Shown here one piece after another: positions 1 through 64,000 of a stretch of DNA of 64,000 bases (position 1 is the first letter of the stretch; each line of letters starts with the position of its first letter). A model generated the notes under the pieces. It was not told where the DNA came from, searched no databases, and saw only the letters and a list, made by a program, of their open reading frames with translations. The stretch is from Desulfonatronovibrio hydrogenovorans DSM 9292 (GTDB lineage Bacteria; Desulfobacterota; Desulfovibrionia; Desulfovibrionales; Desulfonatronovibrionaceae): assembly GCF_000686525.1 (NCBI RefSeq), contig NZ_JMKT01000008.1:186001-250000 (forward strand). The letters are read 5' to 3'. Position numbers and translations under genes: made by a program.

Positions 1-425
1 CCTATTTCAGTGGTTATTCCAAGGAAAAAGGAGAGGGTCCAGGAGCCGGGTTTAATGTGAACTATCCTTTGCCTGAAAGTCTGGATGGGAAAAAATTCAG
101 GCTGGTCCTGGAAAAAGCCCTGAAAAAGATCAACCGGTTCAAACCCCTTTTCCTGGTGGTTTGCCTTGGGCTTGATCCGGCCAAGGGAGATCCTACTGGA
201 ACCTGGTCCCTGAAGGCTGAAGATTTTGCTCTTAACGGACGGATGATAGCCTCCACCGGCCTTCCTGTCCTGGTGGTCCAGGAAGGAGGATACAGGGTCC
301 GTTCCCTGGGCGTAAATGCAGCTGCTTTTTTCCAGGGCTTGACCGGGAGTCTGCCGCAGCCAGCGGGCACTAAGGATAAAGTTTCTGCATCCAGGGGTCT
401 TGATGTACCTGGCAGGCTTCCCTAG
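1..425 (+). CDS. Histone deacetylase / acetylpolyamine amidohydrolase family, C-terminal part
   Basis: The reading frame is open from the first base and ends with TAG at 423-425, so the 5' part lies outside the window. The visible part has the C-terminal signatures of the arginase/deacetylase fold: FNVNYPLP, then GLDPAKGDPTGTW, whose first Asp matches a zinc ligand of the family, then a QEGGYRVRSLG loop carrying the catalytic Tyr position. Members of this family remove acetyl groups from small amines or lysines in a zinc-dependent reaction; the substrate cannot be told from this fragment. It reads in the same direction as the metallophosphoesterase that follows about 115 bases later. Confidence 0.85.
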   Translation, partial: YFSGYSKEKGEGPGAGFNVNYPLPESLDGKKFRLVLEKALKKINRFKPLFLVVCLGLDPAKGDPTGTWSLKAEDFALNGRMIASTGLPVLVVQEGGYRVRSLGVNAAAFFQGLTGSLPQPAGTKDKVSASRGLDVPGRLP

Positions 426-450
426 TATATTTTCTGGAGGTTGATCTCCC

Positions 451-540
451 ATGGGTTCTTGCCAGGACAGAATGCTCACCGGCTTTGATGCGGGCGTTGT
501 CCATGAGCGGGTAAAGCCATTTCTAAAAGGGATATTGTAG
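451..540 (+). CDS. Possible 29-residue ORF ahead of the phosphoesterase
   Basis: An ATG at 451 lies ten bases after a good ribosome-binding site (GGAGG at about 436-440) and opens a 29-codon frame whose TAG ends one base before the ATG of the next gene. That arrangement suggests translational coupling or a leader peptide. The peptide begins MGSCQDRMLTG and matches nothing I recognise. It could equally be chance; the case rests only on the ribosome-binding site and the exact junction. Confidence 0.25.
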   Translation: MGSCQDRMLTGFDAGVVHERVKPFLKGIL

Positions 541-541
541 G

Positions 542-1675
542 ATGCTTTTTTTTCTAGCCTTTTTTACCATCTACCTGGCCATGCACGTCTTTGTATGGTC
601 CAGGTTCTGCGTTCAGCTGAAACCTGGCTCCAGGGTGGCAGCAACCGGGTATGCCGTCTGTGTGCTGCTTGCCCTGAGCCCTGTTCTGGCTCACCTGATC
701 CCTGTTTCATGGCCCAAGATCCTGGTGTATTCCTTCTGGCAGTTCACCTTTACCTGGCTGGGAGTGATCTTTTATCTTTTTTTTCTCCAGCTGAGCGTAT
801 TTCTGCTGAAGACAGTTCTTCGGCCATTCATAGGCTCATCCTGGCCCAGAGCGGCATCATTTACCGGCATGTCCATCGTCATCCTTGCCCTGGCCATTGT
901 CGGCTACGGATTTTATGAGGCTTCAAAACCGGTCCAGGTGGTCAAGCACCAGTTTGAATCAGAAAAAATAACCAGGGACATCAGGCTGGTCTTTTTGTCT
1001 GATCTTCATCTCGGAGTTCAGAAGTCCTCCAGACGCCTGGGAGAGCTGATTCAGCTCCTGGAGCACCAGGATGCCGATCTGATAATCTTTGGAGGAGACC
1101 TGGTCAATGACCACCTGGAGTGGCTGGAGGACGAAGCTCTGCAGCTCAAGGGCCTGACTGCGCCTCTGGGCAAATTCGGAGTGCTGGGCAATCACGAGTT
1201 TTATCCCGGCCTGGATAAGTCCCTGGCCCTGTTCAGGCAGTCGGAGATAGCAGTCCTGGATGACCGGAAAAAAGATCTGGAATCAATCAACCTGACCCTT
1301 ATCGGAGTGACTGATCCTACTCCCTATCCAAGTCCCAGGGAGCATCAGGAGGAAACAACCCGGAAGCTGCTGAAGGATATCCGGCCGGACAGGTTCAACC
1401 TGCTGATAAGCCACCGGCCCTGGGGGGTTGAACACGCAGCCCGGGCCGGAGTAGATCTGCATCTGGCCGGACATACCCATAATGGACAGATATTTCCTTT
1501 CAGATATTTTGTCAGGCTGCAGTTTGACCATGTTTACGGGTTATATCAAAATTCCGGGACAAGGCTTATTGTGACCAGCGGGGCCGGAAGCTGGGGGCCT
1601 CCCATAAGGGTTCTGGCCCCGGCGGAAATTGTGGTGGTGGATATCCTGGCTAGGAACCAGGCAGGGTACAGATGA
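542..1675 (+). CDS. Membrane-anchored calcineurin-like metallophosphoesterase (YkuE/YaeI type)
   Basis: 377 residues. The N-terminal third has about four hydrophobic segments (roughly 1-20, 33-54, 60-90, 105-127). A complete metallophosphoesterase domain follows: SDLHLG (153-158), GGDLVND (184-190), GNHEF (216-220), His291 in SHRPWG, and GHTHNGQ (310-316). These are the His and Asp ligands of the dinuclear metal site. Relatives with this membrane-plus-phosphoesterase build hydrolyse phosphodiesters or lipid-linked phosphates; the substrate here is unknown. The 3' end overlaps the tail of the opposite-strand HEAT-repeat gene by 26 bases. Confidence 0.9.
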   Translation: MLFFLAFFTIYLAMHVFVWSRFCVQLKPGSRVAATGYAVCVLLALSPVLAHLIPVSWPKILVYSFWQFTFTWLGVIFYLFFLQLSVFLLKTVLRPFIGSSWPRAASFTGMSIVILALAIVGYGFYEASKPVQVVKHQFESEKITRDIRLVFLSDLHLGVQKSSRRLGELIQLLEHQDADLIIFGGDLVNDHLEWLEDEALQLKGLTAPLGKFGVLGNHEFYPGLDKSLALFRQSEIAVLDDRKKDLESINLTLIGVTDPTPYPSPREHQEETTRKLLKDIRPDRFNLLISHRPWGVEHAARAGVDLHLAGHTHNGQIFPFRYFVRLQFDHVYGLYQNSGTRLIVTSGAGSWGPPIRVLAPAEIVVVDILARNQAGYR

Positions 1676-2324
1676 CTTCAGCCCTGGTCTTGAGCAGTTT
1701 TCTGTCCCAGTAGAAAGTCAGGGATTCGGCCTGTACGGATCTCAATTTTTCCTGCAGAAGCCCGGATGGATTTCCAGTCAGGTCAAAAAAGAGACACAAA
1801 CAGACCAGGGTAAACAGATCATCATGCTTTTCCAGGGCGGTTAAGGCGTTTCCCAGCCCTTTGGCCGCAAGACCGGGCATTCCCTGGGCAAATCTGGCCA
1901 GACCCCAGAAAGCCCCCCTACGCAGGGACAGGAGTTCCAGATAGTTGTCTGCTCCGTCTGATCGTTCCACCAGATAGGAAAAAAGTATGGGATGGTATTC
2001 CTGAGCCAGATCCTGCTGGACAGCCATTATTTCTCCCATGCACTGGGCCGCGCCCCAGCCGATTCCCCCGGATTCATCATTCAGAGACCACATGAGCCGG
2101 CGCATGACCATCCTGGCCTGTTCCATGTCCTGGTCAGCTATCCTGGCCACCACGTGTCCCATGGCAGTTACGGCGTGCCACCTGGTCTGCCGGTCCGGAT
2201 TTAAGAGGGCGGAAAATACAGGTGAAAGGACTGACCTGGGATTGAACCGGTCCAGTCTGGTCAGGCCCTGGGTGATGTCTTCCCGGGCCAGGATGGCCAG
2301 GATTTCACTTTTCAGCTTTTTCAT
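1650..2324 (-). CDS. HEAT-repeat protein (DVU0298-like family)
   Basis: 224 residues, predicted all-helical and soluble, with no signal peptide. The sequence has HEAT-like helical pairs (for example RWHAVTAMGHVVARIAD and GIGWGAAQCMGEIM) and resembles a protein conserved in Desulfovibrio-type sulfate reducers. HEAT scaffolds usually bind other proteins; no enzymatic motif is visible. It lies downstream of roo on the same strand, after a 111-base gap containing a strong hairpin, so co-transcription with the oxygen-defence genes is possible but probably reduced. Confidence 0.75.
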   Translation of the reverse strand: MKKLKSEILAILAREDITQGLTRLDRFNPRSVLSPVFSALLNPDRQTRWHAVTAMGHVVARIADQDMEQARMVMRRLMWSLNDESGGIGWGAAQCMGEIMAVQQDLAQEYHPILFSYLVERSDGADNYLELLSLRRGAFWGLARFAQGMPGLAAKGLGNALTALEKHDDLFTLVCLCLFFDLTGNPSGLLQEKLRSVQAESLTFYWDRKLLKTRAEVICTLPGS

Positions 2325-2376
2325 GGTGATTTCTCTGCAGCAGCTTCCACCAGATCTTTGAAATGAGAATAATCAG

Positions 2377-2416
2377 GCAGGACCTGGGCCGGGATTAATC
2401 CTGGTCCAGGTCCTGC
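2377..2416 (-). terminator. Long perfect-arm hairpin after roo
   Basis: A 40-base inverted repeat with two 20-base arms, differing only at two G:U-compatible positions and with essentially no loop, begins 20 bases after the roo stop codon. No clear T-run follows on the minus strand. It is therefore better described as a 3' stabilising or processing hairpin than as a textbook intrinsic terminator. Confidence 0.5.
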
Positions 2417-2435
2417 ACAGGTAGCAGGAATGCTG

Positions 2436-3647
2436 TCAGTGCTTCTGTCCAGCGACTTTCTCTTTGATGCTTCTGGCCAGAGTTTTACCCATCTCTCTGC
2501 ACCTGGCCAGATCCTCATGAGTAGGAACGTTCTGGACCTTCAGAGGAGGAACCGGGACATCAAAGCCGGCTGTTTCCAGTATGTCCGCCATGGCTTTGGG
2601 TGCTTCGCCGCTCCATCCAAAGGACCCCAGGGCAGCCCCGATCCGGCCTTTGGGCTTGAGCCCCTTCATGTAGGTCAAAAAATTAGCCATCAATGGAAGC
2701 ATGCCGTTATTATGGGTGGGAGAGGCGCATATAAGGGCTGCAGCGTCTGAGAATTCACCCATCACGTCACTGTGGTGGAATTTTTTCAGGGACATGAAAT
2801 TGATTTCCAGGCCTTCCTCAACCAGGGCATCTCCCAGGGCCTTGAGCATCTTTTCCGAACTGTGCCACATGGTATCAAAGACCAGGACCGCTTTTTCCCT
2901 GATTCTCTGACTGGAAAAGTCATCATAAGCCTTTAGAATTTCAGGAACATGAGACCGCCAGACAATTCCGTGATCCGGTGCGATCATGTCAATTTCCAGG
3001 CCTGATTCCCTGACCCTGGCCAGGGCTTTCTGCACAAAGCCGGAAAAGGGAAGAATAATATTTGTATAGTAATGTCTGGCCTCGGACAGGAGCAGGCTGA
3101 GGTCATTCTGGTCGTCAAACAAACGGGTTGTGGCTATGTTCTGGCCAAAGGCGTCGCTGGAAATAAGGAGCTTGTGCTCCGGAATATAGGAGAACATGGT
3201 ATCTGGCCAGTGAAGCATTCTGGCTTCCATGAACTGGACATTTGTCTGGCCCAGAGAGATGGAGTCACCGTCCTTGACCACCTGAACAGGCCAGTCCGGC
3301 CTGTGAAAGTGGCTGAGCAGGGACTTTTCTCCCATGGGAGAGCAGAATATCTTTTCAGGAGAGCACTTCTCCACCATAAAGGGAAGGGCTCCGGAATGGT
3401 CCAGCTCCACATGGTTGACCACAAGATAGTCAATATCAGACGGTTTGATCAGCTTGTGAATCTGGTGATAGAGGTCCAGCCTGAATTTTTCCGGAACCGT
3501 GTCAAAGAGGGTTACTTTGTCGTCCAGGACCAGAAAGGCGTTATAGGTGGTTCCCCTTCTGGCCAGAGAATAGCCGTGGAAATTTTTGATATTCCAGTCC
3601 ACGGCCCCCACCCAGTATACATTCTTTTTAATTTCAACTACTGCCAT
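2436..3647 (-). CDS. roo: Rubredoxin:oxygen oxidoreductase (flavodiiron protein)
   Basis: 403 residues, matching the size of Desulfovibrio ROO. It reduces O2 (and often NO) to water with electrons from rubredoxin. The diiron ligands fall at the numbering known from D. gigas ROO: His79, Glu81, Asp83 and His84 in HVELDH, His146, Asp165 and His226. The flavodoxin domain starts near residue 253 (VFDTMWHSSEKM). I start at the ATG at 3647, preceded by GGAG, rather than at an upstream in-frame ATG that lies inside the rubredoxin gene. It is the last gene of the dfx-rubredoxin cluster. The short gap to its rubredoxin partner holds a hairpin. Confidence 0.96.
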   Translation of the reverse strand: MAVVEIKKNVYWVGAVDWNIKNFHGYSLARRGTTYNAFLVLDDKVTLFDTVPEKFRLDLYHQIHKLIKPSDIDYLVVNHVELDHSGALPFMVEKCSPEKIFCSPMGEKSLLSHFHRPDWPVQVVKDGDSISLGQTNVQFMEARMLHWPDTMFSYIPEHKLLISSDAFGQNIATTRLFDDQNDLSLLLSEARHYYTNIILPFSGFVQKALARVRESGLEIDMIAPDHGIVWRSHVPEILKAYDDFSSQRIREKAVLVFDTMWHSSEKMLKALGDALVEEGLEINFMSLKKFHHSDVMGEFSDAAALICASPTHNNGMLPLMANFLTYMKGLKPKGRIGAALGSFGWSGEAPKAMADILETAGFDVPVPPLKVQNVPTHEDLARCREMGKTLARSIKEKVAGQKH

Positions 3648-3670
3648 AATTACTCCGGAATTGGTCTGGG

Positions 3671-3691
3671 CAGGCCCCTTTGAGGGGCCTG
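3671..3691 (-). repeat. Hairpin between rubredoxin and roo
   Basis: An 8-base inverted repeat (CAGGCCCC / GGGGCCTG, five-base loop) lies in the 56-base gap between the rubredoxin stop and the roo start. There is no U-tract on the minus strand. It may mark RNA processing or set the ratio of rubredoxin to ROO message. Confidence 0.5.
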
Positions 3692-3703
3692 TCCTGTTTC
3701 TGA

Positions 3704-3865
3704 TCAGGCTTCCTTGACAAAATCGTCCTTGGTGGCACCGCAAACAGGACAAACCCATTCAGCAGGCAGGTCTTCAAACCTGGTTCCTGCTGGTATGCCG
3801 TTGTCCGGATCGCCTTCAGCAGGATCGTAAACATAGCCGCAGATTTCACAAATCCATTTTTCCAT
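3704..3865 (-). CDS. rub: Rubredoxin
   Basis: 53 residues, standard rubredoxin length. The four cysteine iron ligands are Cys6 and Cys9 (CEICGY) and Cys39 and Cys42 (CPVCG), with the classical aromatic core ([12 protein letters not shown]). It carries single electrons at low potential to ROO, the next gene. The start is the ATG at 3865, 13 bases after the stop of the preceding rubredoxin-like gene. Confidence 0.96.
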
Positions 3866-3878
3866 GTCAGCCTCCTTG

Positions 3879-4055
3879 TTACTGGTTGTCCTTTGGTTCT
3901 GCTTTTTCAACAAAATATTTCTTTTTGGTGCCACACTGGGGGCAGCACCAGTCTTCAGACAGTTCGTCAAAAAGGGTGTTTTTCTTAACCCCGGACCTTT
4001 CGGCCAGAACAGGGTTGTACACATACCCGCACACTGCGCATTCATATTTTTTCAT
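3879..4055 (-). CDS. Second rubredoxin-like protein, 58 residues
   Basis: A short frame between two longer rubredoxins that is easily missed. It starts at the ATG at 4055 ([15 protein letters not shown]) and ends at TAA 3879-3881. Ligands are Cys6, Cys9, Cys38 and Cys41, so the spacing between the two cysteine knuckles is one residue shorter than in the neighbour. The second knuckle reads WCCPQCG, with an extra Cys37 beside the ligand pair. A charged tail ([10 protein letters not shown]) extends the C-terminus. Intergenic gaps of 13 bases on both sides indicate co-transcription. The changed loop suggests a different redox potential or partner, which is inference. Confidence 0.9.
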
Positions 4056-4068
4056 GGTCTAAAAATCC

Positions 4069-4275
4069 TCATTTTTCATTCAATGCTGATCCGGGTCCGG
4101 CCAGGGGTCGGAAGCATTTTTTTCCCCCACCGCAGACCGGGCATTTCCAGTTTTCAGGCAGGTCGTTGAAGCTTGTTCCTTTGCCAACTTTGCCTTTACG
4201 GTCACCTTTGTCTGGATTGTAAATACAGCCGCAGTTGACCATCTGACACTGCCACATTTCTTCTGGAGCGGCCAT
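4069..4275 (-). CDS. Rubredoxin of the CX4C (Rd-2) type
   Basis: 68 residues. The first cysteine pair is Cys10 and Cys15 (CQMVNCG), two residues wider than the usual CX2C. The second is a normal CPVCG. The YNPDKGDRKGK stretch and this CX4C knuckle recall the second-type rubredoxin described from Desulfovibrio desulfuricans. It likely shuttles electrons within the operon, perhaps to desulfoferrodoxin. It starts at the ATG at 4275, 12 bases after dfx. Confidence 0.92.
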   Translation of the reverse strand: MAAPEEMWQCQMVNCGCIYNPDKGDRKGKVGKGTSFNDLPENWKCPVCGGGKKCFRPLAGPGSALNEK

Positions 4276-4287
4276 GGTGAGACTCCT

Positions 4288-4668
4288 TCAGTTTTCAGCC
4301 TTCCACAGGCCGTGAATATTGCAGAATTCTCTTACAGTGATTTGGTCTGCTTTAATGCAGAAATCAGCTTCAGGCTTTTGACCGGGTTTGAGAAATTCAC
4401 GGTAGGTCCGGCCATCAGCGATGATTTCAATCCATTCAATATAGTGCTTTTCTTCCATGGGATGAGCAACACTGCCAACCAGGACCCTGTAACCGTCAGC
4501 GGTTTTTTCAATAACCGGGACATGTTTTTCCTTTGCCGCATCAACTGTGTTTTCAGTAAAACGCTTCATGGGCTGGCCGCAGCAGACCAGTTCACCATCT
4601 CCGGTGTGCAGGACCTCCACAATATTTCCGCATGCATCACATTTGTAGACTTCAAGCAATCCAGTCAT
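4288..4668 (-). CDS. dfx: Desulfoferrodoxin (two-iron superoxide reductase)
   Basis: 126 residues, the canonical length. It reduces superoxide to hydrogen peroxide without releasing O2. Center I ligands are Cys10, Cys13, Cys29 and Cys30. The catalytic Center II has His49, His69, His75, His119 and Cys116, with Glu47-Lys48 beside it, all at canonical positions. The ATG at 4668 is preferred because GAGGTG just upstream is its ribosome-binding site; that GTG itself could be misread as the start. It is the first gene of the leftward set dfx, three rubredoxins, roo. Confidence 0.97.
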
Positions 4669-4752
4669 GGTCACCTCGATAATGTTGAGTTTGATTAATA
4701 ATCAGACACAGTTCTATACTTAAACAGTGTCCTATAGCGTGGCAAGGTTTTA

Positions 4753-4769
4753 ATTTATAATAGATAAAT
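4753..4769. promoter_or_regulatory. Candidate PerR/Fur-like operator upstream of dfx
   Basis: A perfect 6-base inverted repeat, ATTTAT-AATAG-ATAAAT, lies in an AT-rich stretch about 85-100 bases upstream of the dfx start, the promoter region of the oxygen-defence operon. Its shape is like PerR boxes, and a PerR-like gene lies nearby. This rests on sequence symmetry only. Confidence 0.3.
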
Positions 4770-4778
4770 GGTTCAGAT

Positions 4779-4806
4779 AAAAAAAGGCAGGCCAGCTGGC
4801 CTGCCT
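4779..4806 (-). terminator. Intrinsic terminator of perR-rbr
   Basis: A 22-base perfect palindrome (arms AGGCAGGCCAG / CTGGCCTGCCT) is followed on the minus strand by seven T residues, 24 bases past the rubrerythrin stop. Confidence 0.9.
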
Positions 4807-4829
4807 TTTGGTCCGGGATTACGGGAGAG

Positions 4830-5408
4830 TTATTGCCAGCTTTCACACAGGACTTCAAAGTGGGCTTTGGGATGAGCGCAGGAGGGGCATTCATCCAAGG
4901 CTTCCTTGCCTTTGTGGGTGAATCCGCAGTTCTGGCACTTCCAGACAACTTCCTCGTCCTTTTTGAAGACCCTGTCCTTTTCAATATTGGCGATAAAGCT
5001 TCTGTATCTTCTTTCGTGGAGCTGTTCAGCAACAGCTATGGCCTCCATGGCTGCGGCAACCTGGGGAAAGCCTTCTTCCATAGCGACTTTGGCGAACTCA
5101 GGATACATGGTTTCATGTTCATACCGCTCACCGTTGGCTGCTTCATGCAGATTTTCCATGGTGGTCCCTATTTTCCCAGCTGGAAAGGCAGCCTGGATTT
5201 CCACCTCGCCACCCTCCAGGAACTTGAAGAGCCTTTTGGCATGCTCTTTTTCCTGATTGGCAGTTTCCTCAAAGATATTGGCAAGCTGGACATAACCATC
5301 TTTCCGGGCCTGCTTGGCAAAGTAGGTGTACCGGTTGCGGGCCTGGGATTCGCCGGCAAAAGCAGTCAGGATGTTTTTCTCGGTCTTGGTACCTTTAACA
5401 GATTTCAT
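4830..5408 (-). CDS. rbr: Rubrerythrin
   Basis: 192 residues, usual length about 191. It is a cytoplasmic peroxidase that reduces hydrogen peroxide. The N-terminal four-helix diiron domain shows Glu20, Glu53, His56, Glu94, Glu97, Glu128 and His131. The C-terminal rubredoxin domain has Cys158, Cys161, Cys174 and Cys177 (CQNCG, CPSCA). The ATG at 5408 follows AGGAGG. It lies just downstream of the PerR-like gene on the same strand, an arrangement typical of peroxide-responsive control in Desulfovibrio. It would remove the peroxide made by desulfoferrodoxin from the next operon. Confidence 0.97.
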   Translation of the reverse strand: MKSVKGTKTEKNILTAFAGESQARNRYTYFAKQARKDGYVQLANIFEETANQEKEHAKRLFKFLEGGEVEIQAAFPAGKIGTTMENLHEAANGERYEHETMYPEFAKVAMEEGFPQVAAAMEAIAVAEQLHERRYRSFIANIEKDRVFKKDEEVVWKCQNCGFTHKGKEALDECPSCAHPKAHFEVLCESWQ

Positions 5409-5454
5409 TTTTTCCTCCTAAGGGATGTTTTAATTAAAGGGTTAATCGTGTTGG

Positions 5455-5850
5455 TCACGACAGTTCTTCAGACTGGAGTTTTTGGCATTCAGGGCAGAGC
5501 CCCAGGATTTCCAGCCTGATTCCTGTAATGGTAAACTCGGAATCTATTTCAGTAAGCTGCTCAGGATCAATGGTCAGGCCAGCCTCGATGTCCCGAACCC
5601 GGCCGCAACCTGAGCAGATGACATGCAGATGATCTTCAGGCGTACCGTCAAATCTTTTCTGGTCTCCGCAGGTGTCTATTTTTTTAATATGCCCCTGTCT
5701 GCAGAGGATATCAAGGTTGCGATAGACAGTACCCAGACTGATGGCAGGCATGTCCATCCGGACCCGGTCATATATCTCTATGGCCGTAGGATGTGATTTG
5801 GTCTGCTTCAGTTTTTCCAGGATTATTTTTCTTTGCTTGGTAAGCCTCAT
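5455..5850 (-). CDS. perR: Fur-family repressor, PerR-like
   Basis: 131 residues. A winged helix (about 1-70, with AISLGTVYRNLDIL as the recognition region) is followed by the metal-binding dimerisation domain. DHLHVICSGCG gives the regulatory His pair and the first structural-zinc CxxC (79-82); CPEC (119-122) is the second CxxC. I chose the ATG at 5850, preceded by GAGGCGG, over an ATG 48 bases upstream. The position before rbr supports a peroxide sensor; Fur or Zur cannot be excluded on sequence alone. Confidence 0.85.
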   Translation of the reverse strand: MRLTKQRKIILEKLKQTKSHPTAIEIYDRVRMDMPAISLGTVYRNLDILCRQGHIKKIDTCGDQKRFDGTPEDHLHVICSGCGRVRDIEAGLTIDPEQLTEIDSEFTITGIRLEILGLCPECQKLQSEELS

Positions 5851-5867
5851 GTCCGCCTCTTTTTCGG

Positions 5868-5886
5868 AATGATTACTATTAGCATT
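5868..5886. promoter_or_regulatory. Candidate autoregulatory operator of perR
   Basis: A 19-base imperfect palindrome (AATG...CATT ends, AT-rich core) lies 18-36 bases upstream of the perR start, where an autoregulatory Fur/PerR box would be expected. Symmetry is partial. Confidence 0.3.
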
Positions 5887-5904
5887 AACCCCTGTCAAGT
5901 AAAA

Positions 5905-5950
5905 TTTTTAAAAAAAGTAAACGGCCTGAAAGCCGCCGGCTTTCAGGCCG
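5905..5950 (-). terminator. Intrinsic terminator of the ComEA-like gene
   Basis: A 12-base perfect stem (5922-5933 with 5939-5950) and a 5-base loop are followed on the minus strand by a T-rich run at 5909-5917, about 55 bases after the ComEA-like stop. Confidence 0.85.
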
Positions 5951-6005
5951 AATCCCTTTCATATGCCAGGGCCTGGCTACTGACAGTGCTCAGAGAAAAA
6001 GCTCC

Positions 6006-6272
6006 TCATTCAATGCTGATCAAATCCTTGATTTCGTTATACCGGACTTCTCCAATACCTGGAACCTGCATGATGTCCTCTGTTTTGGTGAAAGGAAACT
6101 CCTGGCGGTAGTCTATGATCCTTTCAGCCAGGGCCGGACCGATGCCGGGAAGGGATGTCAGCTGTTCAGCATCTGCGGTATTTATATTGATCTGGGTGCT
6201 GCTGAGGCCGGCAACAGGGGCAAATAAAAGGGAAAGTAAAATAATGGCAGTGATAAAAAAGCTGCGTTTCAT
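6006..6272 (-). CDS. ComEA-like helix-hairpin-helix DNA-binding protein
   Basis: 88 residues. A signal peptide (MKRSFFITAIILLSLLFAPVAG) is followed by two helix-hairpin-helix motifs (INTADAEQLTSLPGIG and TEDIMQVPGIGEVRYNEI). It is the soluble part of ComEA, a periplasmic binder of double-stranded DNA in natural transformation, and small stand-alone forms are common. The ATG at 6272 is chosen because GGAGGT lies just upstream; a GTG within that ribosome-binding site would add five unlikely residues. It is single-gene with its own terminator. Confidence 0.88.
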   Translation of the reverse strand: MKRSFFITAIILLSLLFAPVAGLSSTQININTADAEQLTSLPGIGPALAERIIDYRQEFPFTKTEDIMQVPGIGEVRYNEIKDLISIE

Positions 6273-6659
6273 GAGGTTTACCTCCACAAAGAGTTAAGCA
6301 TGAAAGCCCTTGGCATATGAAGGATTTCAATTAGTTGCTATTTTTAGCAGACTTTATAGTTTTGTGCAAGCAAATTTGAAAGATGTGGATTTGTCCAGCC
6401 CTGGTTAGGGGCAAAATGTTCAGCAGGAAGGGTCAGGTCCCTCCCAGGTCCTGTCCATGGCCCGGGTAGAGTATTTGCGTGAAGTTTCAGGCGCCATCCT
6501 GGTGTCCGGCAGCTGACCGGAAATGGAGATTTTTGATCTGAGAAGAGTTAATGGAGAAAAAAGAGAACTAAGATGGTTTATGACCGGGGAGGGCCTTAAA
6601 AGTTCAAGACCCAAGGCCTGTAAGCAGTTCTCTTTTTATTATTGGGCTGAAACAGGAAC
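6273..6659. other. Intergenic stretch with no supported gene
   Basis: About 390 bases between the ComEA-like gene and the terminator of the next gene. Short frames exist on both strands but lack ribosome-binding sites and recognisable sequence. A plus-strand frame at 6421-6522 ends in MARVEYLREVSGAILVSGS and could be a remnant of a lost gene. I see nothing firm. Confidence 0.4.
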
Positions 6660-6695
6660 AAAAAAAGGCCCGGCTGAGTGCCGGGCCTTTTAAAA
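6660..6695 (-). terminator. Intrinsic terminator
   Basis: Arms AAAAGGCCCGGC / GCCGGGCCTTTT with a 5-base loop, then seven T on the minus strand, about 20 bases past the stop of the gene at 6714-7157. Confidence 0.9.
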
Positions 6696-6713
6696 GGTAT
6701 CAGGGAAAACAAG

Positions 6714-7157
6714 CTACTGGCTTAACTCCTGCTGGACCTGCTGCAACAGATCTCTGGCCTGCTCAAGCTTGGCCTTTTGTTCCTCGCTGACCTGCCCGCC
6801 GATATAGCCGGCCTTTTGAGCCATTTCATCAAGCATTCCGCCCAGGACCATGTTCTTGACCACATCGGGCAGCTGTTCAATTTCAGCTATGCGGGCATCC
6901 ATTTCCACCATCTTGTTGTCAAGATCCTGAATCATCTCTCTGGTCTCGGTGATCAGGTCAACCTTGCCTGAAATTTCATCCATGTTTTTGTTCAAGGCAT
7001 AATAAAAAATGATTAAAAGAAAGACAGCAAGAACAGAAACTATTACTCCGACCTTGCCCATATCTCTTTTGCCTCCGCCAAGTTCTTCAGCAGAATAAGC
7101 CGGATTGGAAGCAGCCAGGTTTTCTTCACCAACCGGTTTGATTTTTTCCTGTGACAT
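6714..7157 (-). CDS. Single-pass membrane protein with coiled coil
   Basis: 147 residues from the ATG at 7157, preceded by AGGAGGT. A cytoplasmic stretch of about 35 residues and one transmembrane helix (VGVIVSVLAVFLLIIFYYAL) come first. A long heptad-rich, mostly Glu/Asp/Met region follows (about 60-105), and a Gln-rich amphipathic end (DLLQQVQQELSQ). No known domain. It is probably an inner-membrane-anchored, periplasm-facing structural or partner protein. It is flanked by terminator-like hairpins, so transcribed alone. Confidence 0.75.
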   Translation of the reverse strand: MSQEKIKPVGEENLAASNPAYSAEELGGGKRDMGKVGVIVSVLAVFLLIIFYYALNKNMDEISGKVDLITETREMIQDLDNKMVEMDARIAEIEQLPDVVKNMVLGGMLDEMAQKAGYIGGQVSEEQKAKLEQARDLLQQVQQELSQ

Positions 7158-7235
7158 TAACAACGACCTCCTTTAAGAATTTTATGTCCGTATGAGTCGG
7201 AAATAGATGAAACAGTTTTTTCCACAAGGCTGATA

Positions 7236-7272
7236 AAGCAGGACAGCAGTAGATAAATCCGCTGTCCTGCTT
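7236..7272 (-). terminator. Hairpin downstream of the UPF0210 operon
   Basis: A 12-base perfect stem (AAGCAGGACAGC / GCTGTCCTGCTT) with a 13-base loop, about 140 bases after the UPF0210 stop. No T-run follows in either direction, so its terminator role is uncertain. Confidence 0.4.
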
Positions 7273-7413
7273 ATGTTTATCTGATAAACTTTATTACATG
7301 ATTAGCCGGTGCTTAGCAAGCCTTAACTGGGGTCCGGCCAGAAGGAAATTTTTAGTTAAAGACTTAACTGGTTGATTTTTATCAGCAGACCGGGCACATC
7401 ATCTGAGCAATAT

Positions 7414-8787
7414 CTAGTTGTTCAGACTCTGCAGAGGAGCAGGGATGAGCCCCCCCTTGGTAACAAAGGTGTTGTCAGAATGACCGGGTCCAGGGCTGAT
7501 AATGGTGGCTTCACCAAGAAGACCACCGAATCTTGCTGTTTCTCCGGCCTTTTTGCCCGGGACTGGAATAAGCCGGGCAGCAGTGGTTTTTCTGTTGATC
7601 ACGCCAATGGCCATTTCATCGGCAATTATTCCGGCGATGGTTTCCGGGGAGGTATCTCCTGGCAGGGCGACCATGTCCAGCCCCACCGAACAGACTGAAG
7701 TCATGGCTTCCAGTTTACTCAGGCTCAGAATGCCCCTGGCAGCTGCCTGAGCAATGTTCAGGTCTTCGCTTACAGGAATAAATGCTCCACTCAGGCCTCC
7801 GACATAAGAGCTGGCAAAGGCTCCGCCCTTTTTGACCGCATCATTGAGCATGGCCAGGGCTGCAGTGCTTCCCGGGGCTCCTATGGCTTCAAGTCCCAGT
7901 GATTCAAAAATTTCTCCGACACTGTCCCCGATATTGGGGGTGGGGGCCAGGGACAGATCCAGTATTCCAAACTTAACCCCAAGGCTTGCAGCTACTTCCC
8001 TGCCAATAAGCTCTCCAGCCCGGGTGACCTTGAAAGCTGTTTTTTTGATTACTTCAGCCAGGCAACCCAGGTCGCAGTCAGGGTTTGTTTCCAGGGCCCT
8101 GTCAATTGCTTTTTTGACCACACCCGGCCCACTGACACCTACATTGATGACTGAATCCGGTTCGCCTACACCCAGGTAGGCTCCAGCCATAAAGGGCACA
8201 TCCTGGGGAATATTGGAAAAGACACAGAGTTTGGCGCAGGCCAGGCCGTCTCTGTCGCTGGTAAGCTGGGCAGCTTTTTTGATGGTTTTAGCCATCAGGT
8301 AGACAGCGTCCATATTAATGCCTGCTTTTGTAGAGGCGACATTTATGGATGCGCAGACCCGGCTGGTTTCAGTCAGGGCCTGGGGCAAAGATTTGATCAG
8401 GGCCAGATCGCCCCGGGCAATGCCTTTTTCAACCAGGGCGGAAAAACCGCCGATAAAATCTATGCCAACCTCCTGGGCAGTCAAATCCAGGGTCCGGGCG
8501 ATCTTGACCATGCCTTCCGAATTGAACGGGGCTCCGGCAACGGCAACAGGACTGATGGAGATGCGTTTGTTGACCACGGATATCCCGTACTTTTCCCCCA
8601 CCTGGTCGCATACCTTGACCAGGTCACCGGCCCTGGACACGATTTTATGCCGGACATTGTCCAGGAATCTGTCCAGAGAATCAGAGGCGCAATCAAACAG
8701 AGAAATCCCAAGGGTGATGGTCCGAACATCCAGGTGTTCGTTTTTGACCATTTCTATGGTGGAAAGAACTTCCTTATGAGTAAGCAT
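7414..8787 (-). CDS. UPF0210 / PFL-like family protein (DUF711)
   Basis: 457 residues. The protein belongs to the conserved UPF0210 family, structurally related to glycyl-radical pyruvate formate-lyase-like barrels but without an obvious glycyl-radical motif. Features include CASINVASTKAGIN, VINVGVSGPGVVKKAI and a Gly-rich C-terminus (GGLLGEATIISPGPG). The true start is the ATG at 8787 (MLTHKEVLSTIEMV), after AGGGGA; a further upstream ATG would run into the ACT gene. It follows the ACT-domain gene by 19 bases. These two families are paired in many bacteria, which argues for a shared, still undefined role. Confidence 0.9.
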   Translation of the reverse strand: MLTHKEVLSTIEMVKNEHLDVRTITLGISLFDCASDSLDRFLDNVRHKIVSRAGDLVKVCDQVGEKYGISVVNKRISISPVAVAGAPFNSEGMVKIARTLDLTAQEVGIDFIGGFSALVEKGIARGDLALIKSLPQALTETSRVCASINVASTKAGINMDAVYLMAKTIKKAAQLTSDRDGLACAKLCVFSNIPQDVPFMAGAYLGVGEPDSVINVGVSGPGVVKKAIDRALETNPDCDLGCLAEVIKKTAFKVTRAGELIGREVAASLGVKFGILDLSLAPTPNIGDSVGEIFESLGLEAIGAPGSTAALAMLNDAVKKGGAFASSYVGGLSGAFIPVSEDLNIAQAAARGILSLSKLEAMTSVCSVGLDMVALPGDTSPETIAGIIADEMAIGVINRKTTAARLIPVPGKKAGETARFGGLLGEATIISPGPGHSDNTFVTKGGLIPAPLQSLNN

Positions 8788-8806
8788 GACAATGTCCCCT
8801 GATAAT

Positions 8807-9355
8807 CTAGATCCGGTGAATGGATTCGAAAATATCCTTGTGCTGCAGGCTGCAGGCCAGGCCAAGGCTGGATGAAGCTTCCTCCAGACGCTGGCGCAGG
8901 TCAGATACAGCTGCAGTGGCCGGGACATCCATTTCTATGATGATAACAATCTTGTCCGGGTAAAGATCACTCCGGTTGATGGCCCTGATGGTGGTTATGT
9001 TGCAGCCGAAATCGCGCATGACACCGGAAAGGGCGGATATCTGCCCGGTTCTGTCCGGACCTATGGCCACGGCGACAAAGGGGTCGGAATTCTGGATTGC
9101 CGGACATCCGGCCTGCATTTTTTTCAGACGGACATTAAGACCCTGGGGTTCCAGCCTGGATTGGAGACTGGCCTGGAGTTCTCCGGATGTCCGTCCATGG
9201 CCCAGGGTGAAAATGAATATGGCTGCAAACTCGCTCTGCAGAACGGTCTGGGTCAGATCTTCGATGTTGCACTCATGGACGGTGAGGATTTCGCTGACCT
9301 CTGCGACTATCCCCGGTCGATCACAGCCCAGCACTGACAGGACGAATTTGTTCAT
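8807..9355 (-). CDS. Tandem ACT-domain protein (GcvR-like)
   Basis: 182 residues with two ACT domains (about 1-77, starting FVLSVLGCDRPGIVAEVSEIL, and about 92-170, starting VAVAIGPDRTGQISAL). ACT domains bind amino acids; GcvR-type proteins use them to control glycine metabolism. Here it precedes the UPF0210 gene with a 19-base gap, the usual pairing. The ligand is not evident. It has no DNA-binding domain, so any regulation would go through a protein partner. Confidence 0.88.
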   Translation of the reverse strand: MNKFVLSVLGCDRPGIVAEVSEILTVHECNIEDLTQTVLQSEFAAIFIFTLGHGRTSGELQASLQSRLEPQGLNVRLKKMQAGCPAIQNSDPFVAVAIGPDRTGQISALSGVMRDFGCNITTIRAINRSDLYPDKIVIIIEMDVPATAAVSDLRQRLEEASSSLGLACSLQHKDIFESIHRI

Positions 9356-9424
9356 GGAAGTGGTGTTGGCAAAGCAGGTTTTCAGTTAACAATGATTTTC
9401 TGAGGCTGGCCCCAGGCCAGTCTC

Positions 9425-9889
9425 TTAGAAGGTTTCCAGAATCCTGGTGATCTCCTTTCTGGCCAGTTCCAGGTAGTCTGGAAAGGCATTTTCCAGGGAC
9501 TGGGTCAGACCCATTTCCCAGGCAATTTTCTCCGGTTCAATTCCCAGGACAGTCAACACAGGTTTTTTCCCAAGCAGCTCAGCCATTTTCAGGGAGTCAA
9601 GGAGATCAATATCATGAAGAGATACCTGCTGTGAACTGTTTTCCTGCAGGTCTTTTTCTTCCAGACGATAAATGGTGCCGGGTTCCCGGCCGCCGCGGAC
9701 AGCGTCAAGCACCAGGAGGTGGTCGTAGTTTTCAAACAGATAGAAGAGATCCTGAGTGAAAGTTCCTCCGTCCACAAAAGCAACGTTTTCCGGCCAGTCT
9801 TCCTTTTCCAGGGCCTGGACGCAAAAAACTCCGACTCCTTCATCCTTGAGCAGGATATTTCCGATTCCCATTACCAGCAAGGTTTTCAT
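9425..9889 (-). CDS. Hydrogenase maturation endopeptidase (HyaD/HupD/HysD type)
   Basis: 154 residues, the normal size. It removes the C-terminal peptide of the [NiFe(Se)] large subunit after nickel insertion. The nickel-sensing residues are in place: Glu17 (GIGNILLKDEGVGV), Asp40 (FVDGGT) and His93 (SLHDIDL). It lies 100 bases after hysA, separated by a terminator-like hairpin. Its predicted substrate is the 15-residue tail of HysA, encoded only if the UGA at 10056-10058 is read through. Confidence 0.94.
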   Translation of the reverse strand: MKTLLVMGIGNILLKDEGVGVFCVQALEKEDWPENVAFVDGGTFTQDLFYLFENYDHLLVLDAVRGGREPGTIYRLEEKDLQENSSQQVSLHDIDLLDSLKMAELLGKKPVLTVLGIEPEKIAWEMGLTQSLENAFPDYLELARKEITRILETF

Positions 9890-9934
9890 GATCAGCAGCT
9901 TTCCCCGGTTGCCATGGATTAAGATTCTAATAAA

Positions 9935-9963
9935 GCAAAAGGCCGGGTTTACCGGCCTTTTGC
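9935..9963 (-). terminator. Terminator / attenuator between hysA and its protease
   Basis: A 12-base perfect stem (GCAAAAGGCCGG / CCGGCCTTTTGC) with a 5-base loop, then a T-rich stretch (TTTATT) on the minus strand, 27 bases after the hysA stop. It would lower protease transcription relative to the hydrogenase subunits. Confidence 0.75.
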
Positions 9964-9989
9964 GATTCAGTCAATCTGGCTGTTTAAGT

Positions 9990-11504
9990 CTATTCAATGG
10001 TCATTACGTGTTCTTCGCCGGTCTCAGCGTGCAGCACGTGCACGGCACAGCCCAGTCACGGGTCAAAGGCGCGGACCACCCGGCCCACATTCACCGGACT
10101 GCCCGGGTCTGGAACAGGAACTCCGATCAAGGCCTCTTCCATGGGGCCTCGCTGGTCACGGTCATCCTTGGGACTGGCATTCCAGATTGTTGCTGCCACG
10201 ACCTGGTAGTTTTCAATATAGTAATCATCAACCTTGATATAGTGCAGCAGGGAGCCTCTGGGAGCCTCGGTCAAACCCATTCCCTCACCCTCGGCTGGCA
10301 CTTCTGAGTGGACGTAGGTCTCTTCACCAGGCTTGACTTCACCCAGCCATTTTTCAACAGCTTTGGCCACGATCAATGCTTCCTCAGCCCTGGCAATGTG
10401 TCTACCCAGGATGGAGAAGGCCTTGTCACCGAAATCGCGCATGGTTTTGAATCCTGCCTGCTGGGCTACAGCGCTCAATTCAGGATTGGTGATCCACATC
10501 CTGGCCAGGGGGCCGACCTCGTGGGGCAGGTTGTTGTATCTGGGGGCTTTGACAAAGCTGTAAGCGCCTTCCTTGTATGGATCAGGAACAGTTTTGCCCT
10601 GGCTGGGATGCAACCCGGTGGTGGCATCGTCGAACCAGGAGTACTTGACGTCTTCCAGGATCTTGTCGGTGTCAAGGGGATAGTCCTGTCCATCAGTGTA
10701 AACACCCGGCTTATGCAGAAAGGTTGTTTCTTCGTCGTCCAGGGGGAACACTCCGAAAGAAAGGAGGTTTTTACAGCCCTTGCCGGTTTCCAGAAGATCC
10801 GGATAGACTCCGCCCAGGGCGTAAACCAGGGGCAGGTATTCATTTTCAATAAAGTCAATAACTCTTTTGAAGCGCCACATGAATCCAACGATCTTGTCCA
10901 CAGTGGGGATCTCTGTGGTACCGCCAACCACCAGACCCTGGACATGGGGCATTCTTCCACCGAACAGGGCGACCATCTCGTGACAGATCCGCCTGATTTC
11001 CAGGGCCTTCAGGTATTGATCCACTCCGACCTGGTTAGTGGCGGCGTCAACCCGGATGTCGTTGTTTTCATATCTGGGTACGAATGGGGCCACATCTGGT
11101 CCATTGACATAGTCCAGGGCTGCCAGATGGTAAAAGTGCAGAATATGGGACTGCAGGTAATTGGCGCCAAAGATGAGATTGCGCATGATGCGGCCATTGG
11201 TGTTGACCTTGACATCAAAGGCGTCATCCAGGGCCCGGACCGATGCTGTGGCATGGGCTGTGGGACATACTCCACAGATCCGCTGGACCAGCTGGGATGC
11301 ATCCCTGGGGTCACGGTCAATCAGGATATTTTCAAAGCCTCTGAACATGGGGCCTTCGCAGCGGGCGTCCACAACCACGCCGTCCTTGACCTCCACTTCC
11401 ACCTTGAGATGGCCTTCGATCCTGGTCAACGGATCAACAGACACCTTTATCTTCTGACCTGGAGCATAGGCTCCCGGGGCTCTGTCAGGTTTCTTTCCTG
11501 CCAT
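9990..11504 (-). CDS. hysA: [NiFeSe] hydrogenase large subunit, selenoprotein
   Basis: 504 residues when the UGA at 10056-10058 is read as selenocysteine (residue 483). It is the catalytic subunit of a periplasmic uptake hydrogenase. The N-terminal nickel cysteines are Cys77 and Cys80 (RICGVC), with RIEGH nearby. Standard translation stops at FDP; the frame continues ULGCAVH and then VLHAETGEEHVMTIE to TAG at 9990-9992. This is the invariant DP(C/U)xxCxxH motif of the nickel site plus the 15-residue tail removed by the maturation protease. The ATG at 11504 follows AGGAGGG. A hairpin suitable as a SECIS element lies 11 bases after the UGA. hysB precedes it and the protease follows. Confidence 0.97.
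10028..10058 (-). promoter_or_regulatory. UGA(Sec) codon and bacterial SECIS hairpin of hysA
   Basis: The UGA at 10058-10056 is followed after 11 bases by a 6-bp stem (CGTGCA / TGCACG) with the 5-base loop CGTGC. The distance from UGA to the apical loop is 17 bases, within the range known for bacterial SECIS elements, and the loop carries G as its second base. Confidence 0.75.
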
Positions 11505-11541
11505 GTTATTCCCTCCTAATATAAGATTTGATCAGGATTTT

Positions 11542-12456
11542 TTAAACTACTTCGTAAAACGGAGACATCATGTCCGGGAAGCCCGGTTCTACACAGCCGA
11601 TACAGACGGCATTTTCAACGCACCAGTTGACCCCGTTGTTCCAGCGCCTTTTCCAGCAGTCAGCATTGACATGGGGCGCTTTACAGCCGATTTCGTAGCG
11701 ACAGGCCTTTTTCTCGGTAAAGGTCTTGCTCATTACGTTCTGATCGTAGTAGCTGCGGTAGGGACAGTTGTCGTGGATATTGGAACCGAAGAAGAGCTTG
11801 GGCCGCAAATGGTTGTCAAGCTCGGGAATCCCGTAGAGAAGGACATGAGCTATGGTTCCCACCATCCAGTCCGGATGAGGGGGACAGCCGGGAACATTGA
11901 TGACAGGCTTTGCAATGTTGTTTTCCTGGTAGATCTGGGTCACCGGGACTGCATCAGTCAGGTTGCCCCAGGCGGCAGGAATTCCACCATATGCAGAGCA
12001 TGTACCCAGGGAAAGCGTGGCTGCACACTTGGCCCCCAGGGTCTTGGTCATTTCTAGCATGGTGATGTGCTGGCCATCCTTTTCACCCACGTAACAGTAC
12101 TTTCCGTCTGCAGCCTTGGGCACGGATCCTTCTATGGCCAGGAAGAACTCGCCTTCATATTTGTCAGCCACCTCAAAAAGGTGGTCTATGGCCAGAGCAC
12201 CCTTGGCTGCCATTACCGTGGGATGGTATTCCAGGCTGATGATTTTCAGGAGCACTTCCTTGATGCTGGGGTGGACAGCATTCAGAAGAGAAACCGAGCA
12301 GCCGGTGCATCCCTGGCCTTGAATCCAGATCACTGGTGCTTTCTGGGCTTCCTTTTCCATGGCCATCAAAAGACCGGGATGGACCATCTGGGATATTCCC
12401 AGACCTGCCACGGTCCCGCCGCAGATTTTCACAAAATCGCGTCTGGTTAAGCTCAT
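11542..12456 (-). CDS. hysB: [NiFeSe] hydrogenase small subunit, Tat-exported
   Basis: 304 residues. The twin-arginine signal (TRRDFVK, 4-10) directs the folded dimer to the periplasm. Iron-sulfur ligands include the proximal pair Cys50 and Cys53 (CTGC), GTCSAYGG and PGCPPHP, and a distal set from HDNCPY onward. The medial cluster region reads NWCVENAVCIGC. The Cys after NW replaces the Pro that gives standard [NiFe] enzymes a [3Fe-4S] cluster, so three [4Fe-4S] clusters are expected, the [NiFeSe] hallmark. The ATG at 12456 follows GGAGGAGGG. First gene of the hysB-hysA pair. Confidence 0.96.
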   Translation of the reverse strand: MSLTRRDFVKICGGTVAGLGISQMVHPGLLMAMEKEAQKAPVIWIQGQGCTGCSVSLLNAVHPSIKEVLLKIISLEYHPTVMAAKGALAIDHLFEVADKYEGEFFLAIEGSVPKAADGKYCYVGEKDGQHITMLEMTKTLGAKCAATLSLGTCSAYGGIPAAWGNLTDAVPVTQIYQENNIAKPVINVPGCPPHPDWMVGTIAHVLLYGIPELDNHLRPKLFFGSNIHDNCPYRSYYDQNVMSKTFTEKKACRYEIGCKAPHVNADCWKRRWNNGVNWCVENAVCIGCVEPGFPDMMSPFYEVV

Positions 12457-12521
12457 AACCCTCCTCCTTTGTTGGGGTCCAGGCGGTTTTTAAAACCGTT
12501 TGTTAAAAAAGTAACTTGATC

Positions 12522-12548
12522 TTAATAGATTAGTTACAATCCTATTAA
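12522..12548. promoter_or_regulatory. Inverted repeat upstream of hysBA, candidate operator
   Basis: TTAATAG at 12522-12528 and CTATTAA at 12542-12548 form perfect 7-base arms around a 13-base partly symmetrical core, 65-92 bases upstream of hysB and within its likely promoter. A second small inverted repeat (CGGTTTT-T-AAAACCG, 12484-12498) lies in the leader. Either could bind the regulator that sets hydrogenase expression; the regulator is unknown. Confidence 0.35.
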
Positions 12549-12992
12549 CCAAATTTATAAGAAATTGGCAATAGAAAAAAAAAGAGCAAGAAAAAATTTA
12601 TGTTATACATAAAGTATTACAATTTTGAAATAATTAAGGCGAAGAATCTACTGGATCGGGTTTTAATGAGCAGGAGTCAGGCTGCCATGGATTTATTCTT
12701 GACCAGGTTCTGGTATTTATTATCCTTGATAATCCCTGGGATTGTGGTGTGTTTTCGGATGGTTGTGGAATGGATGCGCTTCAGGGTGAGCTGCAGGTCT
12801 GGGAAGTCTGTCTGGAAACTCCAGTTGAAATTTTCAGGTCTGCATGGAGCAGCTGTGCAAAGCTCGTGGCCCGGAACCCATAAAATGTTTGACAGAGGGA
12901 TGATTCAAATACATTTAAGGGAACAACAAGATATGCAGGAATCCGTCAACCGGAACTTTTTTTGATCAAAAACGAACAACCCAGGGAAAAAA
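12549..12992. other. AT-rich intergenic region between hysB and traB-like gene
   Basis: The divergent upstream region of two operons. It contains a possible -35 element TTGCCA on the minus strand at about 12570 but no clear -10. A plus-strand 121-codon frame at 12600-12965 has no ribosome-binding site and no recognisable domain, and I do not consider it a gene. Confidence 0.4.
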
Positions 12993-14153
12993 TTGGAATT
13001 GGAAAACATTACCCACGTTACAGTCAAGGGCAGGGATATATACCTGCTTGGCACAGCCCATGTTTCAGAACAGAGTGTAGAAGACGTAAAAGTCGCTGCA
13101 CAGGAATTTGAACCTGACACCATCTGCATTGAACTCTGCCCATCCAGATACGAGGTGCTGGTCAGACAGGATGCCTGGCAGAAAATGGACATCTACAGGG
13201 TGGTCAAGGAAAATAAGGCCCTTTTTCTCCTGGCCCAGCTGGGCTTGAGTGCTTTTTACCGCAAGATAGGACAGAAGCTCGGGGTCAAGCCCGGGGCTGA
13301 AATGCTCGAGGGTGCTGTGCAGGCTGAAAAGCTTGGTGCAACCCTGGTCCTTGCTGACCGGGATGTGAACATTACCCTTAAACGGATCTGGGCTTCCCTT
13401 TCCTTTTTTTCAAAGTTCAGGTTTCTGACCCACCTTTTGCTGAGCATGATGTTTCAGGGGAATATCGAAAAAGAGGACATTGAGAAACTGAAGAGTAAAG
13501 ATCAACTCCAGATGGTCATGGACGAGTTCTCCAGGTCTTTTCCCCAGGTGGGCAGGACTCTGGTGGATGAACGGGATCAGTATCTGGCTCATAAAATAGC
13601 CACCAGTCCCGGTCAGAAGGTCCTGGCTGTTGTCGGGGCAGCCCATGTTCCAGGAATCACCAGATACCTGGGACAGGAGATAGATCAGGCAGCCCTGGAG
13701 GAAATGCCTGGCAAGCCGGTCTGGCCTTCACTGGTCAAGTGGGGTATTCCATTGATCATTGTCAGTCTTCTGATCCTGGGTTTTTTGACCCAGGGCACTG
13801 AGCATTCGGTTCAGTCTCTATATATCTGGGTTCTGGTCAATGGGCTTTTTTCAGCCTTGGGAGTGACCCTGGCCCTGGCCCATCCTTTGACCATCCTGAG
13901 TGCTTTTGTGGCGGCCCCCATAACCAGCCTTAATCCGACCATGGCTGCCGGCTGGATTGCCGGACTGGTTCAGGCCTGGGTCAAAAAACCAATTGTGGCT
14001 GATCTGGAAAATCTGCCCCGGGCCCTGACTTCTTTTAAGGGTTTCTGGCTGAACCCCATCTGCAGGATTCTTTTGGTAGTGGTTCTGGCCAATCTGGGCA
14101 GTTCCCTGGGTACATTTGTGGCTGGAACCTGGATTGTGACCAGGGTGTTCTGA
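12993..14153 (+). CDS. TraB/PrgY family membrane protein
   Basis: 386 residues. The N-terminal TraB domain (about 1-230) has the hallmark GTAHVS motif (res 16-21) and the second VGAAHVPGI motif (about 215), with conserved His and Glu residues typical of this putative metalloprotease superfamily. The C-terminal 150 residues hold about four transmembrane helices. Plasmid homologues block pheromone signals; the chromosomal role is unknown. The start is TTG at 12993 after AGGG; there is no nearby ATG in frame. It is followed after 58 bases by the S1-domain gene. Confidence 0.88.
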   Translation: MELENITHVTVKGRDIYLLGTAHVSEQSVEDVKVAAQEFEPDTICIELCPSRYEVLVRQDAWQKMDIYRVVKENKALFLLAQLGLSAFYRKIGQKLGVKPGAEMLEGAVQAEKLGATLVLADRDVNITLKRIWASLSFFSKFRFLTHLLLSMMFQGNIEKEDIEKLKSKDQLQMVMDEFSRSFPQVGRTLVDERDQYLAHKIATSPGQKVLAVVGAAHVPGITRYLGQEIDQAALEEMPGKPVWPSLVKWGIPLIIVSLLILGFLTQGTEHSVQSLYIWVLVNGLFSALGVTLALAHPLTILSAFVAAPITSLNPTMAAGWIAGLVQAWVKKPIVADLENLPRALTSFKGFWLNPICRILLVVVLANLGSSLGTFVAGTWIVTRVF

Positions 14154-14211
14154 TGATGCGGTTGATATCGAAAAATTCCGGCATAAAGGCCGGTTCAGAC
14201 GGAGTAATGAC

Positions 14212-15636
14212 ATGGAAAATATGAATGATGAAAAGAGTTTTGCCCAGCTGCTGGCTGAATCAGAAACAGAGGCCGGAGCCGAGGTCAGGCCGGGAGACAG
14301 GATAACAGGAAGAATAATCAGCATCGGCCGGGACCAGGTCTACGTGAGCACAGGCACCAAAGTAGACGGAGTGGTGGACAGAGAAGAGCTTCTGGATGAA
14401 AAAGGTCAGCTGCCTTACAGTGAAGGAGACCAGATTGAGCTCTTTGTGGTTGCGCAGAGTCAGGGAGAGATAAAGCTTGGCCTTTCGTTTGGCACGCAAG
14501 GAGGGGTCGAGCAGCTGATCCAGGCCATGGAACAGGGCATCCCTGTTCAGGGAAAAGTCAAGGAAACCTGCAAAGGCGGATACAGGGTCCAGGTCATGGG
14601 CACCAAGCCGGCCTTTTGTCCCCTGAGTCAGATGGATATCCGTCCGGTGGAAGACCCCGGCAGCCTGATTGGCCAGACTTTTTTGTTTCTGATCAACCGG
14701 ATTGAGGAAAAAGGGCGCAATATAGTGGTTTCCAGACGGGCTCTCCTGGAAAAGGAACAGCAGGATTCCCTGGAGACTTTTTCCAGACAGGTCGGACCAG
14801 GGGACGAGCTCCAAGGCCGGGTCACCAGAATAGAACCTTACGGGGCTTTTGTCGAGGTTGCCCCGGGTCTGGAAGGACTGGTTCACATCAGTGAGATGAG
14901 CTGGTCCAGAAATCTGAAGCCTGAAGAAATCGTATCTTCAGGTGACGTCGTGACAGTCAAGCTTTTGAGCCTTGAAGAACAGGGCAAGGGCAGGGTGCGC
15001 ATGAACCTGTCCATGAAACAGGCCCAGGCTGATCCCTGGGATGATATCCTGAAACGGTTTGAACCTGGAAGCGTGGTTTCCGGAATCATAACCAGGACTG
15101 CGCCATTTGGGGCATTTGTGGAGCTGGCTCCTGGAATTGAGGGCCTGGTTCATATCAGTGAAATGAGTTATTTGAAGCGGATTCACAAGCCGGAAGAAGA
15201 AGTATCTCCGGGTGAGCAGATCAGGGTCAAAATAAAAGGGATTGATGTCTCTGAAAAGCGGATATCCCTTAGTATACGTGATGCCATGGGAGATCCATGG
15301 GAAGGGGCAGCCTTGCGCTTTGTCAAGGGAAAGCCCATTGAAGGCCGGGTGGAAAAACGTGAAGAATTCGGTCTTTTGGTCAGGCTTGAACCCGGAATAG
15401 TGGGACTTGTTCCTGCATCCAGCCTTGCCAGGTCGCAGGACAAATCTCTGGAGAGCAAGAAGCCTGAAGATCCGGTCATGGTGGTTGTTGAATCAGTGGA
15501 TGAGGCAGCCAGGCGTATAACCCTGGCCCCGGCAGACAGCCTGCAGACAGATGACTGGAAGTCATTTGCCCCGGAAGCCCACGGCATGGGCTCCCTGGGG
15601 CTTGAACTGAAGAAAGCCATGGAAAAGAAAAAATAG
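14212..15636 (+). CDS. S1 RNA-binding domain protein (ribosomal protein S1-like, five domains)
   Basis: 474 residues with about five S1 OB-fold repeats (roughly 27-93, 108-175, 198-268, 285-355, 370-437). Repeats three and four are the most canonical: YGAFVEVAPGLEGLVHISEMS and FGAFVELAPGIEGLVHISEMS. It binds RNA in the cytoplasm; shorter than true ribosomal S1 (usually six domains), so it is probably a translation or RNA-handling paralogue. The first of two nearby ATGs (14212) is seven bases after GGAG. It ends in a lysine-rich tail (AMEKKK). Confidence 0.9.
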   Translation: MENMNDEKSFAQLLAESETEAGAEVRPGDRITGRIISIGRDQVYVSTGTKVDGVVDREELLDEKGQLPYSEGDQIELFVVAQSQGEIKLGLSFGTQGGVEQLIQAMEQGIPVQGKVKETCKGGYRVQVMGTKPAFCPLSQMDIRPVEDPGSLIGQTFLFLINRIEEKGRNIVVSRRALLEKEQQDSLETFSRQVGPGDELQGRVTRIEPYGAFVEVAPGLEGLVHISEMSWSRNLKPEEIVSSGDVVTVKLLSLEEQGKGRVRMNLSMKQAQADPWDDILKRFEPGSVVSGIITRTAPFGAFVELAPGIEGLVHISEMSYLKRIHKPEEEVSPGEQIRVKIKGIDVSEKRISLSIRDAMGDPWEGAALRFVKGKPIEGRVEKREEFGLLVRLEPGIVGLVPASSLARSQDKSLESKKPEDPVMVVVESVDEAARRITLAPADSLQTDDWKSFAPEAHGMGSLGLELKKAMEKKK

Positions 15637-15835
15637 TGTTTCCGGCAGGTCGGTCAGGGATGGTCTTTTGATCCTGGCACAGACTGTTATAAGCTGATGC
15701 GCTTGGCCTCGATATCTTGACCAGCCCGACCTTTTGCTTAATATTCTTGTATTGACCGGTCTGATCAAGACCGGAAAGATGGCTGAAGGTTTAATCCTGA
15801 ATCATTTCAGACCCCCTGAACCAGGCAGGCCAAAG

Positions 15836-16507
15836 ATGAAAACTTCTGTTTCCCGCAACAGGTCCGGCCGGAAAAGACTTGGACCTGCAGCTGTTGCCCT
15901 GATTATCCTCGGGGCCATGGTGGTCAGTGTGATTATCACCCTCCTGGTGGCCAAGACCTGGCTTTATCCCTCGCCCATAAAGCCGGTGGACCTTAATGCC
16001 CAGGAGCAGGCCATACTTGAAGCCAAGCTGGAAAGCCTGCCCGGAAGCGGCAGGAGTGTTCAGGAGCATGGTCAGGATGCTCCCGGACCGGAACCATACC
16101 GGGAAAGTCCAGAGCACCGGGTCATCTATTTTACCCAGCGTGAACTCAACGCCATGGTGGACCGCAATCCAGACCTGGCTGGAAGGGTGGCCCTGCACCT
16201 TTCTGAAGGAATGGTTTCAGCAACCATGCTGGTGACCATGCCTAAGGACATGCCCATGTTTGCCGGGCGGACAGTCAAAGTATCCACCGGTCTCCACCTT
16301 GATTATCAGCAGGGAAGGCCGGTAATCACCCTTGACGGAGTGAGTATAATGGGTGTTCCTGTCCCGTCAGCCTGGCTCGGAGGCTTCAAGGGCCGGGATA
16401 TGGTTGCCTTTTATGGTGCGGATGAAGGGTTCTGGAGCATTTTTTCCAGGGGTGTCAAGGACTTGAAAGTGGAACAGGGCAGGTTGAGGGTGGAGCTGGC
16501 TGAGTAG
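15836..16507 (+). CDS. Single-pass membrane-anchored protein of unknown function
   Basis: 224 residues from the ATG at 15836 (MKTSVSRNRSGRKRLG). A positively charged N-terminus is followed by one transmembrane helix (AAVALIILGAMVVSVIITLLV) and a periplasmic domain of about 170 residues. The latter has IYFTQRELNAMVDRNPDLAG and TVKVSTGLHLDYQQGRPVITLDGVSIMGVPVP, reminiscent of lipid-binding or LmeA-like beta-rich domains, without firm recognition. Earlier in-frame ATGs (15734, 15779) are possible. Next gene starts 5 bases later. Confidence 0.7.
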   Translation: MKTSVSRNRSGRKRLGPAAVALIILGAMVVSVIITLLVAKTWLYPSPIKPVDLNAQEQAILEAKLESLPGSGRSVQEHGQDAPGPEPYRESPEHRVIYFTQRELNAMVDRNPDLAGRVALHLSEGMVSATMLVTMPKDMPMFAGRTVKVSTGLHLDYQQGRPVITLDGVSIMGVPVPSAWLGGFKGRDMVAFYGADEGFWSIFSRGVKDLKVEQGRLRVELAE

Positions 16508-16512
16508 GGCTT

Positions 16513-16827
16513 ATGAAGTTTCCCATGCGCATTTATGGAGAAATCAAAGGGCTGGATCCGGAACGGATCAGTTTCCTGCAGAGGATCGACCTGGACCCAT
16601 TTGAACTGAATGGTCTGAATCTGGAGGTTGAGCATGAAGGCCGGTTTCTGGATATTGAACCCCTGCTGGATGAGATAGTGGCCTGTATGGCAGAGAACGG
16701 CCAGGGGTATGTAGATTGTATTGATCATGACCATTGGATAGTTCTGCGCTATGATCTCAAGCCTGGAAAATGGACCTGCAAGCGGATCAACCCTGACATC
16801 AGCCTGGAGAAGTATCATCAGGAATAA
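16513..16827 (+). CDS. Small conserved acidic protein of unknown function
   Basis: 104 residues, cytoplasmic, with no signal peptide or membrane segment. It contains several Asp/Glu/His-rich stretches (VDCIDHDHWIVLRYDLKPGKWTCKRI). It starts 5 bases after the preceding membrane protein, and its end overlaps the possible start of the SpoIIM-like gene, so the three are probably co-transcribed. I do not recognise the family. Confidence 0.65.
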   Translation: MKFPMRIYGEIKGLDPERISFLQRIDLDPFELNGLNLEVEHEGRFLDIEPLLDEIVACMAENGQGYVDCIDHDHWIVLRYDLKPGKWTCKRINPDISLEKYHQE

Positions 16828-17395
16828 TTTTGAAACCCATCCCCTTAAACCCGGCTTGAGTCAGGCTGTTGCCACCCTCAAGGCAGCCATGCCCTTTGTT
16901 CTGCTGGCAGCCTTTGTTTATATGCTGGCCGCGGTGGCCGGATGGATCTATTCGGAAGACCTGGACATCCTCAAGCTTCAGTTTGAACAGCTGGCAGAAA
17001 GGTTTCAGGGACTGGGTCCCTTTGAATTCATGGCCAGGATCTTTGTCCATAACCTTGTGGCCAGTTACCTGGCCATGTGCCTTGTTGTTCTGTATGGCCT
17101 GATCCCGTTATGCCTGGCTGCTTTTAACGGCCTCCTTCTGGGATGGTTTGCCGGCTGGATGGAGGGCGTTTCCTGGATTCAACTGGCTTTTCTGCTGGTT
17201 CCCCACGGCATTTTTGAGTGGCCGGCCATGTTTGTGGCCTTTGGAGTGGGCATCTGGAGAGGACTGGGACATCTTCTGGGGTCGGAAACACTGTCCTGGT
17301 TTCAGCGCTGGAAAAAGGCCCATCTGGTCTATCTTTTTTTTGTGGTTCCCCTGCTTTTTGTGGCAGCAGTGGTTGAAAGCCGCTATCATTTCTGA
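16751..17395 (+). CDS. SpoIIM-family (DUF95) integral membrane protein
   Basis: Up to 214 residues, with about five transmembrane helices and the family signature FVHNLVASYLAM, then NGLLLGWFAGW and PHGIFEWPAMFVAFGVGI. Outside spore formers, such proteins are common membrane proteins of unknown role. The start is unclear: the ATG at 16751 overlaps the previous gene by 77 bases and lacks a ribosome-binding site, while the family-like region begins near residue 35. A near-cognate or TTG start around 16820-16860 is possible. Confidence 0.82.
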   Translation: MISSLENGPASGSTLTSAWRSIIRNNFETHPLKPGLSQAVATLKAAMPFVLLAAFVYMLAAVAGWIYSEDLDILKLQFEQLAERFQGLGPFEFMARIFVHNLVASYLAMCLVVLYGLIPLCLAAFNGLLLGWFAGWMEGVSWIQLAFLLVPHGIFEWPAMFVAFGVGIWRGLGHLLGSETLSWFQRWKKAHLVYLFFVVPLLFVAAVVESRYHF

Positions 17396-18414
17396 TCAAT
17401 GTCGCGCACCGGCCAGACATAAAATTCTGGCCTGGCCTTGAATCCGACGCCTACAGCCCCTTTATTCAGATAAAGCACGTATGACCAGTCAGGCTCAAAG
17501 AAGCTGGAGGTGGATGACCAGTATCCATCATTGAGTCCGGTGAACGGATGAGAAAGAGGCAGGGCTGGAGAATGTTCAGAGGCATCTATCAGTGACTCAA
17601 GCTCGTTTATATTGGGCAGTCTCCAGAGGTGAGTCCCTTTCATGTCCTGAACCAGATTCAGAGCGCCTGCCCAGTTCAGAGGGCGGTTTATCAGGGCTCC
17701 AGGATCATACCAGATCAGGTTGGTCAAGTGGTCGAAGACCTCGTTTTCTTTCCTGAAAAATCTGGGTTCCGGCCAGGCCTCCCCACAATTCCAGTCAGGG
17801 TCCTGGCCGGTTCCTGGACAGGATATTATTTTGCCCAGATGGTCAAAACAACTGTTTTGACCGGTTTTAGGGATATGGGTCGGAGTGCCGCGCACCGGCC
17901 AGACCAGGTATCTCTGATCTTTGCGACCATAGAACATGCGCCCTCCCTCAAGGTGAACATGCCAGGCATAGGCCACAGCCTTGGCCGAGGTTGTGGATGT
18001 CCAGTACCAGGCCAAAAAGACCTGGATGAAGGGATGATCTCCTGGCAGAGCCGGTTTCTTGTGTCCGTGGGAGATAAGTGAGCGCATTTCCCTTCTGTTG
18101 GGCATTCTCCAGTCGGTGAAACCCCTGAAGGCCTGTCTGTTCATGGTCTTAATCTCATCAAGGGCCTGGTTCCAGGTCAGGGGAAAATCGAAAAAATTGG
18201 CTTTCCGGGTCCAGCACAACCCTGTGAGTTCATCCTGGACCAATTCCCGGTTCAAGATGGTAAACCTTGGTTCAGGCCAGGCTATGCCGATGTTCAGATC
18301 AGGGTCCTGACCAGTTTCCGGACAGGATATCTGGATTCCGTCAGGATCGTAGCAATGATCAAGCCCGGTTCGGAGGATATTTCGAGGCCGGGGTGGATTC
18401 TGGAACCTGTTCAT
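17386..18414 (-). CDS. Tandem DUF1566 (Lcl C-terminal-type) protein
   Basis: 342 residues built from two copies of a DUF1566 unit. Copy one (about 60-175) has LTGLCWTRKAN, TDWRMPNRREMRSLI, YWTSTTS and YLVWPVRG. Copy two (about 225-340) has LTNLIWYDPG, LWRLPNINELESLI, YWSSTSSF and FYVWPVRD. Each is preceded by a matching DPxxNxGxAWPEPRF segment, so the duplication includes the linker. No signal peptide. The ribosome-binding site (AGGAG) overlaps the last codons of the upstream molybdopterin gene, and the start lies 4 bases after its stop, indicating coupled translation. The function of the domain is unknown. The 3' end overlaps the SpoIIM-like gene by 10 bases. Confidence 0.85.
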   Translation of the reverse strand: MNRFQNPPRPRNILRTGLDHCYDPDGIQISCPETGQDPDLNIGIAWPEPRFTILNRELVQDELTGLCWTRKANFFDFPLTWNQALDEIKTMNRQAFRGFTDWRMPNRREMRSLISHGHKKPALPGDHPFIQVFLAWYWTSTTSAKAVAYAWHVHLEGGRMFYGRKDQRYLVWPVRGTPTHIPKTGQNSCFDHLGKIISCPGTGQDPDWNCGEAWPEPRFFRKENEVFDHLTNLIWYDPGALINRPLNWAGALNLVQDMKGTHLWRLPNINELESLIDASEHSPALPLSHPFTGLNDGYWSSTSSFFEPDWSYVLYLNKGAVGVGFKARPEFYVWPVRDIDQK

Positions 18415-18418
18415 GCCG

Positions 18419-20320
18419 CTACTCCTGGATCAGACAGCAGGTTTGACTGTAATAAGCTGCGCACCAGCCCATGTCCGTGGATCTTGACTGGATGAGGATG
18501 TTGGGGTTGTGACCATGCTTGATCCATCCGTCCCTGGGGATGATGACTGCTTCAGGATGAATGTTATCCACTACTTTGACTCCCACCTCCAACCTGCCAA
18601 GGGGGGTGACCAGAAATGTCTTTTTGGACAAGTCAAGACAAGCTGCCAGGGGGTTGTTTGAAGAGATAGAAACCATGGGCAGTCCGGTCTGGTCCTGCTC
18701 CGGAATCTGGGAATGCATGTATTTCCCTTGAATCAGGGACAGCAGGCGCAGGGGATACCCGGGATCAGGGGCAGGTTCCCTGCTGAGGGTCCGAGGAAAA
18801 GAGTACAGCTGGTCAGGATGATCAAAGATCATATCCTGGAATGCAATATCCGGGGCATCGCCTTTCAGAAATCCCCTGGATCTAATTTCCTCCAGGCTGA
18901 CCCCGATCTTTTCCAGGCCGGTTTGCAGGCATTGGTCAGGTCTGGGAAAGGTCACAGCCGGGAAAAGGCGATGCCCCAGGTCCTGGAGGATATCAAAGTC
19001 TGACCGGCATCCGCCTCTGGGTTCCAGGATCTTTCCGGAATAATTCACATAGTCATGCAGGCAGGAGCCCAGGACCTCCTCTTTTTCCAGCATAAAAGCC
19101 GGAGGCAGGATCAAGTCCGAACGCAGGGCTGTATCGTTAAAAAAGCCGTCCACGCAAACAATGAACCGTGCTTTAAAGGCCTTGATCAAGGCTGAACTGT
19201 CCGGGACCTGGTTGACCACATTATGTCCGTCAATCCAGATGAACTCGATTTCCGGGTTTGAGTCCGCAATTTCCCGGCCCAGGTTGAACAGGGCCAGCCT
19301 GGGCCGTTTCACCTCGCCTTTGGGCTGATCCCTGGTTGATGCTGTCCAGGACCCCAGATTCCGGCCAGACCCAACATTGAAATAGCTTCCTCCTCCCCTG
19401 ATTCCGATGTTGCCGGAAATCATGGCCAGGGCGTTTATGAACCGGACATTTTCTCCGCCATACAGGTGTCTCTGCAGGCCCCAGCCGATGAGGGAAGCAG
19501 TTGGACCGGACCGGGCGTATATTTGAAACACCTCTCTGGCCGTGTCTTCTGATACATGGCAGGCCGACAAAAGATCGGACAGATTTAGAGAACGCAAAAG
19601 TTCCAGAAAGTCCTGGTGGTTTGAAGCCCGGTCAAGGTTCATCCTGTCGGCCAGACCGGCATCCATGAACATTTTGATTATGGCTGCTGCCAGGAAACGG
19701 TCAGTTCCGGGACGGATCAGGATTGACCTGTCAGCCAGGTCCGGCTTTTGACCACCCGGAGAAATGGTGATGATCCTGGTTCCAGACCTTGCGGCCTTGC
19801 TGATCAATGCTGCTGTGTGGGGGGATGATCTGGAATAATCCTTACCCCAGTTAACGATATATTCAGCATTGAGCAGGTCCAGGGGATCATTGTGATTCAG
19901 GCTGCCGAAATCCCTGTTGCAGGCCTCGATCCCGGCTTCATCGCACAGGGAGCCAAAGGTGGTGGCTGAGTTCAGGGTCTGGAAAAAGTTAAGACTGGCC
20001 TGGGCCAGGACCCCCCGGTATCCATACCCCCGGACATGGAGTATTTTTTCAGGAGTGCTGCGCAGCCTGTTTAAATGCAGGGCTGCAAGGTCCAGGGCCT
20101 GATCCCAGGATACGGGCAGAAAATCGTTCCCTTTGCGCAGCAGGGGGGAGGTAATCCTTTCGGGTGAGTCCAGTCGCCGGAAAAAGTTTCTGCCCTTGGC
20201 GCAGACAAATCCCTGGGTGATGGGATGGTCAGGGTTTCCCCTGATGCTTTTTTTCTCTTTGTCCACAACAAAAGAACAGGCATCAGGACAGTCCAGGATG
20301 CAGGCAGAATGAAAATTCAT
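18419..20320 (-). CDS. Molybdopterin (bis-MGD) oxidoreductase, DMSO-reductase family
   Basis: 633 residues. N-terminal [4Fe-4S] ligands are Cys7, Cys11, Cys15 and Cys40 (ACILDCPDAC, FVCAKG). Typical family stretches follow (PVSWDQALDLAA, WGKDYSRSSPHT, GWGLQRHLYGGENVRFINALAMISGNIG) and the MGD-binding C-terminal domain (PLGRLEVGV). There is no Tat signal and no adjacent iron-sulfur or membrane subunit, so it is probably a cytoplasmic single-subunit enzyme. The substrate is not predictable. The ATG at 20320 follows GGAG. It is co-transcribed with the DUF1566 protein. Confidence 0.9.
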   Translation of the reverse strand: MNFHSACILDCPDACSFVVDKEKKSIRGNPDHPITQGFVCAKGRNFFRRLDSPERITSPLLRKGNDFLPVSWDQALDLAALHLNRLRSTPEKILHVRGYGYRGVLAQASLNFFQTLNSATTFGSLCDEAGIEACNRDFGSLNHNDPLDLLNAEYIVNWGKDYSRSSPHTAALISKAARSGTRIITISPGGQKPDLADRSILIRPGTDRFLAAAIIKMFMDAGLADRMNLDRASNHQDFLELLRSLNLSDLLSACHVSEDTAREVFQIYARSGPTASLIGWGLQRHLYGGENVRFINALAMISGNIGIRGGGSYFNVGSGRNLGSWTASTRDQPKGEVKRPRLALFNLGREIADSNPEIEFIWIDGHNVVNQVPDSSALIKAFKARFIVCVDGFFNDTALRSDLILPPAFMLEKEEVLGSCLHDYVNYSGKILEPRGGCRSDFDILQDLGHRLFPAVTFPRPDQCLQTGLEKIGVSLEEIRSRGFLKGDAPDIAFQDMIFDHPDQLYSFPRTLSREPAPDPGYPLRLLSLIQGKYMHSQIPEQDQTGLPMVSISSNNPLAACLDLSKKTFLVTPLGRLEVGVKVVDNIHPEAVIIPRDGWIKHGHNPNILIQSRSTDMGWCAAYYSQTCCLIQE

Positions 20321-20498
20321 GACAGATTCTCCGAATTGGGCTGGGATTTGAAGAATACCAGAAAAATTAATTACCAGCTTGTTCTATTTGATATTCACGG
20401 TCAAGACCGGTATGTTCCAGCCAGGGCATCAATTCTTGCCCGGACCGGAATAAACGGACTTTTTTCCGGGTAACACAAACCCTGGATCATACTCTGTC

Positions 20499-21011
20499 AT
20501 GGAAGAGAAAAAGCATATTGAAATATGGGTTGAGGATCTGTGCAATTACGCCTTGGACCGGGAAGATATAAAATGGATTGCCGATGCGGTTCCCCCGGGT
20601 GCAGGTCTTGACCTGAACACTCTGGAGTACGAACTTCAGCTTTTGAAAATAGTTGTGGTGGGCTGGAGCATATCTTATTATCTCCAGGATGAGCCGGTCA
20701 AAAACGAGGTGGTGGAGCCTTTCTGGAAAAATATCCATGATGTGTCCGGGGGTCTTTCCCAGGCCACCAGCTTGCTGATTGGAAAAGATATCAATTATTT
20801 TGAAATAATAAGATCCAGGCTGGACAGGTATGTCCAGGCCATGGCCGGGGCAGAACAAGGCACTGAGCCGGTCATGGTTGTCGGGCCGGAATTTGCCGGA
20901 TGCCTGGGTGAGCCAGGAGACCTGGCAGCCTCCATGGCCGGGTCCAGGATGTTCCTGACTGCCACAGGGGGGGTCAAAGAGTATCTGCAGACGGCAGGCT
21001 TCAGGATCTGA
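20499..21011 (+). CDS. Conserved hypothetical protein
   Basis: 170 residues, cytoplasmic and acidic. It begins MEEKKHIEIWVEDLCNYAL and is helical in the first 120 residues, with a short C-terminal region (VMVVGPEFAGCLGEPGD). It shows no domain that I recognise. It runs divergently from the molybdopterin gene and in the same direction as the M23 peptidase 52 bases downstream. Confidence 0.6.
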   Translation: MEEKKHIEIWVEDLCNYALDREDIKWIADAVPPGAGLDLNTLEYELQLLKIVVVGWSISYYLQDEPVKNEVVEPFWKNIHDVSGGLSQATSLLIGKDINYFEIIRSRLDRYVQAMAGAEQGTEPVMVVGPEFAGCLGEPGDLAASMAGSRMFLTATGGVKEYLQTAGFRI

Positions 21012-21063
21012 CCCGTTTTCTAAACAAGAACCATAAATTATTCTTTAAACCAGAGAGGAAGTC

Positions 21064-22368
21064 ATGAGCGTGAAATTCAAGAAAAAATTTTATATCCTGC
21101 TCGTCCTGATCCTGGCAGGGGTGGCCGGAGGGCTTTATTTCAAGTTTGCAGACCAGGAAAAGCCCGTGGTGTCGGTTTCCCCGGAAGTAACCCATACCAA
21201 TGACCGGACATTGTTTCAGGTTGAGGTCCATGACCCGGGTCTTGGTTTGAAGAGCGTTGAGATCCGGGTGAGTCAGTCCGGGACCTCCCATCCGGTTGCT
21301 GCTCAGGAGTTTGCTGAGGCTGTGAGTGATTTTTCTTTTGAACTTGAACTGCCCAGGCTTGATCAGGGTGAATTTCAAGTGGAGGTCATTGCCAGGGACA
21401 GGTCCATTGTCAACTGGGGCAAAGGTAATGTCACCACTCTGAACAGGACCATGGTCTTTGACAACCGTCCTCCTGGCATATCTGTGTCCACCACCACCCA
21501 TAACCTTAATCAGGGCGGGGCCGGGCTGGTCATCTACCAGCTGTCCAAGGACGTGGTCAGGACCGGAGTTCAGGTGGGAGATTATTTTTTTCCTGCCTTC
21601 CAGCAGCCTGACGGAAGGCATTTCTGCTTGTTCGCATTTCCCCATGACGCAGACCCGGCAAGCGATGTCCCCAGGATCATAGCCAGGGACAGGGCCGGGA
21701 ATGAGCAGATCTCAGGCTTCAACTATCATGTAAATCCCAGGAGTTTTAGAAACGACCGTCTGAATATTGGAGATAATTTTCTTCGTTCCCAGATGCCCCA
21801 GTTTGAAAGGGACTTTCCCGATGAAAATGATCCGTTTCATATTTTTCTTCGGGTGAACAGGGAAATGCGGGCCGATAACCGGGCCAAGGTGGAGGAAATA
21901 GCCCAGAGGACTTCTGACCAGCTGGACTTTGACGGTGTTTTTCTGAGAAAGCCAAATTCAGCCCAGATGGCCGGATTTGCCGATCGCAGGACTTACTTTT
22001 ACCAGGACCGGGAAATTGACCGCCAGGTCCACCTGGGAGTGGATCTGGCCTCCACTGCCCAGGCCCCGGTTCCATCAGCCAACAAGGGCAGGGTGGTGTT
22101 TGCCGGTCCCATCGGCATTTATGGCCAGACAGTTGTGGTGGACCATGGAATCGGCCTGCAGACCCTTTATGCCCATTTAAGCAGCATTGATGTCCAGGAG
22201 GGGCAGATGGTGTCCAAGGGCGAAACCGTCGGACGGACCGGGACTACAGGGCTGGCTGTAGGTGACCACCTGCATTTTGAAGTCCTTGTTTCAGGGATCT
22301 CGGTCAATCCAGTGGAATGGTGGGATCCAAACTGGATCAATAATAATATTACCAGCAAGTTGGATTAA
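21064..22368 (+). CDS. M23-family (LytM) zinc endopeptidase, membrane-anchored
   Basis: 434 residues. An N-terminal membrane anchor (YILLVLILAGVAGGLYF, about 9-26) is followed by an Ig-like beta-rich region (about 35-230). The LytM domain spans about 310-420 with HLGVDLA, YAHLSSIDVQEGQMVSKGETVG and HLHFEV, giving the zinc-binding HxxxD and HxH ligands. It cleaves peptidoglycan cross-bridges in the periplasm. The ATG at 21064 follows GAGG. Confidence 0.93.
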   Translation: MSVKFKKKFYILLVLILAGVAGGLYFKFADQEKPVVSVSPEVTHTNDRTLFQVEVHDPGLGLKSVEIRVSQSGTSHPVAAQEFAEAVSDFSFELELPRLDQGEFQVEVIARDRSIVNWGKGNVTTLNRTMVFDNRPPGISVSTTTHNLNQGGAGLVIYQLSKDVVRTGVQVGDYFFPAFQQPDGRHFCLFAFPHDADPASDVPRIIARDRAGNEQISGFNYHVNPRSFRNDRLNIGDNFLRSQMPQFERDFPDENDPFHIFLRVNREMRADNRAKVEEIAQRTSDQLDFDGVFLRKPNSAQMAGFADRRTYFYQDREIDRQVHLGVDLASTAQAPVPSANKGRVVFAGPIGIYGQTVVVDHGIGLQTLYAHLSSIDVQEGQMVSKGETVGRTGTTGLAVGDHLHFEVLVSGISVNPVEWWDPNWINNNITSKLD

Positions 22369-22383
22369 CCCGCCTCAATAAAG

Positions 22384-22436
22384 TGCAGGGGATGCCAGGG
22401 AAAAGGACTTGGTAATAAAGTTCCCCATCCCCTGCA
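22384..22436. repeat. Inverted repeat between convergent genes
   Basis: Perfect 11-base arms (TGCAGGGGATG at 22384-22394 and CATCCCCTGCA at 22426-22436) around a 31-base loop, between the ends of the M23 and M16C genes. It may serve as a two-way transcription end, though no U-run is present. Confidence 0.45.
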
Positions 22437-22467
22437 GATGGATCATTGTTCTTCAGGCCGGCTTCTT

Positions 22468-25383
22468 TTAGAGCAGTCTGAATCTGTTTTCCAGGTTCAG
22501 CTCTTCTGCTGCTTTGTCCACCTGGGCTTCACCACCCATGATGCAGATCATGTCCGGGCTGTTTTTCAGACCTTTGTCCAGAGCCCGGCCGAATTCCTTG
22601 AAGTGATCAAGGGTGGAACTGAGGATCTGATCTCTGATGGCCTGGCGGTATTCCTGGGTGATCCCGGCCAGATGCCTGGCTGTGGAGGAAAAGCCCCTGG
22701 CATCGGGCAGCTGGTAGGAATCCATTTCACCGATGGCTCCGATGACTGCTTTTTCCACTTCATCACCATCCATCCCTTCACTCATCAGAAATGTTCCAGA
22801 TCCGTCAAAGGCCTTTAGTGTGTCCAGGATATTGGGATCACGGTAAGAGGCAAAGGCCATGACTCCTGACAGGTGGTCGTAGCTTCCGAATGCGCCGTAA
22901 GCTCCTCCCTGGACCCGTACCTGGTCCCAGAGCCACCCGGCCCGGAGAAGCCTGGTAGCCACCAGACTTGAGCCATGGAAGGTGTATCCGGTCTGCTCAA
23001 GGTTAATTGATTTGCCTACATAGTTGACCTGGGCCGGGATGATTATGGCCTCGCGGCTGGATGGCCATGCCGTGACCCAGCTGGAAGAGGCCAGATCAAG
23101 TTGGGGAAGATTTTCTGCAAACCCTTTGAAGAGTTCCAGGTTGCTCTGGAAGGACTCCTGTTCAGCAGTCAGGTTCGCCAGGAGGGCTTTTTTGTGAAAG
23201 AGGAGTCGCCTGATCTCCTTTAGTTCCCTCAGGACCTGATCCCAATCGCTGTCAATGCGGGCGGTCAGTTTTCGTAAGAAAAGCAGGTAGCTTATGCCGG
23301 ACATCTGCTCCTGAGCCCAGTCAGCCTCACTGGACCCGGCCTTGAGGCGCATGCCCACGAACCTGTGGCCGGCCGGGATCAGGCTCTGCTCCATGCCTGC
23401 CTTTTCCTCCAGCACGATCTGCCTGAATCGTTCTCTGTTATCCAGGTCTACATCTGCAATGATTTCTTTGATGATATGAAAAAGCTCGGAAGTGTTTTCG
23501 GGCAGGGATTTGCCCCGCAGGAACAGGTAGCAGACCCCGTCCTGGCCCCCCATCCTGGTGTGGGTGAAAGTGACAGGGGATATTCCACCGGTTTTTTGTC
23601 TGATCCTGGTGGTCATCCTGACAAAGTCATGCCTGGCCGTACCCATTTCCAGCAGGGCCCGGCCGAACAGGGGAACATAGGCCAGATATTCCCTGGGCAG
23701 GAAATGGAGGTCAAATCCAAGGTCAAGATAGAATATGCCGGCAGTGGGCTGGGGATGAAAAAGGAACCTGACTCCTTCTGCCTCACCCTCCTGTTTGGGG
23801 GTGATCCTGAGTTCCTTTTCCAGGTCAGCGCGTTTGAGTCTTGGAATCCTGGCCAGTTCAGCCGGATCGTCAGGTCTGGCCTGGGCCTGTTTAAGTTCAG
23901 CTGTGTTTTGGACAATGTCCTGAAGGTCCTCTTGGCTCAGCCGCAGCCGGACCTCCTGGAGCCGCAGGTCTTCTTTTTCCTGAATTACCGCACCAAGACC
24001 AGGGTCAGGTTCCAGGATGACCACTGACCGGTGGGTGTTGTCCAGGAGGTATTTTCGGATCAATTGTTCGAAAACTTTTTCACCTGTATTTATTTTGGAT
24101 TTTATTCCATCAAGGGTCCTGGAAAATTCCAGCAGGATAAAGGGGCTGTGATCGTAGAGCCATGTGGTCAGAGCCCTGAACATTACGGCCAGGCCTCTGG
24201 GAAAGGATCCGGTGTTGTTTTCGCGCAGGGCGAATTCCAGGCTGTTGATGGCGGCGGTGATGATTTCCGGGTCAATACCTTGAGCAGCCAGCTGGTCCAG
24301 GGTGGAATTGATCAGTTTTTCAACTTTGCCCAGGTTTGCGGGCTCAATCCCTTTGAGCCCTGTTGAGTAGTACATCTGGAGAATATCAGTTTCCAGGCCA
24401 GCTCCGGTCAGGTCCTCGCCCAGTCCGGAATCGATCAGGGCTTTGCGCAGGGGAGAGGCTGGCATGCCTGTAAGGATAAAGTCCAGAATGCGCAGGCTGA
24501 GGTTGAGTTCTGGATCATGTGTTTCCGGAAGGAGCCAGTTAATGGTCAGGTAGGTTTTGGAGCTTGAATCAGCGGATGCGCTGTAGGTCTTGACCAGCCT
24601 CTGGTTCAGATTTTTTTTCTGTTGAGGGACAATGGAGGAATCAGCATCCATTCTGCTGAACTGATCAAGGTATTCTGCCAGTTTTTCCAGCCGTTCCTGT
24701 TCAGGGTTGTCTCCGTAAAAAAATATAAAGGCATTGGATGGGTGGTAAAGTTTCTTGTGAAAATCCACAAAATCATCATAGGTCAGGTCCGGGATTGCCT
24801 GAGGATCACCTCCGGCATCAAAACCATAGGTAGAATCAGGGAATATGGATTGCTGAGAATAGTCGGCCAGGAGGCTGTCCGGTGAAGAGTAGGCCCCTTT
24901 CATTTCGTTGAAAACCACCCCCTTGTACTTCAATGGGCTATCCAGGTTTTCCAGCTCATAATGCCAGCCTTCCTGTTCGAAGATATGTCTGGTGATGCGC
25001 GGAAAAAACACTGAATCCAGGTAGACATCCATGAGGTTGTAAAAATCCTGCAGATTCTGGCTGGCCACTGGATAGCAGGTTTTGTCCGGGAAGGTGACAG
25101 CGTTCAAAAAAGTCTGCAGAGAGCTTTTGAGCAGTTCCACAAATGGCTCCTTGACCTTGTACTTGCGTGATCCACAAAGGACTGAATGCTCCAGAATGTG
25201 GGGAACCCCGGTATTGTCTTTAGGCGGAGTGCGGAAGTTTATGCTGAAGACCTTGTTTTCATCCTGGTTGGTCAGGGAAAGGACCCTGGCTCCGGTTTTT
25301 TTATGCTCAAACAATCTGGCTCTGGAGTTTATCTCAGAAATATCCCGTTCTTCAATCAGGGTGTATTTATCTAAATAGCTCAA
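22468..25383 (-). CDS. M16C metallopeptidase (presequence-protease / PreP-like)
   Basis: 971 residues, the expected size of the one-chain M16C family. The inverted zinc motif is HILEH (His62, Glu65, His66) with the distal ligand Glu160 (NEMKG). The four-domain clamshell sequence continues to the C-terminus. It degrades short peptides inside the cell or periplasm; no signal peptide is visible, so it is probably cytoplasmic. The start is TTG at 25383, six bases after AGGAGG. Confidence 0.95.
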   Translation of the reverse strand: MSYLDKYTLIEERDISEINSRARLFEHKKTGARVLSLTNQDENKVFSINFRTPPKDNTGVPHILEHSVLCGSRKYKVKEPFVELLKSSLQTFLNAVTFPDKTCYPVASQNLQDFYNLMDVYLDSVFFPRITRHIFEQEGWHYELENLDSPLKYKGVVFNEMKGAYSSPDSLLADYSQQSIFPDSTYGFDAGGDPQAIPDLTYDDFVDFHKKLYHPSNAFIFFYGDNPEQERLEKLAEYLDQFSRMDADSSIVPQQKKNLNQRLVKTYSASADSSSKTYLTINWLLPETHDPELNLSLRILDFILTGMPASPLRKALIDSGLGEDLTGAGLETDILQMYYSTGLKGIEPANLGKVEKLINSTLDQLAAQGIDPEIITAAINSLEFALRENNTGSFPRGLAVMFRALTTWLYDHSPFILLEFSRTLDGIKSKINTGEKVFEQLIRKYLLDNTHRSVVILEPDPGLGAVIQEKEDLRLQEVRLRLSQEDLQDIVQNTAELKQAQARPDDPAELARIPRLKRADLEKELRITPKQEGEAEGVRFLFHPQPTAGIFYLDLGFDLHFLPREYLAYVPLFGRALLEMGTARHDFVRMTTRIRQKTGGISPVTFTHTRMGGQDGVCYLFLRGKSLPENTSELFHIIKEIIADVDLDNRERFRQIVLEEKAGMEQSLIPAGHRFVGMRLKAGSSEADWAQEQMSGISYLLFLRKLTARIDSDWDQVLRELKEIRRLLFHKKALLANLTAEQESFQSNLELFKGFAENLPQLDLASSSWVTAWPSSREAIIIPAQVNYVGKSINLEQTGYTFHGSSLVATRLLRAGWLWDQVRVQGGAYGAFGSYDHLSGVMAFASYRDPNILDTLKAFDGSGTFLMSEGMDGDEVEKAVIGAIGEMDSYQLPDARGFSSTARHLAGITQEYRQAIRDQILSSTLDHFKEFGRALDKGLKNSPDMICIMGGEAQVDKAAEELNLENRFRLL

Positions 25384-25424
25384 CGTTTTCCTCCTGAAGG
25401 GGTTGGTTTTGGACTCATGGTCAA

Positions 25425-25465
25425 TGAAAAAGGCGCTTAGCCTTCATGCCTGGACTAAACGCCTT
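25425..25465 (-). terminator. Probable terminator of the M23 gene
   Basis: Arms AAGGCGcTTAG / CTAAaCGCCTT (25430-25440 and 25455-25465) are followed by five T on the minus strand, about 55 bases after the stop of the gene at 25519-26913. Confidence 0.65.
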
Positions 25466-25518
25466 GACGTATCTTGATTATCGACTGAATCTGCTTAAAT
25501 TCGAACATGACCGCGGCC

Positions 25519-26913
25519 TTATTCAAGCCTGGCCAGTTTCTCACGTTTTTCAAGGGATGCAAAAAGCGTCTTGAGGTCTCTTCTGGCTGTGTGGAACCTT
25601 TCCAGTTCATCTCCTTTGAGAGTGCGGCCTGGAGGTGTTTCCACAGTGGCCGGATTGACGTGACTTCCCCGGTGGTGGACTTCATAGTGAAGGTGGGGGC
25701 CGGTGGCCATGCCTGTTGCTCCCACGTAACCTATGGTTTCCCCCTGCCTGACCCTGGCTCCGGATCGGATACCCGAAGCAAATCTGCTCATATGGGCATA
25801 CAGGGTCTGGTATTCGTTGGGGTGTCTTATTGTGACCACATTCCCATAATTGCCCCTTCGGCCTGCAAACTCCACCACCCCGTCTCCAGCGGCCATGATG
25901 GGCGTTCCAGTGGGAGCGGCAAAGTCCAGCCCCTGGTGCATCCGGCTGTAGCCGAGGATGGGATGACGGCGCATGCCGTATCCGGAGCTGAGCCGGGCCC
26001 CGTCAATGGGCGTGACCATCAGGGTTTTGCGGACACTCTGGCCTTTGTCGTTGAAAAAATCCACTTCACCGTCGCGAGTTTCATAACGGTAAATGGCCAG
26101 GTCTCTTCCGCGGGTATTGAGGCTGGCGTAGAGGACAGATCCTCCCCGGACAAAGTTCCCATTGTCGTCAAACTGCTCCTCAAAGAGGACCTCAAAAGCG
26201 TCGCCGGGCCGGATATCTCTCTGGAAATCAACATCAAAGGAGTAGGCCCTGATCATTTGCATGAGCACGTCTACAGGGATACCAGCGGATACAGCCGCAT
26301 TATAAAGGCTGGAGGTGATTTCAGCCTCAGCCCTGGCTGGTTTGGCCTGAAGCTCACGGACTATTTCCTGAGCCACAAATCCGTTTTCCGGACACCTGGC
26401 CACCTGGACCTCCCTGGTCACGTCCAGTTTCAGGTTCAGGGTCTGAAACAGCGGGTCGTAGTCTTCCATAGTTTCAAAGGCCAAGACTATTTCATGATCC
26501 TGACGGAGTCTTCTGGGGTTGAAGACTTCCTCCAGAGTGGTGATGACGGTATGGGCTTCGGCCCTGGCCAGGCCTTCTCTGGTCAACAGACCCATCAGGG
26601 TGTCCCCGGCGGAAACAGATACCGTCTTTTCCTCATGAAGAATATTTGGATCGTCTTGATGGACATCTTTCAGGGATTCACCGGATTCTTTGAGATAGGG
26701 CTGGTCTGCAGACAGGGGAGATTGCGGGTCTTTCAGAGTCAGCTTGCTGCTTTTACCGGGCACTTCCGAACGTTTGAAATCCAGGCCGACCAGAAAATAT
26801 GAAAGGACAACGGTCATGATGACCGCAAAAAGCAAGAGGGGTTTTTTGCTGGGTCTGCGGTTGCGCTTGAGTTTGAGTCTTGAATTTTTGTATGAGGGTA
26901 TATAGTAGTTCAT
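25519..26913 (-). CDS. M23-family peptidoglycan endopeptidase (MepM/OapA-like)
   Basis: 464 residues. A basic N-terminus and one transmembrane helix (LLLFAVIMTVVLSYFLVGL, about 27-45) lead to an OapA/LysM-like region with VSAGDTLMGLLTREGL. A middle domain and the LytM domain (about 330-420) follow, with SGYGMRRHPILGYSRMHQGLDFA, YAHMSRF and HLHYEVHHRG, all zinc ligands present. It opens peptidoglycan during cell growth, as MepM does. It is a second M23 enzyme, unlike the one at 21064-22368. Confidence 0.93.
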   Translation of the reverse strand: MNYYIPSYKNSRLKLKRNRRPSKKPLLLFAVIMTVVLSYFLVGLDFKRSEVPGKSSKLTLKDPQSPLSADQPYLKESGESLKDVHQDDPNILHEEKTVSVSAGDTLMGLLTREGLARAEAHTVITTLEEVFNPRRLRQDHEIVLAFETMEDYDPLFQTLNLKLDVTREVQVARCPENGFVAQEIVRELQAKPARAEAEITSSLYNAAVSAGIPVDVLMQMIRAYSFDVDFQRDIRPGDAFEVLFEEQFDDNGNFVRGGSVLYASLNTRGRDLAIYRYETRDGEVDFFNDKGQSVRKTLMVTPIDGARLSSGYGMRRHPILGYSRMHQGLDFAAPTGTPIMAAGDGVVEFAGRRGNYGNVVTIRHPNEYQTLYAHMSRFASGIRSGARVRQGETIGYVGATGMATGPHLHYEVHHRGSHVNPATVETPPGRTLKGDELERFHTARRDLKTLFASLEKREKLARLE

Positions 26914-27059
26914 CGCCTGGCCTCTTATTGGATTGATAACGGTTTTCAGTCAAGTCTTATTATCTAAAAATGCCAGGAAATCAAGGAGGAACATCCTGCT
27001 GAGGTGCGCTTATAGAGATCAGAGCAAGATCTGCCGCAGCACTGAAATTCAGGTCAGGA

Positions 27060-27596
27060 TCAGCTTTCGTCCTGATCCCTGAAGCCCTCCCTGAGCAGCC
27101 TGAACTCCCCTGTTTCAGTATTCAGGTCGTATATATTAAAGTTTTTGCGCATGTCCAGCCCCTCATAGTGGACCGCAAAGTTAAGAGAGGCCGACCCTTC
27201 GTCTCCACTGACGATTCTGTGGAAAACCAGCCTGGGCCAGACCAGCATGGCCGGGCCGTTGTAGATGAGTTTTCCCTGTTTGAGGATCTTGTCCGGGGTA
27301 ACGGTAAAGTTGAGGATTCCGTTTTCCCTGGTGAAGATGTCTACATGTCTTGTTCCGTAAAGGACTATGAGGTTATCAGCCTGATGGGGATGCATATACC
27401 AAGGTCTGGCAACATCTCCCACTGGACCTGGAGAGACAGCTGCCTTTTCATGGATAACCCGGTCCATGGCCCCGATTTCCGGAAGGAATTCCATGGGCAC
27501 GTTGTCAAAGCTTACCCCTGGGGTTCGTCTGAATTTAATCAAGGGAATAATGGAATAGAAATTTTCAACCTGCTCTATTATTTTGACCGTGGACAT
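27060..27596 (-). CDS. Cupin-fold protein
   Basis: 178 residues, cytoplasmic. The cupin metal motif is recognisable as MHPHQADNLIVLYGTRHVDIF (about 70-90), with a second strand motif near VFHRIVSGDEG. Single-domain cupins bind a metal and act as isomerases, epimerases or dioxygenases; the substrate is unknown. The ATG at 27596 follows GGGAGG. It is transcribed alone, divergent from hldD. Confidence 0.75.
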   Translation of the reverse strand: MSTVKIIEQVENFYSIIPLIKFRRTPGVSFDNVPMEFLPEIGAMDRVIHEKAAVSPGPVGDVARPWYMHPHQADNLIVLYGTRHVDIFTRENGILNFTVTPDKILKQGKLIYNGPAMLVWPRLVFHRIVSGDEGSASLNFAVHYEGLDMRKNFNIYDLNTETGEFRLLREGFRDQDES

Positions 27597-27917
27597 GGCT
27601 GCCTCCCGCTTTTAGTATTCATTAAGTTATGTCTGCCCCGGGAATCATGTCTGATCCGGACAGATCAGGTATGTGGCTTATGATTGCAGACAACCTGAAA
27701 AAACAGGTCTTGTCAACGGTCTGAGTGATTTTTACCAAGTAAACCAGGCAAATATAAAATAAGATCAAGGGCTTTCTTGCTTAATATGTTGATATTAATC
27801 AATAAATATGGACAGGGCTCAGGTTGACTTGCCAGGTCGAAGCAAATAATCTTAACCAGCCCATTAACCGGGCAAATCAGGCCTGTTGGGTCTTTACCTG
27901 GAAAAAAGGAGAGTAAC
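27597..27917. other. Divergent promoter region between the cupin gene and hldD
   Basis: About 320 AT-rich bases without a gene. The AT-rich tract at 27750-27815 is the likeliest promoter zone. I see no convincing paired -35/-10 element and no RNA gene. Confidence 0.35.
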
Positions 27918-28886
27918 TTGCACATCGTTACTGGAGGAGCCGGATTCATCGGCAGCGGATTTGTGTACAGGCTGAACCAGATGGGCCTGGATGATATTCT
28001 TATTGTTGACAACCTGGGTTCCACAGAAAAATGGAAAAATCTGGTCAACCTCAGGTATCGAGATTATATCCACAAGGATGAATTTCTGGCCAAGCTGGAA
28101 AAGGGTTTTTTCCCGTATGTGGAGTCTGTTATTCATATGGGGGCCTGTTCTTCCACCACGGAGAAGGATGCCGATTATTTGATGTCCAATAACTTCCACT
28201 ATTCAAAACGACTGGCCCGTTTCTGCCGGGAAAGCAGTGCCCGTTTCATCTATGCCAGCAGTGCCGCCACCTATGGGGACGGTGAGCTGGGTTTTAATGA
28301 TGACCATGCCACCATGACAGACCTCAGGCCTCTCAATATGTACGGCTATTCCAAGCAGCTTTTTGACCTCTGGGTGAAAAGAAAAGGGCTCCTGGACCAT
28401 GTGGTCGGGCTTAAATTTTTCAATGTGTTCGGGCCCAACGAGTATCACAAAGAAGATATGCAAAGCGTTGTGCGTAAAGCCTATTTCCAGATCAAGGAGA
28501 CGGGCAGGGTCAGGCTGTTCAAGTCTTACCATCCACAATTCGGCCACGGTGAACAGAAAAGGGACTTTGTCTACCTCAAAGACTGTCTGGAGGTTATGGC
28601 CTGGTTTCTGGAAAAAAAGGATGTCAACGGAATTTTCAATCTGGGCTATGGCAGGGCAAGGACCTGGAATGACTTGGCAAAGGCGGTCTTCCAGGCAATG
28701 GACCTTGAGCCTGAGATTGAATACATGGACATGCCCGAAACTTTGCGCGGCAAATATCAGTACTACACCTGCGCACCCATGGACAAGCTGGAACAGGCCG
28801 GATGTCCTGTGGCCTTTCACTCCCTGGAGGACGGGGTCAGAGATTATGTGCAGAACTACCTGAGCAGGAATGATCCCTATCTGTAA
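27918..28886 (+). CDS. hldD: ADP-L-glycero-D-manno-heptose 6-epimerase
   Basis: 322 residues. It epimerises ADP-heptose for the inner core of lipopolysaccharide. The N-terminal NADP-binding motif is TGGAGFIGSGF; the catalytic Tyr/Lys occur in MYGYSKQLFD, and the family block FFNVFGPNEYHKEDMQSVV is present. The start is TTG at 27918, four bases after AAGGAGAG. It confirms a Gram-negative envelope. Confidence 0.96.
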   Translation: MHIVTGGAGFIGSGFVYRLNQMGLDDILIVDNLGSTEKWKNLVNLRYRDYIHKDEFLAKLEKGFFPYVESVIHMGACSSTTEKDADYLMSNNFHYSKRLARFCRESSARFIYASSAATYGDGELGFNDDHATMTDLRPLNMYGYSKQLFDLWVKRKGLLDHVVGLKFFNVFGPNEYHKEDMQSVVRKAYFQIKETGRVRLFKSYHPQFGHGEQKRDFVYLKDCLEVMAWFLEKKDVNGIFNLGYGRARTWNDLAKAVFQAMDLEPEIEYMDMPETLRGKYQYYTCAPMDKLEQAGCPVAFHSLEDGVRDYVQNYLSRNDPYL

Positions 28887-28976
28887 GGAGGCTGTCCGGG
28901 CTGATGGTTACAGGCAGGAAAAGAAACATTACTGACTGCCGGACCCAGGTCTCAAACCATAACCAGCCATCCCCGT

Positions 28977-29216
28977 TCACACAAAGTCAGGATCAATGGC
29001 TGCCTGGCCATTATTCAGGATCAGCTTGATGTACTGGACGGTGGTGTTGTCCACAGGAACCAGGGGAAACTGCTTGCGGCAGAAGTCGCAATTGCCCATG
29101 GATGGTTCAGTGGGTGCCAGCAGGGGGACGTTCCGTCCGCAATGGGGACATGGGTAGAGCATGACCAGTTCCATTCCCACCGGCCTGACCGGAGTGATGA
29201 ATTTCTGTTCAGCCAT
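28977..29216 (-). CDS. Small zinc-ribbon protein
   Basis: 79 residues with two CxxC knuckles (CPHCGRNVP and CDFCRKQFP) that would bind one zinc. It starts directly after the gpmI stop codon, so it is read from the rsfS-gpmI message. No function is known; possibly a nucleic-acid or protein binder. Confidence 0.78.
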   Translation of the reverse strand: MAEQKFITPVRPVGMELVMLYPCPHCGRNVPLLAPTEPSMGNCDFCRKQFPLVPVDNTTVQYIKLILNNGQAAIDPDFV

Positions 29217-30767
29217 TTAAGAGTCTCCTTTGACCAGGCTTTTACCGGTCATTTCCCTGGGTTTTTGAATATTCCACAGGTCAAGGATGGTTGGGGCAAT
29301 ATCAGCCAGGATTCCCCCTGGCCCAAGTTCCAGTTTTTCAAATCCGCTGACAAGGCATAGGGGAACCGGATTCAGGCTGTGAGATGTCTTGACCCGGCCT
29401 GTTCCATCCACCATGTCGTCGGCATTGCCATGATCTGCAGTGAGCAGAATCAGTCCGTTTTGGTCAGCCATGGCCTCCATTACCCTGCCTACGCATTCAT
29501 CCACGGCCTGGCAGGCCTTTATAGTGGCCGATATATTTCCGGTGTGGCCGACCATGTCCAGGTTGGCGAAGTTGCAGACATATAAATGGGATTTTTTCTG
29601 CCTGATACTTTTTACCAGAACATCGGTCACTTGAAAGACGCTCATTTCAGGCTTGAGGTCATAGGTCGGGACTTCCCTGGGGGAAGGAATAAGGACTCTT
29701 TCTTCACCTGCAAATGGTGTTTCCACCCCGCCGTTGAAAAAATAGGTCACATGGGCGTATTTCTCGGTCTCAGCAATCCGCAGCTGGGTCAGACCCTGCT
29801 GAGAGATCACTTCAGCCAGGATGTTTTTCATTCTTTCCGGAGGGAAAAGCACTGGCAGACCAAAGTTTTTGTCATACCTGGTCATGGTGATGATGTTGAG
29901 CCTTGGAAAGGACAGCCTTTCAAATCCGGTAAAGCCGGGATCATAAAGGGCGCTGGTCAGTTGCCTGGCCCGATCAGCCCGGAAGTTGAAAAAAATCACA
30001 CCGTCCCCGTCCTGGAGAGTGGCAATGGGGTTGTTTTCATGGTCAACCATGACATGGGGTTTGACAAACTCATCGGTCTCTCCCCGTTCATATGAGTCTT
30101 TTATGGCCTGGACCGGGTCATGGGCCTTAATGCCTATGCCCAGGGTCAGGGCATCATAGGCCTGCCTGGTCCTGTCCCATCTCCGGTCTCTGTCCATGGC
30201 ATAGAATCTGCCAGTTATGGTCGCCACCTGTCCCAGGCCGGTCCTGTTCAGGTGTTTTTCCAGGTCTGCCACAAATTCTGCTCCACTCAGGGGTGAGGTG
30301 TCCCGGCCATCCAGGAAACAGTGGATAAAAACCCGGGCAACTTTTTTCTGTCTGGCAATGGTGATCAAGCTGTGCAGGTGGTTCTGGAGACTGTGCACTC
30401 CACCGTCAGAGACAAGACCCATCAGGTGCAGTCTTCCTTGAGGCCCTGTCCGGGAGAGCAGAGTGTCCAGGTTTTGGTTGTTTTCAAGTTCACCCTGCTC
30501 AATGGCCAGATTAATGCGCATTATGTCCTGGTAGACGATGCGTCCGGCCCCGATATTCAGATGGCCAACTTCTGAGTTGCCCATCTGTCCCTCAGGCAGC
30601 CCTACATGGGGCCCGGAGCATTGGAGAGTGGTGGATGGATAGTTCCGGGCGATCAGATCAAGGTTGGGAGTTGCAGCCTGGCTTATGGCATTGCCCGGGC
30701 CTTCTGGTGCAAGGCCCCAGCCGTCCAGGATCAGCAGAAGAACGGGATTGCCGGCTGAATCAGGCAT
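29217..30767 (-). CDS. gpmI: 2,3-bisphosphoglycerate-independent phosphoglycerate mutase
   Basis: 516 residues, standard length. It interconverts 3- and 2-phosphoglycerate using two Mn ions. The first metal Asp is in ILDGWG (Asp15) and the phospho-Ser is Ser65 (MGNSEVGH). HCFLDGRDTSP and LLTADHGNADDM complete the metal site. The ATG at 30767 follows GGAGGT; the GTG two codons upstream is part of the ribosome-binding region. It overlaps rsfS by 8 bases. Confidence 0.97.
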   Translation of the reverse strand: MPDSAGNPVLLLILDGWGLAPEGPGNAISQAATPNLDLIARNYPSTTLQCSGPHVGLPEGQMGNSEVGHLNIGAGRIVYQDIMRINLAIEQGELENNQNLDTLLSRTGPQGRLHLMGLVSDGGVHSLQNHLHSLITIARQKKVARVFIHCFLDGRDTSPLSGAEFVADLEKHLNRTGLGQVATITGRFYAMDRDRRWDRTRQAYDALTLGIGIKAHDPVQAIKDSYERGETDEFVKPHVMVDHENNPIATLQDGDGVIFFNFRADRARQLTSALYDPGFTGFERLSFPRLNIITMTRYDKNFGLPVLFPPERMKNILAEVISQQGLTQLRIAETEKYAHVTYFFNGGVETPFAGEERVLIPSPREVPTYDLKPEMSVFQVTDVLVKSIRQKKSHLYVCNFANLDMVGHTGNISATIKACQAVDECVGRVMEAMADQNGLILLTADHGNADDMVDGTGRVKTSHSLNPVPLCLVSGFEKLELGPGGILADIAPTILDLWNIQKPREMTGKSLVKGDS

Positions 30768-31146
30768 GCTCACCTCCGGTGGCTTTCAGGGGAATCTCTC
30801 TGCCCCTGGTCCAGAACCCCTCCAGGTTGTAGAAGAGCCTGGTTTCATCCAGAAAGATATGGATAATAATGTCATTCAGATCCAGAAGGATCCACTCCCC
30901 TTCCTGGTAGCCTTCCATACCCAGGTAATCCAGCTGGTTTTCCTTTACTGCCTCCAGTACATGGTCAGCCAGGGAGCGGGCATGACGGTTTCCCCCGGCT
31001 GAGGCCAGGATCATTCCCTCGAAAGCACCGGAATAGATGCTTACGTCCAGGGCCAGGACATTGGAGGCTTTTTTTTCCAGCAGCAGGCTGCCCAGAAAGG
31101 TCAGCTTCTCATTTAGCTCGTTGCGACCTTGTTTGGTATGGTTCAT
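30760..31146 (-). CDS. rsfS: Ribosome silencing factor
   Basis: 128 residues. It binds ribosomal protein L14 and blocks subunit joining when nutrients are scarce. Family blocks include VLALDVS, SAGGNRHARSLADHVLE, GEWILLDLNDIIIHIFLDETRLFYNLEGFW. It is the first gene of rsfS-gpmI-zinc ribbon. AAGGA precedes the ATG at 31146. Confidence 0.95.
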   Translation of the reverse strand: MNHTKQGRNELNEKLTFLGSLLLEKKASNVLALDVSIYSGAFEGMILASAGGNRHARSLADHVLEAVKENQLDYLGMEGYQEGEWILLDLNDIIIHIFLDETRLFYNLEGFWTRGREIPLKATGGEHA

Positions 31147-31217
31147 CCGTAAGTCCTTTTTAGATGTGATGAGTATACTTATGATCTGGCCGGGAAATAT
31201 TCAAGTCCGGTTTTGGC

Positions 31218-31252
31218 TGTTTTTTTGCTCTGCATATGCAGAGCAAAAAACA
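31218..31252. repeat. Perfect 30-base palindrome with T-tract first, A-tract last
   Basis: TTTTTTGCTCTGCA is followed at once by its reverse complement (31221-31250), and the symmetry extends outward with one extra T (CTGT / ACAG). Because the T-run precedes and the A-run follows the stem on both strands, it is not a normal intrinsic terminator in either direction. It lies between ribF and rsfS. Confidence 0.8.
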
Positions 31253-31380
31253 GTCGCAGTTTAAACGCCTGGCTGGAACAGAGGCTGGGGCCTGTGCCTC
31301 GGGTTGGAGAAAGCCGGGCCATGAGGCAACCGCCACGAGTAAAGGGTTTATTCTTTTGCCCGGACACCAGACAGAATAAA

Positions 31381-32322
31381 TCAGTCCAGCATGGACTCCG
31401 GTGCTGAAAGGATCTTGCGGCCCAGAGCACAGTCCTTCTGAATCTGCGCTTTGAGTTCGTCTATGCCTGAGAATTTTTTTTCCGAACGCAATCGCTGGAC
31501 AAAATGGACTTTTATTGGCTGGTCATAAATGTTTCCGGAGAAATCCAGAATATGGACTTCCACAGAGAGGTAGTCGTTTCCAAAGGTCGGGTTGTACCCG
31601 ATATTGGCCACAGCAGGCAGAATTTTGCCGTCAACCTCAGCCCATACAGCATATACTCCGGTCCTGGGAAAGAGCTCGTCTTTGAGGAAAATGTTGGCAG
31701 TAGGAAAACCCAGCAGGGCTCCGCCTCTTTGCTTGCCGGTAATCACCCGGCCTTCCACCCGGTAGAACCTGCCCAGCAATGGTCTGACTTCCCAGACCCT
31801 GCCGTCTTCCACCATGTCCCTGATCCTGGTGGAACTGACAATTGCTCCATCCACCATGACCGGAGGAAACTGATCCACGGAAAAGCCGTACTTTTCCCCA
31901 AGGACCTTGAGCAGGGTAAAATTGCCTTTCCGGCCTTTGCCAAAGGCGTAGTCATAGCCAATGATCAGTTCTTTGACCTTGAGCTTGTCCACCAGGTATT
32001 TATGAACAAACTCCTGGGGCTCAAGCCCGGCCAGCTCCCTGGTAAAGGTCATGCACAGGGTGTAATCCACGCCCATTTGATCAATGAGTTCAAGCTTCTG
32101 GTCGGTCAGGGTGATGAAGGGCGGAGTTTTGGTGTCCACCAGGACCCGCAAGGGATGAGGGTCAAAGGTTATGACCATGCTGGTCAGATCCATGAGTCTG
32201 GCCTTTTTTTTGACCTTGGTAATGAGCTGCTGGTGTCCGACGTGAACACCGTCGAAATTGCCGATGGTCAGGCAGGAGCCTCTGGTCTGTCGGGCAGGGA
32301 CCTCTATGTTGGTTGTGATCAT
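31381..32322 (-). CDS. ribF: Bifunctional riboflavin kinase / FAD synthetase
   Basis: 313 residues from the ATG at 32322. It makes FMN and then FAD. The N-terminal nucleotidyl-transferase domain has TIGNFDGVHVGHQQL and SSTRIRDMVEDG; the C-terminal flavokinase domain has GKQRGGALLGFPTANI and VEVHILDF. It supplies flavin to enzymes such as ROO. An upstream ATG (32379) would add 19 unlikely residues; AAGGAT lies before the chosen start. Confidence 0.95.
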   Translation of the reverse strand: MITTNIEVPARQTRGSCLTIGNFDGVHVGHQQLITKVKKKARLMDLTSMVITFDPHPLRVLVDTKTPPFITLTDQKLELIDQMGVDYTLCMTFTRELAGLEPQEFVHKYLVDKLKVKELIIGYDYAFGKGRKGNFTLLKVLGEKYGFSVDQFPPVMVDGAIVSSTRIRDMVEDGRVWEVRPLLGRFYRVEGRVITGKQRGGALLGFPTANIFLKDELFPRTGVYAVWAEVDGKILPAVANIGYNPTFGNDYLSVEVHILDFSGNIYDQPIKVHFVQRLRSEKKFSGIDELKAQIQKDCALGRKILSAPESMLD

Positions 32323-32517
32323 GTATAAGGGTATCCTTAGTGTGAGTCCGGGATAACAGTCTTTCAGCCGGAAAAACACTGGCCAGCCATTTCCTGGCAG
32401 CTGTCCGGATGAAATTCGGCCAAACAGAAAAAATAGCTCAAAACCGGCCGTTCTTCAAGTGTGGATGTTATGGTCAGATTTCCAGGGTGATAATATTATT
32501 GTTGCTCCAAAAAAAGC

Positions 32518-32545
32518 TTGTCAAACTCGACAAGATGACTTAAGA
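32518..32545 (+). promoter_or_regulatory. Candidate tRNA-Leu promoter
   Basis: TTGTCA (32518-32523) and TTAAGA (32540-32545), 16 bases apart, end 14 bases before the tRNA. The -10 match is weak. Confidence 0.35.
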
Positions 32546-32559
32546 AATTTTCTTTCCAG

Positions 32560-32646
32560 GCCGAAGTGGTGGAATTGGTAGACACGCTAGGTTCAGGGTC
32601 TAGTGGGGGTTCCCCCGTGGGAGTTCGAGTCTCCCCTTCGGCACCA
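32560..32646 (+). tRNA. tRNA-Leu (anticodon CAG)
   Basis: An 87-base class II tRNA. The acceptor stem GCCGAAG pairs with CTTCGGC, and the 3' CCA is encoded. The anticodon loop TTCAGGG is closed by CTAGG/TCTAG and gives CAG, which reads CUG. A long GC-rich variable arm (GGGGGTTCCCCC) and TTCGAGT T-loop are present. Confidence 0.97.
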
Positions 32647-32658
32647 TAAAAATTTAAA

Positions 32659-32689
32659 AGCCCGGGTCATTAGGATCCGGGTTTTTTTT
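32659..32689 (+). terminator. Intrinsic terminator of tRNA-Leu
   Basis: Stem CCCGGGTC / GATCCGGG with one wobble pair and a 5-base loop is followed by eight T, 15 bases past the CCA end. Confidence 0.92.
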
Positions 32690-32779
32690 GTGCCATTTGT
32701 TTGCGGGGTTTGTTACTGGATTAAGACAGGCTGATAAGGACCGGACGCTGTATCCAATTATAAACGTTGTCAGTTTCTG

Positions 32780-33559
32780 CTAAGAGTTGTCTAGACCATA
32801 AATGGCAGCTCCATAAGCACCCGCTGTGTCCGGATCTGAAGGGATCAGCAGTTCTGAGTCTGTTTTTTCCTGGATGAGTCTGACCATGCAGGGGTTATGG
32901 GCCACGCCTCCGGCAAAGACCAGTGGTTTGGTCAGGCCGATCCGGTTCAGCATCTTCATGGTCCGCTGGGCAATGGCCTCGTGCAGTCCAAGGGCAATGT
33001 TTTCTGGTTTTTCTCCTCTGGCCATGAGAGAGGTTGCTTCGGTTTCGGCAAATACGGTACACATGCTGCCTATGGGCACCTTATGCTTGCCCCTGAGAGC
33101 AAAGGAACCAAACTCCTCCATAGGAATCTGCAGGGCCAGGGCCATATACTCCAGAAATTTACCCGTGCCTGCTGCACACCGGTCATTCATTTCAAACTTC
33201 ATGACCCTGCCCTCAGCTGTTAGGGAGATAGCTTTAGTATCCTGACCTCCAATATCAAGGATAGTCCCGGCATTCGGAAAAAGGGCGGACACTCCCAGGG
33301 CATAGGCCTGGATCTCGGTGATGGTCTGAATGTTCTTTATGGAACTGTGCTCGGCAAAAAGTTTGCGCCCATAGCCTGTTGCAACAATGGCCTGGACACG
33401 AATATCATTCAGGATCAGCCGGCACTGTTTAAGGGGGTCATAGGTGGTGGAGACCCGGACAGAATAGACTGGTGTTCGGTTCTGCAGAACCACCAGTTCA
33501 ATGGATCTTGATCCGATATCCAGTCCGGCCACGTCTCCGGCAATCTGTTTATTTTGCAT
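32780..33559 (-). CDS. ATP-dependent activator of 2-hydroxyacyl-CoA dehydratase / double-cubane protein (BadF/HgdC family)
   Basis: 259 residues. This ASKHA-fold ATPase binds a [4Fe-4S] cluster at a dimer interface and drives electrons into its iron-sulfur partner at the expense of ATP. Motifs are GLDIGSRSIE, DIGGQDTKAI and AGGVAHNPC; cluster ligands are the Cys in NDRCAAGTGKF and in GSMCTVFAE. The ATG at 33559 follows AAAGG. Its partner is the gene at 36576-37733 in the same operon, four genes upstream. YjiL-type activators are the nearest family by arrangement. Confidence 0.92.
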   Translation of the reverse strand: MQNKQIAGDVAGLDIGSRSIELVVLQNRTPVYSVRVSTTYDPLKQCRLILNDIRVQAIVATGYGRKLFAEHSSIKNIQTITEIQAYALGVSALFPNAGTILDIGGQDTKAISLTAEGRVMKFEMNDRCAAGTGKFLEYMALALQIPMEEFGSFALRGKHKVPIGSMCTVFAETEATSLMARGEKPENIALGLHEAIAQRTMKMLNRIGLTKPLVFAGGVAHNPCMVRLIQEKTDSELLIPSDPDTAGAYGAAIYGLDNS

Positions 33560-33607
33560 AGTATTTACCTTTGCCAGCAATATTGAGATGTACCCCTTGT
33601 TTTACTG

Positions 33608-34372
33608 CTATTGTTTGATCTGACTGTCCAGCATTTCCAGTATCCTGGTGGTCAGGTGGCCGTATTCGGGATCGGAGCGTTTTCTGGGTCTTTCCATGTC
33701 TACTGTAATTTCTTCGAGTATCTGTCCGGGTCCAGCGGACATGACCAGGATCCGGTCAGCCAGATAAATTGCTTCGTCTACGCTGTGGGTAACAAACAAC
33801 ACTGTCTTGCGGTTTTTATTCCAGATCCTAAGCAGTTCTTTCTGGAGCAGAATTCTAGTATGGGCGTCCAGTGCTCCAAAAGGCTCATCCATGAGTAATA
33901 TCTCAGGATCATTGGCCAGGGATCGGGCAATGGCCACCCTCTGCTGCATTCCGCCGGACAGTTCGTAGGGATAAGAGTGAGCATAATCTTCAAGGCCGAC
34001 CAGCCTGAGATACTTCAAAGCCGAGTCAATCCTTTCACTTTTTTTTCTGCCCAGAAATTCCAGACCCAGGGATACGTTGCCGATCACGGTTCTCCAGGGC
34101 AGCAGTGAGTATTCCTGAAAGACCATGCCTATTTCATGTGTACTTGAAGTCAGGGGCTTGTTTTTATAGGAGATTGTGCCTCCGGAAGATTCTTCCAGTC
34201 CGGCAAATATTCTCAGTAGTGTGGACTTGCCACATCCTGAAGGGCCAAGAATGCATAAGAAGTCATTGCTGTGTACCTCCAGGCTGATGCCGGACAGGGC
34301 TTTAATGACTCTCTTTTTGTCAGTCAGATACTCTTTATAAAGATCTTTTGTTTTTAAAATCAAAGGGTTCAT
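33608..34372 (-). CDS. ABC transporter ATPase, NitT/TauT (SsuB-like) type
   Basis: 254 residues. Walker A GPSGCGKST, Q-loop QEYSLLPW, signature LSGGMQQRVAIARSL and Walker B ILLMDEPFGALD are intact. It powers uptake through the permease directly upstream (5-base gap) with the binding protein at 35373-36515. Substrates of this type include nitrate, taurine, sulfonates and thiamine precursors; the substrate here is unknown. Confidence 0.93.
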   Translation of the reverse strand: MNPLILKTKDLYKEYLTDKKRVIKALSGISLEVHSNDFLCILGPSGCGKSTLLRIFAGLEESSGGTISYKNKPLTSSTHEIGMVFQEYSLLPWRTVIGNVSLGLEFLGRKKSERIDSALKYLRLVGLEDYAHSYPYELSGGMQQRVAIARSLANDPEILLMDEPFGALDAHTRILLQKELLRIWNKNRKTVLFVTHSVDEAIYLADRILVMSAGPGQILEEITVDMERPRKRSDPEYGHLTTRILEMLDSQIKQ

Positions 34373-34377
34373 AACTC

Positions 34378-35214
34378 TTATCTGTACTTGCTCTGCCAGG
34401 CAAAATTCCTGGTTTCAATGGTTTTGAAGATAGTGTCCAGCATAACTCCTACCACGCCTATGGAGATCATTCCGGCAATGACAACATCTGTACGGGCGAC
34501 TGTATAGGCATGAATGATCAAATAGCCTACTCCTGAAATGCTCCCTGGCAGCATCTCCGCTGAAACCAGACACATCCATGCCACTCCCAGACCAATTCGC
34601 ATTCCGTTGACAATGGAAGGGGCAGAAGCAGGGATCAGTATTTTCCAGAAGATCTTGAATTCATTGCCTCCAAGGGTTCTGGCAGACTCGATCAGGGTTT
34701 TTCTGATGTTTTGGACTCCGTATATTGTGCTCAGGAGAATAGGAAAGAATGCTCCGATAAAGATTATGAAGACCATGGATATCTGGATATTTCGTAGATA
34801 GATATAGACCTGTCCTGACTGGAAAGGGGAAAACATGGCCAGGCTGCTTACTCCGAACCAGGCCAGGACCAAAGGCACCCAGGCCAGCGGAGGGATGGGA
34901 CGAAATAAGCCCAGAAAATAGTGGAAAAGACTGAAAATAACTTTGCTGTACCCCATGAACATACCAAGGGGGATGGCCAAGCAGAATGCAGCAGTATATC
35001 CGGTGAGCACCCTGATCAAGCTTATTGTCAGATTGTCCACCAGGGAGCCCATACCGATCATGGGTTGGGTCGGACTTTTCAGTAAAATATAGACGTCACT
35101 TATGCCCGGCAGGATGATCTTATTGTCAATAATGGTGGACATCATCTGCCAGAACAGCAGAAAGGCCAGGGGCATAGCCATATAAATCGAAAGCTTGACT
35201 AGGGTGTTACGCAT
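34378..35214 (-). CDS. ABC transporter permease, NitT/TauT (SsuC-like) type
   Basis: 278 residues with about six transmembrane helices. The cytoplasmic coupling loop is ESARTLGGNEFKIFWKILIPASAPSIVNG, matching the EAA motif of this permease class. It works with the adjacent ATPase and the Tat-type binding protein. Confidence 0.92.
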   Translation of the reverse strand: MRNTLVKLSIYMAMPLAFLLFWQMMSTIIDNKIILPGISDVYILLKSPTQPMIGMGSLVDNLTISLIRVLTGYTAAFCLAIPLGMFMGYSKVIFSLFHYFLGLFRPIPPLAWVPLVLAWFGVSSLAMFSPFQSGQVYIYLRNIQISMVFIIFIGAFFPILLSTIYGVQNIRKTLIESARTLGGNEFKIFWKILIPASAPSIVNGMRIGLGVAWMCLVSAEMLPGSISGVGYLIIHAYTVARTDVVIAGMISIGVVGVMLDTIFKTIETRNFAWQSKYR

Positions 35215-35372
35215 CAGTGGTCTCTTTGGTCTCTTTCATACACTGGTCGACTGGATCTTAAAGGAATATAATCATGAACCAGCTTTGCCGGCAGCCCGGG
35301 CAAAAATCTCCCAGACTTCCGACGCTGGCTATTTTATAAGATTTTTGACTGCTTAAGCAGCAGCTTCATCTG

Positions 35373-36515
35373 TTATGCAAACCTGAAGTCAAAGAGGTCG
35401 TCTTTAACCTGGTCCAGCTTTTTACCTTTAAGCTTATTGTTGAAGACATTCATATCGTTGAGGACATCAAGATAAACCCCGGCTCCCCTTTGCCAGTTAT
35501 CGGAAGGGTAAGTGGTATAGACAACAGTGGACATCCTGGCTGCCTCTGCAGGGATACCAATCCAGTCGGCTACGATGGTCGCTGATTCATCCGAATGATT
35601 GTTGCAGAAATCAGCTGATGTCTTCATCAAAGACATAAAGGCCTGGACAGCCTCAGGATTGTTGTTGATCAAGTCATTGCCTGCAGCGAAGATGCAGCAG
35701 GGAAAATCATGCCAGTACCCCTGGGGCGGGAGTTCACGCAGGTCAAGGACTATTTCCCCTGTACCCATATGCTCCGCAACCTGGGGATGGGGAGAAGGAC
35801 CGACCCATCCGTGGACTTGTCGGCTGATGAGAGCCGGTGACAGACTTGATGTGGACCTGAGGTCGACCATGAGAATGTCTGCAGAAAAATCAGTGGCATC
35901 AGAAGTGAACTTGATGCCTGCCCGGTGCAGACCACCCTCAAAGACCATTTTTGGAGCACTGGTGGGGGAATGATAACCGATTCGTACCGGCTCTTTCTGA
36001 TCTCTGACGTACTTCAGAAAATTTTCCCATCCTTTGATCCCGGCCCCTTGGGGAAAGACCAGGGCCAGGCCTTCGGTATGAACCGGGCCGAGGATTTTCA
36101 TGGGAGTCCCGGTGTCGATGCCCACCATGGCAGCAGGAAGGGAATAGCTGGCAAGGTTGATATGCCTTTGAGCAAAAAGAGTAGCTGCTTCTGAGCCGCT
36201 TTTGGAAACAATGAATTCGATATCAGTAATCTCAGCTCCATCTGAAACCAGCTTATACTTCTGTTTGTCAATGACCGGCTTGAGATAAATACCAGAATCT
36301 GAAAATTCTTCTCCCTTGTACATGGCAACCATAATTGGAGCCTGGTGGTCAACAAAGATATAGCTGCATTTAATTTCTGACCTTCTTCTCGCATGCGCCT
36401 CCTGCCCCCTAACAAGCGGCAGGATGCCGCAACCACACAAGGCAGCACACGTGGCAACGCTGCCGGATTTTTTGATGAACTCTCTGCGGGTCAAGTTAAT
36501 CTTCATGCTGCTCAT
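35373..36515 (-). CDS. ABC substrate-binding protein, NMT1/SsuA-like, Tat-exported
   Basis: 380 residues. The signal is twin-arginine (TRREFIKK) and ends in ALCGC, which could be a lipobox, so it may be a Tat-exported lipoprotein. The mature part has the periplasmic binding fold of the nitrate/sulfonate class (IVSKSGSEAATLFAQRHINLAS, TDFSADILMVDLRS, HGWVGPSPHPQVAEHMG). Tat use suggests folding with a cofactor or bound metal before export, which is inference. AAGGAG precedes the ATG at 36515. Confidence 0.88.
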   Translation of the reverse strand: MSSMKINLTRREFIKKSGSVATCAALCGCGILPLVRGQEAHARRRSEIKCSYIFVDHQAPIMVAMYKGEEFSDSGIYLKPVIDKQKYKLVSDGAEITDIEFIVSKSGSEAATLFAQRHINLASYSLPAAMVGIDTGTPMKILGPVHTEGLALVFPQGAGIKGWENFLKYVRDQKEPVRIGYHSPTSAPKMVFEGGLHRAGIKFTSDATDFSADILMVDLRSTSSLSPALISRQVHGWVGPSPHPQVAEHMGTGEIVLDLRELPPQGYWHDFPCCIFAAGNDLINNNPEAVQAFMSLMKTSADFCNNHSDESATIVADWIGIPAEAARMSTVVYTTYPSDNWQRGAGVYLDVLNDMNVFNNKLKGKKLDQVKDDLFDFRFA

Positions 36516-36575
36516 TGTCTTCTCCTTTGCAAAAAATTGGGTTGGTCCATTATATTAAACAATTCAAATAAAATA

Positions 36576-37733
36576 TCAGCTGATCATTTCCAGAAAGGCC
36601 TCGATCCTGGTCCGAAGCTGTTCAGTATCGTTGTCTGAATAATCTGTATCTATATGCATGAAGGGCAGGTTCAGAGTGTTGGCTGCCATGTCCTGGATGC
36701 TGTTTGATTCAACATTGTAAGTATGACAAAACTGCCAGGTCTGATCGATTATACCGTTAACCTTGAACTCCTGCGCCAGCTGCCGGACCAGATCAAAGCG
36801 GCCCTGGTTGGGAGTCATGCATGAGCAGGGAGTGCGCAGATATCTCAGAGCCAGGTTGTGATATGGATCGCCCTGTTCCTCCACCAGGAGGTCAAAGCTT
36901 TTAATGCCGGTACAGTTTTCCATACAGACAACCACCCCTCCGCATTCTTCAATCAGCCGTAAAACCTTTTCTGAACCTTTGCCGATGGGACAGCCAGTCA
37001 AAAGGATTCTTGGGGCATTTTCAGGACAGGCAGAGAAACCGGACTTTTTCAGCTCTGAAAGATCTTTGAATAGATTCTCAAGGGACTGGATATACCGGGC
37101 CATATCCACCACAAATGAGGAGGACTCAAAGACCGGCAGAAGATCCATTCCCTTTACCGGCACAGGATGGTCAGCCATCAACCAGGCGATGGACTTGAGC
37201 AGACGGCGCTGTTCATTGTACTTAAGAATCTGATGCTGTAGATCTTGTTGAGTAATGTTCTTGCCGGTCTGCTTTTCCATGAACAGTTTCATGGACCAGA
37301 CCTGATCCTTCCACAAGGCCAGGGCTGCAGGATCGGTCTGAGAATAGGGGAGGTGAAGAAGATAAAATGGTTTCAGCTTTTTCAGGATCTCGAACATCTT
37401 TTTTTTGCCGTCGCAGGTAGTTTCACCGATTAAGATGTCTGAGGCATTGTAGAACGGACAGGTTTCAGTAACTGCATACCCGAAGCTGGACTTGATCAGG
37501 GGGCAGAGATTGGCCGGCAGGATTCTTTCAGCCTCACTGATGGGTTCCTGCCTTTTGCCGCAAAGCGAAACCGGCACAGCTCCAGCGGCCCGGATGATCT
37601 CCAGAGGGGCATAGGTGCAAAAGGCCCCAACGATCAACTGGCTCTGCTCTTTGGCCATATCCAGAGCCAGCAGAGATTGTTCAGCCCAGTTGTTAAAAAA
37701 GGCCAGGGATTCTGGTTTGGCCTGTTTATTCAT
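36576..37733 (-). CDS. 2-hydroxyacyl-CoA dehydratase D-like iron-sulfur protein (YjiM / double-cubane cluster protein type)
   Basis: 385 residues. The family block ETTCDGKKK (Cys107) and other likely cluster cysteines are visible: Cys39 (FCTYAPLE), Cys77 (CPLIKSSFG), Cys248 (TGCPIG), Cys303/305 (CSC) and Cys336 (WQFCH). It is a single subunit with no partner HgdA-like gene nearby. That, together with the activator in the same operon, fits the YjiM/YjiL-like pairs that include double-cubane cluster proteins able to reduce small, hard-to-reduce molecules. A true dehydratase of a CoA ester is less likely for lack of a CoA transferase gene. GGAGGAG precedes the ATG at 37733. Confidence 0.87.
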   Translation of the reverse strand: MNKQAKPESLAFFNNWAEQSLLALDMAKEQSQLIVGAFCTYAPLEIIRAAGAVPVSLCGKRQEPISEAERILPANLCPLIKSSFGYAVTETCPFYNASDILIGETTCDGKKKMFEILKKLKPFYLLHLPYSQTDPAALALWKDQVWSMKLFMEKQTGKNITQQDLQHQILKYNEQRRLLKSIAWLMADHPVPVKGMDLLPVFESSSFVVDMARYIQSLENLFKDLSELKKSGFSACPENAPRILLTGCPIGKGSEKVLRLIEECGGVVVCMENCTGIKSFDLLVEEQGDPYHNLALRYLRTPCSCMTPNQGRFDLVRQLAQEFKVNGIIDQTWQFCHTYNVESNSIQDMAANTLNLPFMHIDTDYSDNDTEQLRTRIEAFLEMIS

Positions 37734-37748
37734 GTTTCTCCTCCAGGA

Positions 37749-38726
37749 CTAATAGGTAATTTTTGAGCTGACCCTGCTTGAATATGCGTAAAATGACACT
37801 GATAATATGACAATGGTTCCGTAAACCATGCGGGTCCAGAATCCGGAAAAGCCCGAACTGATTATCCCGGCTTCGATGATGCCGATGATGATCGCTCCGA
37901 TAAAGGTGCCGTAAATGGTTCCTGTTCCTCCGAAGACAGAAGTCCCGCCGACAAAAATGGCGGCAAAGACAGGAAGCAGATAGCCTTCGCCCTGGGTCGG
38001 CCACCAATTGGCCATCTCCAGACAGACCATGACGCTGGACAGGGCCGAAAAAAAGCCGAGCTGTACAAAGCAGAGCATTTTGGTGAACCTGATGGGTAAG
38101 CCCATCATCCTGGCCGTGTTTATGTTGTCGCCAATGAAGCGGATGTTGTCTCCGATTTTGTGACGATTTAAAATGATCCACAAAAAAACAGCCACCAGGA
38201 CGGCCCACAAGGCCTGCATGGGAAAGACGTTATTCAGGCGGCCTACAAATAGAGTGTGCAGGCTGGTGTCTCTTAACGGGACCAGACTCACTGCCAGACC
38301 GGAGCTGGCGACCATGGTGAATCCGTTCCAGAAGAACTGGGTTCCGATGGTGGCTATGATTGAGGGAACTCCGACGAATACAACGATGATACCATTGATC
38401 AGACCAAGCATAGAGCCGGAAAGCAAGGCCAGGCCCAGGGCCAGATAGACACTTCCGGTTGATGAGAATACCTGGGAAAAAATGAATCCTGAGAAGAGCA
38501 TGAGAGAAGGAAAGCTCAGATCGATTTCACCGCTGACAATGACCAGGGTCAGGGACAGGGCTATGATGGCTGCAAAGGGAACTATGGACATGTAGGCGAT
38601 GTAAATATTGGGCGACAGAAATGTCCTGGGGCTCAGGATGGTGAAAATTCCCAGGATGATCAGCAGGATGATGGTGATGGAGATCTGAGTCTGGTAGTTT
38701 TTGATCAGGCTTGCAAAGGGTTTCAT
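37749..38726 (-). CDS. Sugar-type ABC transporter permease (RbsC/AraH family)
   Basis: 325 residues with about nine transmembrane segments and the family hallmark VSGEIDLSFPSLMLFSG, GVPSIIATIGT and FVGGTSVFGGTGTIYGTFIGA. It pairs with the ATPase whose stop overlaps its start (TAATG). Confidence 0.92.
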   Translation of the reverse strand: MKPFASLIKNYQTQISITIILLIILGIFTILSPRTFLSPNIYIAYMSIVPFAAIIALSLTLVIVSGEIDLSFPSLMLFSGFIFSQVFSSTGSVYLALGLALLSGSMLGLINGIIVVFVGVPSIIATIGTQFFWNGFTMVASSGLAVSLVPLRDTSLHTLFVGRLNNVFPMQALWAVLVAVFLWIILNRHKIGDNIRFIGDNINTARMMGLPIRFTKMLCFVQLGFFSALSSVMVCLEMANWWPTQGEGYLLPVFAAIFVGGTSVFGGTGTIYGTFIGAIIIGIIEAGIISSGFSGFWTRMVYGTIVILSVSFYAYSSRVSSKITY

Positions 38727-39517
38727 TATTGCTCAGCAGGAGTTGGTTCGGAGATTTCGATCATGAAATTGATTATGCCTTCCAGGTCGTGCTCATCTTT
38801 ATGATAGGATCCGGCCAGTCTTCCCTTGTCCAGAATGACGAACCTGTCAGCTATGGCATAGGCGTGGTTGATATTGTGGGTAATATAGATGCATGACTTG
38901 CCTAATTCTTTGATTTTACGAACAAAATTAAGAACCTTGTCCACTTCTCTAAGGGAAAGGGCTGTGGTTGGTTCGTCCAGGATAACCATGTCGGAATCAA
39001 AATACATGGCCCTTCCAATGGCCATTCCCTGACGTTCACCCCCGGAAAGGCTGCCGACCATTGTTTCAGGTTGGAGCGATCTGCCTTTCAGTCCGACGAA
39101 TTCATTAAGAATCCTGACGGTTTCCAGCTTTTCTTTTTTAATACTGATCAAACCGAATTTGTCCGTGATATGTCTGCCGATAAAGATATTTCTCCACAAG
39201 GGCTGTTTTTCGCCCAGGGATTTTTCCTGGTAAACTGTTTCAATGCCCAGTCTTCTGGCTGCTGAGACTGAGTAGCCCTTGAAGTTGATATCCCGGCCAT
39301 TGATGGACAACCGGCCGGAGTCAGGTTTGATCAGGCCGGAGATGATTTTGATCAAAGTGGACTTGCCAGCCCCGTTGTCACCCAGCAGAGCTACAATTTC
39401 TCCTTTGTGCAGATTCAGGCTCAGGTCGCGCAGGGCCTGGACCTGACCAAAAGACTTGGATACACTGGTCAGCTGCAAAAGAGGACTGATTTTGTTGCTT
39501 GTCATAGATAACTGCAC
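38726..39517 (-). CDS. Sugar-type ABC transporter ATPase, single nucleotide-binding domain
   Basis: 263 residues from GTG at 39517, or 259 from the ATG at 39505; neither has a clear ribosome-binding site. Walker A GDNGAGKST, signature LSGGERQGMAIGRA and Walker B MVILDEPTTALS are present. It has one ABC domain rather than the two fused domains of RbsA, as in the FrcA subtype. Confidence 0.91.
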   Translation of the reverse strand: MQLSMTSNKISPLLQLTSVSKSFGQVQALRDLSLNLHKGEIVALLGDNGAGKSTLIKIISGLIKPDSGRLSINGRDINFKGYSVSAARRLGIETVYQEKSLGEKQPLWRNIFIGRHITDKFGLISIKKEKLETVRILNEFVGLKGRSLQPETMVGSLSGGERQGMAIGRAMYFDSDMVILDEPTTALSLREVDKVLNFVRKIKELGKSCIYITHNINHAYAIADRFVILDKGRLAGSYHKDEHDLEGIINFMIEISEPTPAEQ

Positions 39518-39591
39518 GGTTCAGGCAGCGGTGCCCCGATATCTGCAAGGGTACCGCTGCCTGAACAATACGGGATGAATGAGCTGCAGGC

Positions 39592-40584
39592 CTACCTGAT
39601 TCCTTCCTTGGCCAGAGGGGCGATCACCTTAATGTTGTGGTTGTCGATCATGCCTCCACCGGTATCAATGTCCAGGCCGGTGAATCCGAATCTCTGGTGC
39701 ATGACGATCTGGACCACTGAGAGATACCCCATGAGAAAAGGCTGGGCTTCAGAGACCAGGTTGACGTAACCATTTTCAATGGCTGAAGCAGTGGCCGGAG
39801 AAAGAGAAAATCCTGCAACAAAGATTTTGCCTGGCGCAACACCGGCTGTCCTGAGAAAGTTTTCCATCTGAGAGGTCAATGCCCCGTGATCAACAATCAT
39901 CAGTTTACAGTCGGGATTTCTGGCCAGGTATCCGGAAACCAGGGGTGTTCCCATGGAACTGTCTTTGTCGACTTCCGGGGAGATCTCAAAGTAGTCAACC
40001 ACAATATTGTTGGCTTCCAGGACATCCAGGATGGCCTGGGCTCTTCTGCCTCTTTCCTGCAGTCTTTTTAAACCCCAGACAAAGGCCCGGTCACCTGCCT
40101 GAAGCTGGGCTCTTTTCAAGGCTTCCTCGGCCAGGGCTTTTCCCTGCAGATAATTATCTGTTCCAACATAGCCGAAGCCTTTGGTGCGGAACTTTTCCTG
40201 GTTCTTCTTTAACTTGGTATCAATGCTGGTCACGATGATGCCTTCATTGACTGCCTGTTCAATAAAGGGAGAATAAGCATCATCTCCAGGGTGGCCCATA
40301 ACCACGATACCGTCAGGCTTATTGGCCATGGCCTGTTTAAAATTGGAGATCATCTTTTCCGGGCTCCAGTCCGAATACATGAACCGCACATCCACCCCCA
40401 GGTCACGGGCTGCAGCCTGGGCACCGTTTTGGACGACAGTATTATACGGTCCGCCAGGAGATCCCCCAGTGTCAAACCATATGGTCATACCCTGGCCGGT
40501 CCTTGAATCCGAAGCCAGAGAAATACCTGCAGACAGGGATAGGGTCAGCAGAGAAAGCAGGATCAGCATAAAGATTCTTTTCAT
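39592..40584 (-). CDS. Periplasmic sugar-type binding protein (RbsB-like)
   Basis: 330 residues. Signal peptide MKRIFMLILLSLLTLSLSAGISLA is followed by a type I periplasmic binding fold (MTIWFDTGGSPGGPYNTVVQNGAQAAA, PDGIVVMGHPGDDAYSP, VTSIDTKLKKN). The ligand could be a sugar, autoinducer or small polyol. The ATG at 40584 follows AGGAG; an upstream ATG is ignored. It is the first gene of the eight-gene leftward cluster. Confidence 0.93.
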   Translation of the reverse strand: MKRIFMLILLSLLTLSLSAGISLASDSRTGQGMTIWFDTGGSPGGPYNTVVQNGAQAAARDLGVDVRFMYSDWSPEKMISNFKQAMANKPDGIVVMGHPGDDAYSPFIEQAVNEGIIVTSIDTKLKKNQEKFRTKGFGYVGTDNYLQGKALAEEALKRAQLQAGDRAFVWGLKRLQERGRRAQAILDVLEANNIVVDYFEISPEVDKDSSMGTPLVSGYLARNPDCKLMIVDHGALTSQMENFLRTAGVAPGKIFVAGFSLSPATASAIENGYVNLVSEAQPFLMGYLSVVQIVMHQRFGFTGLDIDTGGGMIDNHNIKVIAPLAKEGIR

Positions 40585-40698
40585 GGGTATTCTCCTAAGA
40601 TTGCAAGACAGCAGGTTATGGGTTGCAGCAGTTGACATTGGAAACGACCATGGGTTTAACTTAGGTGCGGTCAATAAAAAGCGGTATTATGAATTAAT

Positions 40699-40713
40699 TA
40701 TCTTAATAAGATA
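40699..40713. promoter_or_regulatory. Perfect 15-base palindrome upstream of the ABC/iron-sulfur operon
   Basis: TATCTTA-A-TAAGATA, 115-130 bases before the first gene, is a plausible repressor or activator site. No paired promoter elements are convincing. Confidence 0.3.
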
Positions 40714-40903
40714 GCAGTGCTGCATGGTTTTAGTCCAATAGCAAATTATTATGACTTTGCTTTGAATCTATAGGTGATATTGATATTAGGTATGAGAATG
40801 GGTTCAGGAATCGAAGCATTATTTTGCCTGCATTGACCTTGATGATTATTATGGATTTATATCCTGAACTAAGCGATTTTTCATGTAACTGCCCAGTATC
40901 AAG

Positions 40904-40981
40904 GTCATTGCGAACATCAGGATGGTGCGTGGCAGTCTCGTGGGTAACCAGATGAGATTGCGTCGCTTTGCTCGCAGTGAC
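40904..40981. repeat. 78-bp inverted-repeat element (MITE/REP-like)
   Basis: The ends GTCATTGCGA and TCGCAGTGAC are inverted copies with one mismatch. The interior (read on the minus strand, AGCAAAGCGACGCAATCTC) resembles the dispersed 'GTCATTGCGAGC...GCGACGCAATCTC' family seen between genes in many bacteria. It has no coding capacity and would need a transposase in trans. Confidence 0.65.
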
Positions 40982-41043
40982 AAAGAAAGATCGCTCATCT
41001 TAGGGTTATGGGAAAGAAAAAAGAGATGAAAAAGGAGCAGGCA

Positions 41044-41208
41044 ATGCAAATTGATATAAATCTGGTTCTGTCAATTCTGGCCGGGGCAACAGTTCTGGGA
41101 GGGCTGATATGGCGCAGCAAAGGCAAGGGCTGTTTGCCGTGACTGTTTATCTATCTTCCGCTGGGAGCGGGAGCTTTGACCTACTTCATACTGACCAGTC
41201 TGACCTAG
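41044..41208 (+). CDS. Candidate small membrane selenoprotein with a CLPU motif
   Basis: From the ATG at 41044 (six bases after AAGGAG) the frame gives 32 residues, then an in-frame UGA (41140-41142), then 21 more residues to TAG. If UGA is Sec, the protein has 54 residues: helix one LVLSILAGATVLGGLIW, a basic loop RSKGKGCLPU, and helix two LFIYLPLGAGALTYFILTSL. CxxU is a classic selenium redox motif (Cys30, Sec33). A hairpin sits 12 bases after the UGA. The same organism must decode UGA as Sec for hysA, and both share the context CCG-TGA-CTG. In-frame ATGs at 41008 and 41026 could lengthen the N-terminus. The alternative is a 32-residue peptide ending at UGA. Confidence 0.55.
41140..41173 (+). 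promoter_or_regulatory. UGA and SECIS-like hairpin of the mini-protein
   Basis: CTTCCGCT (41155-41162) pairs with AGCGGGAG (41166-41173) over 8 bp with one wobble and a GGG loop. The loop begins 20 bases after the UGA, within the bacterial SECIS range. The same hairpin is unchanged in the second repeat copy. Confidence 0.55.
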
Positions 41209-41411
41209 AACCCCGGGCTAGTCATCAGCAATGGTAAACCGCCATTTGCAGTGCATGTCGCTGGAATGAGGATCAGGCGGGGCAAAGATGCACTCCACCC
41301 TGATCCTGGGGTCAATTTCCCGGGCAAATCCTGAAAATTCCTTGTGATGCATGTCTTTGCATTTGTACTCGCCAAGGCCGTGTTTTCTTCGCCCTTCCTG
41401 AGCCGGGCATG
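41146..41411. repeat. Direct repeat, left copy (266 bp)
   Basis: It aligns without gaps to 42638-42903 (offset 1492), with about 26 mismatches by hand count, near 90% identity. It covers the last 20 codons of the mini-protein and the 3' end of the opposite-strand CPAQEG-family gene. Confidence 0.93.
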
Positions 41412-41448
41412 GTGCTTTGATTCTGACAGCTTTTTTCCTTGTAATCAC
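41218..41448 (-). pseudogene. Truncated copy of the CPAQEG-family gene
   Basis: The frame holds 76 residues. From PCPAQEGRRKHGLGEYKC to the end it matches the C-terminal 64 residues of the gene at 42710-43228, with four substitutions (two of them R/K and S/P). The first 105 residues of the full protein are missing and replaced by an unrelated MITRKKAVRIKA start without a good ribosome-binding site. It is probably a remnant left by a duplication. Confidence 0.75.
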
Positions 41449-41616
41449 TACAAAAAAGTGGTTACTTGCCCGGAATTTGATTCAACATAGCTTTATTTCA
41501 AGACTTGTCTAATAAACGCCTTGGGTACATGGTGTGTCAGGGCTCCACTTGCAACCTGAACCCCTTAAATTAACTCGGTTCGATCTCAAGCAAAACAAAC
41601 ACACAAGCTGAAGAAA

Positions 41617-42579
41617 ATGGAAAACAGGGTAGAAATATACAGGGAAAGTGACGGTCAGACTCAGATCAAGGTTTCGTTTGATCAGGATACTGTCTGGCTT
41701 GATGCGCATCAGGTGGCTCAGTTGTTTGGTGTGCAGCGTCCGGCTATTGTTAAACATATCAGCAATATTTATAAATCATGTGAACTTGATAAGCAGGCAA
41801 CCTGTTCCATTTTGGAACAGGTTGCCTCTGATGGCAAAAAGAGAAAAATGAACCTGTACAATCTTGATGTCATCATATCTGTAGGGTATCGTGTCAATTC
41901 AATTCGTGCCACCCAGTTCAGACAGTGGGCAACAAAGAGGCTTAAGGATTACCTGATCCAGGGATATGCCATTAATGAAAAGCGTTTGGTCCAGAAACAC
42001 CAGGAAGTAAGGCAGCTAAAAGACGGCATCCGTATCTTAAGCCGGGTTATTGAAGAAAAGGCAGGGGATACAGACTTTGAATGGCTGAAGCTCTACGCCA
42101 GTGGCCTGCGCCTGTTGGATGACTACGACCAGGAAAGACTTGATGTTAAAGGCGATACCAGGACAGCAGTTACATATCCTTCCCATGAAGAGTATCAGGC
42201 TGTCATAAGACAGATGCGCAAGGATTTTGGTTCGCAAGTTTTCGGACAGGAGCAGGGGCCAGGCTTTAAAAGTGCAGTTGAACATATCCGTCAGGGATTC
42301 GGCAATCAGGATTTGTACCCGTCTTTTGAGGAAAAAGCCGCGACCCTGCTATATCTCATAGTCAAGAATCACGCCTTTGTTGACGGCAACAAGCGCATAG
42401 CAGCAGCAAGCTTCCTATTATTTCTGCAAAAAAACAATCGCCTGATGTCCACCCAGGATGTGCTGACCATCAGCAATGAAGCCCTGGCAGGGTTAACTCT
42501 TTTCATAGCGGTGAGCAGGCCGGATGAGATGGAAACTGTGAAAAGATTGATCATAAGTATTCTAAACAGGAACAAGTAG
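41617..42579 (+). CDS. RhuM-like / Fic (Doc) fusion protein
   Basis: 320 residues. The N-terminal RhuM (virulence-like) domain (about 1-120) includes VWLDAHQVAQLFGVQRPAIVKHISNI and VISVGYRVNSIRATQFRQWAT. A linker leads to a C-terminal Fic/Doc domain with HAFVDGNKR (252-260), the catalytic nucleotide-transfer loop. Such fusions are common on mobile DNA and likely modify a target by AMPylation or phosphorylation. No separate antitoxin gene is visible. It is bracketed by 266-bp direct repeats, which supports acquisition by transfer. The ribosome-binding site is weak. Confidence 0.88.
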   Translation: MENRVEIYRESDGQTQIKVSFDQDTVWLDAHQVAQLFGVQRPAIVKHISNIYKSCELDKQATCSILEQVASDGKKRKMNLYNLDVIISVGYRVNSIRATQFRQWATKRLKDYLIQGYAINEKRLVQKHQEVRQLKDGIRILSRVIEEKAGDTDFEWLKLYASGLRLLDDYDQERLDVKGDTRTAVTYPSHEEYQAVIRQMRKDFGSQVFGQEQGPGFKSAVEHIRQGFGNQDLYPSFEEKAATLLYLIVKNHAFVDGNKRIAAASFLLFLQKNNRLMSTQDVLTISNEALAGLTLFIAVSRPDEMETVKRLIISILNRNK

Positions 42580-42637
42580 AGAGCCTCTGTCGGCAATTAA
42601 AAAGCATGTGTCCTCCCCCGATTCAAAACCACAGTTT

Positions 42638-42903
42638 TTTATCTATCTTCCGCTGGGAGCGGGAGTTTTGACCTACTTCATACTGACCAGTCTGATTTAG
42701 CTGTCTGGGTTACTTGTCAGCAATGGTGAATCGCCATTTGCAGTGCATGTCGCTGGGATGAGGATCAGGCGGCGCAAAGATGCACTCCACCCTGATCCCG
42801 GGATCAATCTCACGGGCGAACCCGGAAAATTCCTTGTGATGCATGTCTTTGCATTTGTACTCGCCAAGGCCGTGTTTTTTTCGTCCTTCCTGGGCCGGGC
42901 ATG
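42638..42903. repeat. Direct repeat, right copy (266 bp)
   Basis: Partner of 41146-41411. It contains the mini-protein's C-terminal coding tail and SECIS-like hairpin (with A44V and T54I changes) but not its ATG or UGA, plus the 3' end of the full gene on the minus strand. Confidence 0.93.
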
Positions 42904-43228
42904 ACGGCACCTTCAGGATCAGCTCACCATCACCGAGCCTTTCCATTTCATAGTCAACCAGCATGGTCCAGCAGAACAGATCAAAGGCCTGGAGAAAGCC
43001 GTCCAGCCCGGTCTGCTGGATATTGAAGCGTTTTTTGATGTCCCTGGCTGCCAGTCCGCCCACCTTGGCCCAGACCTGGGCATTCAATTCTTCAGCCGTA
43101 TCCAGTCCGAAACGCTTTTCCGTGGAGATGAACCAGAAGGCATCAGTCAGCCTGAGCTGCCAGAGCAGGGCGTGAATGAGTTCCTTGAGCTGGTCATTAT
43201 CCAATTGATCCAGATCCTGTCCGGGCAT
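42710..43228 (-). CDS. CPAQEG-motif conserved protein (DUF6125-like)
   Basis: 172 residues, cytoplasmic. The helical N-terminal half (LDNDQLKELIHALLWQLRLTDAFWFI, FGLDTAEELNAQVW) precedes a Cys/His-rich C-terminal half (CPAQEGRKKHGLGEYKCKDMHHKEF, ECIFAPPDPHPSDMHCKWRF). Conserved Cys and His residues suggest metal or cofactor binding. The family is conserved in anaerobes and its function is not known to me. The ATG at 43228 follows AGGAGGT. It is convergent with the RhuM-Fic gene. Confidence 0.8.
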   Translation of the reverse strand: MPGQDLDQLDNDQLKELIHALLWQLRLTDAFWFISTEKRFGLDTAEELNAQVWAKVGGLAARDIKKRFNIQQTGLDGFLQAFDLFCWTMLVDYEMERLGDGELILKVPSCPAQEGRKKHGLGEYKCKDMHHKEFSGFAREIDPGIRVECIFAPPDPHPSDMHCKWRFTIADK

Positions 43229-43421
43229 AAGACCTCCTTCAATCTTTTTCAGCCAGCAAACTGCTTTTTGGGTTTGGTTATGATAAGAGCATGGCTGGGT
43301 TTAAGCTTATCCTGATCATGCTCTGAAGACAAGGCAGCCCTGCAAGTCGCTGTCAGGATCTGAAAGGGTATTGCAGACCCGAGCGGATGCGGTTAGGCTC
43401 TGACTATTCAGGAGGACTGCC

Positions 43422-43937
43422 ATGATCAAAAAAAGTTTTTTCCATCGTTACAGACTGGCCCGAAAAGGGAAAACCTTTTACATGCTGCTGGCTGTATTTT
43501 TCTTCTTTGTCTGTTCATCCAGCGCCCGGGAGATATTTGAAGAGCTTCTGCCTGCAAGCATTGCCGGGATGGAACTAAAGGAGGTGGTCAGCGGGGAAGA
43601 AGCGGCCCGGATCATTAATCGCATGCACCAGGGGGAGGTGGCCACCCACTCTGATTTCATCGCTGAATACAGGGGTGAGCCAGGGACAGCCACCTATTAC
43701 CTGTCCCTGTATGAGCAACCGGAACAGGCTGTGCTGGCCATGGAAGACATGGCCAGGGTTATGAAGAAAGAAGGACACGGCTTTTCTCATCTCATGTCCA
43801 GAGTTCATAATGACAAGGTATTTTACATGGCCCTGGGTCAGGGCCAGGCCCATTACTTTTTTGCCAGGGGAGTTGAACTGGTCTGGCTGGCAGTGGACAC
43901 GGAGATAGCTGAACAGGCCATTCTGGATGTGCTGTAG
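43422..43937 (+). CDS. Exported protein of unknown function
   Basis: 171 residues. A long basic N-terminus and signal peptide (FYMLLAVFFFFVCSSSA) precede a periplasmic domain with ELLPASIAGMELKEVVSGEEAARIINRMHQ and repeated helical strands. The ATG at 43422 follows AGGAGG. I do not recognise the family; no neighbours share an operon with it. Confidence 0.7.
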   Translation: MIKKSFFHRYRLARKGKTFYMLLAVFFFFVCSSSAREIFEELLPASIAGMELKEVVSGEEAARIINRMHQGEVATHSDFIAEYRGEPGTATYYLSLYEQPEQAVLAMEDMARVMKKEGHGFSHLMSRVHNDKVFYMALGQGQAHYFFARGVELVWLAVDTEIAEQAILDVL

Positions 43938-44019
43938 AGGGCGGCTGGTCAGACTTTTTTTCTCCCCGGCAGTAGCGATCCGGTGAACCGCCTGGGTTCA
44001 TTCAGGCAGGGCCCAAGGT

Positions 44020-46533
44020 TCAGAACCAGACCAGGTCTTCTGCATCGGTCAACCCATTTGCCAAGTGCAGACTGCGTTTAATTGATTCTCCGACATGGAC
44101 CAGCCTGTCCCTGATGCGGTCCTGGTCGTATTTCCTGATTTGAGCTGAGATCGCATCTTGTATGTATTCAATCTTGAATCCCAGCTTCCTTAAGTCGGTG
44201 ATGAGCGCCCTCAGCCACGGGCTGCCGGCTGCATCGGAATTATCGGGCTGCAGGAGAAAAGCAATGTAGTTGGAGTTTACCTGTTTTGAGCAGATGGAAT
44301 CAACTTTGACCTTGAAACATCCGGCGTAAAGCCTGAAGTGCATGTAGTCATTTGAAATGCTGGCGAAACAGGGAAGAACAGGTTCACAATTATTGTCCAG
44401 GTTATTGAAAACAGATTGCCAGAAAGACGACTTTGTCTTTCCGGTCCCTTGCTCAGGCTTATCTGGCCGGTATGCTTCTACAGGTGCCATACCTTCAAGT
44501 AACGCCCTGAAAGGGGCTGATAAGATATCCTCCATTGCCAGGTGTTCATGGCTGGCTGGCTCACGAATGCCCTGGTCCAGATTCAGGACCTGCACTGAGA
44601 GCAGCGGAAGACCTGTACTTCCGGACATCCAATGAACAGGGTATGGATGAAGGTGTTCATTTTGGCTGGACATTTCGTGCATGGCCTTTTCATGGGCAAA
44701 CCGGACAACATCATGCAGCGTCTCACATCCAGCAGGGGAAAAATCAGGGCTTTTGGGATTGTAGAGACGTAATGGAATGACTGTCTTAAGGACCTCCCTG
44801 ACCAGCTTGTAGACAGGACTGTTTTTCATCAGATTGACCTGTTTTTTTTCCTTTATGATTGAGTCGATCTGTCCTTTGTAGACCACCCTCCTTGAAGCAT
44901 CCAGGGTGATGACCTCCTTGTTTCTAATGAGTTTGGTGCCAGTGTCGGTGCCTACCAGAGCAGGGATTCTGAACTCTCTGGCGACTGAAGCCATATGACC
45001 TGTGACACTGCCTGCATCAGTAATGATCCCGCTGATCCTGGACATGGCTGGCACATACAGAGGAGAGGTCTGCGGAGCAATCAGGATGGCGCCTGAAGGG
45101 ATATCTGCCAGGTCGTCATCAGGTCCCAGGACATATGCTTTGCCTGAGGCTGTCCCGGATGATCCGGTCATGCCCTGGCGCAAAATGACTTTTGATTCAG
45201 GAATTGAAGCGGGTTCGTGGTGTTCTTCAGGCAGGAGTTCATTATCAAGTCGCTGGAGTGGACGGGCTTGAAGGATATAGATTTTCCCCTGCTGGTCGAC
45301 CGCCCACTCAACATCCAGTGGGAAACCAAAGTATTTTTCCAGCCGCAGTCCATAGTCAACAAGCTGTTTTATTTCATCTTTATCAAGGCAGGGTCTGTCC
45401 ATTTTTTCAGGCAGTACAGGCGTGTTCTGCAGGCTGTACCCTGCAGAAGAAACCAGCATGGTCTTTTTGGTGGCGATCTGTTCAGTCAGAATTTTTCTGC
45501 TGTCCCTGGCAATCCGCCAATGGTCGGTCTGGACTGAACCGTCAACAACACTTACTCCCAGCCCCCAGTTGGCATTGATGCAGATACAGTCTTCAATGTC
45601 ATAGTTGGGGTCAATGGTGTACATGCACCCACTGGACCGGGCATCCACCATGGTAATACAAAGAACACTCATAAGGTCGTCAATATCCCGGTATCCCATG
45701 GTCCTTCTGTAGAAGACCGCCCTGGGGTTGAACATGCCAGCCAGGACCTCTTTGTATGCCCTGACCATGTTTGCGGGGCGAACATTCAGTACGCTGTCAT
45801 ACAGGCCGGCAAATGATGATGAAAGGGAGTCCTCACCGGAAGCACTGCTGCGGACCGCCATGCAAAGGTTGCCGCCAAAAATTTCAGCCAGGTCTTCAGT
45901 CTTTGCTGCGATTGTCTTTTCCACCTCTGGAGGTAATGCCGAATCCATGATAAGCGCTTTTATGGTGCTGCAGGCCTGATCAAGGGCTCGGATATCATTG
46001 ACGTCCAGATCTTTGAGGTGTTTTTTGATCTGCTTATAAACTCCTGCCTGGTTGAAAAACATCCTGCACGCTCTTGAGGTAATCACAAATCCTTTGGGCA
46101 CTGGCAGGCAGACCTGGTTCGAAATTTCAGCCAAATTGGCTGCCTTGGCGCCAGTCAGCTCGAAGTATTCACTGGTGATATCAGCCAACCAGAGGCCAAA
46201 GATGTTTTTTCGGATATGCTTTTTTTTGCGCACCAGCTGATGAATTATTGAGAATCCAATTTTCTCGGTGGCAGATATCAAATCAATGTATTTTCCATCT
46301 GACATTGCATTCAGATCCTCAGCCAGATTGCAAATAACAGAAATCAGTTCTTCACATTTCTTTACTACTATAGAGTAATCAAAATGACTATGCCCGAGAG
46401 ACATATCCTCTAGTTCATTGATCAGCAATAATGATTTTGTATTGTTTTTCAGAAGGCTTTTATAATGTTTATACTTTTTTATCTGATTAATTTTATGAGT
46501 ATTCATTCCAGTGTGTCTAAATAATAATTGCAC
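44020..46533 (-). CDS. PEP synthase-like protein lacking the C-terminal barrel
   Basis: 837 residues. The nucleotide-binding (ATP-grasp) domain spans about 120-430 (FELTGAKAANLAEI, AVRSSASGEDSLSSSFAGLYDS, GCMYTIDPNYDIEDCICINANWGLG, LDVEWAVDQQGKIYILQARP). The phospho-His domain spans about 445-555 with His513 in GSVTGHMASVAREF. Real PEP synthase continues into a PEP/pyruvate TIM barrel; here about 280 C-terminal residues are of another kind, as in phosphotransferases such as rifampin phosphotransferase. The first 120 residues are a helical extension. The acceptor is unknown. The start is GTG at 46533, nine bases after GGAGG. Confidence 0.88.
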   Translation of the reverse strand: MQLLFRHTGMNTHKINQIKKYKHYKSLLKNNTKSLLLINELEDMSLGHSHFDYSIVVKKCEELISVICNLAEDLNAMSDGKYIDLISATEKIGFSIIHQLVRKKKHIRKNIFGLWLADITSEYFELTGAKAANLAEISNQVCLPVPKGFVITSRACRMFFNQAGVYKQIKKHLKDLDVNDIRALDQACSTIKALIMDSALPPEVEKTIAAKTEDLAEIFGGNLCMAVRSSASGEDSLSSSFAGLYDSVLNVRPANMVRAYKEVLAGMFNPRAVFYRRTMGYRDIDDLMSVLCITMVDARSSGCMYTIDPNYDIEDCICINANWGLGVSVVDGSVQTDHWRIARDSRKILTEQIATKKTMLVSSAGYSLQNTPVLPEKMDRPCLDKDEIKQLVDYGLRLEKYFGFPLDVEWAVDQQGKIYILQARPLQRLDNELLPEEHHEPASIPESKVILRQGMTGSSGTASGKAYVLGPDDDLADIPSGAILIAPQTSPLYVPAMSRISGIITDAGSVTGHMASVAREFRIPALVGTDTGTKLIRNKEVITLDASRRVVYKGQIDSIIKEKKQVNLMKNSPVYKLVREVLKTVIPLRLYNPKSPDFSPAGCETLHDVVRFAHEKAMHEMSSQNEHLHPYPVHWMSGSTGLPLLSVQVLNLDQGIREPASHEHLAMEDILSAPFRALLEGMAPVEAYRPDKPEQGTGKTKSSFWQSVFNNLDNNCEPVLPCFASISNDYMHFRLYAGCFKVKVDSICSKQVNSNYIAFLLQPDNSDAAGSPWLRALITDLRKLGFKIEYIQDAISAQIRKYDQDRIRDRLVHVGESIKRSLHLANGLTDAEDLVWF

Positions 46534-46573
46534 TACTTTATTCCTCCATCAGAAGAGCATCTGTTTAAAGAGC

Positions 46574-46612
46574 ATAAAAAAGTGAATTCAATAAAATTTA
46601 TTGAATTCACTT
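46574..46612 (-). terminator. AT-rich palindrome with U-tract
   Basis: 16-base perfect arms (46580-46595 / 46597-46612) around one base, then T6 on the minus strand. This fits an intrinsic terminator for the sugar dehydrogenase about 180 bases upstream. Lying 47 bases before the next start, it could also act as an operator. Confidence 0.6.
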
Positions 46613-46792
46613 CTAAAAATATTTCTTCCTTTAAATAATTGGCCGCTGTGTTTTGGATAACTATAGCAGAATAAATATTATAAGCAACTCCAGTTTAGTA
46701 TTAAAAAAGGCCAAATAATCCGATGAGATCACAGACTCTTTAAAAAAATGTTGGGACACTCTGGTGATCAGTTTGAATCCCGGCAGATGCTA

Positions 46793-48022
46793 TCACCTTG
46801 ATTGGGGCTCAATGCGCCAGATCTGTCCTCCATCAATAGCCACATACAGGGCTTTTTCCGGACCCAGGACCAGAGAGCGGATGCGTTCTCCAGGCAGGCC
46901 GGGCATGATGGTCGTGTTTGCTGCCATTTTTTCATCATCCAGTTCCAGAATCTCAATCCGTGCTCCGCGCAGGAATCCCACAGCCAGCCGGTTCTCCCAG
47001 TTCTTCCAGTGCTGACCCTGCAGAAATACGCACGGACTCATTCCTTCTGAATCCCCACGATTGTTCCATGACGGTCTAAGGGCATCAGGGTACCGTTCCA
47101 GGTCGGTCATGGAAGTTGGGCGGCCATCCGGCCTGTTGGATATGTAACCGCAATAATTGTCAGCACAGGAAACCCCGGGCAGAGGGGTGGGATCCCATCC
47201 GCCGTTCCCACCCGGCTCAAGAGGAGTGACCTCATCGTCATGGCCTGGACCATGTTCACAGGCAAAGGCCTGGCCGGTGCCGGGATGAAAATCAATTCCC
47301 TGTACATTGCGGTGTCCAAAAGTGAATATTCTGGGGTCTTTGCCTGCAGGGGTACTGTTCCCAGGGGCCGGGTCGCCGTTGCCGTCAATGCGGAGCACTT
47401 TGCCCCCCAGCCTGGAAAGGTCCTGGGGAAGCGGGCCGTTATGGTTGTCACCGGTGGTCACATAAAGGTAGCCGTCAAAGGGACTGAACCTGATTCGACC
47501 ACCGCTGTGGGCGCCGGCTCTTCCCCACCGGCTGGAGGATTCTTTGAATGAGATGTCAGTGACAATGTCGGTGCGCTGGGAAACTTTGGCGTAACCCTTA
47601 TCAATAACCAGGCGGACCACGCGGTTGGTTTTGATCCGGTTTTGCTCCGAAGCCATGTAAAGGTAAACCCGGCGGTTGTTTTCAAAATCAGGATCCAGGG
47701 CCACTCCCAGCATACCGCTCTGGCCCTGGCAGAAAAAATCCGCAGCCTCCAGGATTGCACCGTCTGTTCCAAACAGGAACCGGATAGACCCGTCAGGCAG
47801 ACGAACTGACAGTCCGCGACATTTTTCAGTAAACAGCATTGCCCCGTCCGGGGCAAAGGCCAGGTCCCAGGGATTGTTCAGGCCGGATACGACCACGGTC
47901 CGGCTGATTCCGGGTTGACTGGCATCAGCCAGGGCCTTCTTGCCAGACTCTGACAGGACAAGGCTGACCATGATCAACAGCCCAAGGACCGTTAAAAATA
48001 TTTTGGAAGGACCACGAACCAT
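46793..48022 (-). CDS. PQQ-type sugar dehydrogenase (Asd/YliI-like), exported
   Basis: 409 residues. A signal peptide (KIFLTVLGLLIMVSLVLSESG) precedes a six-bladed beta-propeller: LNNPWDLAFAPDGAMLFTEK, GVALDPDFENNRRVYLYMAS, AHSGGRIRFSPFDGYLYVTTGDN, FTFGHRNVQGIDFHPGTG, EHGPGHDDEVTPLEPGGNGGW. These match soluble glucose/aldose dehydrogenases using PQQ. No PQQ biosynthesis genes are in the window. The ATG at 48022 follows GGAGGT. Confidence 0.9.
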   Translation of the reverse strand: MVRGPSKIFLTVLGLLIMVSLVLSESGKKALADASQPGISRTVVVSGLNNPWDLAFAPDGAMLFTEKCRGLSVRLPDGSIRFLFGTDGAILEAADFFCQGQSGMLGVALDPDFENNRRVYLYMASEQNRIKTNRVVRLVIDKGYAKVSQRTDIVTDISFKESSSRWGRAGAHSGGRIRFSPFDGYLYVTTGDNHNGPLPQDLSRLGGKVLRIDGNGDPAPGNSTPAGKDPRIFTFGHRNVQGIDFHPGTGQAFACEHGPGHDDEVTPLEPGGNGGWDPTPLPGVSCADNYCGYISNRPDGRPTSMTDLERYPDALRPSWNNRGDSEGMSPCVFLQGQHWKNWENRLAVGFLRGARIEILELDDEKMAANTTIMPGLPGERIRSLVLGPEKALYVAIDGGQIWRIEPQSR

Positions 48023-48099
48023 GACATTACCTCCAACCACTTATTTTACAAAGGAACAACGCATTTTGACTCACATGACCAATAAAGCAGGGCCGGGTT

Positions 48100-48615
48100 T
48101 CAAGGGATATTATTGATGGTTTTTAAATTTTGTTCATAAGATCTTTCTATGAAGTAAGAGCCGATCATCCCAAAAAGACCTGAAAACATGAATAAGTGAG
48201 CTTTCAGGATGTCTTCATTGAAATAAAAGAATATGGCAGACAAGATAATAAGGGTGGATATAAACATTGTGGAATACTTGAACACCATGGTTTCAAATGA
48301 AAAGGCCTGTTTTGAGATTGTTTTTGCATATCGTTCATACGATACCATCCATTTCCAATCCTCACTGCCGGATGATTCATAATCCCTAATAAATGATGAA
48401 ATTGCCTGTATTCTCAAGTTCAGATGCTGGGCCGTAAGGTCAACGTAAACACAGACCAGGGGAATCAGACACAGAAGCAGGGAGATATTGTCATGAGGAC
48501 TGCCTTTAAAGCCTAGCCCTGTTGCTCCCAGCACAGCTGTCAGCACTAATTTCCACTTGATCAGATCGGAACGAACTTTCTGGGTTTCAATGATTTCATC
48601 CCTCAATTTATCCAT
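48100..48615 (-). CDS. Membrane protein downstream of patatin
   Basis: 171 residues with two pairs of transmembrane helices (about 20-60 and 105-150), separated by a cytoplasmic stretch (IQAISSFIRDYESSGSEDWKWMVSYERYAK). No recognised domain. It starts 19 bases after the patatin stop, so the two likely act together, perhaps as a membrane partner. Start ATG at 48615; TTG at 48621 is possible. Confidence 0.7.
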   Translation of the reverse strand: MDKLRDEIIETQKVRSDLIKWKLVLTAVLGATGLGFKGSPHDNISLLLCLIPLVCVYVDLTAQHLNLRIQAISSFIRDYESSGSEDWKWMVSYERYAKTISKQAFSFETMVFKYSTMFISTLIILSAIFFYFNEDILKAHLFMFSGLFGMIGSYFIERSYEQNLKTINNIP

Positions 48616-48634
48616 GGACAAGCTACCTGATGGG

Positions 48635-50413
48635 TTATGGGCGGTTATTCGGACCTGTCCGGTCCTGAGAAGTCGATATCCACCTGGTTGACGGCTCTAC
48701 TCCGGTCAGTTTTTTGTACATCCTGCGGTCCAGGGCAGAGACGGTCCTGCGCAGGATAAGGTACAAAGGAAAGGCGATGAGGTAGATAATGAGGCCCAGC
48801 ATAAACAATATGGCAGCCAGACCGGACAGCCCCTGGACCGTTGTTTCCACGTCCAGCAGTCCTCTTGCTTCCAGAAACCCGCTTGCAGGACGGACCCATA
48901 TATCCGGGATCAGGCCCATGAAAAACCCGGCAATCACTTCACCAAACCGGTCTATGAGCTGGGGCTGGGCCAGAAAAACAAGGTAGAGGCAGGCCAGTGC
49001 CAGACCAAGACCTCCTGTGAGGATGGTTCCTGTCTGGAAGGGATGTTTTTTCAAACATCTGGCCAGATAGGAGTTCTGGGAACCAGCTTTGAGTTCGGCC
49101 CTGATCCTGTCCCTGTTGGAACATGAACCAGGCACTTCTCTTTTGAACAGAGGCGGAGTGGCCATGGCCGGAGCAGTTGTTCCATCCTTCAGCTCAGGCA
49201 GAAGGGTATTGCAGTATTTTTTCATCTGGGCATCAATCAGAGTGTAGCCGTGATACATGAGGGATTCGCGCTCAACAGGGCTGAACTGGTCCAGGTCGGT
49301 GCGGATTCTGGCAATGCCGGGAATGAATTCCGATGGAATCCGGTCAGTAACATGGCAGTCCTTGAGGTTCAGGTGCAGGTGGATAAAGGCGAATTCATGC
49401 GGTTCCTTGTCAGTGGTTCGCAGATCTGGCAAACGTTTCCAGCCCACCAGGATGTCCAGGAGTTTGTTCCGGATCTGGAACTGGAAGATGCTGTTCACCC
49501 GGAGCATGACTTTTAAAGCCCCCTCTTTTATGGTGTGGACGGGTTCCATCTGGCCCGAAGCATCGCTGACCAGGAGCAGGTTGCAGTCCTCTGGATCTTC
49601 TATGAGGGACTCAATGCCCTGGTTGTCAGCCACTCCGCCGTCCACCAGGACATCTCCGGAGATCATGGTGGGCGGGAAAAGGCCTGGTACTCCTGATGAA
49701 GCCCCCACTACCCTGGACAGAGGCAGAATATTGGTATTGACCCTGGACATTTCATTGAGGTTAGAGATGGGTTCCCTGGAAAAGGCCACCCGTTCTCCGG
49801 TCAGCAGAGAAGTGGTGTTGATGTGCAGCCGGGGTCCGGCTGAGTTTTTGCGAGTCTTGTCCGGGCTGTTTTGCTGCTCTGCGCTGGGCAGCTGGTCCAG
49901 AGAATTGTTTTTGTAAAACCACCTGTCGTATTCACGCTGGATCAGTTCCGACCTGGCCCCGGCCCGAAATGGCTTCAGGATCAGGGTTTTGATGAACAGC
50001 CAGGGGTAATAAAACGGGGTAAAGATAAGGGCTCTGGTGCGCAGGTTGTTGTCCAGGGCCTGGAAAAAATCATGGGCGATTTCTTCAAAGATGCGCACTC
50101 GGGTTGACCTGCTGCTTCGGTTTTCAGGCTTTTCAAAGCGCAGACGGCGCTCCATCTCGCACAGGTAATAAGCGGAAATAATGGAGCCCCCGGATACAGC
50201 TGAAACCACCCGGACCCTGGGCATAATGCCCAGCTCTTCCAGGCGCCGGATCACTCCCAGGTGAAAGATGGCAGCCCGGAAGCCCCCGCCGGACAGGGCC
50301 AGTCCGATGCGCGGACTCCTGGCGGTCAGGTCGTCCAGGGCAGCAAGGCCGGCCTTTTTCTCGATTATTGCTTTGGGTTTTTTATCCCTGGCCAGTTCCC
50401 TGGTGATGATCAT
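48635..50413 (-). CDS. Patatin-like phospholipase with C-terminal membrane region
   Basis: 592 residues. The catalytic patatin domain (about 34-400) has the oxyanion motif SGGGFRAA, nucleophile Ser74 in VSGGS and catalytic Asp in LVDGGVADNQG. It hydrolyses acyl chains of lipids. Residues about 450-570 hold two or three transmembrane helices. GGAG precedes the ATG at 50413. It is followed by a four-helix membrane protein and preceded 30 bases earlier by the amidase gene. Confidence 0.9.
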   Translation of the reverse strand: MIITRELARDKKPKAIIEKKAGLAALDDLTARSPRIGLALSGGGFRAAIFHLGVIRRLEELGIMPRVRVVSAVSGGSIISAYYLCEMERRLRFEKPENRSSRSTRVRIFEEIAHDFFQALDNNLRTRALIFTPFYYPWLFIKTLILKPFRAGARSELIQREYDRWFYKNNSLDQLPSAEQQNSPDKTRKNSAGPRLHINTTSLLTGERVAFSREPISNLNEMSRVNTNILPLSRVVGASSGVPGLFPPTMISGDVLVDGGVADNQGIESLIEDPEDCNLLLVSDASGQMEPVHTIKEGALKVMLRVNSIFQFQIRNKLLDILVGWKRLPDLRTTDKEPHEFAFIHLHLNLKDCHVTDRIPSEFIPGIARIRTDLDQFSPVERESLMYHGYTLIDAQMKKYCNTLLPELKDGTTAPAMATPPLFKREVPGSCSNRDRIRAELKAGSQNSYLARCLKKHPFQTGTILTGGLGLALACLYLVFLAQPQLIDRFGEVIAGFFMGLIPDIWVRPASGFLEARGLLDVETTVQGLSGLAAILFMLGLIIYLIAFPLYLILRRTVSALDRRMYKKLTGVEPSTRWISTSQDRTGPNNRP

Positions 50414-50443
50414 GGTCAACTCCGGGCAGTGGATTGAATAAAT

Positions 50444-51271
50444 TTATCCGGGCAGTTTTTCCACAAACCTGCCTGACACCCAGCCTGTGATCTGGACTTT
50501 GACCTGAAGCCAGCCGTCCTGTTGGTCCAGGATGTCCAGTTCAGTGTTTTTGGACAAAGGGTGGGCTATGGTCATGGTCTTGGCTGAGGGACCAGTCCGG
50601 ATGTTCAGGGCGGAAGCCCGGACCATGCCCCTGGCCGGTTTTCTGATCCGCTGCTCATCCTGGTCCGACCTGTCTGCATGCAGGAGTCTGTCTCTGAGCT
50701 TGTCCAGGGGAAAGGCAGGGCCGGGATCGATCTTACGTCCCGGGGAAATTTCCTCGTGACCCAGGATGTGCTTTATATTGTAGGCTTTTTTCAAAAGCGA
50801 ACACAGGTTGAATACCGCATCAATCTGTTCAGGGGTGAATCTTTCCCAGTAGGTGGGTTCTTTTTCATTGCGGTGCACGGCCTGGACCACTTGCTCCTGA
50901 GGATAGTTCCGGCCGAACCAGGAACTCCATGCCGAGCCGTTTTTTTCCAGCCTGCCGGCATTGACCAGTTCAATGCCGATGGAAAAGCGGTTTAATCCTG
51001 TCCGGTCTCTGAAGGCGCTTTGCCCGGCATGCCAGGCAATGTGGTCAAAGGGAACCAGCTGGGTCAGGCTGCCGTCTTTGTCCACCACAACATGGGCTGA
51101 AGCCCGGACATCCGGATCCTTGAAGGTGGACAGGGCTGATTCCAGAGTGCTGCCGGCAGTATAGTGGATAACAATGGTGTCGGGCAGTCCCTGGGTAAAC
51201 CTGCCACTGGTCTTGGTGATGGTTTCATGGGCTGCATGGTCCCTGCCAAGCTTGTGTCTGGAGATCTTCAT
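50444..51271 (-). CDS. AmpD-like N-acetylmuramoyl-L-alanine amidase with SH3 domain
   Basis: 275 residues. Amidase_2 domain (about 20-200): zinc ligands His in VIHYTAGST, His in ILGHEEIS and Asp in KIDPGPAF. A bacterial SH3-like domain follows (about 215-275: ASALNIRTGPSAKTMTIAHPL). It cleaves the amide bond between muramic acid and peptide. No signal peptide, so cytoplasmic muropeptide recycling is likelier than wall lysis. The ATG at 51271 follows GAGGAG. It shares an operon with patatin. Confidence 0.92.
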   Translation of the reverse strand: MKISRHKLGRDHAAHETITKTSGRFTQGLPDTIVIHYTAGSTLESALSTFKDPDVRASAHVVVDKDGSLTQLVPFDHIAWHAGQSAFRDRTGLNRFSIGIELVNAGRLEKNGSAWSSWFGRNYPQEQVVQAVHRNEKEPTYWERFTPEQIDAVFNLCSLLKKAYNIKHILGHEEISPGRKIDPGPAFPLDKLRDRLLHADRSDQDEQRIRKPARGMVRASALNIRTGPSAKTMTIAHPLSKNTELDILDQQDGWLQVKVQITGWVSGRFVEKLPG

Positions 51272-51490
51272 GGCTCTTCTCCTCAAGGATCACAGACTTC
51301 CCAAAGACAGAGGATGTTTTTCAGGGCGGAACAGGGCTTAGAATTAAGGGTTGTCTGGTTATTCTTTCACAGGGTTATATTTTTGACTGATAAGCACTAT
51401 TTTGATTTGAATTCAAGAAAAATTACCAGGATTGACAAAAAATTCGGTTGTGGATTGCAGAGTGATGTTATCAGCAGTGATGGAGGGGTG

Positions 51491-54196
51491 TCAGGCATCC
51501 AGGATGCTGCGTACTTTGGCAGCCAGATCCTGGATGGAGAATGGTTTGTTGATGAAGTGCAGGCCGTCCTCCAGTATACCCTGGTGGGCAATGACATTGG
51601 CTGTGTATCCGGACATGAACAGAAATTCTGAATCCGGCAGCAGTTTGGCCATCATTCTCTTAAGCTCCAGGCCATTCATGTCCGGCATTACTACGTCGAG
51701 TATGACCAAATGAACAGCGGTGTCCAGCTGCTCAGCCAATTCAAGGGCGGACAGTGGGTTGGCAACCGAAAGGACATGGTAGCCAAGTTCCCTGAGCATT
51801 GATGTTGTGATTTCCAAAAGGGGAGCATCGTCTTCAACCACAAGGACTGTTTCCCAGCCGGTCTGGACATGCTGAGGTGTATTTGGCTGGTCTGCTACAG
51901 CGTCATCAGCGCTGTGTCTCGGAATAAATACCTTGAAGGTGGAGCCTTTGCCGGGCTCACTGTATGCATTGATAAATCCATTGTTTTGCTTGATTATTCC
52001 GTAAACCGTGGCCAGGCCAAGCCCTGTGCCTTGCCCCAGTTCCTTGGTGGAGAAAAAAGGTTCAAAAATATTGTTCAGGGTTTGCTTTTCCATGCCGCAG
52101 CCATTGTCGCTGACAATCAGAGTCACAAATTCACCAGGCCTGAATCCTCTGTGCATACTGCAGTATTTCTGGTCCAGAGTAGTGTTGCAGGTTTCAATGG
52201 TAACCTTGCCGACATCGGTGATGGCGTCTCGGGCATTGACCAGGAGGTTGGTCAGGATCTGATCGATCTGGGTCGGGTCCATCCTGACCGGCCAGAGTTC
52301 AGCAGATGGCTCCCAGCTCAGTTCTATTCCCTCACCAATGAGTCGACGCAGCAAGTCAAGCATGTCTTCAATAGTTCGATTGAAGTTGAGGACCTTGGGT
52401 TCGATGGTCTGTTTGCGGGCAAAACCCAGCAATTGGCGGGTCAGGGCAGCAGAGCGCCTGCCGACCTTCAGTATTTCATCAAAATTTTTGTAATGGGGAT
52501 GGGACGGAGTCATCTTCATCATGGCCAACTCGGCCCGGCCCAGGATGATGGTCAGCATGTTGTTAAAATCGTGGGCTACTCCTCCAGCCAGCCGACCTAT
52601 GGATTCCATTTTCTGAGCTTGCAGGAATCTGGCTTCATATTCGGCTTTTTCGGATTCAGCCTGTTTGCGCTTGGAAATATCTGTGAGGGAACCAGCCACC
52701 CGTGTGGGCTGACCATCAGAGGAGGCATCCACCACCTTCCCCCGCAAGAGCACCCATTTCCAACGGTCAGATCTGGTCTTGATTCGAAATTCCATTGCAA
52801 AGGGTTCCAAAGAGAGCATGACCTTGCTGTATGTATTTACAACCTGATCAAGATCTTCAGGGTGAATCATCGAGCCCCAGTCATCCATGGATGACTGGAA
52901 GTCATCAGGTTCATAGCCGATTATTTCCTGCCAGCGCGGACTGAAGTAAACATCACCAGTGACTGGATTCCAGTCCCAGATTCCGTCGGTGGTCCCCTCC
53001 AAAGCCATGCGAAGGCGGGTTTCGCTTTGCTCCAGGGCGTCTCTGGCTGTCTTGATCTGGTGATACTGGGATTCGGTTTTTTGAAGACTCCCAACCAATT
53101 GGGCGGCCATGGTGTTGAAAGCTCCAGCCAGGTGGGCGACTTCGGCCGGACCTGATATTCGGGCCTGTTTTGTCCGGTCCCCGTTGGCAATGTCAGCAGC
53201 GGTTTTCCTGAGATCGGCCAGGGGGATGACCAGTCTGCGGGCAAGCATAGTTCCGAATATGGCAGCAAGCAGGGCAATGATGCCGGTAATTACTGCTGAA
53301 GTGATCCCGGTCCGGATCAGTCCCTGGTAGGCCTCCCTTGTGGGCATTTCAACAACAATGATCCATGGGGCTGATGTCAGAGGAACAGACGTACCTATGA
53401 CATGCTCCCCAGTTAAACCTTTATAGGCTCCCCTGTTGTCAGGAATTGGGGCATTCAAGGGGGTTGAGCGGTTCAGGAATGCAGCTACCGGAGGTAAATG
53501 GGATACATTTTCTCCCTTGAGCACCCGGGCGGTGTCGCCAAAGGCAATGAGGTCTCCGTTTTGAGCGACCAGGTAAACATAGCCTGTGTTTCCAGGCCTG
53601 AGCTGATCCACTAGGTCCCACATGAACTTCAGATTCAGTTCTGCAGTCAGGCTGCCCTTTATCTCCCTCAGAGGGTTGGTTACTGGGACACGGATATATA
53701 CTACGGGTTCACTGGTCCGGGGATCAATGCAGACCTCGCTGATTGACGGGGCATGGCTGTTGGACTGAGGGTGACAGGCATGCTGCAGGCTCTGGGGGAT
53801 CAGGTCGAGCCGGGAAGGGGAAAAGCGGGAAACCAGGGCCAAGGGTCTTTCCTGGACATCAACCAGGGTCAGAGTGCGCAGGGAAGCATCCATGCCCAAC
53901 AGACGCTGGAGGGTCAGATTCCATTCTTCCTGGGATTTGGTATCCGGGTTGTTCAGGCCCACAGCTGCTTCCAGGGCCTGGACCCTTTGCTGAAGAAACG
54001 CGTCCACAGCCCGCACAGCATCTTTGGCCATGAGTTGCTGTTTGTTGTAAATAACCCTGGTCTCGCTCTGGAAATACAGAAAAAATTTCAACCCCCCGGC
54101 CGTTAGAAGAATGACCAGACTAAACAGCACAAATGCTGTGGTCAGTATTTGGGACAGGCTCTTGCCGGAATTCGGTCTTACAGATAAAAAAGTCAA
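51491..54196 (-). CDS. Hybrid sensor histidine kinase (dCache-HAMP-PAS-HisKA-HATPase-REC)
   Basis: 901 residues. TM helix about 15-35, a periplasmic dCache domain to about 285, TM about 290-315, HAMP to about 365, PAS about 395-515, HisKA with GGVAHDFNNMLTIIL (phospho-His), HATPase (NLLVNARDAI, DNGCGM, GTGLGLATVYGI) and a C-terminal receiver (VVEDDAPLL, phospho-Asp in VILDVVMPDMNG). A separate response regulator is not present next to it. The start is TTG at 54196 after GGGAG. It is 35 bases after the substrate-binding lipoprotein, which may present the ligand to the dCache domain. Confidence 0.94.
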   Translation of the reverse strand: MTFLSVRPNSGKSLSQILTTAFVLFSLVILLTAGGLKFFLYFQSETRVIYNKQQLMAKDAVRAVDAFLQQRVQALEAAVGLNNPDTKSQEEWNLTLQRLLGMDASLRTLTLVDVQERPLALVSRFSPSRLDLIPQSLQHACHPQSNSHAPSISEVCIDPRTSEPVVYIRVPVTNPLREIKGSLTAELNLKFMWDLVDQLRPGNTGYVYLVAQNGDLIAFGDTARVLKGENVSHLPPVAAFLNRSTPLNAPIPDNRGAYKGLTGEHVIGTSVPLTSAPWIIVVEMPTREAYQGLIRTGITSAVITGIIALLAAIFGTMLARRLVIPLADLRKTAADIANGDRTKQARISGPAEVAHLAGAFNTMAAQLVGSLQKTESQYHQIKTARDALEQSETRLRMALEGTTDGIWDWNPVTGDVYFSPRWQEIIGYEPDDFQSSMDDWGSMIHPEDLDQVVNTYSKVMLSLEPFAMEFRIKTRSDRWKWVLLRGKVVDASSDGQPTRVAGSLTDISKRKQAESEKAEYEARFLQAQKMESIGRLAGGVAHDFNNMLTIILGRAELAMMKMTPSHPHYKNFDEILKVGRRSAALTRQLLGFARKQTIEPKVLNFNRTIEDMLDLLRRLIGEGIELSWEPSAELWPVRMDPTQIDQILTNLLVNARDAITDVGKVTIETCNTTLDQKYCSMHRGFRPGEFVTLIVSDNGCGMEKQTLNNIFEPFFSTKELGQGTGLGLATVYGIIKQNNGFINAYSEPGKGSTFKVFIPRHSADDAVADQPNTPQHVQTGWETVLVVEDDAPLLEITTSMLRELGYHVLSVANPLSALELAEQLDTAVHLVILDVVMPDMNGLELKRMMAKLLPDSEFLFMSGYTANVIAHQGILEDGLHFINKPFSIQDLAAKVRSILDA

Positions 54197-54231
54197 TGCC
54201 GCTCCCTTGCCTTTTAAGGTGAAGCAAAGTT

Positions 54232-55272
54232 CTACTGCAAAATACTTTTGGCTTGACGCAAAAGACCTTCAGGTATGTCCAGACCCAGCTCCTGGGCACG
54301 CTTATAGTTTATGTAGAGATCCGGCTCAGGGGAAACCACTGGAATGGTTCCGGCAGGTATGCCCTGCAGGATTTTGTCAACCAGGGGCGCAGCCTGCCTG
54401 CCGACCTCAACCATGTCATTGGCGTTTCCGAATAAGGCCCCTTGTTCAACTGCATGAAAAAAACTGCCGGCAATGGGCAGGTCATGTCTGGCTGCAAAGT
54501 CGCGGATCATTTTCCAGCCTGCATGGGAATGGTTGACGTTGTCCGGCATCAGCAAGATGGCGTCCATGCCGGGATCAGGGAGCTGGTCACGCATCAAAAG
54601 TTCTTTTTCCAGATCATCCAGCCCTTGGACCTCTGCTTCGACCAGGGACACTCCCAGGGATCTGGCCAGAGTTCTGAGCTCAGTGAGAACTGGATGGATG
54701 GTGGCGTAGTCCCGGACATAGACAATGAAGATTCTTTTGTTTTGAGGAGCAATCTGGTTCAGGATCTCAAGGCGTTTAATGATTTGTTCAGGTCCAGGGT
54801 AACGAACTCCTGTAATCCGACCGCCGGGTTCCCGGATGCTCTTGATCAGGCCGGTATCCTCAATGGCTGCATAGGCAAAGACCATGGGAGTTCCAGTCGA
54901 GGCGGAAGCTTCCCTGGCCACCAGACTGACTTCGGTGAACAGGGTGAAGATCAGGTCAGCTCCATGGGCAGCCTGTGTTTTGATCCTGACTTCCTGTGTT
55001 GGATCTGAGAACGTACTGAAATCGTTCAGGCTGTACAAGATGTTCTGCCCTTCCACATATCCCAGTTCAGCCATCCGTTCCTTGAAACCGGTCACTACCT
55101 CATGGGAGCCGGGATCACCTGCCAAAATCTCGATATGGTACTGTTCTGTCCTGCTGTCACAACCGAAAAGGATCAAGCCCAGGAAGATTGTGATGAGCAG
55201 CAGGGCTATGAAGATCAGGTAGCTGGTGGAGTTTACTTTCATCTGACCGGCGTTGTTCATGTTGGATGTCAA
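54232..55272 (-). CDS. ABC_sub_bind-family lipoprotein (TrpX-like), likely sensor partner
   Basis: 346 residues. The lipobox is LILFGC (Cys38) after a hydrophobic stretch. The mature part has the ABC_sub_bind fold (PTQEVRIKTQAAHGADLIFTLFT, GVRYPGPEQIIKRLEILNQIAPQ, DAILLMPDNVNHSHAGWKMI, NDMVEVGRQAAPLVDKILQG). No transporter genes are nearby. The next gene is a kinase with a periplasmic sensing domain, so it probably delivers its ligand to that kinase. Confidence 0.9.
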   Translation of the reverse strand: MTSNMNNAGQMKVNSTSYLIFIALLLITIFLGLILFGCDSRTEQYHIEILAGDPGSHEVVTGFKERMAELGYVEGQNILYSLNDFSTFSDPTQEVRIKTQAAHGADLIFTLFTEVSLVAREASASTGTPMVFAYAAIEDTGLIKSIREPGGRITGVRYPGPEQIIKRLEILNQIAPQNKRIFIVYVRDYATIHPVLTELRTLARSLGVSLVEAEVQGLDDLEKELLMRDQLPDPGMDAILLMPDNVNHSHAGWKMIRDFAARHDLPIAGSFFHAVEQGALFGNANDMVEVGRQAAPLVDKILQGIPAGTIPVVSPEPDLYINYKRAQELGLDIPEGLLRQAKSILQ

Positions 55273-55650
55273 CCAGAATAATATCTGGTCTGAAAGTTTT
55301 TATTAAAACCCGGCTCAAACATTTCCTTTCAGCAAGGGCATGCGGTCAGGCAGGTATTGTACAAGCCAGGGGCACAGCTTATTATAGTAGTGCCTAACCC
55401 ATCAGGATAAAAGGGTCAATTATAATTTCAGGGCAAGGCAATGGGGATAAGCCATGTTTCAGGTCTTTTCAGGCGGACAGCAGTTCACACGGGGACAATG
55501 GTTTGAAATGAAACTGGACCAGGATGGTCAGTATTTAGGTTTCTTAGTCTGATCCGCTCTAGCTTGCTGCTGTAAGCCAGGGGCGTTCAGGGTCAGGTGC
55601 GGGTCCTGCCAGCATTCTTCTTGTTGACCGGAAGAAGAGAACCCGTGGAT
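55273..55650. other. Intergenic region, nothing recognised
   Basis: 378 bases between two leftward operons. I see no RNA gene, no repeat and no convincing ORF. Promoters for the downstream lipoprotein-kinase pair should lie in its left half. Confidence 0.4.
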
Positions 55651-57498
55651 TTAGAGCGATTCTATATCTAGCATCATGATCCCGGCCAGAAACCAGGCAT
55701 GACCTGCAGGTGCCTGGTTTAAACTTCCGGCAAAGGCCCTGGCCAGATTTTCTGCTTCTTCCAGAAGGTGCTCATTGCCTTGGGTCCGGCCAAGAAAGAC
55801 CAGGTTGTGCAGGGCCATGGAGTTGCCTGAAGGCAAAGCACCATCATAAGCGTCCACGGGTCTGGCAATGATCAGTGGGTCATCTTTTTCGCACAGGAAA
55901 AGGGCTTTGCTTGCAGGGTCCTGGAATTTTTCCAGCATGATCTGGTTCAGCCGGACAGCTTGGTCCAGATAAAATGCCTGATCTGTTGCCTGATAAAGAT
56001 CAATCAGTGCTCGGATCATGAAAGCATAATCATCCAGAAATCCCCTGACCGGGCTTTGGACGCCCCTTAAGCTGTGCAGGAGGTTCCCATCTTTGTCCTG
56101 CATTTTTTCCAGGAGATAGCGACCCGTATTTTCCGCCTGATCCAGATATTCTCTGGAGTCAAAAGCTCTGGCTGCACAGCACAGGGCAGAAATCATCAGG
56201 GCGTTCCAGTCGCAGAGGATTTTTTCATCCCTGGACGGCCTGACCCTGGTGCTCCTGGCCTGGAAGAGCTTTGATCTTATTGCAGCCATTTGCCTGGTCA
56301 GCTGTTCAGGGTCAGTTTCAAGATCCAGGGCAAGCCTGTCCAGGGGCCTGGACAGGTGCAGCACGTTGGCTCCGGTCAGAAGTCCGGTGGCCTCATCCTG
56401 GAAATTGCCTTCTGGCTTTGTGTTGAACACCTTTCTGACCAGACTGAACTCTTCAGGCTCAAGCAGGCTTTTGAGCTCTTCCTCGGTCCAGACATAGAAT
56501 TTACCCTCTTCACCTTCACTGTCTGCATTTTCAGCACTGTAAAACCCTCCCTCAGGCGAAAGCAGGTCCCGGCAGCAGTACTCAATGGTTTCCCGGGCAG
56601 TGGTCCTGAAGAGTTCTTTCCTGGTCAGGGAATAACCCCGGGCATAGGCAGTAATGAGCATGGCCTGGTCATAGAGCATTTTTTCAAAGTGGGGAAGAAG
56701 CCATTTGGCATCGGTTGAATAGCGGTGAAAGCCAAAGCCGACCTGGTCGAACAGCCCGCCCAGACGCATGGCTTCCAGGGTCTTTGCAGCCATGGGCATG
56801 GCCTGGTCATTATTGGACTTTTGGTGAACATCCATCAGGAATAACAGATTATGGGGCGAAGGAAATTTGGGTCTGGAGCCGAAGCCGGCGTGTTGGTCAT
56901 CGAAATTGCGGATAAAGTGATCCAGGGCCATTTGAGGCAGGTTTTTCCGGGGCAGTTGTCCAGGGTGCAGGGTGAACTGCATGGACAGGGCAGAGGTGAT
57001 GTTTTGACCGGTTTCCAGGACTTTCTCCCTGTGGTCCTGCCAGGCAGTCCATATCTTTGGGACCAGATCCAGCATCCCGGTCCTGTGCAGGTCGGAGTCT
57101 CTGGGAATGACCGTAGTGATGAGAAAAGGCCTGCCCTGGGGAGTCATGAACACGGATAAGGGCCAGCCTCCTGGCCGTCCGGACAGATGGCAGGCGGTCA
57201 TGTACAGCTGGTCCACGTCCGGTCTTTCCTCCCGGTCCACCTTGATGCAGATCAGATGCTGGTTCATTATCCGGGCCACTTCCGGATCTGCAAAACACTC
57301 CCTGGCCATGACATGGCACCAGTGGCAGGTGGAATAGCCGATGGACAGGAAGATGGGTTTGTCCTCGCTGCGGGCCAGGTCAAAGGCCTCTTTTCCCCAG
57401 GGAAGCCAGTTTACCGGGTTGGCTGCATGCTGGAGGAGATACGGGCTGGTTTCATCTTTGAGCTGGTTGTATTTTAGACCGGATGTGTTGTGGGACAT
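55651..57498 (-). CDS. YyaL/SSP411-type protein (DUF255 thioredoxin-like + six-hairpin barrel)
   Basis: 615 residues, a little short for the family (about 650-700). The N-terminal thioredoxin-like domain carries STCHWCHVM (CxxC), and the C-terminal alpha/alpha-barrel includes [57 protein letters not shown] and [11 protein letters not shown]. No signal peptide; cytoplasmic. Relatives resemble cellobiose epimerases, but the activity is unknown. GGAGA precedes the ATG at 57498. Confidence 0.92.
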
Positions 57499-57695
57499 TC
57501 TCTTTCTCCAAAAATTTGGTCTGGTTGGCTGTCTGAAAAGGATATACCTCTGATCTCAAGGCCTTGGAGTTATAAGTAAGGATTGGATGGAACCTGGCAA
57601 GCATTAATATGTCTGGCTTGATCAAGGGTGTTGATTGCCGGATGGATAGCAGGTAGAGGGAGTATCCCTGTTGGATAACTAATTGGCGGTAAAAA

Positions 57696-59498
57696 ATGTC
57701 TTCAGCTCCCTATGTCACCTGTCAGGAAATCAGCAAGTCCTATTCAGCAAAACCGCTTTTTTCCGGACTTGAGATCAGTTTTCTGGAACAGGAGCGTACC
57801 GGACTCATCGGTCCCAACGGATCTGGAAAATCGACCCTGCTCAAGATCCTGGCCGGACATGAGTCCCCAGATTCAGGCAGCATCATCCTCAGGCGGGATA
57901 TCCGTCTGGCCTATCTTCCTCAGACCGAAGATTTTTCCGGCTTTGCAAGTATTGAGCAGGCCCTGATGGACGCAGTTCCAATCAGGGATGCCCAGGCTTA
58001 TGTCCAGGTCCAGAAGACAGCCGGCCGAATGGGTTTTTATAATCTGGATGAACAGGTGACCACCTTGTCCGGAGGCAGACTCAAGAGGCTGGCCATGGCC
58101 AGGGTCCTGGTTCAGAAGCCTGACCTTGTCCTGCTGGACGAACCCACCAATCACCTGGATCTGGAGGGTATTCTTGTTCTGGAAAAGATCCTGTCCGGTT
58201 CGGACTTTGCCTTTATCGTGGTCAGCCATGACCGGGCTTTTCTGGAGAACATCACCACCAGAATCGTGGAGCTGAACAGGATATACCCAAAAGGATATCT
58301 GGAGGTGGCAGGAAGCTATTCCCGTTTTCTGGAAAGGCGTCAGGAGTTCATCAGCTCCCAGGAACGTCTGGAGCAGGGACTGGCCAACAAGACCAGAAGA
58401 GAGGTGGAATGGCTGCGCCAGGGGGTAAAGGCCAGGACTACCAAGGCCAGGTACAGGAAAGAAAAGGCCTTTGCCCTGCAGGATGAACTGAGTGAGGTCA
58501 GGTCCAGGACAAATCGGACCAAAACTGCTGAGATGGAGTTTTCAGGAACCGGCCGTAAGACCAGAAAACTGATCAAAGCTGAAAACCTGGCTTTGACCCG
58601 CCTGGAGCGCATCCTGTTTGAAGATTTGAGTTTCATCCTGTCTCCCGGGAATTGTCTCGGCATCATGGGGCCCAATGGAGCAGGCAAGAGCAGCCTGCTG
58701 GGTCTTCTGGCCGGGGAAATGGAGCCGGACCAGGGAAGTGTTGTCCGGGCACCTGAGCTGCGGGTGGTTCTGTTTGACCAGCAAAAACAGGAGCTGGACC
58801 GCAGTCAGACCCTGAAGGAGGCCCTTTGTCCCAGCGGAGACCAGGTAATATTCCAGGACCGGGCCATTCATGTTGTTACCTGGGCCAAAAAGATGCTTTT
58901 CACCCCGGAGCAGCTTGCTTTGCCCGTATCCAGACTGTCCGGCGGGGAACAGTCCAGGCTGCTCATTGCCAGACTGATGCTTGAGCCTGCTGATGTGCTT
59001 CTGCTGGACGAACCCACCAATGATCTGGACATCCCCACCCTGGAAATCCTGGAACAGAGTCTGCTGGACTTTGCAGGAGCTGTGGTCCTGATTTCCCATG
59101 ACCGGATGTTTGTGGACACCTTGTGTGACCGCCTGCTTCTGGTGGACGGGACTGGAAGGGCCGAGTTCTTTGCAGACTACCACCAGCTGGCCAGAGCCCG
59201 GGATGAACAGGATAAGGCAGGGCAGCCTGAAAAAAAAGAAGCCCGGTCCAGATCCAGAAAACCGACCAAGATGTCCTACAAGGACCAGCTGGAGTATGAG
59301 GCTATTGAAAAAAAAATTGAACAGGCTGAAGATAAGGTGAATGAGTTGCGCCGGGAGATGGAGATGCCGGAAGTAATGAGCCATGCATCAAGACTGGAGG
59401 AATTATACGCCAGGCTTGAACAGGCTGAAGAAAAAGCGGCAGCTCTTTATGCCAGATGGGAAGACCTGGAAAGAATTGCAGATGAATTCAGGGGGTAG
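57696..59498 (+). CDS. ABC-F family ATPase (Uup-like)
   Basis: 600 residues with two ABC domains joined by an ABC-F linker. Domain one: GPNGSGKST, LSGGRLKRLAMARV, VLLDEPTNHLDL. Domain two: GPNGAGKSS, LSGGEQSRLLIARL, VLLLDEPTNDLD. A C-terminal charged coiled coil (about 520-600) is typical of Uup, which binds DNA or ribosomes. It is a soluble translation/ribosome factor rather than a transporter. The ribosome-binding site is weak. Confidence 0.94.
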   Translation: MSSAPYVTCQEISKSYSAKPLFSGLEISFLEQERTGLIGPNGSGKSTLLKILAGHESPDSGSIILRRDIRLAYLPQTEDFSGFASIEQALMDAVPIRDAQAYVQVQKTAGRMGFYNLDEQVTTLSGGRLKRLAMARVLVQKPDLVLLDEPTNHLDLEGILVLEKILSGSDFAFIVVSHDRAFLENITTRIVELNRIYPKGYLEVAGSYSRFLERRQEFISSQERLEQGLANKTRREVEWLRQGVKARTTKARYRKEKAFALQDELSEVRSRTNRTKTAEMEFSGTGRKTRKLIKAENLALTRLERILFEDLSFILSPGNCLGIMGPNGAGKSSLLGLLAGEMEPDQGSVVRAPELRVVLFDQQKQELDRSQTLKEALCPSGDQVIFQDRAIHVVTWAKKMLFTPEQLALPVSRLSGGEQSRLLIARLMLEPADVLLLDEPTNDLDIPTLEILEQSLLDFAGAVVLISHDRMFVDTLCDRLLLVDGTGRAEFFADYHQLARARDEQDKAGQPEKKEARSRSRKPTKMSYKDQLEYEAIEKKIEQAEDKVNELRREMEMPEVMSHASRLEELYARLEQAEEKAAALYARWEDLERIADEFRG

Positions 59499-59511
59499 AT
59501 TATTTCTTTGA

Positions 59512-59922
59512 TCATTGAATAAAAAGTCTCACGGTCTGGGCATGGAGACTGCAGGCTTTGACGCCACCGCAGCTGGATCTGGATATGAAGCTGGTGGTGA
59601 TTTCCAGCTCGTATTCTCCAGGCAGGGGGCAGGTGACTTTTATGTCTGGAAATCCCGGGATTGTGTCCACAGAAGCCGGACCCTGGATGAGTCGGATATT
59701 GGTCACAACGAAATATCCTGCTGGCCTTGCTGCAGGATCAAGCAGGACAGTAATATTCACTGGTTTGTTGGCATACCCCTCCAGAACCGTTGACTCCAGG
59801 TGGGCCTGGTACAGTTGATCATTTATTCTGCATCCCGTGTCCTGGGAATAGGCCGGGGCGGACAGAGGAAGGACTGCCCAAGATAATGCTGTAAGGATTA
59901 GCGCTTTTTTTATGTTTAGCAT
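59512..59922 (-). CDS. Exported protein of unknown function
   Basis: 136 residues. Signal peptide MLNIKKALILTALSWAVLPLSAPAYS precedes a beta-rich domain with four Cys (CRINDQ, TCPLPGEYELEI, SSCGGVKAC), probably forming disulfides. It is tail-to-tail with the ABC-F gene. No family is recognised. Confidence 0.68.
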   Translation of the reverse strand: MLNIKKALILTALSWAVLPLSAPAYSQDTGCRINDQLYQAHLESTVLEGYANKPVNITVLLDPAARPAGYFVVTNIRLIQGPASVDTIPGFPDIKVTCPLPGEYELEITTSFISRSSCGGVKACSLHAQTVRLFIQ

Positions 59923-60008
59923 AAGTTAAGGCCAGAATGGTCAGGTCCGGCAGTTGAGGATTCTGTCGGGCTAATCTGGCAAACAAGTCCTCATGTGTTC
60001 ATTTTTAT

Positions 60009-60050
60009 CAGCCCCGGGACAGTCAGGGCGAATCGGATGTCCCGGGGCTG
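60009..60050 (-). terminator. Strong hairpin after the DmsC-like gene
   Basis: 13-base perfect arms (CAGCCCCGGGACA / TGTCCCGGGGCTG) with a 16-base loop, 27 bases past the dmsC-like stop. No T-run; probable transcript end or stabiliser. Confidence 0.5.
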
Positions 60051-60076
60051 TTCTATTGTCATGATCCAGGGTCAGC

Positions 60077-60871
60077 CTAAAGTCCTCCGATATTGCTGGA
60101 GGCATGCAGGGTCAGAGAGAAAAAGGCGATCCTGCCCATGAACTCGCCGATAATCACCAGAGCAGGGATCCAGGCCGGGATGGATCTGCTCATCCAGATA
60201 CCGGCCAATGGAAGGGCCAGCCCTATTATTATTCTGGACCAGTAAAGTGGAGATGTCAGGTATTCAATGCCGGTCTGATGCATGACCGTGCCTCCGGACA
60301 GCCAGACAAAGGGCACGGTCAGGTAGACCACAAGGCTGATGGCCAGAGAACCTCCCAGAATCAGTCTGAGCAGTGGAATTTTTTCCTGAGAGGTGAAAAA
60401 GCTGGACACTGATGCGCCCACAACCGCTGCGGTCAGCAGGAAAAATACCAGAGGCAGGGCATTGTTTATTGCCGGATAACCAGGGGGAGCATAAGTCATG
60501 GCTGTAAAGAACAGGGCCACCAGCCCAATAATGGCGGTCAGAGCGGCCAGACCAGGGCTAAGCCTGTCCTTTATGCTGAAAAAACCCACAATTACTAATG
60601 CCAGGAAAAGGGATACACCGACTGCTTCCCTGCTCAGCCATGCATTGGACAGGTGTTTGACGGCATTGACAGCTCCCAGGGGATGTCCAAGGTGAAACAG
60701 AGATGCTGTTAAACCCACCAGGAGAAGTACCAGGGCTGCAAGCCATTCCCCCCGGACGTTGCCAGCCGGCCCTTCAGCAGCGAATTGCCGGATGGAGCTG
60801 ATGATGACCAGCCCGATGGCGGCCTGGCTCAAAACCGTAAAGATGACCAGTGGCAGTTCCATGCTGTTCAT
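60077..60871 (-). CDS. DMSO reductase-type membrane anchor (DmsC-like)
   Basis: 264 residues with about eight transmembrane helices; starts MNSMELPLVIFTVLSQAAIGL, with the family feature FHLGHPLGAVNAVKHLSNAWLSREA. It anchors the catalytic subunits and takes electrons from menaquinol. Its ATG overlaps the stop of the iron-sulfur subunit (ATGA), and its ribosome-binding site lies in that gene's last codons. Confidence 0.93.
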   Translation of the reverse strand: MNSMELPLVIFTVLSQAAIGLVIISSIRQFAAEGPAGNVRGEWLAALVLLLVGLTASLFHLGHPLGAVNAVKHLSNAWLSREAVGVSLFLALVIVGFFSIKDRLSPGLAALTAIIGLVALFFTAMTYAPPGYPAINNALPLVFFLLTAAVVGASVSSFFTSQEKIPLLRLILGGSLAISLVVYLTVPFVWLSGGTVMHQTGIEYLTSPLYWSRIIIGLALPLAGIWMSRSIPAWIPALVIIGEFMGRIAFFSLTLHASSNIGGL

Positions 60872-61437
60872 AGTCTTTTCCTCCTTATTACTGTGGGAGA
60901 CTGGGCCACCCGGAAACGAACCGATGGATTCAAAGAAGTGAATTTTGGGAATCCCGGGGGATACTGGACTGCATTAGGCTCTTCAAAGGTAGCCAGGTCA
61001 ATCAGCTGCAAGGCATCCACCGGGCAGGACAAAATACATGCCGGTTCAAGTCCGGAGTCGATCCTTTCCCAGCAGAAGCTGCATTTTTCAGCCTTTCTTA
61101 AGACCGGATTGTGTCGAGGTGCCCCATAGGGACAGGATCGGATACAATTACCGCATCCGATACATTTTTCCTGTTCATGAACCACGACCCCGTCTGTCTC
61201 ACGTTTATAGTAAGCCTTGACCGGACAGACATTTGAACAGGTCGGGTTCTCGCAGTGATTGCAGGCCAGGGAGTAAAACGCCCGTTCCCGGTGCGGATAG
61301 ATTTCAGTCTTAAGGTCATATACCTGGCGCCAGATAACTCCGATATCCTGATGATATTGATTCTTGCAGGCCATGGCACAGGTAAAGCAGCCGATGCAAC
61401 GATTGGCATCAATGTAAAATCCCAGTTGTTTTCTCAT
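60868..61437 (-). CDS. Iron-sulfur subunit (DmsB-like, four [4Fe-4S])
   Basis: 189 residues with the four Cys clusters of DmsB-type ferredoxins: CIGCFTCAMAC, CNHCENPTCSNVCP, CIGCGNCIRSCP and CSFCW...CILSCP. It wires electrons from the membrane subunit to the molybdenum subunit. AGGAGGT precedes the ATG at 61437. It has no own signal and would be co-exported with the Tat-bearing catalytic subunit. Confidence 0.95.
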   Translation of the reverse strand: MRKQLGFYIDANRCIGCFTCAMACKNQYHQDIGVIWRQVYDLKTEIYPHRERAFYSLACNHCENPTCSNVCPVKAYYKRETDGVVVHEQEKCIGCGNCIRSCPYGAPRHNPVLRKAEKCSFCWERIDSGLEPACILSCPVDALQLIDLATFEEPNAVQYPPGFPKFTSLNPSVRFRVAQSPTVIRRKRL

Positions 61438-61447
61438 AAATTACCTC

Positions 61448-63718
61448 CTAGACCTTGACCACGTCGGCAAACTGGCCATGAATAGCTACGCCAGGTGCTC
61501 CTGTTTTGTAGGCTCCCATATCTGATGATGTATCATCCACAAGGTTCTGACAATTGTAAGGGTTGTTTCTGAACCAGGCAGTGTACATCATAACAACGTC
61601 GGGAGGGACAATATCCGTGAGTTTGACTTCCAGCTGGACTTCTCCAATTTTGTTGAAGACTTTTACCTGGTCACCGTCTTTGATTCCTCTTGATTCGGCA
61701 GCAATGGGGTTTAAATAGCAGAAGGGTTTGGGGTTGTACTCTTCCATCCAGTCCAGATTGACGAACTGGGAGTGGATTCCAAACTTGGTATGCGGTGTCA
61801 GAAGTCTCAACTTGTCATAAGGCTTCCTGCCTTCCTTGAATTTTGGCAGAGCCTGATGGCCGTGTTCTGCACACAGTTCAGACTTGAATTCGTATTTTCC
61901 CGAGGGGGTGCCGAACTTGAGGTCGTGCCACGAGGCTGGATGCATTTTCGCCTTGGCCGGACCATTTTTGAGGTCCTGCCATGAGTCAATTCCGAACAGG
62001 TCATAAATACCCTGGTTGAACTCCTTGATCATCCATTCCCTGGGATCAATTTCTGTGGGGTAGGTGCATGATCCTGGTTTGAGTTCATTCATTTTTCTGG
62101 AGAGCGCTGCAGCGATCTCAGTGTTGGACTTGGTCTCATACATGGGCTTGATGGCCTGTTCATTAATGGACAGCCAGTAATGCCAGTAGGAAGCATTTAC
62201 GGTCCACTCTTCAAACAGGGTGGTGACTGGCAGAACAATATCTGAGAGTTCAACTGTTTCCGTAAAGAATTGCTCAACCGAGACGATCAGCTCGGGCTTT
62301 TTGAAGGCTTCCACCATTTTGTTGCGGTCAAAGTCCTGGCTCAGGGGATTTTTGCAGGATACCCAGAGCACCCTGACAGGCGGTTCGTCAGTGGTAAGAA
62401 TTTCTTCTGCGGTTTTATTCATGTTCAGTGGCCTGTCCGAGTATTCATCCACCTTGTCCCCGGAAAAATCAAAATCTCCAAGGGGTCCGTCCGCGCCAAG
62501 AAAACCCACAGACCCCTCGGGACGTGGCTGGAGCAGGGCATGGTAGTTAAAGCCCCAGGTCCGGAGATGGCCGTATCTTGCCCCGCCCCCGCTTTTGCCC
62601 ACATTGCCGGTCATGGCCACCAGGGCATCTACGGACCTGACGGTTGCCCCGCCGTTGACGTGACGTTGCAGACCGTATCCAATCCATATGGAGGCAGGCT
62701 TGGCAGTTGCAAATTCTTCAGCCACATTTTTAATCTGTTCTGCCGGGATGCCTGATTTCTGGGCTGCCCAGTCCACAGTGATTTCATTGCGCAGGTAATC
62801 TGCAAATTCATCAAATCCGATGGAGTTGTTCCTGACCCAGTCCCGGTCATACAGGCCTTGATCCAGGATGTGTCTGGCCATGCCCAGGGCCAGGGCGCCG
62901 TCCATGGAAGTCTCAACCTCCCAGTAAACATCGGCCTTGACCGCGGTCTGGGTCAGGACCGGGTCTATGCAGACCACTTTGGCTCCTCGTTCCTGGGCAG
63001 CATAGATATATTTCATGGAGTGGACCGAATTCCAGGCCGGGTTTGCCCCCCAGAGTATAAGGTATCTTGCGTTGGCCATATCCTCGGGATCGTTGCACCA
63101 CATGTCGCCCAGGTCGTAATTCTGGGCATCGATTCCTGCAGGCCAGCACGGAGTCCCGATGAGCCTGGTGGTATAGCCAAGGGAAGTCATCATGCCTTCC
63201 ACAGCGTAGTTGGTTATGCCGAAGTTGCCTGAATACTTAGCCAGAGCAAGCCCCAGCATGGAACCGTCTTTTTCGTTTATTTCAATGAGTTTTTTGGCGA
63301 TGATCTCCATGGCCTGGTCCCAGGAAATACGCCGCCAATTGCCCGAACCACGCTGATCCTGGATCATGGGATACTTGATCCGGTCCGGGCTGTAGGGTCT
63401 TCGGGTATAGGCGTAGCCTTTCACGCACAGTCCGCCATCAGTGAATGTGGATTCTGGGGCCCCCTCAATATACTTGATCACCCCGTCTTTGACGAAGGTT
63501 TTGATGGAGCAGGTATCATAGCAATTCCTGGGACAGGCATTTCGAAAGATTTCCAAACCCTGTTCAAAACCGTTTCCAGCCTGTCCATCCATGGGCCTGA
63601 GCAGGCTTCCAGGGATGGAGGCCAACACTCCCATGGCTGCCATGCACCCGAGGAATTTCCTCCTGCTCATGGAGCAGCCCAGGTTTTTCTTAATCTGTTC
63701 GAGGTTGTTTCCGGTCAT
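61448..63718 (-). CDS. Molybdopterin catalytic subunit (DmsA-like), Tat-exported
   Basis: 756 residues. The Tat signal is SRRKFLG (18-24). [4Fe-4S] ligands are Cys62, Cys66, Cys70 (CPRNCYDTC) and the Cys in GGLCVKG. Bis-MGD signatures follow (RRISWDQAMEIIAKKL, WGANPAWNSVHSMKYIYAAQERGAKVVCIDP, GYGLQRHVNGGATVRSVDALVAMTGNVG) with the C-terminal cap. It is the active site of an anaerobic oxidoreductase of the DMSO/thiosulfate/polysulfide group; the substrate is not decided by sequence. It begins the DmsA-B-C operon, with its chaperone gene upstream. Confidence 0.95.
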   Translation of the reverse strand: MTGNNLEQIKKNLGCSMSRRKFLGCMAAMGVLASIPGSLLRPMDGQAGNGFEQGLEIFRNACPRNCYDTCSIKTFVKDGVIKYIEGAPESTFTDGGLCVKGYAYTRRPYSPDRIKYPMIQDQRGSGNWRRISWDQAMEIIAKKLIEINEKDGSMLGLALAKYSGNFGITNYAVEGMMTSLGYTTRLIGTPCWPAGIDAQNYDLGDMWCNDPEDMANARYLILWGANPAWNSVHSMKYIYAAQERGAKVVCIDPVLTQTAVKADVYWEVETSMDGALALGMARHILDQGLYDRDWVRNNSIGFDEFADYLRNEITVDWAAQKSGIPAEQIKNVAEEFATAKPASIWIGYGLQRHVNGGATVRSVDALVAMTGNVGKSGGGARYGHLRTWGFNYHALLQPRPEGSVGFLGADGPLGDFDFSGDKVDEYSDRPLNMNKTAEEILTTDEPPVRVLWVSCKNPLSQDFDRNKMVEAFKKPELIVSVEQFFTETVELSDIVLPVTTLFEEWTVNASYWHYWLSINEQAIKPMYETKSNTEIAAALSRKMNELKPGSCTYPTEIDPREWMIKEFNQGIYDLFGIDSWQDLKNGPAKAKMHPASWHDLKFGTPSGKYEFKSELCAEHGHQALPKFKEGRKPYDKLRLLTPHTKFGIHSQFVNLDWMEEYNPKPFCYLNPIAAESRGIKDGDQVKVFNKIGEVQLEVKLTDIVPPDVVMMYTAWFRNNPYNCQNLVDDTSSDMGAYKTGAPGVAIHGQFADVVKV

Positions 63719-63783
63719 GGCATACCTCCCTATGGTTGAATGAACGCGGAGCTTTTATATTCTTCAAGGGCATTATGGCTGGG

Positions 63784-64000
63784 TCATGGCAGAGAGTCTT
63801 GACTGGCTGCCAAAGGCTTGTCTGATAACTGAGCAATACTTGGCTCCCGGACATCCAGGGTTGTCCAGTGGATATCTTCGGCATCAAGCCAGGCCAGAAG
63901 AACGTCTGCAATCTCTTTAATGAGTACGTGGGCAGTCCTGGAATCCTTTATCCGTTGACAAAACAAAGGGATCCAGGATCGCATGTGTTCCCTGACAAAG
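63784..64000 (-). CDS. TorD/DmsD-family chaperone, C-terminal part
   Basis: The frame enters from the right edge and ends at TGA 63784-63786, so only the last 71 residues are seen. FVREHMRSWIPLFCQRIKD is the helical C-terminal block of TorD-like chaperones. It would guard the Tat signal of the adjacent DmsA-like subunit until the cofactor is inserted. The gap to dmsA is 65 bases. Confidence 0.75.
   Translation of the reverse strand, partial: FVREHMRSWIPLFCQRIKDSRTAHVLIKEIADVLLAWLDAEDIHWTTLDVREPSIAQLSDKPLAASQDSLP

Follow-up and report, generated by a model that had tools for sequence, protein, structure and literature searches.

An in-frame UGA codon and a SECIS-like hairpin in the hysA gene of a predicted [NiFeSe] hydrogenase locus from Desulfonatronovibrio

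The [NiFeSe] hydrogenase family is textbook material, and a member of it can be hidden by a single codon. In a 64,000-nucleotide stretch of DNA from Desulfonatronovibrio hydrogenovorans (the window), the hydrogenase large-subunit gene hysA is interrupted by an in-frame UGA, which raises the question of whether the protein ends there or continues through a selenocysteine (Sec). Under translation table 11, the open reading frame (11504-10056) yields 482 amino acids and stops at the TGA; when this codon is taken as Sec, the same frame runs to position 9990 and gives 504 amino acids with the C-terminus RAFDP-U-LGCAVHVLHAETGEEHVMTIE, followed by TAG. The original prediction, made from the sequence alone, had described this frame, its coordinates, the UGA, the ULGCAVH motif, the 15-residue tail and the closing TAG, all of which proved exact, and to which we add that the gene lies on the minus strand. 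The features of the locus are collected in Table 1.

Table 1. Features of the hysB-hysA-hysD locus, in window coordinates
Feature	Position	Strand	Evidence
hysB, [NiFeSe] hydrogenase small subunit, 304 aa, twin-arginine signal SLTRRDFVK, NWCV motif	11542..12456	(-)	NF045520 497.8 bits, cut-off 470; 2wpn_A E 1e-124
hysA, [NiFeSe] hydrogenase large subunit, 504 aa with predicted Sec483	9990..11504	(-)	NF045518 865 bits, cut-off 780; 4kl8_L E 4.6e-221; 1cc1_L E 3e-220
In-frame UGA, codon 483 of hysA, predicted to be read as selenocysteine (nickel ligand)	10056..10058	(-)	aligned to X (Sec) of 4kl8_L, 1cc1_L; UGA in 33/33 aligned relatives
SECIS-like hairpin CGTGCA-CGTGC-TGCACG, its start 11 nt and its apical loop 17 nt past UGA, G in loop position 2	10028..10044	(-)	strongest synonymous constraint in hysA
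15-residue C-terminal tail codons after His489, predicted to be removed by maturation protease	9993..10037	(-)	mature chains of solved 4kl8, 1cc1 end at matching His
Intrinsic-terminator-like hairpin between hysA and hysD, 12 pairs	9935..9963	(-)	comparable element after hysA in 9/9 loci printed, counting that of this genome
hysD, [NiFeSe] hydrogenase maturation protease, 154 aa	9425..9889	(-)	NF045519 237.4 bits, cut-off 190

The identity of the enzyme follows from several comparisons. The hysA product carries the hydrogenase signatures DPLTRIEGH, RICGVC and DPULGCAVH, and within the last of these DPULGC would correspond to the C-terminal DPCxxC nickel-binding motif, with UGA (Sec) in place of its first cysteine. 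The best solved-structure matches of HysA and HysB are the [NiFeSe] hydrogenases 4kl8, 1cc1, 5jsu and 2wpn. Alignment to known HysA proteins, which had been proposed as a check, places the Sec of 4kl8 and 1cc1 (printed X) at codon 483, and the alignment with 5jsu extends into the C-terminal tail. With hysB just upstream of hysA and hysD downstream, all three products exceed the cut-offs of the curated NCBIfam [NiFeSe] models. The locus has both a C-terminal extension after the histidine and a cognate maturation protease.

The cysteine of the small-subunit NWCV motif had been called specific to [NiFeSe] enzymes; the motif is indeed there, but it is also carried by Cys-type relatives (L085, L088 and L097) and by regulatory hydrogenases (PMC3701524). 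This cysteine replaces a proline and would serve as a fourth cysteine ligand of a [4Fe-4S] medial cluster (PMC3701524; PMC10779653), and the same genome's HynB has NWPV at the corresponding site. As judged from these motifs, it separates HysB from uptake [NiFe] hydrogenases, which have NWPV, although Sec enzymes are not alone in carrying it. Beyond hysA, a G+C-rich hairpin followed by T-rich sequence occurs in all nine loci printed, its sequence having diverged among them, which suggests that hysD may be expressed separately or by read-through. Further downstream of hysD, positions 7414-9355 of the minus strand encode an ACT-domain protein (PRK00194 type) adjoining a DUF711 protein (PRK05313 type).

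Chance could well leave a frame open for 21 codons past a stop. It is ruled out here because the match to solved [NiFeSe] structures continues through and beyond the Sec, because UGA occurs in every close relative, and because the codons that follow are under synonymous constraint. In an alignment of 33 HysA sequences (that of the window and relatives down to 57% identity; range 57-100%), codon 483 is UGA throughout, the next seven residues are LGCAVHV in all, and the tail after the UGA is conserved. Cysteine codons occupy this position from 53% identity downward (Firmicutes among others), and UGA recurs in two sequences at 52-54% identity (L078 and L081). Comparison with a Desulfonatronovibrio sp. 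of the same genus (L060, 91% identical) shows that, of the 482 codons before the UGA, 231 differ synonymously and 41 non-synonymously; the frame is intact and, by this comparison, under purifying selection. Among five other genomes of the genus, hysA was found in two (G002 and G004), and a close match was tentatively absent from three drafts (G001, G003 and G005). The C-terminus itself varies: five distant Cys-type relatives at 42-45% identity (L086, L093, L094, L049 and L050) end exactly at CAVH or CAIH without a tail, and therefore would need no maturation cleavage, and in two Sec-type relatives, both from metagenome-assembled genomes, the tail is shorter and is closed by TGA (HVLHA in L076, near 5430, and HVMHAKSGA in L081, near 5455).

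The hairpin predicted 11 bases after the UGA starts exactly there, with a 6-bp stem, a 5-nt loop (CGUGC) and an energy of -6.7 kcal/mol for the isolated 17-nt upper hairpin, or -14.2 for the extended stem in its wider context. In the dimensions of loop and stem, the place of the G and the distance from the UGA, it fits the published bacterial SECIS model, which calls for a loop of 3-9 nt, a stem of 4-16 bp, a G among the first two loop nucleotides and a distance of 16-37 nt from the UGA (PMC13188914). Such a structure could still be something other than a SECIS, its nucleotide conservation reflecting codon preference or short divergence: its stability does not exceed that of dinucleotide shuffles (z 0.26), and 8% of synonymous recodings that follow the gene's own codon usage yield a comparable 6-bp hairpin in an allowed place. 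For these two reasons the energy tests were not used as primary evidence. An Rfam scan of the window returned no SECIS family at gathering score, a tRNA-Leu being the sole match. What makes this alternative very improbable, besides the fit to the model, is that the constraint is local and at its strongest in hysA just where the hairpin lies. Across the 33 sequences, the same residue is given by the same codon at a frequency of 0.82 in the ten codons after the UGA, against 0.45 across hysA, the highest of 484 windows along the gene, and in a permutation among conserved columns, 0 of 20000 draws reached the value of those just after the UGA. Stem cells are paired in 99.3% of cases over 25 distinct sequences; a single stem pair is mismatched in the close relative L060, and in Halodesulfovibrio (L071) a compensatory GC to UA change keeps the stem even though it turns His to Asn in the protein. 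There is so little variation in the region that covariation is thin, at one compensatory change in 25 sequences, and the evidence for the hairpin is its synonymous constraint together with its agreement with the SECIS model, not its energy. A tentative extension, less probable than not, is that the SECIS dictates the peptide after the Sec, with ULGCAVHVLHA kept partly for the bases that the element needs, which would account for the substitution in Halodesulfovibrio.

If hysA were instead a decayed gene, the UGA would be a genuine nonsense mutation, leaving the organism to rely on its other [NiFe] hydrogenase. A second complete [NiFe] large subunit, proposed beforehand as a sign of such decay, was looked for and does exist in the genome (G000:C9:289549-291030), with a Cys codon (TGC) at the position in question. 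We consider it a separate HynAB-type enzyme, because it is only 36% identical to HysA, has TGC at this codon and is paired with a small subunit bearing NWPV; as a paralogue, it does not show hysA to be decayed. The invariant UGA, the intact frame with its excess of synonymous differences and the conserved tail all speak against decay, and on this conservation evidence we reject that reading, to which we assign almost no probability.

Reading the UGA as Sec presupposes the machinery to do so, and selA, selB, selC and selD, for which a search had been proposed, are all present in the genome (2.94 Mb, 98.9% complete), as in bacteria that make selenoproteins. The tRNA-Sec scores 82 bits, over its cut-off, and is called by ARAGORN as tRNA-SeC with anticodon tca (UCA); SelB (403.5 bits), SelA (617.6 bits) and SelD (376.9 bits) all exceed theirs as well. 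Decoding by a near-cognate tRNA, or a general reassignment of UGA (for example to Trp), would also fit a hysA frame that is open under any UGA-sense reading, but the chance of it is negligible given the Sec found at this site in solved relatives and the Cys in more distant ones, the complete Sec machinery, and the lack of any other in-frame UGA in hysA.

UGA also occurs within a formate dehydrogenase alpha subunit gene of the same genome. Several other frames have an in-frame TGA: selD has one and is likewise a selenoprotein gene (GAGUASK; L018 1399-2448); an Mvh/Vhu-like large subunit (DPUMSCATH; L025 1384-2832; G000:C8:533052-534419) represents a second selenium hydrogenase, similar UGA copies of which are found in many relatives; and a short HesB-like frame (AAGUGGP; L113; G000:C13:1215-1445) scores below its family cut-off.

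We hold with near certainty that hysB, hysA and hysD form a functional locus for a periplasmic [NiFeSe] hydrogenase in a sulfate reducer resembling Desulfonatronovibrio, and that the UGA is recoded as Sec. This reading draws on direct observations, namely the sequence, the family membership of the three products, the conserved UGA, the constrained hairpin and a complete set of Sec genes. By analogy with the family, a ribosome translating hysA would reach the UGA at codon 483, where the stem-loop 11 nt downstream would recruit SelB with Sec-tRNA for selenocysteine to be inserted. Sec483 and Cys486 would then act as the C-terminal nickel ligands, with Cys77 and Cys80 (of RICGVC) as the N-terminal pair. 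Once the Ni-Fe centre is loaded, HysD would be expected to cleave after His489, so that the 15-residue tail is lost, and the Tat signal of HysB would take the heterodimer across the membrane, where the predicted H2 chemistry and activity would follow those of known members.

The original prediction warned that standard annotation loses the active site. An annotated protein of 482 residues would indeed be without Sec483, Cys486 and the cleavage site, that is, without nickel ligands and the protease site, and the warning holds for gene callers that stop at UGA, but not for NCBIfam, whose model NF045518, of type 'exception', spans the HysA C-terminus. Truncated HysA annotation has already been published (Tamura et al. 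2016; PMC4730141), and a 2026 review notes that pipelines still often err (PMC13188914); a literature search on the handling of selenoproteins by PGAP found nothing specific. Our statement on annotation accordingly rests on the existence of 'exception' models and on these two publications. The kind of enzyme, the UGA recoding and the annotation problem are all already known, and the locus is an ordinary, well-formed member of its family. As far as sequence can tell, it would confirm that a sulfate reducer resembling Desulfonatronovibrio has a selenium-dependent hydrogenase, and it might serve as a source of an enzyme that produces H2 and tolerates O2. For annotators it is a reminder that two nickel ligands are lost when a gene call is blind to UGA.

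Among known systems, HysAB of Desulfomicrobium baculatum (1cc1, 4kl8) shares with the window's enzyme the Sec at the same nickel-ligand position, the DPULGCAVH end and the small-subunit NWCV and cysteines, and it is likewise encoded in a set of three genes for small subunit, large subunit and protease (PMC10362691); the window's protein lacks a few short insertions, and the remaining differences are ordinary sequence divergence. With the periplasmic HysAB of Desulfovibrio vulgaris Hildenborough (2wpn, 5jsu), it shares an alignment past the cleavage site, the VLHAE.G tail and the small-subunit Tat motif, differing only by sequence divergence, including at the large-subunit N-terminus. The [NiFe] HynAB of the same genome belongs to the same fold family (PF00374) and follows the same C-terminal maturation logic, but stands apart in having Cys for Sec, NWPV for NWCV and only the low identity given above.
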